Below are positions 1-35,377 of a DNA stretch of 35,377 nt, one piece after another. The DNA comes from Bacteriovoracaceae bacterium (GTDB taxonomy: Bacteria; Bdellovibrionota; Bacteriovoracia; Bacteriovoracales; Bacteriovoracaceae): assembly GCA_947446575.1 (NCBI GenBank), contig CANFHC010000031.1:1-35377 (forward strand), read 5' to 3'. The translations under genes were made by a program, and so were the position numbers. The notes under the pieces were generated by a model, which was not told where the DNA came from, searched no databases, and saw only the letters and a list, made by a program, of their open reading frames with translations. Numbering within the stretch: position 1 is the first letter of the stretch; the number at the start of each line of letters is the position of its first letter.

Positions 1-1
1 A

Positions 2-1081
2 GGATATTTAACAGCTGCTGATTGGAATACTTTTAATGGAAAAGCACCACTTGCTTCTCCTACTTTTACAGGAGTGCCATTAGCACCGACGGCAGCGGCC
101 AATACAAATACCACTCAAATAGCGACGACAGCTTTTGTGATGGGACAAGTAGGATCTTTTGCGGCCAAAGGAGCTAATAGTGATATTACTTCGCTTACTG
201 GATTAACGACAATGCTTGCCCTTAATCAAGGTGGTACAGGAGCTAATTTAACAGCAGCAAACGGTGGGATCATTTATTCTACTGGATCCGCGATGGCCGT
301 ATCGGCCGCAGGAACTTCTGGGCAATTTTTAAAGTCAGCAGGAGCAGCCAGTCCAGCTTGGGCAAGTATTGGTTTGAATGATTTAAAATCGGCGATTACT
401 CCCTTTGGAAATCTTTTTACAAATAACTGTACTACGTCTCAGACTTTTTACTTTAACGGCGTAACGGGCGTTTTTGACTGTGCTAATATTGTCGTAACGA
501 CAAATGCCAATTTAACAGGACCGATTACGTCTTCTGGAAATACAACATCAGTAGCTTCGCAAACGGGAACTGGTAGTAAATTTGTTATGGATACAGCTCC
601 AACAATTTCAAATCCAATCATTACTAATATTGCTCCGGCCGCTGATTTTTCACTTACTCAAAATACAGTTATTCCCTTTAAATCAGTTAACTCTGGCGCG
701 ATTGTTAATACCTTAGTTTTAAATGCTGGAAGTGTCGGTATCGGAAATGCTTCACCAAGAACTGCTCTGGATGTTAGTGGTGCAATAGTTTCTAAAGCTC
801 CAGCAGATATTAACTCTTCAACTGCAGTTAACTTTGCCTCAAATAACTTGCAGTACACATCAACTAGCTGCGGAGCCTTTGCTCTTTCAAATATGGTTTC
901 GGGTGGTACATACACATTGGCCGTTCAAGGAGGAGCCGCTACGGCCTGTTCATTCACCGCATCTGGCTTTACCGTTCATACTGGTTCGGCCACGTTAACT
1001 CCTACGGCAACCAAGCATATTATTTTTACTTTTTTAGTGATGGGAACCCATGTTTATGTTGCCTCAGTTGATGGATTTTAA
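2..1081 (+). CDS. Tail-fibre-like repeat surface protein, 5' end missing
   Basis: The frame is open from base 2, so the ATG at 74 is internal and the gene starts before the window. The first residues read LTAADWNTFNGKAPLASPTF, followed by a TGVPLAPTAA / NTNTTQIATTAFV stretch. This is the repeat unit typical of phage tail fibres (Phage_fiber_2-like). Later come a GGTGANLTAANGG motif and a VGIGNASPRTALDVSGAI motif, both common in phage fibres and in long surface proteins of Bdellovibrio-like bacteria. The protein is Ser/Thr/Ala/Gly rich, and the visible C-terminal part has few cysteines. No phage structural genes flank it, so a host surface fibre or adhesin is more likely than a prophage gene. 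The glycine-rich gene begins 21 bases downstream on the same strand. The family resemblance is clear; the role is inferred. Confidence 0.8.
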   Translation, partial: GYLTAADWNTFNGKAPLASPTFTGVPLAPTAAANTNTTQIATTAFVMGQVGSFAAKGANSDITSLTGLTTMLALNQGGTGANLTAANGGIIYSTGSAMAVSAAGTSGQFLKSAGAASPAWASIGLNDLKSAITPFGNLFTNNCTTSQTFYFNGVTGVFDCANIVVTTNANLTGPITSSGNTTSVASQTGTGSKFVMDTAPTISNPIITNIAPAADFSLTQNTVIPFKSVNSGAIVNTLVLNAGSVGIGNASPRTALDVSGAIVSKAPADINSSTAVNFASNNLQYTSTSCGAFALSNMVSGGTYTLAVQGGAATACSFTASGFTVHTGSATLTPTATKHIIFTFLVMGTHVYVASVDGF

Positions 1082-1102
1082 GTTTTAACAAATAGGGTAT
1101 GC

Positions 1103-2092
1103 ATGTTTAAGTCTATAAGTATTTTTGCTCTCACTATTATAATCTCTCAACGATTACACGCTCAACTGACTCCCTTTGCTTTTTTGCAAGCGCCTACTGC
1201 TTCTCCTTTTCTTAATAGTTGGTGTGTCACGGCAACAGGTGGATGTTTTGCCTCCAACACTCACCCCGTCACAGTGCCAGCGGGCTGTGGTCACATTACC
1301 GTCACTATTTATGGCGGAGGTGGCGGTGGCGGCGGCGGAAATAGTTTCTATACAGGCACTGGTGGAGTAGGTGGAGCTGGAGGGATGGCCACATCGGTTT
1401 CGGTTGCTGTTACACCGGGGCATGTACTAAATGTGTATGCAGGAGCAGGTGGCAATGGTGGTGGTGGTGGAGCTAATGCTGTCACGGGAAGTGGTGGCCC
1501 TGGGGGCTCAGGTTACTCATCGGGCGGATTAGGAGGAGCTGGAACGAGCTCAAGTTATTCTGCCGGTGGTGGTGGTGGTGGTGGATCCAGTGCGATTTAT
1601 GACTCTACCTCAAGCTCAGTTTTAATTGTTGCCGGAGGTGGTGGCGGTGGAACTGGACGTAATGAAGGATCAACAGTTGCATTTAAAGGTTCTAATATAG
1701 GTGGAACAGGTATTGGGAGTGCCGGAGGTGGTTTATCCGGAGGAACACCGCCGACTTGTGCTCAAGGAAGCCCTTGGTGTGGAAACAATGGGACGACAAC
1801 TGGAACCGCTACAGGTGGCGCGGCCGGCACTGGTACTGCCGTTCAAAATAATTTTGGATATGGCGGTGGCGGCGGCGGCGGCGGTGGTATAGTCGGCGGA
1901 TCTGGAGGCCATGGTGGATCTGGTTACGAATTGCCAGGAGGAGGCACCGGAGGAAGTTCTACGGGAGGATACTCAATGGCCGCTTCATCAAGTGGAACCT
2001 ATGGTTATAGTGGTGCTGCTGGTACTTCTAGCTCCATCGCTGGAGTTCAAGGTGGTCCGGGTTATGTCACTATATCGGCCTGCAATCCCTAA
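1103..2092 (+). CDS. Secreted glycine-rich repeat protein
   Basis: A 329-residue protein with an N-terminal signal peptide (hydrophobic residues about 5-20, likely cleavage after LHA). An AGCGHITVTIYGGGGGGGG segment then opens a long Gly/Ser/Thr tract that fills the rest of the protein. The pattern of a short beta-strand segment (TVPAG..ITVTIYG), poly-Gly, then VAVTPGHVLNVYAG is that of the bacterial glycine-rich domain related to the Gly-rich region of ALK-type receptors. Cysteines occur near both ends (SWC, GGC, AGCG, TCAQ, PWCG, SACNP) and may form disulphides. Several runs of GGN codons are near-perfect trinucleotide repeats. It follows the tail-fibre-like gene closely and may be co-transcribed. 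The function is unknown; a matrix or surface coat component is a guess. Confidence 0.75.
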   Translation: MFKSISIFALTIIISQRLHAQLTPFAFLQAPTASPFLNSWCVTATGGCFASNTHPVTVPAGCGHITVTIYGGGGGGGGGNSFYTGTGGVGGAGGMATSVSVAVTPGHVLNVYAGAGGNGGGGGANAVTGSGGPGGSGYSSGGLGGAGTSSSYSAGGGGGGGSSAIYDSTSSSVLIVAGGGGGGTGRNEGSTVAFKGSNIGGTGIGSAGGGLSGGTPPTCAQGSPWCGNNGTTTGTATGGAAGTGTAVQNNFGYGGGGGGGGGIVGGSGGHGGSGYELPGGGTGGSSTGGYSMAASSSGTYGYSGAAGTSSSIAGVQGGPGYVTISACNP

Positions 2093-2167
2093 GTTTTTTA
2101 TGAATATTTCTAAAGGAACTTATATAAAAAATAGTTCAAATCATGCATCTTTGGTTATTATCGATCC

Positions 2168-3418
2168 ATGTTAAAAAATCTCGAAAATTTTAAAGACTTA
2201 GGTCTTAGTGATGAAATTCTTCTGGCAATCGAAAGATCGGGCTTTGTTGAACCAACTTCTATTCAATACAAAACTCTTCCGCTTATTTTGGAAGGAAGAG
2301 ATCTTTTGATCGAGGCACAGACTGGATCTGGAAAGACAGCTTGTTTTTCATGGCCTTTGCTGCAAAAAATAAGTGCGAATAAAACTTCAGAAAATAATTC
2401 TATTCAAGCGTTGATATTAACTCCAACTAGAGAGCTGGCCCTTCAAGTCTCCGGAGCTCTTTTTCGTTTTGGTGAATTCTTAAGTAGCAAGGTTTCTGTC
2501 TTAACAATTATTGGCGGCGAAAGTATTGAACAGCAAACTCGCGTTCTTGCTAACGGAGTGGATATTGTTGTGGCCACACCAGGGCGGCTGCTGGATTTAA
2601 TCGGGCAAAAAGTTTTAAGTCTACGAGAAATTAAATTTTTAGTTTTAGATGAAGCAGATAAAATTCTTGATCTCGGATTTGCAGCAGAGCTTGATCTAGT
2701 GTTGAATGAAATTTCAACGAATCGTCAGAATTTATTTTTTTCGGCAACTTATCCTGAAAAAGTTTTAGAAATCGCAAAAAGAATTTCCGCTGATCCTGAG
2801 CATTTGAGAATTGAAGATGAGAATCCGACAGTGGAAAATATTTTGCAGAGAGTGATTGAAGTTAACAAAGATAATCGCGGAATGCTTTTAAGACACTTGA
2901 TCGTTCAGGAGAAATGGAGGAACGCTTTGGTTTTTGTTTCAAGCAAAACAGCTGCTGGGAATTTAGCCGAGAAATTAAAAAAGATGGGAGTTCGCGCAGG
3001 TGCGATTCACGGCGATCTTTCACAGCCGGAGAGAAATAAAGCTCTTTCTGATTTTAAAGATAAAAAAATAGATTTCCTGGTGGCCACTGATGTTGCTGCC
3101 AGAGGAATTGATATTAATAAATTATCATTGGTTATTAATTTTGATCTTCCAAGATCTCCGGCCGATTATATTCATAGAATTGGCAGAACAGGCAGAGCGG
3201 GAGAAAAAGGAATAGCTGTAACTTTTATAGGCCATGAAGACCAAGAGCATTTTAAATTGATTGAAAAACGCGCACAGGTAAGTCTTGAAAGAGAGCAGGT
3301 GAATGGCTTTGAATTAACTGGAGAGGCGCCTGAAGCTATCCGCGGACAACTTCCGGTTAAAGGAAAAAGAAAAAGTAAAAAAGATAAGGCCCGTGAATTG
3401 GCGATAAAAAAAACTTAG
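2168..3418 (+). CDS. DEAD-box ATP-dependent RNA helicase, RhlE/DbpA-like core
   Basis: A 416-residue helicase with every core motif: Q motif (F26, Q33), motif I AQTGSGKT (50-57), Ia PTREL (86-90), Ib TPGR (137-140), II DEAD (161-164), III SAT (192-194), V ATDVAARGID (306-315) and VI HRIGRTGR (336-343). The tail after about 385 is short and lysine-rich, so there is no DbpA-type RNA-binding domain. It should unwind short RNA duplexes in the cytoplasm, in ribosome assembly or mRNA decay; the exact target cannot be read from sequence. There is no clear Shine-Dalgarno before the ATG. A small membrane protein gene follows after 16 bases, so they may be co-transcribed. It is one of two DEAD-box genes within 8 kb. 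Confidence 0.95.
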   Translation: MLKNLENFKDLGLSDEILLAIERSGFVEPTSIQYKTLPLILEGRDLLIEAQTGSGKTACFSWPLLQKISANKTSENNSIQALILTPTRELALQVSGALFRFGEFLSSKVSVLTIIGGESIEQQTRVLANGVDIVVATPGRLLDLIGQKVLSLREIKFLVLDEADKILDLGFAAELDLVLNEISTNRQNLFFSATYPEKVLEIAKRISADPEHLRIEDENPTVENILQRVIEVNKDNRGMLLRHLIVQEKWRNALVFVSSKTAAGNLAEKLKKMGVRAGAIHGDLSQPERNKALSDFKDKKIDFLVATDVAARGIDINKLSLVINFDLPRSPADYIHRIGRTGRAGEKGIAVTFIGHEDQEHFKLIEKRAQVSLEREQVNGFELTGEAPEAIRGQLPVKGKRKSKKDKARELAIKKT

Positions 3419-3434
3419 AATACATGGAGAATTT

Positions 3435-3782
3435 ATGTATATAATTTTAAAAGTTTTTATTACAGCTTTAGTAGTAGTTGGAATTTCTGAAATTGGAAAG
3501 CGTTTCAGTTTCGCAGCAGGGATATTGGCTTCGCTTCCTTTGACTTCTATATTGGCGTTTATATGGCTTTATCAAGACACAAAAAATGTAGCTGAGATAA
3601 TCAATCTTTCTTATGTTATTTTTTGGATGGTTATACCTTCATTATTTTTCTTTCTCTCATTGCCCTTTTTCTTAAAAATGGGTTGGAAATTTTACCCCGC
3701 TCTAGTGACGAGTATGGCCTTGATGTTTGGAGTTTATTCTTTTTATTCAGTAGTCATGAGCAAGTTAGGAGTCAAATTTTAA
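3435..3782 (+). CDS. DUF3147-type small membrane protein
   Basis: A 115-residue integral membrane protein with four predicted hydrophobic helices (about 3-20, 27-46, 58-79 and 86-108) and no signal peptide. The SFAAGILASLPLTSILAFIW segment after the first helix is the recognisable mark of the DUF3147 family, which has no established function. GGAGA upstream of the ATG gives a reasonable ribosome site. It follows the DEAD-box gene by 16 bases on the same strand. The downstream gene (tgt) is convergent, and a hairpin region lies between them. Confidence 0.75.
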   Translation: MYIILKVFITALVVVGISEIGKRFSFAAGILASLPLTSILAFIWLYQDTKNVAEIINLSYVIFWMVIPSLFFFLSLPFFLKMGWKFYPALVTSMALMFGVYSFYSVVMSKLGVKF

Positions 3783-3791
3783 TTAGTGATG

Positions 3792-3836
3792 GTTCCCACA
3801 GACTTTTCTGGGAACAATGCAATCAGAAAAGTCTGT
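3792..3836. terminator. Overlapping hairpins between convergent genes
   Basis: Two mutually exclusive inverted repeats overlap here. ACAGACTTTTCTG (3798-3810) pairs perfectly with CAGAAAAGTCTGT (3824-3836). GTTCCCA (3792-3798) pairs perfectly with TGGGAAC (3809-3815). The long stem fits a bidirectional terminator between the DUF3147 gene and tgt, but neither strand has a U-run directly after it, so efficiency is uncertain. Confidence 0.5.
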
Positions 3837-3854
3837 AGGATTTAGAATTAATAC

Positions 3855-5048
<1,194 letters not shown>

Positions 5049-6977
5049 CTAGAGTGTGTTGATGACATCGTCGAAGGACTTTTCAATGTTTTTATTTCTA
5101 ACCCCTCCAAGAGCAAGTTTCGTTTGAAGAGTGTTTCTCTTTAAAAACGAGCGCCATTGGGGATTATTAATTTCAGATGCTTTCTTAGCTTCATTGATGT
5201 AATAAGTCAAAACCGTTTGATTATTTCCGCGAAGAAAAGCATCAATGACTTCAAGGATTTGCGGGGTTTTTAGCTTATCAGTATTGGACTGATCAAAGCG
5301 CAGGCCATTTATGACTCCTTCAGCGAGATTCTCTAGTAACTTAGTTTGTTTAGGGACAATCAAACTAAATTCAATTATTTCTTTTCGCCCAAAGAAAAAG
5401 ATTTTCTCTTCATTGCCGGCAGAAATTTTTAGGACAGGATTTTTTTTATCAAATGAGGTTACGATAAAATTATCCTGAATAGTAAATTCACTTAGAAAAT
5501 CATTTTTAAAAAGAAAACCATTCGCTAAAAATGGACCAAATTCAGAAAGACCATTAACGATATTGTCTAAGCTAAGCTTTAAGCTACTGAGCGTTTTATT
5601 TTTAAGGACTTCGTTTCCAATTTGATTATTGGGAATGGATAAACTTGCCAATGGATTGGCATAACGAAGTTTAAAAAGAGCAGAGGTGATGCTTATTCTA
5701 TTTTCTTCTTTCATAATCAGTGCTTTTTTTTGAATAACATCATAAAGAGTCAATCCTATTTTATTTTTTTCAAAATAGGGAAGAAGTAGAAATTGATTAT
5801 TTAATTCAGAACGAAGTGCAAAGCCTAGTTCGCTTGAATTCGATACAAGTGTTGTGGTGTGAACATCTTTATACTTTGGCTGACTCGATTTTACTTCTGT
5901 CATGGCCGATGTAAAAGGCGCCTTTAAGAAAAAAGGAGATAAGAAACAAGCGATCACAACAACTGGTGTAACGGCTTTGCGTGAAATTTTAAATAATGAA
6001 GAAGTTGTAATATCTCTTTCAGAAAATGTAATAAGCTCTTTGGCATTTTTCCCTTTATAAAGAGGAATATCAAAAATTAAAAGTGGCAAGGCTACAATAT
6101 TTATTAGTGCATAAATATAGGCTTTAAAACGAATGGCGATGAAAGCTTTATAATTATCTTTGTGATGAAGTCCAATTAAAAAAGCTCCAGGAGTTGTGCC
6201 TAGAATTAAGCTTGAAAGCAGCATGAAAAGATGAAAGCAGATAAAAAATTCAATTAATGAAAGAATTTTAATACTAGTGAACTCGGGGTGATGAACTAGA
6301 AAATTAACTGTTAAAAAATCGGTAATAGGAGCAAAAAAATTGTGCACGAGTGGGAGCATATTGAGAGATGGTAATAGAAAACCTAATAACAAATAAGTTA
6401 GGGCCACGTCGACGATAAAACCATAAACTTTATAAGGAATAAGTCTTAAAGTTGAAAAATTAAAGATGCGCTCTTTTTTTAGAGTAGTTATTTTTTTTTC
6501 AGGAGAGGGCATATTAGAAAAAACAGTTATTGCCCCTTGAGTCTCTTCAATTTCTTCGAGTTTTTCTGGAATCTCATTTTGGGCCACTTCATCAGTTAGG
6601 GGAGTGTTTTGCAATTGATTGGAAATTGCTTTAGAGATTCCCGTTTCTCTACGAATAATGATTTCTATTTTGCCCACTTTTAGCAAATCACCTTTTTCTA
6701 AGATATAAAGTTTTCCTTTTTCTAGTGGAAGACCGTTTAAAAAAGTGTCGCCTTCAAGTCCTAGGTAATGAACAGTTAAAATATTATTTCGTTTTCTGAA
6801 CAGGAAATGTTTGGTTTTAATTTTAGGATCAATCAGGATCAAATCGTTTCTTGGATCAAGGCCCGCCAGGACTCGGTCGATGACTTCCATTTTATTAGGC
6901 GTTTGGTCAGGTACTCTTACGTCTAAGGTAAAAAGCAGCTCGGTATTAAGCGTGGTGGAGTCAGTGTTCTCTTTCAT
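5049..6977 (-). CDS. FHA domain fused to RDD-family membrane protein
   Basis: A 642-residue protein with three parts. Residues about 30-110 look like an FHA phosphothreonine-binding domain: LILIDPKIKTKHFLF with H57, then DTFLNG with N81-G82, then KGDLLKVGKIEIII. Residues about 175-350 form an RDD-type membrane domain: PYKVYGFIVDVALTYLL with D190, helices near 236-260, the TTPGAFLIGL motif (261-270), helices near 280-303, and a last helix at 335-352. The remaining ~290 residues have no further membrane segment, resemble no domain I know and are probably periplasmic. An FHA module on an RDD protein suggests signalling control of a transporter or envelope assembly, but this is inference. There is no clear ribosome site before the ATG. 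tgt follows after 30 bases. Confidence 0.75.
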   Translation of the reverse strand: MKENTDSTTLNTELLFTLDVRVPDQTPNKMEVIDRVLAGLDPRNDLILIDPKIKTKHFLFRKRNNILTVHYLGLEGDTFLNGLPLEKGKLYILEKGDLLKVGKIEIIIRRETGISKAISNQLQNTPLTDEVAQNEIPEKLEEIEETQGAITVFSNMPSPEKKITTLKKERIFNFSTLRLIPYKVYGFIVDVALTYLLLGFLLPSLNMLPLVHNFFAPITDFLTVNFLVHHPEFTSIKILSLIEFFICFHLFMLLSSLILGTTPGAFLIGLHHKDNYKAFIAIRFKAYIYALINIVALPLLIFDIPLYKGKNAKELITFSERDITTSSLFKISRKAVTPVVVIACFLSPFFLKAPFTSAMTEVKSSQPKYKDVHTTTLVSNSSELGFALRSELNNQFLLLPYFEKNKIGLTLYDVIQKKALIMKEENRISITSALFKLRYANPLASLSIPNNQIGNEVLKNKTLSSLKLSLDNIVNGLSEFGPFLANGFLFKNDFLSEFTIQDNFIVTSFDKKNPVLKISAGNEEKIFFFGRKEIIEFSLIVPKQTKLLENLAEGVINGLRFDQSNTDKLKTPQILEVIDAFLRGNNQTVLTYYINEAKKASEINNPQWRSFLKRNTLQTKLALGGVRNKNIEKSFDDVINTL

Positions 6978-7071
6978 CTAACTATTGTCATAAAAAAAGC
7001 GAAGAACTGCAATTTTTACTTAGAAAATTGTGGCAATTTATTCCTGAAGAATTTGATAGAACATAAACCTC

Positions 7072-7099
7072 TTTACAAATGTATAGCATTTTATAGGAT
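7072..7099 (+). promoter_or_regulatory. Candidate sigma70-type promoter
   Basis: TTTACA (7072-7077) and TAGGAT (7094-7099) are spaced by 16 bases, about 45 bases before the ATG at 7144. The match is only moderate, and an alternative -35 (TTGATA, 7053-7058) is also possible. The gene itself has a strong AAGGAAGGA ribosome site. Confidence 0.25.
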
Positions 7100-7143
7100 G
7101 GAATAGTCCACGGAATTAGGACTCAATTGAAAAGGAAGGAATC

Positions 7144-8397
7144 ATGAATTTCAAATCACTCGCAGTGGCCTCATTGCTCGCTGTTTCTACGACTCAAGCT
7201 TTTGCTTACGATGTTGTAGATCGCTATAAGTTAATCGATGATAAATTAAAAACTGAAGAAATGCTCGAGCCGATTGGACATGACTTCTTTTTGGATGTTG
7301 GGGCGGCTTTAAATAAAAATGCGAAGACGTTTGTTGATGATATTAAGAAAGCCAATGACTTCCAGGGAACAAGTGGAGCAAAAATCCTAAATGCTCAAAC
7401 TGTTTTAGCTAAATATGATAAAACGGAACAGACGGTAAAATTAAAAGTGGCTTTAGGTTTTCCCATTTTTAGATTTTCGATAGGAGATTTAAAAATTCAG
7501 CCGAACGTTCGTGCTTTTGCAGACGCAGGAGCAAACATTGGAGTTCGTTCAGAAACATTAACTACTCAAATGGTTTTAGATTTAATCAACATTGATTTAC
7601 CTACTGATATTAAGACTCAAATTTTAGCGAATCCTATCACTGCAGGAGCCGATATTCTTGCTCCTATTTGTCCAGGATTAACAGATCCAGCGGTAAAAGC
7701 GTTGTGTAATGCAAATGTTGGAAAGTATTTTTACCCAACAGATTTGAATGCTCCAGACATGCTCCTTTTTGCTAAAGTAGACGCTCGTGCAGGCTTGTAT
7801 AACGACTATACTTATGGGGAACATTTTTTTGGGAATTGGAATCTTTTTGTCCTAAGCAGAACGGACATCTTTCAACGTGTGAACGCGGATATGATTGCCA
7901 AAGGAACTAAAATAGAACTGCCAAAAGAAAAAAATACTGAGATGACTCTTACGACTGATTACCGTTTAGGATACAAAAACGATAATTACCATGTTTTTGC
8001 TTCGGTTGAAGATTTAAAACTTTCTAAAATGAAAGAAAGAAAAGATGGATCAAAAGCGCTTTCTTATGGCTATGACCCATTAATGCGGATTCATGCTGAC
8101 GCGATTTATAAGTATTCAGCTTTTTCTGTTAACCCATTTTTGGGTGTGCATAAACGCAAAGGATATGGATTTGCTGATGGGATGTATGTTGGAGCGGACG
8201 CCGGAGCTCATGTTTGGGGAGACCGAATTGGCCTTCAACTAAGGGGAATGCTTGATAAACAATACTTCACCATCTCTCCACGTATGAAATTATGGCTTAT
8301 GCAGCTAGAGTACTCGCTGAAAGCTCCTGTTAAATCAATGGACGGAGACGTTAAACTTTCGGCCATCAACTCAATAGATCTACGCTTCTTCTTCTAA
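7144..8397 (+). CDS. Putative outer-membrane protein, function unknown
   Basis: A 417-residue secreted protein. The signal peptide runs MNFKSLAVASLLAVSTTQAFA with likely cleavage before YDVV. The mature part contains alternating polar/hydrophobic strands such as LTTDYRLGYKN, YHVFASVEDLKL and FSVNPFLGVHKRKGYGF. It ends in INSIDLRFFF, a C-terminal aromatic typical of beta-barrels inserted by BamA. A loop with two cysteines (CPGLTDPAVKALC) is the only disulphide candidate. An excellent AAGGAAGGA site lies 4 bases before the ATG, suggesting high expression. It is flanked by divergent and co-directional unrelated genes. I do not recognise a named family; a lineage-specific porin-like protein is the best guess. 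Confidence 0.7.
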   Translation: MNFKSLAVASLLAVSTTQAFAYDVVDRYKLIDDKLKTEEMLEPIGHDFFLDVGAALNKNAKTFVDDIKKANDFQGTSGAKILNAQTVLAKYDKTEQTVKLKVALGFPIFRFSIGDLKIQPNVRAFADAGANIGVRSETLTTQMVLDLINIDLPTDIKTQILANPITAGADILAPICPGLTDPAVKALCNANVGKYFYPTDLNAPDMLLFAKVDARAGLYNDYTYGEHFFGNWNLFVLSRTDIFQRVNADMIAKGTKIELPKEKNTEMTLTTDYRLGYKNDNYHVFASVEDLKLSKMKERKDGSKALSYGYDPLMRIHADAIYKYSAFSVNPFLGVHKRKGYGFADGMYVGADAGAHVWGDRIGLQLRGMLDKQYFTISPRMKLWLMQLEYSLKAPVKSMDGDVKLSAINSIDLRFFF

Positions 8398-8418
8398 TTA
8401 AGATTTTTTCGTGATAGG

Positions 8419-8440
8419 CTAGGGGTATAAACACCCTTAG
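8419..8440 (+). other. Hairpin in helicase 5' leader
   Basis: CTAGGGGT (8419-8426) pairs with ACCCTTAG (8433-8440) with one G-U pair and a 6-base loop, 21 bases upstream of the DEAD-box start. No U-run follows, so it is not an ordinary terminator. It could fold in the helicase mRNA leader. Confidence 0.3.
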
Positions 8441-8461
8441 TCTACTTGCGAGATCAATATC

Positions 8462-9970
8462 ATGAGCTTCGAAAAAATTCTCTCTCACCCTACAATTTTG
8501 GCTTTTCTAAAAGAAAACAAACTAAAAACTCCGACTAGCATTCAGTCCCAAGTCATTCCTGATTTTATCAAAGGTAAATCAGTGAACGTCATTGCAAAAA
8601 CTGGTTCTGGTAAAACACTGGCATTCGCTCTTCCTATTTGTGAACTTTTGAAATTTGATGAAGAAGATTTTCCAGTGGCTAATACAAAAGAAAATTTTGC
8701 TCGTCCGCGCGCAGTTATCTTAGCTCCAACGAGAGAACTTGGGACTCAGCTTTTTAAAGTTTTTAAATCAATTGCTCATCATGCAAAGATGCGCGTGCGA
8801 CTTCTGGCTGGCGGAGAAGGCGCGAAAGTAAATCATTTACTTGCTCGCGATCATATCGATATTTTAATAGCTACTCCAGGGCGTCTTAGTAACGCTTTAA
8901 AGAAAAAAGAACTTAATTTAAAAAATACTAAATACATCATCATGGATGAAGCGGATCAACTTTTAGATATGGGGTTTAGAAAAGACCTTGTTAATATCTA
9001 CGGATCAACGGATTCAAGTTTAGTGCACGTAGGATTATTTAGTGCGACTTCATCTGAGAGTTTAGATGAGTTTTGTAAAACTGTTTTTAATGAAATTGAA
9101 TTCGCAAGCTACAACGCTGAAGAAAAAAATAAACTTTCTTCTTCGGTGCGAACATTTAATATCTACGTAACGGACAAAGAAAAAAATTCAATGGCCGAAG
9201 CCTTTTTAAAAAATCAGGCAAAAGGACGCGGAATAATTTTCGTTAACAAACATGAAACTGTAGATAGCTTGATGGCGGAAATTGCTCCTAAATTCCCTAA
9301 AATGAAATTCCATGCTCTTCACGGAGAGATGGAAGCTCAAGAGAGAAAGAAAAATTACGACCGCTATTTAAAAGAAGGCGGAGTTCTTATTTCTACTGAT
9401 ATTACAGCTCGTGGAATGCATATCGAAGATCTCGTCTGGGTTATGAACTACGATCTTCCTTTCGAAGCCATTTATTATATCCACCGTTGTGGACGAGTGG
9501 GAAGAATGAACGCTGAAGGATTTGCTTATAACCTAGTTACTCCTAAGGACGCTAATATCGTCACACGAATTAACGAAGCCATTAAAAATCAAAGTGCTAT
9601 TAGGCTTACAGCTTTTGATGAAAATAAATTTGCAGGTGTTAAAGCGATTGCTAACAAAGCAAAAGTCACGTCGAAATTAGATAAAAAGAAAAAACAACTT
9701 ACCGAGCTTAAAGAAAAAATTGGCTCAGGAAGAAAGAAAAAAGTTGAAGATAAAAAACATCTTAAGACCATTCCAACGTCTTCAACTCCAAGATACAAAC
9801 GTAACGAAAAGAAAGCTCCAGTGAAAAAAGCACCTGTAAAAGGGAGCCCTGCTTCAAGAACTGAGGCGAGAACTTTTAAAGCTAAAACATCAAAATCGGG
9901 AAGTGCTCGTCCTAATAGTAGAACGGGAAATAAAAATAGACCTAATACGAAGGCTTCGACAAAAAGATAA
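8462..9970 (+). CDS. DEAD-box RNA helicase with basic C-terminal tail
   Basis: A 502-residue helicase. Motif I is AKTGSGKT (45-52), Ia PTREL (90-93 region), Ib ATPGR, II DEAD (162-165), III SAT (194-196), V STDITARGMHI (from 311) and VI HRCGRVGR (341-348). Motif VI departs from the usual HRIGRTGR, and motif V has GMHI in place of GID. From about residue 395 to the end the protein is a Lys/Arg/Ser/Thr/Pro-rich, probably disordered tail that would bind RNA non-specifically, as in other cold-shock helicases. A small lipoprotein gene starts 3 bases after its stop, so the two are likely co-transcribed. The second helicase at 2168 lacks such a tail. Confidence 0.93.
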   Translation: MSFEKILSHPTILAFLKENKLKTPTSIQSQVIPDFIKGKSVNVIAKTGSGKTLAFALPICELLKFDEEDFPVANTKENFARPRAVILAPTRELGTQLFKVFKSIAHHAKMRVRLLAGGEGAKVNHLLARDHIDILIATPGRLSNALKKKELNLKNTKYIIMDEADQLLDMGFRKDLVNIYGSTDSSLVHVGLFSATSSESLDEFCKTVFNEIEFASYNAEEKNKLSSSVRTFNIYVTDKEKNSMAEAFLKNQAKGRGIIFVNKHETVDSLMAEIAPKFPKMKFHALHGEMEAQERKKNYDRYLKEGGVLISTDITARGMHIEDLVWVMNYDLPFEAIYYIHRCGRVGRMNAEGFAYNLVTPKDANIVTRINEAIKNQSAIRLTAFDENKFAGVKAIANKAKVTSKLDKKKKQLTELKEKIGSGRKKKVEDKKHLKTIPTSSTPRYKRNEKKAPVKKAPVKGSPASRTEARTFKAKTSKSGSARPNSRTGNKNRPNTKASTKR

Positions 9971-9973
9971 TCA

Positions 9974-10432
9974 ATGATGAGAGCATTAGTTTTAATTTTT
10001 GTTTTAAGTATTTTGGGAGCCTGCTCTAAAAAAGTGGAACATCCTGAACTTAAATACACGATTGAAGAATTCGATGCTCTCTCGCATGAAACAAGTTTAA
10101 ATCATGAAAAAGGTGAAGGAGAATTAAAATTCTCGGACTATTCCCCAGGAGTAAATAGACTTGAATCTAAAGCTCTTGTTTACAAAAGACTTTCGTTTTT
10201 TGCAGTTGAATTTGAAACATTAGAAGAAGCAAAAAAAGAAGCCTATCGCCTCAATCAATATTACTCACGCAATTGGCTTTTTGATCATGTTCAAGGCGAG
10301 CCGATTTTAGAAGATTATGTTATCGAAACTTTTAAGGCCATAAATCCTAAAAGAGAAATTCAACGAGTACCAAAAAAGCATGAGGCCACTCATGGCAAAG
10401 CTGCCCACGGCGAAGCTCCAGCTCATCACTAA
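9974..10432 (+). CDS. Small lipoprotein, function unknown
   Basis: A 152-residue protein with a lipoprotein signal: hydrophobic VLIFVLSIL, then lipobox LGAC with Cys17 as the lipidated residue. The mature part is mixed charged, and the tail is His/Ala-rich (THGKAAHGEAPAHH), possibly metal-binding. It begins 3 bases after the DEAD-box stop with no separate ribosome site of note, so translation may be coupled. Its stop overlaps that of the convergent haemoglobin gene by 4 bases. No family recognised. Confidence 0.75.
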   Translation: MMRALVLIFVLSILGACSKKVEHPELKYTIEEFDALSHETSLNHEKGEGELKFSDYSPGVNRLESKALVYKRLSFFAVEFETLEEAKKEAYRLNQYYSRNWLFDHVQGEPILEDYVIETFKAINPKREIQRVPKKHEATHGKAAHGEAPAHH

Positions 10433-10821
10433 AAATTGCCAGTAAACATTTGTGGGTGTGATTTAAATCTTAATTCAAACATGGCTATTCTTTGTTTCCA
10501 AAGCGCATTAATCTCTTTAATTTGCGGTTGATCAACTTCTGCTTCAAGTGAGTCGAGTGTTTGATGAAAAAGCACAATCCATCTTCCCAATTCACCCGGC
10601 TTGATATGAAGTTTCAGGTGAGTAAATAGCAATTGAAAGGGGCCGTTGATCGGAACTGAAGTTGTCCCTGTTAATTGCATTTCCCAAAAAGAAGTAATTC
10701 GCTCTAGGTGGGGACCAAGAACTTCTGGGTCACTAAATTTAGTGAAGTGATAACCAATTAAAACGTCATTCGTAGCTTTTCTATAAAAGGCCTCTACTAC
10801 TGTATAGATCAATTCGCGCAT
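10429..10821 (-). CDS. Group III truncated haemoglobin
   Basis: A 130-residue single-domain globin. The pattern LIYTVVEAFYRKATND, then HLERITSFWEMQL, then LFTHLKLHIKPGELGRWIVL matches group III truncated haemoglobins (Campylobacter Ctb type). His68 in THLKL is the candidate haem-ligating proximal histidine, and Trp81 in GRWIVLF is the conserved G-helix tryptophan. Members bind O2 or NO and are linked to nitrosative stress or microaerobic O2 handling. The gene stands alone on the minus strand, tail-to-tail with the lipoprotein gene. The family assignment is good; the physiological ligand is inferred. Confidence 0.85.
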   Translation of the reverse strand: MRELIYTVVEAFYRKATNDVLIGYHFTKFSDPEVLGPHLERITSFWEMQLTGTTSVPINGPFQLLFTHLKLHIKPGELGRWIVLFHQTLDSLEAEVDQPQIKEINALWKQRIAMFELRFKSHPQMFTGNF

Positions 10822-10921
10822 CTAAACCCTCAAAATCCTAAAACTTACTAAAAAGGTAAACTTTCCATTTTAATATCCGATAGGACTACTAAAGTACAAA
10901 CGATTTTTATGGGTAAAGATT

Positions 10922-11587
10922 ATGGGAAAACACCATTTTTGGAAAGTCACTCTGGGTTTAATGATTTTGAGTTTAGAAGCAAGCGCAGGAGTTGCCCAAA
11001 TCGGCACACTTTCGGAAGGTGCTTGTTGGTATGAAAATAAAGAGCTCATAAAAGTAGCAAGCTTTAACGAGAAAACGGCTTATTTGGGCACTAAAGAGCA
11101 AATAGAGGCCAATTTGGAAAGCTTGATGATCGATACTCAACATCACAAAATTAACGACGTGAAATTGTCCCTGCATTGTGGTGGGTATGGTGCAAGTCTG
11201 GTGGCCCGAGTGAACACAGAGTCTAATGCCTTTTGTCTGTGGACTAGATTTGAAAAAGGCAAACTAGCTTTGCGAAGTATTGGAGTCGTAAGTGATTCTA
11301 AATCAACTGATCTTTGTGATGGATACAAGTGGGGAGAGCTCATTTTAGGAGTGAACTCAATTGATTCGATTTCTGAGCTTCAAAGTCCAAAGTGGGCATC
11401 AGTCATAAAAGAAGTAACTCCCATTACAGGGAAAACTTATAAAATTAAACTCGTTAAAGAATATGAATTCAAAGAATCAGAAGCGATTAATTTATTAGAA
11501 GAGAACTTCACGGGTAAAAACTTTATTCGCTATATTGAGTTCAATGATTACCGTCATCCCATTGGTGAATATGTACCCTTAAAATAA
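10922..11587 (+). CDS. Secreted protein of unknown function
   Basis: A 221-residue protein with a signal peptide (hydrophobic VTLGLMILSL, probable cleavage after EASA). The mature protein has four cysteines (C35-WYEN, LHCGG, AFCLW, DLCDG) that could form two disulphides in the periplasm. No recognised domain. It is a single gene ending in a strong bidirectional terminator shared with the convergent DksA-like gene. Confidence 0.65.
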   Translation: MGKHHFWKVTLGLMILSLEASAGVAQIGTLSEGACWYENKELIKVASFNEKTAYLGTKEQIEANLESLMIDTQHHKINDVKLSLHCGGYGASLVARVNTESNAFCLWTRFEKGKLALRSIGVVSDSKSTDLCDGYKWGELILGVNSIDSISELQSPKWASVIKEVTPITGKTYKIKLVKEYEFKESEAINLLEENFTGKNFIRYIEFNDYRHPIGEYVPLK

Positions 11588-11615
11588 AAAAGCCTACGTG
11601 TGAAGTAGGCTTTTT
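11587..11615. terminator. Bidirectional intrinsic terminator
   Basis: AAAAAGCCTAC (11587-11597) and GTAGGCTTTTT (11605-11615) form a perfect 11-bp stem with a 7-base loop. U-runs arise on both strands, so it serves both the secreted-protein gene (ending at 11587) and the convergent DksA-like gene. Confidence 0.9.
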
Positions 11616-11650
11616 ATCATTTCAAATGTTTAAATTTTAAAATGTGTATA

Positions 11651-12079
11651 TTATCTTTGTGTGTCGTGTAGAGCTCTACCAAGTGACTTCGATTTTTTAT
11701 CATAGAAGTTGTTGTTTTCTGCATGTTCTGCTTCTTCTTTGCAAGCAATACAAAGTTCAGCTGTTAAACGTGCATTTAGTCTTTCATATCCGATTTCGCC
11801 ATCACACTCTTCACACAGTCCGTATGTTCCGCGGTTGATAGCATCGAGAGACTTATTTACTTTTTTCAAGAAAAAGTTTTCGCGATTAATGAAGCGAATA
11901 TCATGTGAAGTTTGTGTGTTTACACTTGCTTCATCTAATGGATCAGATAGTTCGTTCTTGTCGAGTTGATACTTTTCTTCTTCAAGCTTTTTATTTGAGA
12001 TTCTTTCTTTCTCAGAAAACAGCTGATCTTTCAAAGTCGCGATTTGCTTGTCGGTGAGGTATGCGTTTTCTCTCTTCAT
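11651..12079 (-). CDS. DksA/TraR-family zinc-finger regulator
   Basis: A 142-residue RNA polymerase secondary-channel factor. Residues about 10-80 form a helical coiled coil whose tip carries DPLDEA (46-51), the DxxDxA motif needed by E. coli DksA. The C-terminal finger has C89, C92, C110 and C113 (C-x2-C-x17-C-x2-C) with the typical GTYGLCEECDGEIGYERLNA context. Such proteins, with ppGpp, repress rRNA and activate amino-acid promoters. The gene has a perfect AAGGAG site and ends at the shared terminator. Whether it is the main DksA or a paralogue cannot be told from this window. Confidence 0.92.
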   Translation of the reverse strand: MKRENAYLTDKQIATLKDQLFSEKERISNKKLEEEKYQLDKNELSDPLDEASVNTQTSHDIRFINRENFFLKKVNKSLDAINRGTYGLCEECDGEIGYERLNARLTAELCIACKEEAEHAENNNFYDKKSKSLGRALHDTQR

Positions 12080-12251
12080 TCTTACTCCTTAAAAAATCTA
12101 CTGCGTAAAAAAACCTTCAATAGTTCGGCAGTGGCAAGCATTACTAAAAAACTATAAATTTCGTTGAAATCACAATACAGATAGCGGAGTAATCTAGTAA
12201 ATTATTAAAATCTAACAAAGCTTAACATCTTTGATTTTCAGAGCGAAAAGC

Positions 12252-12626
12252 TTACTTAATAGAAGCTTCGCAGTAAGGGCAAAACTGCCAAAATTGTAAA
12301 TCGATTTCATGCTTACATGAAGCACAAACGTGTAGACACTCAAGGTCGACAAAGTCTTCGCCACCCATAAAAAGCTCTTTTCTCATAGCTCGTATAGTGA
12401 TGGGATGTGCGCGAAAGCGATTGGGGCGCAGTGGATCTGGAATAAATTTAGCTGGGGCAATACTTGTATCAGGTAAGATATTGACCTGATGTGTTTCGTG
12501 ATAATTTTCATTAAACAAAGGAAGATTTGCTGCATTCTTATAGGATTTCAGTTTTTCAAATTGTGATTGGGGATCGTGACGCTCTTGTAGAAATTTTCTG
12601 ATCTCTGCATCTTTGTTAGTACTCAT
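12252..12626 (-). CDS. Zinc-ribbon protein, translationally coupled
   Basis: About 124 residues if started at the ATG whose ATGA overlaps the upstream gene's TGA stop (12623-12626). A GGGAG lies 11 bases before it, whereas a longer start at 12644 has no ribosome site. The N-terminal part is charged, with an ERHDPQSQFEKLKSYKNAA segment. The C-terminus is a zinc ribbon, CASC - x14 - CPYC. The middle has a DPLRPNRFRAHP segment. Probably a cytoplasmic adaptor coupled to the upstream helical protein. No named family. Confidence 0.7.
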   Translation of the reverse strand: MSTNKDAEIRKFLQERHDPQSQFEKLKSYKNAANLPLFNENYHETHQVNILPDTSIAPAKFIPDPLRPNRFRAHPITIRAMRKELFMGGEDFVDLECLHVCASCKHEIDLQFWQFCPYCEASIK

Positions 12627-13168
12627 AAACGCATTTTCTCCCATTGCTTTTCTAATAGTTCAACAATTTGAAAAGTAGATTTTTGGTGACGATTGAAAAA
12701 ATTTAACAAATTAGGTTTCAATGATTGCACTTCTTTTTTAAGTCGCATTGAAAGCGGACCCATTGATTCAATCGTTCGCAATGTCCACTCTAATACTTCT
12801 GGATTTTTACTTTTCAAAAGATTTTTTAATAAATCAAAATAGGCAGCTGGAATCATGACACCGGATTTAAGAGCTTCATTCACAACGTGTTTTTGAGAAG
12901 CAGCGAGGGTGTAAATCAAAAGATCGCCCTCTTTAAGTTTTGCGATAGTTTCAAAAAATAATTCATTAAACTCTGCACTCATATTTTGGGTATTATCTAA
13001 AATGCAGAGAATCTGCTCTAGTTTTTTTTCATCGATAGAGCTTCCTGCTATGGCTTCCGTCCAGGCCGCTTTAAGCTCGATGACTAGCTCAACAGATAGC
13101 TTTATTAGTGGGCGTTCGTGGCGCTTTAATTTAAGAATTGTTTCTTGATATAGCTCTTGATAGTTCAT
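12623..13168 (-). CDS. Alpha-helical protein of unknown function
   Basis: A 181-residue soluble protein, almost entirely predicted helix, with repeated Leu/Ile/Glu heptad-like spacing. It has no signal peptide and no membrane segment. Stretches such as LLKNLLKSKNPEVLEWTLRT look like HEAT/ARM-type helical pairs, but too few units are visible for a firm call. It is the first gene of a two-gene unit with the zinc-ribbon protein (4-base overlap). It is divergent from queE, with 126 bases between them. Confidence 0.65.
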   Translation of the reverse strand: MNYQELYQETILKLKRHERPLIKLSVELVIELKAAWTEAIAGSSIDEKKLEQILCILDNTQNMSAEFNELFFETIAKLKEGDLLIYTLAASQKHVVNEALKSGVMIPAAYFDLLKNLLKSKNPEVLEWTLRTIESMGPLSMRLKKEVQSLKPNLLNFFNRHQKSTFQIVELLEKQWEKMRL

Positions 13169-13294
13169 TCCCTTATTTTGCTACAGAAGGGCACAGAAAT
13201 AAAGCACTGTCTGCCTGTGGGATTTGGTCAAATACTCTGAATTTTCTACACTCTAAATTGACGATTATGCCCTCTAGGGGTAAGACCTTAAATT

Positions 13295-14005
13295 ATGATC
13301 ACAAATCACCTTATAAATTCTATTTACCGAGCGACCGAAGGAGAAGGGGTCTTTTTAGGACGGCCGCAAATTTTCGTGCGCTACCAAGGGTGTGCGATTG
13401 GTTGCCTTAACTGTGATTCAAAAGATACTTGGGATTTCACAGAAGATATGGGGCAAAGCCTAGAAGCCGTTATGGAGCAAATCCAAAAAGTTGGTTTTAA
13501 TGGGGCCATTAAAAATGTTTCTATTACTGGCGGGGATCCGCTTCATCCAGCTCATGTTCCGCACGTTCTTGCTCTCGTCAAATTATTAAAAGAAAAAAAA
13601 TACTATATTAATCTAGAAGCTGCTGGCTCTAGAGTCGTCGATGAAATTTTTGATTTAGTAGACTATGTGAGCTTTGATTTTAAAACTCCTTCAACAGGTG
13701 TGAAAACTCCTCTTAAAAATATTTCTAAAATGATTGCTCAGTATCCGGGGAAATTTCAGGTAAAGGCCGTTATTGCTGATAAGTTTGATTTTTCAACGAC
13801 GCTTGAAGCTTATAAAATGCTCGCCAGTGAAGATAAAGGAATGCCTTTCCCATGGGTACTAACTCCTTGTTACAATACTAATGAAGAATTTCCTTTAGAA
13901 AGATTTACTCAAGCGCTTTCATGGAATGAAGAGCAGGGCGGACTTTTTAGAGTCATCGGTCAGCAACATAAATGGATCTTTGGTCCAGATAAAAAACAAG
14001 TTTGA
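13295..14005 (+). CDS. queE: 7-carboxy-7-deazaguanine synthase (radical SAM)
   Basis: A 236-residue radical SAM enzyme that turns 6-carboxy-tetrahydropterin into CDG on the way to preQ0 and queuosine. The N-terminus has NSIYRATEGEGVFLGRPQIF and the cluster motif QGCAIGCLNC with C33, C37 and C40. The SAM glycine motif reads TGGDP (78-82), where most members have GGEP. It is short, as expected for QueE. No ribosome site is evident before the ATG. A weak TTGACG (13258-13263) sits so close to the start that a nearly leaderless mRNA is possible. It pairs functionally with tgt elsewhere in the window. Confidence 0.93.
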   Translation: MITNHLINSIYRATEGEGVFLGRPQIFVRYQGCAIGCLNCDSKDTWDFTEDMGQSLEAVMEQIQKVGFNGAIKNVSITGGDPLHPAHVPHVLALVKLLKEKKYYINLEAAGSRVVDEIFDLVDYVSFDFKTPSTGVKTPLKNISKMIAQYPGKFQVKAVIADKFDFSTTLEAYKMLASEDKGMPFPWVLTPCYNTNEEFPLERFTQALSWNEEQGGLFRVIGQQHKWIFGPDKKQV

Positions 14006-14176
14006 ACAAGTTTTAAGGCATTTTTGCCTAAGTCCACTTACCAAAAAAAACAAACGCTATCTGAATAAGCTGTGTGGAAAAAGTTTATTCAAGTTAAGTG
14101 ATTGTCTAGCTGAAAGTAAGACACTTCTTGCTACATTTGCATTTCAATTAGTTTAAAGATTAGCTAAAATACCCTT

Positions 14177-14653
14177 ATGGACGATAAAAAACCAAAACCT
14201 ATTGATGTGAATAATATTAATCTTGAGTTAATGAAACTTAAGGTCACCGATATGCCATCATTGCTAGAGTATGCTCACACTGTTGGTGGATTTGCTATTG
14301 TCCCGACTAATGAAGGGCAAATCAAAAGTCATGCTCGCGATGCTATGAAGGAGCAAACTGAAGAGCAATTGAGTCTTATTTTTGAACAAATGAAAACGTT
14401 GGCCCGCCAAGTTCAAGATATAAAAAAACGAGTTTATGTTTCGGATCTTATTTATAATGTGCAAATGACTTTCACTCCCTTAGTTGGGAAAATTTATTAT
14501 CTTTATGAAATGCCTGAAGGAAAAAGATACTTGTCTCTCATTTCTCCCAAAGAGTGGGGGGACAAAATGGATGGGCAAGCGTATATCGCGGAAGTTCGTC
14601 TCAATGCGGATCATACTTGGAAAGTTATTCATTCGAGCATTGAATTTGATTAA
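14177..14653 (+). CDS. DUF2452 family protein
   Basis: A 158-residue cytoplasmic protein. The central helical segment, the IYNVQMTFTPLVGKIYYLYE segment, and RYLSLISPKEWG followed by LNADHTWKVI are the recognisable DUF2452 pattern. No function is established for the family. It stands alone after queE and overlaps the stop of the convergent membrane-anchored gene by 4 bases (TTAA, 14650-14653). Confidence 0.8.
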   Translation: MDDKKPKPIDVNNINLELMKLKVTDMPSLLEYAHTVGGFAIVPTNEGQIKSHARDAMKEQTEEQLSLIFEQMKTLARQVQDIKKRVYVSDLIYNVQMTFTPLVGKIYYLYEMPEGKRYLSLISPKEWGDKMDGQAYIAEVRLNADHTWKVIHSSIEFD

Positions 14654-15318
14654 GCTTCAAAATGTATTTTTAATTTCAATAACAAGTCAGAAATTGTTTT
14701 TAACTGCTCTTCTAGCATTGCTGGATTTTCATAAACATCCTCAGATAAACAAATGTATCTAAGAACATTTTTTCTTTTAATCAAAAAATTTAAGATATGA
14801 AATTCATGAGCAATACATAAGTGAGCAAAGTTTTTTTGAAATAATTTGGATGTTGCAATCGCAAGCTCTGGTTCAGAATTAAGAACTTGCTTTATTTTAT
14901 CGAGTATTTCTTCATTTTGAGATCCGATTAAAAAATCAAACCCTGAAATAGAAACCACTTTGTGGGGTGGCAGTCGCAGAAAATTTCCAGTTGTATATTT
15001 ACTTGATTCCGCGTTTCCCAATATTATTTTCGGGCATGATTCAACATAACTCCAAAGCACCGGAAAACTTCCACCAACGTTTGTTGATATACCAGCTCCA
15101 CGAGCAATGCGAGAAATATTAAATATCGCTTTATTGTATGAAAATTGAATTGTTCCTAAAGGCATAAAAAATTTTGCATTAAAATAATTTAGAAACTTGA
15201 GGTATTTCTTTTTTTCTTTCAGAGGTTTTAAAACAAAAAGAATAAACATGAAAAAGATAAAGAAGAAAAGAATAATTCCAAAGGGAGAAAAAAGTATTTC
15301 TATTAGAGCTTCACTCAC
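14650..15318 (-). CDS. Membrane-anchored protein of unknown function
   Basis: About 222 residues if the start is the GTG at 15318, whose GTGA overlaps the TGA stop of the upstream SprT/DUF2786 gene. ATGs at 15351 and 15336 would give a larger overlap. No start has a strong ribosome site, so coupling decides it. A single strong membrane helix (FGIILFFFIFFMFILFVL) lies near the N-terminus, followed by a basic stop-transfer stretch (LKEKKKYLK) and a soluble cytoplasmic-type domain of about 180 residues. No family recognised. Co-transcription with the upstream gene is likely. Confidence 0.65.
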   Translation of the reverse strand: MSEALIEILFSPFGIILFFFIFFMFILFVLKPLKEKKKYLKFLNYFNAKFFMPLGTIQFSYNKAIFNISRIARGAGISTNVGGSFPVLWSYVESCPKIILGNAESSKYTTGNFLRLPPHKVVSISGFDFLIGSQNEEILDKIKQVLNSEPELAIATSKLFQKNFAHLCIAHEFHILNFLIKRKNVLRYICLSEDVYENPAMLEEQLKTISDLLLKLKIHFEA

Positions 15319-16709
15319 TTTTTCGCCGCAATACATTCGTGATTCACACATTTTGCCAAAGTTTTCCCTTGGGACATTTCATCCCAAGTCGCACAACTAA
15401 TTGCCGCTCCTTCAATTCGATAACATTTTGAAGCAACATCAAAAAACTTAATATGAGCAGCTTCAAGTGGATGCCCACAAGGATTTGGGACAATTTTGCA
15501 ATCTTCATCTTTAGAGCAATCAAGCCATGATGGATTATTGTTTCGACAAGCACTTCCATGCGCAGATAGAGATGTGAGTATGAACAGGAAAAAGAAAGAA
15601 TTCAAAAGAAATTGTTTTGAAGAGCTTCCAGAATTGAGTGCTGGCTTAATGGAGAGGCTTGATCCTTTCACTTTTCCTGCATTATGAGCATCCGCATTGT
15701 GCATTCCAGCTGAGAGACTTGAATGACCAATTCTTGGATAAACAATTCTTAAATTTTTCTGAATATTTTTTTCTATTGCTACAAGTTCAGATCCGCTTGC
15801 GATCGTTGATTTTTGTTTTTGAATTTTTTCCACGTATCCTTTTGCCACACCATTAAAGAATGAATTCTTGCTAGATGTACCTTTTAGTTTTGGATTTTCT
15901 TTTTGAGTTTGTTTCCAAATAACTTCTAGTTCATGATCTAGAAAATTGGCGACGTAATCTGCAAGTTCTACTGATGTTCTATCTCCAATGACTTCAAGAT
16001 AAAAAATCCCACGGCCGTGATTAAAAACGGGCGAGACAAAAAAAGTTTTTAAGATTTCATAGATGGCCACATGTTTGGCACTTTTTCTGGAAGCCTCTAA
16101 AACGCGTTTGACATAAACAATTTCTTCAGTCGATTGAGCAGACTTACTTAAATCTAAATTGTGCTCTAAAAGGAGTTGATTCGCTTTAAGAGTCGCCAAT
16201 TCTCGCTCATGCGTATTATCAGAAGAGGCGAGAGCAAGTAATTTTTTTATACGACTCAATAGCCTTTCAGTTTTTTCGTTTTCAATTTCTACGCGGTCAT
16301 TTTCCAAATCAATATTGGCGTAGGCCCCATAAACTTCTGGGCCCCATCCAAAACTAATGCAAGCCTTGTGAAATTCTTCTCCATGCAAAACTTGTGGACC
16401 GTATAAAAGGTAGCACACGAAATGTGCGAGCTCGTGACGGATGACGTTTTTTAAAACTTCAGTTTTAGCGAGATACATAAGCTTTTTTGAAAGCCCTAAT
16501 TCGTAAGAGCGAGAATCGAAATAACCTAAACGGGAGTTGTCTTCGAAGACGACGATATTGAGAGGGTAGAGAATGCCTTTATAAAAAATTCGGCTTCTCT
16601 CCATTTTAAGACCCATTTCAGCGTTCACGATCTCGCGTGCGAGAATACGAACTCGAGTAATAAAAACTGAAATGGTTTCTGAATGTAAAAACATAGAAGG
16701 AGCATACAC
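15315..16709 (-). CDS. SprT-like/DUF2786 protein fused to signal peptide and eight-cysteine domain
   Basis: A 464-residue open frame with three parts. Residues 1-130 are SprT-like: HELAH (92-96) with HGEEFH (109-114) gives the zinc-metalloprotease-type site. Residues about 145-360 match DUF2786 and its C-terminal partner domain, starting KTERLLSRIKKLLALASSD and ending in the family-like GKVKGSSLSIKPALNSG. Residues 365-387 are a hydrophobic segment ending SLSAHGSA, a convincing signal peptide. It is followed by a 77-residue domain with cysteines at 388, 398, 404, 411, 429, 439, 454 and 459, typical of secreted eight-cysteine proteins. No start codon with a ribosome site was seen for the last part. 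Either two genes have fused through a lost stop, or the protein is a real chimera. There is no clear ribosome site at the ATG. Confidence 0.8.
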   Translation of the reverse strand: MYAPSMFLHSETISVFITRVRILAREIVNAEMGLKMERSRIFYKGILYPLNIVVFEDNSRLGYFDSRSYELGLSKKLMYLAKTEVLKNVIRHELAHFVCYLLYGPQVLHGEEFHKACISFGWGPEVYGAYANIDLENDRVEIENEKTERLLSRIKKLLALASSDNTHERELATLKANQLLLEHNLDLSKSAQSTEEIVYVKRVLEASRKSAKHVAIYEILKTFFVSPVFNHGRGIFYLEVIGDRTSVELADYVANFLDHELEVIWKQTQKENPKLKGTSSKNSFFNGVAKGYVEKIQKQKSTIASGSELVAIEKNIQKNLRIVYPRIGHSSLSAGMHNADAHNAGKVKGSSLSIKPALNSGSSSKQFLLNSFFFLFILTSLSAHGSACRNNNPSWLDCSKDEDCKIVPNPCGHPLEAAHIKFFDVASKCYRIEGAAISCATWDEMSQGKTLAKCVNHECIAAKK

Positions 16710-16796
16710 TTTTGATGATCAATATTCAAAACTGAAATAGATAAAGAATAAAAGAAGGAGATTGCTCTAATAAATAAACCTCATGGTAAGAGGGTT

Positions 16797-16907
16797 TTGA
16801 CACTGAAAGCTCTTGTGTTAATTTTTAAGATTTTGTAATTGCTTGTAACAATTCACAAATTACTTAAGAATTAATCTTTGGCAGGGGAGGAGTAATCCTC
16901 CCTTTTT
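16797..16907 (+). ncRNA. Candidate small RNA ending in an orphan terminator
   Basis: This lies in a 670-base stretch (16710-17383) with no convincing gene. TTGACA (16797-16802) is a perfect -35, but the -10 (TAATTT region, 16819-16824) is poor. A stem-loop follows: TTGTAATTG (16833-16841) pairs with CAATT-C-ACAA (16849-16858) with one bulge. The perfect terminator comes next (16885-16907). Expected RNA is about 75 bases. No ORF with a usable ribosome site ends at this terminator. Candidate only. Confidence 0.35.
16885..16907 (+). terminator. Orphan intrinsic terminator
   Basis: GGGAGGA (16885-16891), loop GTAA, TCCTCCC (16896-16902), then TTTTT. It is a textbook plus-strand terminator, yet the nearest upstream gene is on the minus strand. 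Confidence 0.85.
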
Positions 16908-17066
16908 CTTTGTATTAATAATCAAGAATTGATTTGGACTTCAGTAAATCAGTCACACCAGATGTATCTATATGATTAATGATTGAAATAAGCTTGAAAA
17001 TACATGAAGTCTTAAAAAATCGATAATAAATTGTTGAAAAAAATTTAAGCTTTGTTAAGATATAAA

Positions 17067-17115
17067 CTGGTGGATACAGATTGAAAAACTTGCAGGTTGT
17101 TTCTTCATCCACCAG
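17067..17115. other. Long hairpin in gene-free stretch
   Basis: CTGGTGGAT (17067-17075) pairs perfectly with ATCCACCAG (17107-17115). Inside it GAAAAAC and GTTGTTTC form a second stem with one bulge around a TTGCAG loop. The strand is unknown. It may belong to an RNA ending at the hairpin at 17260-17293. Confidence 0.4.
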
Positions 17116-17259
17116 AAAACTTCACAAATTCTTGATGAGCCTTTTCAGGCTTCTAACACAATGTCCATAATTTATTCTTGAAAGAAAAAATTTGAATGAG
17201 TGATTTTTCAGATTCGAAACCAATGATCATACAACCAAAATTTGAGCATAATTGCAAAG

Positions 17260-17293
17260 AATAAATAAGGGTCTATATTGACCCTTATTTATT
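17260..17293. terminator. Perfect 14-bp terminator-like hairpin
   Basis: AATAAATAAGGGTC (17260-17273) and GACCCTTATTTATT (17280-17293) form a perfect stem with a 6-base loop and T-rich 3' arms on both strands. On the minus strand it lies 90 bases after the small secreted gene and probably terminates it. On the plus strand it could end an RNA from 16908-17259. Confidence 0.65.
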
Positions 17294-17383
17294 TTGAAAT
17301 GTAGCTTACGAAGCAATTGTTGATAACGCAATAAGCGGTTTGGGTGATGAGTTTTTTTCGAGTGGAATTTTCCCAAAAACTTT

Positions 17384-17764
17384 CTATAATTGCGTACAGA
17401 ATTCTTCTAATCCTTTAAATGCCGAAACTGTTGTAGTCCAAACGGAATAATCAGTTTCTGATTTTACTTTGTTAAGTTCAATTTCAAAGTAGCCAGTTAT
17501 GGGGTGAGTTCCATCGAACAAGTAGCGAGCTTCAAAACTACTAACAACAACATATTGAAAAAGATCTTCAGGAGCAGAGTTTTTAATTTCAATTGTTTTA
17601 AGTTCACTGGCTGAAGAAACATGAGTGCAGTTGTTTTCAATATAACGCCCGATAATAGTTTTATCTTCTAAACTAAGGTCAGTTTTATTTTGAAATGTAA
17701 TTTGGCTGCTGGCAAAAGAGTTTGAAAAAACTAAAATCAATGCGATACAGATAAATGCCTTCAT
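17384..17764 (-). CDS. Small secreted protein of unknown function
   Basis: A 126-residue protein with a clear signal peptide (KAFICIALILVFSNSFA, cleavage likely before SSQI). The mature part is about 105 residues with two cysteines (NNC and the near-terminal EEFC), possibly one disulphide. A strong AAGGAG site precedes the ATG by 7 bases. No domain recognised. It is a single-gene unit, probably ended by the hairpin at 17260-17293. Confidence 0.65.
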   Translation of the reverse strand: MKAFICIALILVFSNSFASSQITFQNKTDLSLEDKTIIGRYIENNCTHVSSASELKTIEIKNSAPEDLFQYVVVSSFEARYLFDGTHPITGYFEIELNKVKSETDYSVWTTTVSAFKGLEEFCTQL

Positions 17765-17833
17765 AAGTACTCCTTAAAGAAATTTCTAATAGCGGTTAGG
17801 TACCATATTACTTCAAGAGCAAGTATTAAACTT

Positions 17834-18067
17834 ATGTTAGGATTTTGTTCAAAAAAGATCGACTACATAGATTTTAAAGCGATTGAAGATCTTAATGGCT
17901 TTGAGGTGCCCTTGGTTGCATATCTCTTCGTCTAAACATCCTAAATGAGGTCCGTGATCCTTTTCCTAAATTTAGAGTTCTTGGATCGTTGAGCGAAGAC
18001 TTTATGTGAATCAGGAGATTACGAACCATTACTTATTAATACAGCGATAACTTGTTTAAAATTTTCT
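17834..18067 (+). other. Possible degraded coding sequence
   Basis: Gene-free by ordinary criteria. Short open pieces in different frames look protein-like: IDYIDFKAIEDLNGF (from 17834, stop at 17933), and LNILNEVRDPFPKFRVLG in another frame (stop at 18007). They could be remnants of a frame-shifted gene next to the broken hydrolase. I cannot identify the ancestor. Confidence 0.2.
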
Positions 18068-18091
18068 GTTTGTTTAAGATTAGCGAAAGAA

Positions 18092-18688
18092 ACCTACAAT
18101 AATTTTTTTCATGGCGGTCCTGAAATAAAAATTGAAAATATGCTTTTGCAGCTTGATGAAATCGTCAATTCACTTTCTGGTAAAATTATTCTTCTTGGAC
18201 ATTCATGGGGTGCTGTTTTAGCTACAGAGTATGCAGGAAGAAATCAGTCCAAGCTATCTGGCCTAGTTATAATGAGTACGGGGTTAAGCGATATGCATTG
18301 GAAAGATGAATACAATAGAGAATTGAAAGACCTCGGATTAGAAAATGCGGAACCTGAACAAATTTTTCTCACACCAGAATAAGTTGAACTAGGAGAAATG
18401 ATTCTTGATAAAATATTGGACACATTTTCAGAAGAAACTTTTAACAGCATAAAGCAAAGCTATATTGAAAAATATGATGTAACTCCACTATTGAAGACAT
18501 TAAAAATACCTGTCATCAATATTTTTGGAGAAAAAGATGTACGTTTTCCTGCTCGTGTATCTAAAACATTTCGCTCATACAATAACGATTTGATTGATTT
18601 TCAAATATCAAATTCTGGTCATTTTCCATTCTTACAAAGTGTTGGAAGAAAACAAATTTATAAAATTCTAAAAGAGAGCTTGCTCTAA
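18092..18688 (+). pseudogene. Alpha/beta hydrolase interrupted by an in-frame stop
   Basis: One reading frame carries the pieces of an alpha/beta-hydrolase. HGGP (18110-18121) is the oxyanion-hole motif of the proline-iminopeptidase group. GHSWGA (in 18140-18382) is the nucleophile elbow with its serine. GEKDVRFPA supplies the acid, and SNSGHFPF supplies the catalytic histidine (in 18398-18688). A TAA at 18380-18382 splits the frame; the two halves are in phase, so a single nonsense change explains it. The distance from HGGP to the elbow is too short for this family, suggesting an additional deletion, and no good start lies upstream. AGGAG sits just before the ATG at 18398, so separate translation of the 96-residue C-terminal half cannot be excluded. 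Confidence 0.7.
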
Positions 18689-18812
18689 ATCACTACTTGT
18701 AAACTTTTTGCTCCAACCATTTCACAAATAAAATATTTTCCTTATTAGTATTCAAATAAATCGTTTTTTAAGCATCCTATAATTAAGATGCCCTCTTAAT
18801 TTAGGAGGTATT

Positions 18813-19280
18813 ATGAAAGATCAAAATTTTAGTGAAAAACCACCACGCTTAAAAGATTTAGTTAACCAACATGTTATGGGAGATGTATGGATAAGGGATA
18901 CTCCATTTGGGCCAGTGACTGATTCTCTCAAAATAGCGGAGAAATTTGAAATTGATCACAAATATATTCTTAGATCTATAGACAAATGCATAGAAGAATT
19001 ATCCACAGAGCCCAAATTTGAGCTTTGTAAAAACTTAATAGAAAACAGACACTTAGCCGGCCCCAAAGGCAGAGAAAGGAGTTATCGAAAAATTGATATC
19101 ACAGAGTTTGGGTTGGCGCTTTTGCTCCTATATATAAACTCACCAAAGGCCCGTAAAATTTCCGCTGAAATTCTCTATCGCTTTTTCATCCTAAAAACAT
19201 ACCTGGATGGTTTAAATGTTAGACAAATTGGGGCCATCAAAGGTTATTACCGCCAAAAAATGAGACATGAGAAAAAATAA
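18813..19280 (+). CDS. Rha-like phage regulatory protein
   Basis: A 155-residue protein resembling the phage Rha family. It has a helix-turn-helix-like SLKIAEKFEIDHKYILRSID segment, then YRKIDITEFGLALLLLYI, then KARKISAEILYRFF, in the order seen in Rha (the MTRDGF..LAMG region). Rha proteins of lambdoid phages interfere with infection of certain hosts and act as regulators. A perfect AGGAGGT site precedes the ATG by 5 bases. No other phage gene lies nearby, so it is an orphan, perhaps domesticated or a prophage remnant. Distant Rha or a related DNA-binding protein: moderate confidence. Confidence 0.6.
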   Translation: MKDQNFSEKPPRLKDLVNQHVMGDVWIRDTPFGPVTDSLKIAEKFEIDHKYILRSIDKCIEELSTEPKFELCKNLIENRHLAGPKGRERSYRKIDITEFGLALLLLYINSPKARKISAEILYRFFILKTYLDGLNVRQIGAIKGYYRQKMRHEKK

Positions 19281-19383
19281 CATCATAGAAACTTGAGCAT
19301 AAACTAATAGTTATTATTCCAAGCGCTGATTCGATTCTTAGTGGTTTAGATGCGCTAATCTGATGTGGTTTTTAACTCTGCTG

Positions 19384-20061
19384 TTACTTACAGCTAAGCT
19401 TCGTAAACGAACTATAAACTGGAAAGTCACTTGTATGAACATCCGATGCATTTTTTTGTGAAACAACTACAGTATTCATTGCTGCAGCGATTGTTCCATG
19501 GCTACACGACGAGTCTTTACCGAGAATAATCCCGTATGGTGCTTGAAAGTTTGTGAGAGGACGATCGTTCGAGACTAAAGCTGGATAGTTAGGATAAGCG
19601 TTAGGCACTTCACAGTATGAAAGTGTTACGTTATATCCAATAACTTTTCCATTATTAGTTACCTTAGTTACAAACATTAAATCTTTGTAAGCGCTAACTC
19701 CGACATATAAATCCGAAATAGTTCCATTACTCATAAAACCTGATTGCCAATTACCGCCAATAGTTGTCTCTGAAATTGAACCACCATTAACATAATAACT
19801 TACATCATGAGAAAGTCTTTTTTTGCCTTCATTACATTGATTTTGTGATTTAAGTAGCTCAACTTCTTTAATAATTTTTGCAGGTACTAGGAATGTCGAC
19901 ATCATAGCTAAACTTGCTATTTCTCCGCAAGATTCACAATTAGCTTTTGGAGGAGCAATCGCTTTATTAATTCCGGTAGCCGTTGGTACTTCTGGAATTT
20001 GAATTAGATCTTGAGTATAAGCAGTTGAGGAAATCACAAATAATAACAAATACTTTTTCAT
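19384..20061 (-). CDS. Secreted protein of unknown function
   Basis: 225 residues when started at the ATG at 20061, which gives MKKYLLLFVISSTAYTQ as signal peptide with an AAAAGAG site upstream. The in-frame ATG at 20091 would put ten polar residues before the signal and is less likely. The mature part has a CESC pair near the N-terminus and further cysteines (QC, SYC, SSC, SC at the end), consistent with a disulphide-bonded periplasmic or exported protein. No family recognised. Confidence 0.65.
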   Translation of the reverse strand: MKKYLLLFVISSTAYTQDLIQIPEVPTATGINKAIAPPKANCESCGEIASLAMMSTFLVPAKIIKEVELLKSQNQCNEGKKRLSHDVSYYVNGGSISETTIGGNWQSGFMSNGTISDLYVGVSAYKDLMFVTKVTNNGKVIGYNVTLSYCEVPNAYPNYPALVSNDRPLTNFQAPYGIILGKDSSCSHGTIAAAMNTVVVSQKNASDVHTSDFPVYSSFTKLSCK

Positions 20062-20269
20062 ATTAATCTCTTTTAGATTATAAAAATCCATTATTTATTC
20101 GGTTTCAGATAAATTAACTTAAATAATTTTCTAAAACTTATCTTGAAGAGAAAAAATCGGGTATTAATTTAGTTTCAAAAGCTAATGGTTTCAACTCAAA
20201 TTTTGTATTCTTAACTTTCGTATTAATAATCAAGCATCCAAGTAATTAATGTATTTGGTTTGACCGCAC

Positions 20270-20298
20270 AAAAAAAAGGCCCTGCAGTGCAGGGCCTT
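20270..20298 (-). terminator. Terminator of the sdh operon
   Basis: AAGGCCCTGCA (20276-20286) and TGCAGGGCCTT (20288-20298) form a very stable GC-rich hairpin. Read on the minus strand it is followed by eight T residues (20277 down to 20270), 27 bases after the sdhB stop. Confidence 0.93.
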
Positions 20299-20324
20299 GG
20301 AAGTGATAAGAGATAATAATTAAA

Positions 20325-21098
20325 TTAGTTTCTAGAACCGATTGCACCTTTAAACCATTCACGGTTCATGCGAGCGATGTTCTCAATTTTAATTCCTTTC
20401 GGACATTGAGCTTCACACTCAGCTTCGTTCGTACAATTTCCAAAACCAAGCTCGTCCATTTTAGCGACCATTGCCTGAGTTCTAGCTTCGGACTCAATTT
20501 CCCCTTGAGGAAGAAGAGCAAGTTGAGAAATTTTAGCGGAAACAAACAGCATAGCTGAAGCATTTTTACAGCTTGCTACACACGCACCACAACCGATACA
20601 AGCAGCAGCATCCATTGCTAGTTCTGCATTTTCTTGTCCGATTAAAATGGCATTAGCATCTTGTGGGTTTCCTGTATTAACGTTTATGAATCCACCAGCT
20701 GCGATGATTTGATCAAAAGCTCCACGGTCAACCATCAAGTCTTTTAGGACTGGAAAAGCTTTAGCTCTCCAAGGTTCAACAACGATTGTATCGCCATCCT
20801 TAAATTTTCTCATGTGCAACTGACATGTTGTAGTTTGAGATTCTGGACCGTGTGCTTGCCCGTTAATCATCATTGAACACATTCCACAAATTCCTTCGCG
20901 GCAGTCATGGTCGAAGGCAATTGAATCACCTTTTTCTTTAACAAGCTTTGTGTTGAGTTCGTCCATCATTTCTAGGAACGACATATCCGGAGAGATGCCA
21001 TCGAGTTTATAATCGACCATCGCTCCTTTATCTTTTGCGTTTTTTTGTCTCCAAACTTTTAAATTAAGAGACATTGATCCTGCTTTATTTCCACTCAT
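20325..21098 (-). CDS. sdhB: Succinate dehydrogenase/fumarate reductase iron-sulfur subunit
   Basis: A 257-residue electron-transfer subunit of complex II, peripheral on the cytoplasmic side. The [2Fe-2S] ligands are C66, C71, C74 and C92 ([10 protein letters not shown]). The [4Fe-4S] ligands are C167, C170, C173 and C177 ([11 protein letters not shown]). The [3Fe-4S] ligands are C222, C228 and C232. AAGGA precedes the ATG. It is the last gene of sdhCAB, 97 bases after sdhA, with two hairpins in the gap and a strong terminator behind it. The sequence style is that of the b558-type enzymes found in Bacteroidetes, epsilon- and deltaproteobacteria. Confidence 0.96.
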
Positions 21099-21119
21099 AA
21101 ATTTTGTCCTTGTTTGTGG

Positions 21120-21187
21120 AACTCTTATAAAGAGTTTTCCTTTTTACATTTTCTTGCGGAGTAAAAATGCTTCAGTGGAGCATTTTT
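21120..21187 (-). promoter_or_regulatory. Two hairpins between sdhA and sdhB
   Basis: AAAAATGCT (21163-21171) pairs with AGCATTTTT (21179-21187), directly after the sdhA stop and with a T-rich 3' arm on the minus strand. AACTCTT (21120-21126) pairs with AAGAGTT (21130-21136). They may act as a partial terminator or RNA-processing/stability element that sets sdhB level against sdhCA. Confidence 0.5.
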
Positions 21188-21195
21188 TCCACAAA

Positions 21196-23121
21196 CTACT
21201 TATAACTTCTTTGAGTTAATTTTACGTTTTCAAAGTTCAGCTCTTCGATATTACGAATTGGTTTCACCCCTTCGCCTTGATATTCCCAAGCAGCGACATG
21301 GCAGAAGTTTTCGTCATCGCGTTTTGCTTCACCTTCTTCAGTTTGAGATTCTTCTCTGAAGTGACCTCCACATGACTCTTTTCTCTCGAGAGCATCAAGG
21401 GCCATTAGTTCACCAAGCTCTAAGAAATCGGCAACTCGTCCAGCTTTTTCAAGTTGAGTATTGATGTCGACATTTGTTCCAGTGACTTTTACATTTTTCC
21501 AGAAGTCTGCTTTGATCGCCTGAATCTTACTGATAGCATCTTTGAGTCCAACTTCATTGCGGGCCATACCGACGTTATCCCACATGACATGACCTAACTC
21601 TTTATGAAACTCATCAACTGTTTTATTGCCGTTGATTGCTAGAAGCTTGTCGAATTTATTTTTTGATTCAGTTAAAGACTTTTCAAACTCAGGATGAGTC
21701 GTCTCAACTTTTTCAAATTTTTCCGTCGCAAAATAATTTCCTATTGTGTAAGGAATGACGAAATATCCATCTGCTAAACCTTGCATAAGAGCAGAAGCTC
21801 CTAAGCGGTTTGCTCCGTGGTCAGAGAAGTTAGCTTCTCCTAATACGAAAAGTCCTGGGATATTTGACATAAGATTGTAATCAACCCAAAGACCACCCAT
21901 AGTGTAGTGAATCGCTGGATAGATCATCATCGGAGTTTTGTAAGGGTTATCATCAGTGATACGTTGGTACATTTCAAAAAGGTTGCCGTATTTCGATCTA
22001 ATTTTGTCTTCACCATCTCTTTTAATCGCTGCTTGGAAATCAAGGTAAACAGCTTTTCCTGTGGCTGAAACTCCAAAGCCTGAGTCACTCATGTTCTTAG
22101 CGTTTCTTGAAGCCACGTCACGAGGAACGAGGTTACCAAAAGATGGATAAATTCTTTCTAAGAAATAATCTCTTTCAGATTCTGGAATTTCAGTAGCTGG
22201 GCGCTTGTCACCTTTAATTTTTGGAACCCAAACGCGTCCATCATTTCTTAAAGACTCAGACATCAAAGTTAATTTTGACTGGTGATCCCCTGAAACAGGA
22301 ATACATGTCGGGTGAATTTGCGTGAAACATGGGTTTGCAAAGTACGCACCTTTTTTATAAGCACGGAATGCAGCTGAAGCGTTTGATGCTTTTGCATTTG
22401 TAGAAAGATAGTACACGTTTCCGTATCCACCAGTTGCGAGAACGACAGCGTCAGCTACGTATTTTTCAAACTCACCAGTTACAACGTTTCTTACGATGAT
22501 CCCGCGAGCTTTTCCCTCAACCATAACGAGTTCAACCATCTCTCGACGAGTATATGATTTAATTTTTCCATTATGCACTTCTTTCATCATTGCTGAATAA
22601 GCACCAAGAAGAAGTTGTTGTCCTGTTTGTCCTCGAGCATAGAAAGTTCTAGATACTTGAGCACCACCGAACGATCTATTTGAAAGTGTTCCACCGTATT
22701 CTCGAGCAAACGGAACCCCTTGGGCCACACATTGATCGATGATTGAGTTAGCAACTTCAGCCAGGCGATAAACGTTTGATTCGCGCGCTCTATAGTCTCC
22801 ACCTTTTACTGTATCGTAGAAAAGTCTATAAACCGAGTCGCCATCGTTTGGATAATTTTTAGCACCGTTGATTCCACCTTGAGCGGCAATTGAATGCGCT
22901 CGTCTTGGTGAATCTTGAATACAAAAAGTTGAAACTTCGTATCCCAATTCTGCCAGAGAAGCAGCAGCTGAAGCTCCAGCTAAACCAGTCCCAACAACGA
23001 TAACAGAGTATTTTCTTTTGTTAGCAGCATTCACAATTTTCATGTGAAATTTATGTGATTTCCATCTTTCTTGAACAGGACCTGTAGGAACTTTTCCATC
23101 CAATTTTTTTATAGTAGTCAT
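21196..23121 (-). CDS. sdhA: Succinate dehydrogenase/fumarate reductase flavoprotein subunit
   Basis: A 641-residue catalytic subunit oxidising succinate (or reducing fumarate). The FAD Rossmann motif is [19 protein letters not shown] (42-60). The flavin-linking histidine H76 lies in [11 protein letters not shown]. Substrate and capping-domain motifs follow ([14 protein letters not shown], then [18 protein letters not shown]). The C-terminal FAD contact region is [20 protein letters not shown]. It begins 2 bases after the sdhC stop, so the two are tightly coupled. The long form with an N-terminal extension of about 38 residues is usual for the b558 group. The direction of reaction cannot be told from sequence. 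Confidence 0.97.
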
Positions 23122-23123
23122 GA

Positions 23124-23795
23124 TTAATGTCCTCCTCTAGTAAAGCAGAAAATCGCAAGGGCCGAAAATCCAACAGCGATTACAACACCAAATAATTTTG
23201 AAGCAAGTTCTATTTTAGACATATACTTTGGGTGATTTAATCCGAGGGATTGAAAAGCAGACCAGAAGCCGTGGCTGACGTGAACTCCAAGAGTGATCAC
23301 TGCAACCAAATAAATCACAACGTGAATAGGGTCAGCGAAGTATTCAACAGTCGTTTTGTAGATATCGCGCATTTCGATTCCACCAACTGTAGTATCGTAA
23401 TGAGTTCCAAATTTTAAACCTGTAATATGGATAATTAAAAAGATTAAAGTGATTAATCCTGAAATAGCCATTGATTTTGAAGCGAAATCGCCGCCGCGAC
23501 CAGATTTTGTGTAAGTGTGGTAAGCAATCGGACGCGCTTTTTTATTTTCAATCGTAAGCTTGATCGCCATTACGATGTGAGAGAGAAAAAGGGCCAATAA
23601 TCCAACTTCAGCAACGTAGATTAATGGATTACTCGTTAAAGCATGCGAGTATTTGTTAAACGCATCTGATCCAATTAAGAGGGTCAAATTGCCCAGCAAA
23701 TGGGTTAATACAAAGCCGCAGAGAAGAAGACCTGTCACACCCATGATCTGTTTTTTACCGATCGATGTGGACGTGGAACACTTTTTAGAACTCAT
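23124..23795 (-). CDS. sdhC: Succinate dehydrogenase cytochrome b558 subunit
   Basis: 223 residues from the ATG at 23795, which has AAGGAG 9 bases upstream. An in-frame ATG at 23879 would add 28 residues of non-homologous leader and lacks a site. There are five predicted membrane helices. Histidines at [21 protein letters not shown] and GVHVSHGFW are the expected axial ligands for two b haems. It anchors SdhAB and passes electrons to or from menaquinone. As a single five-helix anchor it replaces separate SdhC and SdhD. It is first in the operon sdhC-sdhA-sdhB. Confidence 0.93.
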
Positions 23796-24007
23796 AGGGA
23801 GTTGCTCCTTTTTTTGTAAATTAGGTATTCGTTTGAAAAAATTGATGTGAATGCTATTGAATATTAGCGCATCAAACATGATTGGTTAAGTAGAAACTAG
23901 TCTGTAAAACTATAATCTAAATAAGGGTAAAATTGACTTAAATTGACGCTAGTATTTTGGGAAGGTTTTTGTAAGAATAATAAATATTTTATTGATCGCA
24001 GGAAATT

Positions 24008-24439
24008 ATGAAAGACCAAAAATGTGAATTAGACTTTGTAGGATGGCGTGAAACCGTAAGCCTTCCAGCTTTTAAACTTTTAGGTATAAAGGCCAAGATT
24101 GATACGGGGGCAAAAACATCGGCCCTACACGCTGAAGAAATTGAATATTTATCATACAAAGGTAAAAAGTATGTCCGCTTCTTGTTTGAGTCGGAAGATG
24201 GCAAAAAAAGATATATTAAATCCCGTTTTATAGAAGAGCGCGAAATAAAAAGTTCCACTGGGCAAAAAACCATCAGACCTGTGGTGAAAACAAAAATAAG
24301 AATGGGCGAAACGGAATTTGAAATAGAAATCACTTTAATTAACCGCGACCTGATGGGCTTTAAAATGCTGATTGGCCGAGAAGCATTAAACGGAAGATTT
24401 CTAATTAACCCAGCGCGCTCACACCTTTTAAAAAAATAA
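24008..24439 (+). CDS. RimB-type retropepsin-like aspartic protease
   Basis: A 143-residue protein of the ATP-dependent zinc protease/RimB group (PF05618-type). The catalytic-type motif is KIDTGAKTSALHA with D32-T33-G34, and a late LIGREALNGRFLINP segment completes the family pattern. In Pseudomonas, RimB acts with RimK to control glutamate-tail length on ribosomal protein S6. Here rimK follows 19 bases downstream, the same arrangement. AGGAAATT gives a fair ribosome site. It is divergent from sdhC across a 212-base gap. An AAATTGAC sequence is repeated with a 10-base period at 23930-23947, in the presumed promoter region. Confidence 0.9.
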   Translation: MKDQKCELDFVGWRETVSLPAFKLLGIKAKIDTGAKTSALHAEEIEYLSYKGKKYVRFLFESEDGKKRYIKSRFIEEREIKSSTGQKTIRPVVKTKIRMGETEFEIEITLINRDLMGFKMLIGREALNGRFLINPARSHLLKK

Positions 24440-24458
24440 TTTGAAATAGGATGTATCT

Positions 24459-25361
24459 ATGAAGATTGCCATTTTGTCTCGAAGTTCAAATATCTACTCA
24501 ACAAAAAGACTGCTAGAGGCCGGAAAGGCTCGAGGGCATGAAGTTGAAGTTATCGACACACTCAAGTGTTATATGGATATCACTTCAAAAAAACCTATGG
24601 TGCATTACCAAGATCGTATATTAGACGATTTTGATGCCATCATTCCACGAATTGGAGCTTCAATTACTTTTTATGGAACGGCCGTTATAAGACAATTTGA
24701 AATGATGGGCGTGTCTTCAATAAATGAGAGTGTCGCAATTTCTAGAGCGCGCGACAAATTGCGCTCACTACAATTATTATCGAGAAAGGGAATTGGTTTG
24801 CCAATAACGGGTTTTGCTCACTCTACAAAAATGACTCAAGAATTAATCAAATTAGTTGGCGGAGCTCCGCTGGTCATTAAACTTTTAGAAGGTACTCAAG
24901 GCAAGGGAGTTGTTCTGGCAGAAACTGATGGTGCTGCTGAATCCGTGATCGATGCTTTTCGTGAAATGGATGCAAATATTCTCGTGCAAGAATTTATCAA
25001 AGAAGCACGTGGATCAGATATTCGTTGTTTTGTTATTGGTGATGAAGTTGTGGCCTCAATGAAAAGAACTGCTAAAGTTGGTGAGTTCAGATCCAATCTA
25101 CATAGAGGTGGATCGGCCGAAGTTGTTTCTATCACTAAAGAAGAAAGACAAATGGCCTTAGATGCAACAAAAGCTCTAGGTCTTAATGTTGCAGGTGTGG
25201 ATTTACTGCGCTCTGATCGCGGACCATTAATTATGGAAGTCAATTCTTCTCCAGGCTTAAATGGAATTGAAACTTCCACTGGTAAAGACGTTGCTGGAAT
25301 GATCATAGAATATCTAGAAAAAATGGATAAGCATACAACTGAGACTAAGGGGAAAGGATAA
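24459..25361 (+). CDS. rimK: Ribosomal protein S6-L-glutamate ligase, ATP-grasp
   Basis: A 300-residue ATP-grasp ligase. It has an N-terminal domain ([20 protein letters not shown]), the ATP-grasp glycine loop [17 protein letters not shown], and the Mg-binding end [15 protein letters not shown]. It adds glutamates to the C-terminus of ribosomal protein S6 and in some bacteria makes poly-glutamate. Length is exactly that of E. coli RimK. It sits between the RimB-like protease and a small unknown gene, in a probable three-gene operon. Substrate is inferred from the family; S6 itself is not in the window. Confidence 0.94.
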
Positions 25362-25369
25362 AAAATTCG

Positions 25370-25609
25370 ATGAATATCACTGAATTTCCCGCAGAATTTT
25401 TTGTAAAACTTGAAGGCCAAGATTTTCTCTTAGGAAGACTTTCTATTAATAAAATGAATAGCTCTTTTTGGGTGGAAATCGACATCGTACAAAAAGAATC
25501 TAAAAAAATTTGGGCCCATGTGGGAAATCTTTATGGGATCAGCGAGCTAGATGAAGCAGTTGATCGATCGGTTCAGACGCTCTCAGATTATTTAAAAATC
25601 AAAAATTAA
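25370..25609 (+). CDS. Small protein of unknown function in the rimK operon
   Basis: A 79-residue soluble protein starting 8 bases after rimK; its ribosome site (AAAGGA) lies inside the rimK stop region. The predicted fold is a short beta-sheet (EFFVKLEGQDFLLGRL, SSFWVEIDIVQ) followed by a helix (ELDEAVDRSVQTLSDYLK). The position suggests a third component of the S6-modification unit, but no family is recognised and the job is inference. After its stop there are about 200 bases (25610-25813) in which I see only the promoter of the next RNA. Confidence 0.6.
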   Translation: MNITEFPAEFFVKLEGQDFLLGRLSINKMNSSFWVEIDIVQKESKKIWAHVGNLYGISELDEAVDRSVQTLSDYLKIKN

Positions 25610-25783
25610 ATTTATTCGCTATGATGCTTTATATTTAAATCTTCGCGATAAAGATTGGGTTTATGAAAATTGCCCTAAGACCACTTTCTTTTTAAATGTC
25701 AAAAATTAGCAAATGTAAGATATAGTAAGAGATCTCTGTCATTTTAATGACTTAGTAAACCAGTCAAACGTCAAATTAGTGAC

Positions 25784-25811
25784 TTAACAGTTGTAAGTTT
25801 AGTGATATGTT
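25784..25811 (+). promoter_or_regulatory. Promoter of the structured leader RNA
   Basis: TTAACA (25784-25789; 5/6 of the -35 consensus), 16-base spacer, TATGTT (25806-25811; 4/6). Initiation near 25817 would place the transcript start at the edge of the closing stem of the RNA beginning at 25814, which supports the call. Confidence 0.5.
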
Positions 25812-25813
25812 TT

Positions 25814-25978
25814 CAGGAGGTTAACAGCTGTTAATCGGTAAAACGGCCATGTGAAAACTTGGCATGATGTCTGCAATAGGTATTTGTGTGTGTGGAGAAT
25901 CTGAAAAAAGGATTTTTTTAGACCTCCTGTGAATGTCTCTCAAAAAGCCCATTGCTGAAATATGCACTGGGCTTTTTT
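25814..25978 (+). ncRNA. Structured leader RNA upstream of Qnr-like gene
   Basis: About 165 bases without a good gene but rich in pairing. CAGGAGGT (25814-25821) pairs perfectly with ACCTCCTG (25922-25929), closing a domain. TTAACAGCTGTTAA (25821-25834) is a perfect palindrome. GCCATGT-GAAA-ACTTGGC (25846-25863) is a hairpin with a GNRA tetraloop and one mismatch. AATCT/GGATT forms another. A strong terminator follows (25942-25978). GCAATAGG (25873-25880) can instead pair with CCCATTGC (25948-25955), which would break the terminator. The AGGAGG is 7 bases before a CTG that opens an 8-codon frame (stop 25852-25854), a possible leader peptide. It could be a riboswitch/attenuator for the pentapeptide gene or a free small RNA. 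No known riboswitch class recognised. Confidence 0.55.
25942..25978 (+). terminator. Intrinsic terminator before the pentapeptide gene
   Basis: AAAAAGCCCA (25942-25951) pairs with TGGGCTTTTT (25968-25977), then one more T. It lies 26 bases upstream of the pentapeptide ATG and 330 bases beyond the rimK-operon stop, so it is well placed as an attenuator. Confidence 0.85.
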
Positions 25979-26004
25979 GTTTTAAATCTACTAAAATCAA
26001 TTTT

Positions 26005-26583
26005 ATGAAAGAGCAACTAAATGACTTCGATGAAATAAACTTCGATGAAACAAGTTTTAATAAAATCCTTCCCCTTAAATATTTTGAGTTCGTTGAATGC
26101 ACTTTTAATTCAATTGATTTCACTCAACTTAATTTGTCGCTCAATAAATTTATCGAGTGTAAATTTGAAAATTGTAATCTTTCTAATGCTAGTGTGAAGA
26201 ATACGCTTTTGCGCGACTGCCATTTTATCAATTGCAAAGTCATCGGTGTAAATTTTTCTGAAACCCAAGCATTCACAACACCTAGCTTTTTTGAATCGGC
26301 CCTAGATTATTCAGTTTTTCAATTACTCAATTTAACTAGTGCCATTTTCAAGAACTGTTCAATGAGAGAAGTAGATTTTTATGAAGCCAATCTCTCGAAG
26401 GCGGAATTTTCAGGATCTCTTTTAGAGGGAGCTGTTTTTAACGGTGCTAATTTGACTGCTGCTGATTTTCGAGGCGCTCAGGACTATTCAATCGATCTGC
26501 GGGTTACTAACGTTAAAAAGGCTAAATTTAGTATTCCAGAGGCTTTAAATTTACTAAAAGCTTTGGATGTAAGCTTAGAGTGA
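26005..26583 (+). CDS. Qnr-like pentapeptide-repeat protein
   Basis: 192 residues from the ATG at 26005. An in-frame ATG at 25933 would place the coding region across the terminator hairpin and is rejected. Repeats of A(D/N)LXX type run through most of the protein, e.g. CKFENCNLSNASVKN, SMREVDFYEANLSKAEF and EGAVFNGANLTAADFRGA, building a right-handed beta-helix that mimics DNA. The C-terminus (RVTNVKKAKFSIPEALNLL, then ALDVSLE) matches the dimerisation helix end of Qnr/McbG-type proteins, which protect gyrase and topoisomerase IV from quinolones or toxins. Chromosomal Qnr-like genes are common; native function is often unclear. The ribosome site is weak. The structured leader just upstream suggests inducible control. 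Confidence 0.8.
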   Translation: MKEQLNDFDEINFDETSFNKILPLKYFEFVECTFNSIDFTQLNLSLNKFIECKFENCNLSNASVKNTLLRDCHFINCKVIGVNFSETQAFTTPSFFESALDYSVFQLLNLTSAIFKNCSMREVDFYEANLSKAEFSGSLLEGAVFNGANLTAADFRGAQDYSIDLRVTNVKKAKFSIPEALNLLKALDVSLE

Positions 26584-26623
26584 ATTACAGGTAGAGGATG
26601 GCAATTATTTTTTGTTTATTCGT

Positions 26624-27166
26624 TCAATCTTTAAAAAAAGATTGAATCCTATAAATAAGCAGAGGACTTATGCCGGAGCTGAGCCATTCTATTTTTCCAG
26701 ACTTTGAAATAAATGCAATTGTGGGTGTTACTTTAACGTTTAAAGAATTGGCCAATTCATTTCTATCATCACTTACAATGGCAAAATTATATTTTCTCTT
26801 TCGAATTTCTCTATCAACAACTTCTTTAGATTCCCCCATATTTACAGCATAGATATTGGCAGGAGAAAATTCTTTTTTATCAATTGCACTATTTATGCGA
26901 TTTAATTCTAGCGTGCACGGGCCACACCATGATGCCCAAAAAACTAAAACTGATTTTTCTCCCATTGGTGGAAATGATTTTCCATTCACTTCGATTGGGG
27001 AAAATATCTTTCCTTGCTTATTGAATTGTTCAATAAACAAGGGAAGTCTTGTGGCGATAGTGAAAATGATAATTGCTACAAAAAACCAGTCACTCCATGT
27101 GAATGTTTTTCTTTTATTTTTTGTCCATGTGCTAATTTTTTTAATCACAACTAATATTTTCATCAA
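26624..27166 (-). CDS. TlpA/ResA-like membrane-anchored thioredoxin
   Basis: A 180-residue protein with one N-terminal membrane helix (WFFVAIIIFTIATRLPLFI, about 27-45) preceded by a basic segment. It thus has cytoplasmic N-in topology with a periplasmic thioredoxin fold. The redox centre is WASWCGPC with C81 and C84, and the cis-proline is in VTPT (P148). Members reduce apocytochrome c haem-binding thiols or other periplasmic disulphides. It is convergent with the pentapeptide gene. A 10-bp hairpin (26623-26646) overlaps its stop codon and may end both transcripts weakly. Confidence 0.88.
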   Translation of the reverse strand: MMKILVVIKKISTWTKNKRKTFTWSDWFFVAIIIFTIATRLPLFIEQFNKQGKIFSPIEVNGKSFPPMGEKSVLVFWASWCGPCTLELNRINSAIDKKEFSPANIYAVNMGESKEVVDREIRKRKYNFAIVSDDRNELANSLNVKVTPTIAFISKSGKIEWLSSGISPLLIYRIQSFFKD

Positions 27167-27510
27167 ACTATTTAATACTCAAAAATTATCATTAGAACAA
27201 GTACTTCAACACGCTTTGCTTGTGGCAGATTTTCAAGAATTGGCTATTTTAAATCCAAATATTCATATGGTTAAAAAAATTACATCCAAGACAAAATTGT
27301 CTTAAGCGATAGAGTTCTAATTTATTTATGGTTTCTTTTGCAAAAGAAAAACCAAAGGTCCAAAATTTAAGCCCGAGGTGCAAAGATGGTTTTTATAAAA
27401 TCTGCATCCCTTTAATGGCACTCAGTCTGTCTGTGGCATTCTTTTTGAGCCCTAACTAGCTAATAGTTCCATCCATTTTGCGTACTTTCGATAGAGTGAT
27501 ACTATAGGGT
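27167..27510. other. Intergenic stretch with an 18-base palindrome
   Basis: About 340 bases between divergent genes. TTTCTTTTGCAAAAGAAA (27332-27349) is a perfect palindrome, possibly an operator. A 43-codon frame (27328-27459) with a hydrophobic C-terminal segment has no ribosome site and I do not call it a gene. AGGGT just before 27511 is the likely ribosome site of the next gene. Confidence 0.4.
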
Positions 27511-28977
27511 ATGTCAATTATTGTTATTGACCAATCTCCGGAGTTGTTTTGGTTTGTTAGTAACTCGCTCATTGCAGATGAGATTCCTTTAAAGCATTTT
27601 AAAACCGCCGGAACTGGTGAAAAATTTATTCTGCAGGAACTTCCTGAAATTGTCATTGTTAACGGCGATGATAAAAGTCTTGAACCAGAAAAATTTATAA
27701 ATCGAATGAGAAACCATGTTTTTGCCAGACATATACTTTTCATTGTTGTCACTTCTGATATGTCAGTAAATTATAAAAAAAATCTCCTAATAGCCGGGGC
27801 TGGGCAAGTGCTCTATAGGGGGATTGGTTTTAGTCCATCTGCTAAATTTTTTAATTCGATAGTGAAATGGTTTCAAACTAAAAATGATCCAGATCCTCAG
27901 ATTTTTGATTACTCAGCAGTTCCATTCACTGCAGACGCTGATTTTACAAGTTATGGTCGCTTAGGATGGCTTAGTTCCACCCATTGCATGATTGAAACAA
28001 ATATTGATTTGAATCCCGGACAAAAAATCGAATTAAAAAATGCATTATTTAGCGAACTCGCAATAGAAAATCTCCAACTTGAATGTGTCGAGAAAAACAA
28101 AGCTGGTCGATACTATCAATATTCAAATAGTTTAATGTGTAAAATAATATCAAAAGATCCTCCTCGAGATGCAGATAAAATAAATTCTTGGATTGGGAAA
28201 AATAAAAATATTTCAAAACATAAACCTATTAAATTAATTTATTTTGAGTCAGACCCAAACTATAGAGAAGTAATTAAAAATGTTGTCAAAGAAGATAAAC
28301 GTTATTGTGTGAGGGGGTTTAGTACTCTGGATGATATTGAAAATATTCTAGAAACCCAACTTCCCCATTTGATACTAATTGATCGTGCGATGATTGAAAA
28401 AGATAAGACAAAATTTGATATAATAAAAAACTTTGTTAAAGCTAATCTTTGTTACTGTATAACTTATGCTCTCCAAGATAACCCAAATATTGAAGAATTT
28501 AAAAAGGATTATGATTTTGCTCTTCATTCATTAAACCCAATAGATATTTCATTGTTAGAGTCGATGTTAGTTAAACTAGAAATTAAATTACCCCCAAATC
28601 AGAAAACAGATCCTTGGAAAGTTTATTTCAATAAGCACTCTGAATACAGTAGAGTCACTCTACATGCTCAATGTATGATTAAAGAGCTGGCGTTAAATGG
28701 TGCAAGTATAATTCTTCCTTTTTCAATTAATAATTTTTGTGCCTGTGAAATTGGTTGTAATGCTTTTACCAACGCTGATATGAATCGAGTTCAGTTTTTT
28801 CGTTGTTTTAATTCTAAAAAATTAGCGAGTGGACCAATCCATCGCCTGATATTTATGGGGCAAAATACTAAAGATAATGAAAATCTTAAAGTGACCATAG
28901 AGAAAATTACTGAATTTGGATATGATAAATGGTTGGTAGGAGATACCACAAGCAATAAAACGGATATAAAAAATTAG
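27511..28977 (+). CDS. Tandem REC-like / PilZ-like regulatory protein
   Basis: A 488-residue cytoplasmic protein with an apparent duplicated architecture. Residues 1-122 resemble a receiver domain (MSIIVIDQSPELFWFV), but the phospho-acceptor position is Asn51 (IVIVNGDD). Residues about 145-215 look like a degenerate PilZ domain (YGRLGWLSSTHCMIETN). Residues 238-352 are a second receiver (IKLIYFESDPNYREVI) with Asp290 in LILIDRAM. Residues 375-475 are a second PilZ-like barrel (YSRVTLHAQCMIKELALNGA). The RxxxR c-di-GMP motif of PilZ is not evident in either copy, so ligand binding is doubtful. Such proteins in Bdellovibrio relatives regulate motility and predation; that role here is inference. 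It stands alone. Confidence 0.55.
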   Translation: MSIIVIDQSPELFWFVSNSLIADEIPLKHFKTAGTGEKFILQELPEIVIVNGDDKSLEPEKFINRMRNHVFARHILFIVVTSDMSVNYKKNLLIAGAGQVLYRGIGFSPSAKFFNSIVKWFQTKNDPDPQIFDYSAVPFTADADFTSYGRLGWLSSTHCMIETNIDLNPGQKIELKNALFSELAIENLQLECVEKNKAGRYYQYSNSLMCKIISKDPPRDADKINSWIGKNKNISKHKPIKLIYFESDPNYREVIKNVVKEDKRYCVRGFSTLDDIENILETQLPHLILIDRAMIEKDKTKFDIIKNFVKANLCYCITYALQDNPNIEEFKKDYDFALHSLNPIDISLLESMLVKLEIKLPPNQKTDPWKVYFNKHSEYSRVTLHAQCMIKELALNGASIILPFSINNFCACEIGCNAFTNADMNRVQFFRCFNSKKLASGPIHRLIFMGQNTKDNENLKVTIEKITEFGYDKWLVGDTTSNKTDIKN

Positions 28978-29090
28978 TTAGAATAAAACATTTGAGTTCT
29001 TTGTGCATTGTTTGCTAATGAGATTGTGAAGCACTTTGCGCAGCTTTAGTCCGTGTTGTTGACCTATCGCTGGATTAAAAGAAAATTTAA

Positions 29091-29291
29091 TCAAAATATT
29101 TTTACGATGGCATACCATGTATTTAACATTTTTGATTGCAGGGCCGCCTGGCGCTGGTAATGATCTTTACCAGCTTTTGTTAGCAACTCATCAATTTCAA
29201 TTTGCAATGATTGAAGTTCTGGATGTTCAAGTAAAAATTCATTTCGCTTTTTTACCGTTTCTTTAATTTCTACAAAATTAATTTCTACCAC
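29091..29291 (-). CDS. Small protein, DUF3135-like
   Basis: A 66-residue helical protein starting at GTG 29291, with AAGGA 7 bases upstream. The pattern RNEFLLEHPELQSLQIEIDE followed by QAALQSKMLNTWY recalls the short DUF3135 family (a helical hairpin after a P-E-L motif), but the match is from memory only. Between it and the REC/PilZ gene I see nothing else. Function unknown. Confidence 0.5.
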   Translation of the reverse strand: MVEINFVEIKETVKKRNEFLLEHPELQSLQIEIDELLTKAGKDHYQRQAALQSKMLNTWYAIVKIF

Positions 29292-29399
29292 ACAATCGTC
29301 CTTTGTTTTGACTATTGCCTTAATGTAAAAAGATTAAGTAAAGAAATGAAATATAAAATAGTTATTGAAAAATTAATGAAATATTATACTTTGGATTCT

Positions 29400-30131
29400 T
29401 TATGCATTCATTTTCTTAAAAGTATCATTTAATTCTTCTCTTGAAGCATTCGCAGCTTTTTCAGAAAAACCAAAAGTGATTTCTTTTTTTCCTTCTAAGA
29501 ATTGTTTTATTACAGATTCAGAAAACTCAGAAAGCGGTGCTCCGAATGTGTGTAGCCCCACTCCACCTAAGTCTGTATTGACTGCCGGTGGGATGATCTC
29601 AATTACATCGATAGGAGTTGAAGCAAGCTGATGTCTTAAAGACAATGTGTACGATCTTAGTGCTGCTTTAGTCGCGCAGTATACTGGCACATTGGCCAGG
29701 GGAGAAAAGGCGAGTCCTGAAGTCACATTCAAAATCATAGGATTTTGTTGATTTAATAAATGAGGAATAAAAAGAGTTGTCAAATGAATTGGAGCTTCTA
29801 GATTAATAGCAATTTCCTGCCTTGTTTCTGACCATTCTTCAGAATTTTTCAAATCAATTCTACGCTGAATTCCGGCATTGTTTATGAGAACATTCAGTTT
29901 TGGGAAATTTTTGGCAGTCCAATCAAAAAGACCAATTCTTTCTGACTCAATTGCAAGATTACATTCTTTTATATGCAGATGAGGATGTATTGCTTGTGCT
30001 TCTTCTAATTTATCTTTTCTCCGTCCACAAATTACAACGGTATTACCAAGTTTTAGAAAATGTTCTGCTAAAGAAAAACCGATTCCGGAAGCACCGCCGG
30101 TAATTAAAATAGTGTTTGATTCTGAATTCAT
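29400..30131 (-). CDS. DltE-like short-chain dehydrogenase/reductase
   Basis: A 243-residue classical SDR. The cofactor glycine motif is TGGASGIG (11-18), with CGRRKDK after strand 2 suggesting NADP(H). NNAG is at 84-87, and catalytic S138, Y151 and K155 lie in TSG and YCATK. The order and ending are like the DltE/YbbO-type oxidoreductases of unknown substrate. A GAGG site precedes the ATG. A small inverted repeat (30161-30177) sits 30 bases upstream and may be an operator. Confidence 0.9.
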   Translation of the reverse strand: MNSESNTILITGGASGIGFSLAEHFLKLGNTVVICGRRKDKLEEAQAIHPHLHIKECNLAIESERIGLFDWTAKNFPKLNVLINNAGIQRRIDLKNSEEWSETRQEIAINLEAPIHLTTLFIPHLLNQQNPMILNVTSGLAFSPLANVPVYCATKAALRSYTLSLRHQLASTPIDVIEIIPPAVNTDLGGVGLHTFGAPLSEFSESVIKQFLEGKKEITFGFSEKAANASREELNDTFKKMNA

Positions 30132-30160
30132 TTAATCCTCTTTATTAATATGTCAGGAAT

Positions 30161-30177
30161 GATATCCTGTGGATATC
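30161..30177 (-). promoter_or_regulatory. Inverted repeat upstream of the SDR gene
   Basis: GATATCC (30161-30167), TGT, GGATATC (30171-30177): a perfect 7-bp inverted repeat in the SDR leader, operator- or hairpin-like. Confidence 0.35.
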
Positions 30178-30291
30178 AGAAAAGATAGTCATGCTGATTT
30201 TGGGACAACTTTTGGTGTTCTTGTTAAGAGCTCCAACACACCAATCCTGTACCTGTGCAACCTGGATAGAATGTTGGAACTACTTCGAATA

Positions 30292-30834
30292 TTAGAATTG
30301 AGAATCCACCATTTTATCTACTGCAAAGCCTAACGATTTTGCATAAGCTTTGTATTCAGTAAAGACTGCAGGATCTATTGCAGGGGTTCGAGACATAATC
30401 CAAAGTGATTTTCTATTTGTAGATCCTATGAGGACAGTATCGTAACCAATACTTAATTTAATAATAACGTATTCACCTTTTACCTTAAAAAGGTTTGTAA
30501 AAAAACTATCGAAAGTAACCTCTAATCTTGCGTTAGTCGTAGGATCAACAACTACAGCTTTACCTTTGATGTCAGAAGTCTTTCCATTTTTTTTATAACA
30601 AGTGTTTATAACTGTAATTGAGTTTGTACTTAAAATTCCGTACTCAGCACTTTGAGCAATACATCTACAAGTAAAAAATTGAGGAAGCGCGGAGACTGCA
30701 TACCATTTTCCGATATAGCGTCCGATATCTACATTGCTAGCTGTTGGCAATGTTTGATGTTTTACTGAAGCACAGGCAATTGTAGATATGAAAGTGCTTA
30801 AAACAAGGCTGATAAGTATAAATGTTTTTTTCAT
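30292..30834 (-). CDS. Bacterial lipocalin (Blc-like)
   Basis: A 180-residue secreted lipocalin. The signal peptide ends in TIAC with Cys21 as a possible lipidation site, although the lipobox is imperfect. The lipocalin signature GKWYAVSALPQFF (GKWY at 42-45) is clear. The late segment YDTVLIGSTNRKSLWIMSRT matches E. coli Blc, an outer-membrane lipocalin that binds lysophospholipids under envelope stress. An extra pair FTCRC near residue 56 may form a disulphide. The promoter has an FNR/CRP-like box with a well-placed -10. Confidence 0.88.
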   Translation of the reverse strand: MKKTFILISLVLSTFISTIACASVKHQTLPTASNVDIGRYIGKWYAVSALPQFFTCRCIAQSAEYGILSTNSITVINTCYKKNGKTSDIKGKAVVVDPTTNARLEVTFDSFFTNLFKVKGEYVIIKLSIGYDTVLIGSTNRKSLWIMSRTPAIDPAVFTEYKAYAKSLGFAVDKMVDSQF

Positions 30835-30921
30835 CCTGACTCCTTTTTTGAGAAAAAAATAAATATTTCACTTAAACTATTTAACTGACAAGTCATTTTA
30901 ATAAAAATATTTAGAACAAAA

Positions 30922-30935
30922 TTGATTTGCCTCAA
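30922..30935. promoter_or_regulatory. FNR/CRP-type box in a divergent promoter
   Basis: TTGAT-TTGC-CTCAA matches the FNR palindrome TTGAT-N4-ATCAA at 9 of 10 positions. On the minus strand a -10 TAAAAT (plus 30895-30900) lies 21 bases away, close to the 22 of a class II activator site, for the lipocalin gene. On the plus side TGTAAT (30944-30949), 16 bases after an overlapping -35-like TTGATT (30922-30927), could serve the ATPase. Confidence 0.5.
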
Positions 30936-31060
30936 AAGTTGAATGTAATTGCTTTCTTCTTATTTTTTAAAAATTAAAACAATAGGAAATAACTATTGGA
31001 TAGAAAGGAATTAATATGTGATTTTTTAATTTTAGTGAGGTACATCTTAGATTAAGGTGA

Positions 31061-33823
31061 GTGATTACTTACATTGATGGAGATGTCGTGGATCGTAAAG
31101 GAGAGTACAACGAACTGGCCTGGCACTCATTTGAAATAGATGAAATTTTATTAAAGTTAAAAGCAAATAAAACACAAGGTCTTTCACAAGGTGAAGCTAG
31201 AGAGCGCCTAAGAATATTTGGCACGAATACGCTGCCTGAACCAAAACGACGATCAATTTTATCTATTATAATTCATCAAATATTAAGCCCACTTATTTAT
31301 TTACTTTTAGTCGCCGCAGGCATTGCCTTTTTTGTTGGAGAAGCTCGCGATGCCATCGTTGTTTTGGTTGTAGTTCTGTTAAATACAACCGTTGGTTCTT
31401 TGCAAGAAGGAAGGGCCGAGCAATCACTCGCTGCCCTTCGACGTTTATCTAAGATGAAGACAAGAATTCTTCGAGATGATCGAGAGCAAGTCATTGAGGC
31501 AAGCGAGATTGTTCCCGGAGATGTTCTGATTCTTAATTCGGGGGACGCAGTGGCCGCTGATGCTAGGCTTTTTAATGCATCATCATTTGCCGTGGCACAG
31601 GCGGCACTAACGGGAGAGTCTCATCCCGTAGTAAAATCTATTGAACCTCTCCATGCAGATACCTTACTTGCTGATCGAAACAATATGGTTTATGCCGGAA
31701 CTCATATTACAGCAGGCAGAGGACTCGCGATTGTAACAGCAACTGGATTAAATAATGAAATTGGAAAGATTGCAGAAATGGCAACAACGGCGATACAACC
31801 AAAGACTCAGCTTGAATTACGAATTGGACAATTTGGTAGATACCTTATTATTGTTTCTCTCGTTCTTTTTTTTCTTCTGGTTGGAGTTGGTCTTTCGCGA
31901 GGAATTCCCTTTGCACATATTTTAATGATTGCCATTAGTCAGATGGTTTCCTTGGTACCAGAAGGATTACCAGTTGCTATGACTGTTGCTCTCGCTGTTG
32001 GAGTGCAAAGAATGGCACGTCGAGGAACAATCGTGAGGCGTTTAGCGGCCGTTGAATCACTAGGCAATACAAATATTATCTGTACTGACAAGACAGGCAC
32101 ACTTACTCGAAATGAAATGACTGTTACATCTTTGTATCTTCCAGTTGGTAAGCGAGAAATATTGGTCACTGGAGTAGGTTATGCTCCGGAAGGGAACCTG
32201 TTAGAAAATAATCTTAAACTCAATGCCAACACTGATAAAAATTTAAATAAATTATTAAAGGCCAGTATTCTTTGCAATGATGCTTTTCTTCTGGGACCAG
32301 AAGGCACTGATTTGCGCTGGAAAATATTAGGAGACCCAACAGAGGCGGCCCTTCTTACCTTGTCAGTTAAAGGAGGGCTAGATCCTATTTCAGTTAGAAC
32401 AAAATATCATCGCACTGCAGAACTACCATTTGATTCTGCTATTAGAATGATGGCGACACAACATGAGTTTAACAATCAGAGTATTGTGTATATTAAAGGG
32501 GCCCCTGAAAAGTTGATAGAACTATGTGCATATGTTTATGATGAAGATCAAATTAAATTATTAGATACTACGACACGGCAAGAAGTTCAAAGTGCCGTCA
32601 ATAAAATGGCAAACTCAGCTTTGAGATTGTTGGCGTTAGGTCAAATCATAGATACTTTTATTGATGGCTCTAAAGGCTTTTCCCCCTTTGCTGGAAAGGT
32701 CATATTGCTTGGACTCGTCGGTGAGCTTGATCCACCTAGAGACGAAGTGGGAGTGTCTATCCGAGAGTGTCAGGCAGCTGGGATAAAGCCTGTCATTGTG
32801 ACTGGCGATCACAAGGCCACTGGAGTTGCGATGGCTAAAATGCTAGGGATAAGCCAAAAGAATGATTTAGCAATTGACGGCCTTGAACTTGATAAATTAT
32901 CTGAGGAAGAACTTTTAGAAAAAATAGACCGTATAAGTGTTTTTGCCAGAGTCCAACCAGCGCAGAAATTGCGAATTGTTGAAGCCTATCAAAAAATAGG
33001 AAACATCGTCGCGATGACAGGAGATGGTGTTAATGATGCTCCTGCATTAGTGCGTGCAAATGTTGGTGTTGCAATGGGGATCACTGGCACTGAGGTTGCA
33101 AAAGAAGCTGCTAAAATAGTCATCACAGATGATAATTTTGCCACAATTGTCGCTGCGATTGCTGAGGGTAGGCTAGTCTATCAAAATATAAAAAAACTAA
33201 TTCTCTTTTTACTTGTAACCTCGATAGATGAAATCCTCATTCTACTTTTAGCAATGATTCTGGGGTATTCTCCACCATTAGCAGCGGTACAGATTCTTTG
33301 GATTAATCTTGTGACGGAAGGGACTTTGACTATAAATCTCATCATGGAACCTGCTGAAGGAGATGAAATGAGACGACCTCCAATTGATCCCAAAGAACCG
33401 CTATTAGACCATGCTCTTCTTTCCCGCATACCTTTGATGGTTTTAATCTCTGTGATTTCAACTTTTGGTTGGTTTACTTATCGATCCTCATTAGGTGCTC
33501 CTTCGGCCATTGTTCAAACTGAAACTTTTACAATTCTAGTGTTCTGCCAATGGTTCAATGTTCTTAATTGTCGATCAAATTTCCGCTCGGTCTTTGCTTG
33601 GGATTTACTTAAAAACCCTTGGCTTTTAAGTGGACTCGCTTCGGCCAATATTCTTCATGCCGCAGTTATTTATTGGCGTCCTCTTGGTCGATTTTTCCAT
33701 ACAGTTCCAATAGATGCATCACGCTTCATTGCTATTAGTATTGTTGCAAGTTCAGTTTTGTGGGTCGAAGAGCTAAGAAAATATATCGTAAGAACATTTA
33801 TGAATAGTGGTATCAAGAACTAA
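31061..33823 (+). CDS. P-type cation-transporting ATPase (P2, Ca2+/H+-type)
   Basis: A 920-residue ion pump of the inner membrane. WHS (21-23) opens the cation-ATPase N-domain. TGES (184-187) is the actuator loop. PEGLP (300-304) is the M4 ion site. DKTGT (343-347) has the phosphorylated aspartate. TGDGVNDAP (653-661) is the hinge. In M6, NLVTEG (N749, T752, E753) stands where SERCA has NLVTDG, so Ca2+ or a related ion is likely, but H+ or Na+ cannot be excluded. The start is uncertain: GTG 31061 has poor spacing, whereas GTG 31088 has GGAG 5 bases upstream. An ATG-TGA start-stop with a strong ribosome site lies at 31016. The stop overlaps the convergent stress-type gene by 4 bases. Confidence 0.92.
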   Translation: MITYIDGDVVDRKGEYNELAWHSFEIDEILLKLKANKTQGLSQGEARERLRIFGTNTLPEPKRRSILSIIIHQILSPLIYLLLVAAGIAFFVGEARDAIVVLVVVLLNTTVGSLQEGRAEQSLAALRRLSKMKTRILRDDREQVIEASEIVPGDVLILNSGDAVAADARLFNASSFAVAQAALTGESHPVVKSIEPLHADTLLADRNNMVYAGTHITAGRGLAIVTATGLNNEIGKIAEMATTAIQPKTQLELRIGQFGRYLIIVSLVLFFLLVGVGLSRGIPFAHILMIAISQMVSLVPEGLPVAMTVALAVGVQRMARRGTIVRRLAAVESLGNTNIICTDKTGTLTRNEMTVTSLYLPVGKREILVTGVGYAPEGNLLENNLKLNANTDKNLNKLLKASILCNDAFLLGPEGTDLRWKILGDPTEAALLTLSVKGGLDPISVRTKYHRTAELPFDSAIRMMATQHEFNNQSIVYIKGAPEKLIELCAYVYDEDQIKLLDTTTRQEVQSAVNKMANSALRLLALGQIIDTFIDGSKGFSPFAGKVILLGLVGELDPPRDEVGVSIRECQAAGIKPVIVTGDHKATGVAMAKMLGISQKNDLAIDGLELDKLSEEELLEKIDRISVFARVQPAQKLRIVEAYQKIGNIVAMTGDGVNDAPALVRANVGVAMGITGTEVAKEAAKIVITDDNFATIVAAIAEGRLVYQNIKKLILFLLVTSIDEILILLLAMILGYSPPLAAVQILWINLVTEGTLTINLIMEPAEGDEMRRPPIDPKEPLLDHALLSRIPLMVLISVISTFGWFTYRSSLGAPSAIVQTETFTILVFCQWFNVLNCRSNFRSVFAWDLLKNPWLLSGLASANILHAAVIYWRPLGRFFHTVPIDASRFIAISIVASSVLWVEELRKYIVRTFMNSGIKN

Positions 33824-34386
33824 CTTCTAAGCTCCTTGATATTTTTGTTATGGAGTGGGTTAAATATTTTCACAGCATTATTTGCCACAAAGATATTTTT
33901 AGCAATTAACTGCTCTTTTAATTTCTCAGCATGTAGTGCAATAATGACTCCTTTATCCTTTATATATTTTTCTAAATTTTTAGATTCAAATTTAGAAATC
34001 CCAAAACTAATAAAGGCGGCACCAATGCTGCCAACGGTACCACCAATGGCAATGCCAGCGAGGGCGATGGCCAAAGGACCAGACGCCAAAAAAATGCCAA
34101 CACTTGGTATGATAAATGAGTCTAGACTTGCTAACAGTCCGAGAATGCCACCTGTGGTGATTCCAGTAACTAGGCCGGTGGTTGCAGCTTCGCGTGCCAT
34201 CCTATTTAAATGATGCTCTTGAAAATCTTCTGGTTTGGCCATGAGAATTGATATGTTATCTTTTTGAAATCCATTTTTATTTAATTCTTGAATTGTTTTC
34301 TCTAGTGTTGAGTGATCTTTAAAAAGTGCAATAATTATAGGTTGTTTTTTTTTAAATTTTTTATCTAAAGGATTCATTAATTCCAT
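33820..34386 (-). CDS. Glycine-zipper general-stress-type protein
   Basis: 188 residues. The N-terminal third (IIIALFKDHSTLEKTIQELN, then GFQKDNISILMAKPED) resembles the YflT/GSP17M fold of general stress proteins. The middle (about 70-130) is a small-residue hydrophobic glycine zipper (LVTGITTGGILGLLASL, LAIALAGIAIGGTVGSIGAA) able to enter membranes. A short soluble tail follows. Such proteins are often induced under stress next to ion pumps. The start could also be the ATG three codons in (34377). Tail-to-tail with the ATPase gene. Confidence 0.7.
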   Translation of the reverse strand: MELMNPLDKKFKKKQPIIIALFKDHSTLEKTIQELNKNGFQKDNISILMAKPEDFQEHHLNRMAREAATTGLVTGITTGGILGLLASLDSFIIPSVGIFLASGPLAIALAGIAIGGTVGSIGAAFISFGISKFESKNLEKYIKDKGVIIALHAEKLKEQLIAKNIFVANNAVKIFNPLHNKNIKELRS

Positions 34387-34581
34387 CCGCGTTTAAATTA
34401 AATTTAGACTAACTAAGCTTGATGTAGAAAAGATAATATATAGTGGCAATGGAATTTATCTTATAAAGCTATATATCTTACTCTTTCAAATATTATATCT
34501 TTTTAGTGTTGAATGATTCTTGCTTAGTAAAAATATAAGATGAAATATTAAATCTGAAATGAATTAAAAAAAGGGGTCTAT

Positions 34582-35211
34582 ATGTCATATCAAATTGAAA
34601 GCGAAACTTCTTCAGAGGAGCTGACAGAAATTGAGGAAGCTAATCTTTTTACTGTTATTCGAAACCGGCGTGCAACAAGAAGTTACTTAGGGAAACCTGT
34701 TTCAGATAAAATTATAGAAACATTGATTGATTTTTCTATTCAAGCACCAAGTGCTATGAACTTACAGCCTTGGAGTTTTGTTGTAATTCAAAATCAAAAA
34801 ATACTTAAAGAAATTTCAGACAGTGTAAAAAAAAATCTCTTTAGTAATCCTGATTTTTCAAAGGAAGTATCTAAACGAGGATTGCATTTTTTTAATGAAA
34901 CAGATGCTGATCTTTTTTATGGTGCTACTACTCTAATAGTTATTTGTGCAAAAAATAGTAGCGATAAACAATTTAGCACTGAAGCCGATTGTTTTCTGGC
35001 CGCACAGAATTTTATGTTGGCGGCCACAGGCATGGGACTTGCGACGTGCCCAATTGGACTTGTTAGAAACTATATCGCTCAACCTGAAATTAGTAAAAAA
35101 CTTGGGGTTTTAGAAAATTACACTCCAGTTTTACCGATAGTTATTGGTTATGCAGGTACAAAACAACATGAAGTCGCCCGCAATCCAGCGATCATCAAAT
35201 GGATCCGTTAA
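34582..35211 (+). CDS. Nitroreductase family FMN oxidoreductase
   Basis: A 209-residue nitroreductase. The FMN-binding start is VIRNRRATRSYLGKPV (about 25-40), followed by APSAMNLQPWSFVVI and by FMLAATGMGLATCPIGL, the conserved glycine region. An N-terminal extension of about 20 acidic residues (EELTEIEEA) is unusual. Substrates of this family range from nitroaromatics to quinones. ppsA begins 19 bases later, so they likely form an operon. Nitroreductases near ppsA and cation ATPases are seen in low-oxygen regulons. Confidence 0.88.
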   Translation: MSYQIESETSSEELTEIEEANLFTVIRNRRATRSYLGKPVSDKIIETLIDFSIQAPSAMNLQPWSFVVIQNQKILKEISDSVKKNLFSNPDFSKEVSKRGLHFFNETDADLFYGATTLIVICAKNSSDKQFSTEADCFLAAQNFMLAATGMGLATCPIGLVRNYIAQPEISKKLGVLENYTPVLPIVIGYAGTKQHEVARNPAIIKWIR

Positions 35212-35230
35212 ATGAATTAATGAGGTGTTT

Positions 35231-35377
35231 ATGAGTCAATATATTCGTTGGTTTTATGAAATATCAATTACCGATATATCGTTAGTTGGTGGAAAAAATG
35301 CTTCGTTAGGAGAAATGTTTCGGGCCTTATCACCTCATGGAATTCAAATTCCCCAAGGTTTCGCAATCACAGCAGAT
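35231..35377 (+). CDS. ppsA: Phosphoenolpyruvate synthase, 3' end missing
   Basis: The window ends 49 codons into this gene. The ATG at 35231 has GAGGTG upstream. IRWFYEISITDISLVGGKN followed by ASLGEMFRAL and IPQGFAITAD is the N-terminus of PEP synthase (the nucleotide-binding PPDK_N domain), which converts pyruvate, ATP and water to PEP, AMP and phosphate. The rest of the protein (catalytic histidine and PEP domains) lies outside. It follows the nitroreductase by 19 bases. Confidence 0.9.
   Translation, partial: MSQYIRWFYEISITDISLVGGKNASLGEMFRALSPHGIQIPQGFAITAD

Follow-up and report, generated by a model that had tools for sequence, protein, structure and literature searches.

Apparent in-frame joining of a SprT-like/DUF2786 gene to a putative exported eight-cysteine domain in one Bacteriovoracaceae genome

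A single open frame encodes a SprT-like protein and an eight-cysteine domain

The window, i.e. the whole 35,377-nucleotide stretch of Bacteriovoracaceae DNA that was analysed, carries on its minus strand (15,315-16,709) a single open frame of 464 codons counted from a GTG, in which SprT-like, DUF2786 and DUF7168 domains are followed by a hydrophobic segment resembling a signal peptide and by a domain with eight cysteines. The conserved start of this frame is ATG 16,694, five codons inside the GTG (relatives align from M6), and counted from this ATG the protein is likely 459 residues long. At the other end, the TGA of the frame (15,317-15,315) and the GTG that starts a membrane-protein gene overlap by 4 bp (GTGA, 15,318-15,315).

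The sprT-DUF2786-DUF7168 gene proper, the part common to relatives, runs from ATG 16,694 to Leu369 (15,603-16,694, minus strand), as delimited by the ends of its homologues. We found a SprT-like zinc metalloprotease domain (PF10263) at residues 62-117 (16,359-16,526; Pfam E 1.9e-8), DUF2786 (PF10979) at residues 149-186 (16,152-16,265; E 6.6e-12) and DUF7168 (PF23771) at residues 213-326 (15,732-16,073; E 7e-13). The first two exceed their curated cut-offs (34.5 vs 25.6 bits and 45.6 vs 23.9 bits, respectively), and the DUF7168 match is also above its Pfam cut-off. The HExxH zinc motif is intact (HELAH, residues 92-96 in GTG numbering, 16,422-16,436) and invariant in the homologue alignment; by profile and motif, this half is a predicted zinc metalloprotease-like protein. 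Assignment as the SprT equivalog itself was ruled out, since the protein scores 26.2 bits against NF003421, whose NCBIfam cut-off is 175 bits. Purifying selection acts on the SprT part, with pN/pS of 0.17-0.32 (pN 0.12 and pS 0.70 against the nearest relative, the pair that gives 0.17). An AlphaFold model of the fused protein, built from nine sequences, had a mean pLDDT of 45 and was not interpretable, and the best hit in a PDB sequence search reached an E-value of only 0.32.

The signal-peptide-like segment is FLLNSFFFLFILTSLSA (residues 367-383, 15,561-15,611, minus strand), which lies after Lys365 and exceeds every other 17-mer of the protein in hydrophobicity, with a mean KD of 1.92 vs 1.21 elsewhere; calling it a signal peptide is based on this hydropathy and on the stand-alone members of the cysteine family. 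The eight-cysteine domain follows (C388-C459 in GTG numbering, 15,333-15,548, minus strand) and belongs to an unnamed small exported family, with no match in Pfam or NCBIfam. Searched alone, the 96-residue tail gave weak matches in relatives (best E about 4e-4), mostly short stand-alone exported proteins sharing W-x2-C-x5-C...C...C-x4-C. A profile of relatives made without the window sequence, some of whose members had been gathered with a profile that contained it, finds the window frame at E 4e-8, and the next best of the 516 window frames at 0.39. Since the frame is so clearly set apart, the cysteine part is, on this profile evidence, not a product of chance.

The window tail has the conserved tryptophan and six cysteines in register after the signal-like segment, and it shares the cysteine spacing (W-x2-C-x5-C-x6-C...C...C-x4-C) and the preceding hydrophobic segment with family members L054, L056, L057, L059 and L060. 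Of the 129 family genomes covered by a profile search, 14 contain the module. Most copies are proteins of 90-142 aa carrying a hydrophobic segment at the N-terminus; a few end a longer exported protein, and the link to SprT occurs in the window's genome only. Elsewhere, then, the module either forms a gene by itself, with a start of its own, or ends an exported protein, whereas in the window it lies in frame behind a cytoplasmic protein. The exported proteins that carry it as their C-terminal part (L058, L061 and L069) are about 200 aa long and come from three genomes, including the window's own (contig C9).

Relatives stop where the window reads on

We found matches to the window protein in 37 of 57 relative genomes, its own included (36 without it, of which 13 belong to the genus). 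Across residues 6-369, identity to genus relatives is about 64-84%; these retain HELAH and the same neighbour genes but have their stop at the point that the window reads through, and lack both signal segment and cysteine domain. At all 29 other sprT loci whose 3' ends were read, the gene has its own stop (TAA, TAG or TGA) at about query residue 360-380, and the last conserved motif of the homologues is SIKPALNSGSSSKQFLL or its equivalent. The two closest homologues end SKQFLLSN-stop (84% identical) and SKQFLLV-stop (82% identical), within 1-3 codons of window Leu369, where the window has SKQFLLNSFFFLFIL. Separately, sprT is possibly broken in some species, as its matches in G009 and G010 fall into two frames or pieces (L025 and G010:C457).

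The cysteine domain is absent from every sprT homologue whose 3' end was read, the fused architecture was found in no other genome searched, and viral contigs yielded no independent copy of the junction. The earlier note had described a SprT/DUF2786 frame running into a signal-like segment and eight cysteines, and the open frame, Pfam matches, hydropathy and cysteine profile bear it out; the homologue alignment it called for shows the two halves as separate genes in relatives and the fused form conserved in none. A conserved SprT-cysteine fusion was thus rejected, there being no further instance among the genomes searched, and the idea of a conserved architecture with its periplasmic C-terminal domain tethered by one helix found no support in them. 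A newborn version of that idea, in which cargo insertion created a selected, functional, single-pass SprT/DUF2786 protease tethered to the inner membrane with a periplasmic eight-cysteine sensor or regulatory domain, is in our judgement improbable: the frame is fully open, both halves appear intact and the topology is plausible, with Lys365 before the hydrophobic stretch, but all other genomes searched lack the fused form and cargo turns over at this site.

The DNA homology breaks at a TTGA

When the genus was searched with the DNA, the matches to G002 and G005, the closest relatives, broke off at 15,603-15,604, within a TTGA at 15,602-15,605 (minus strand). The earlier note had suggested checking for a missed stop near 15,610-15,650; that position is slightly off, as homology ends at about 15,603. 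Since past the breakpoint the DNA of the window and that of the relatives are unrelated, the break is probably a recombination or an indel, to judge from the aligned DNA, rather than a point mutation of a stop codon. Here, a candidate TTG start (15,605-15,603) lies in frame and a TGA (15,604-15,602) overlaps it in the +1 frame; on the minus strand the fused form reads CTTTTGAATTC, and an unfused form would read CTTTGAATTC. The fused form is known from one genome only, a draft of 71 contigs.

This geometry bears on whether there are really two genes, separated in truth and joined through a single-base mistake in sequencing or assembly, or through a very recent mutation, in CTTTTGA. Were the true sequence CTTTGA, SprT would end KQFL-stop and the cysteine gene would start at the overlapping TTG by coupled re-initiation. 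The +1-frame TGA overlaps precisely the one in-frame start nearby, altering a single base of the four-T run suffices to give SKQFL-stop overlapping by TTGA (a usual arrangement in operons), the junction between the cysteine part and the membrane-protein gene is likewise a 4-bp overlap, and the cysteine-family gene L057 also begins with a TTG that overlaps its upstream gene. Against this, both closest relatives have the identical CAATTTCTTTT with four T, so that four T are probably ancestral and three would need a further change; moreover, an A after TTG, hence a TGA, is expected by chance about a third of the time. We consider this explanation, the chief doubt about the fusion, unlikely, though far from negligible; if the sequence is in error, the locus is a useful annotation warning.

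The same TTG raises another reading, foreshadowed in the earlier note as a hidden second start, in which the cysteine protein is made mainly from TTG 15,605 inside the sprT frame and the fused polypeptide is a by-product. The segment MNSFFFLFILTSLSAHG resembles a signal peptide and is spaced from the cysteines as expected for the family, whose relatives stand alone. The in-frame TTG and the L057 parallel agree with this part of the note; but L057 has a GGAGA box, whereas within the 15 bases before the window's TTG there is no clear Shine-Dalgarno sequence, and no minus-strand promoter match was found. TTG 15,605 is the only start of its own available to the cysteine part, and no in-frame stop lies upstream of it to permit re-initiation. 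Initiation there would also add to the fusion rather than exclude it. As the main source of the protein, this start is possible but doubtful.

The junction lies at a site of gene turnover

The gene order in relatives is sdhB, sprT, variable cargo, queE and dksA, with two small genes between queE and dksA in most of them, and the window keeps this order. Across relatives, the sprT-queE interval ranges from 25 to 3317 bp and its genes differ by species; in the window (14,006-15,605), it holds the cysteine gene, the membrane-protein gene (14,650-15,318, minus strand; start GTG 15,318), whose homologues in G013 and G001 do not adjoin a cysteine-family gene, and, on the queE side, a DUF2452 gene (14,177-14,653, plus strand), which lies elsewhere in most other genus genomes. 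A queE-like radical SAM gene (13,295-14,005, plus strand) forms the conserved far border. Since the window order is that of the relatives and the cargo between differs, the sprT-queE site is, by this comparison of gene order, a place of gene turnover. Throughout the family it is a variable-cargo site, often with a gene for a small exported or membrane protein.

Gene order also speaks to a chimeric assembly joining two distant loci. The genome is a draft and the join is known in one copy only, but both flanks are conserved neighbours in conserved order and orientation; since the window keeps the relatives' gene order, a long-range chimera is very unlikely, the least probable of the explanations considered.

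Of these explanations we favour, with some reserve, a lineage-specific in-frame join in which cargo came in behind the conserved sprT-DUF2786 gene and the sprT stop was lost. This agrees with the stop loss proposed in the earlier note, which is the best-supported reading, as the homologues end at the point that the window reads through and the halves are separate elsewhere. The cargo would have been the gene for the exported cysteine-rich protein together with the membrane-protein gene, placed directly after sprT. Because the frame is open, ribosomes translating sprT should read through into the cysteine part and make the 459-residue protein, whose SprT/DUF2786 part would lie in the cytoplasm. 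What was once the signal peptide, a candidate on hydropathy, may then serve inside the protein as an export signal or as a membrane anchor, taking the cysteine domain to the periplasm, where signal peptidase might free it; TTG 15,605 may also initiate, yielding the cysteine protein alone. The fusion would be tolerated because the addition comes after the last conserved SprT-DUF2786 residues. On this view, the locus resembles an accident in a single species, at a place where genes turn over, rather than a new and conserved protein.

The locus is a well-bounded example of how a conserved bacterial gene can acquire a foreign export domain in a single step where genes turn over; its breakpoint is placed to within about a base, and many relatives show the unfused state. 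It further points to an unnamed family of small exported cysteine-rich proteins and to the sprT-queE interval as a variable-cargo site. Our paper searches on DUF2786, SprT and DUF7168 and on fusion by stop loss turned up nothing pertinent.

The other side of sprT differs from most relatives as well. There, sdhB adjoins sprT at a spacing of 2-50 bp, whereas in the window sdhB (20,325-21,098, minus strand) lies 3.6 kb away, separated by an insert at 16,695-20,324. This insert carries a Rha-family phage regulator (18,813-19,280), a split and apparently broken alpha/beta hydrolase (18,140-18,382 and 18,398-18,688) and small exported proteins. Elsewhere in the window, 1103-2092 encodes an exported protein without a Pfam match that is very rich in glycine, with long G runs.
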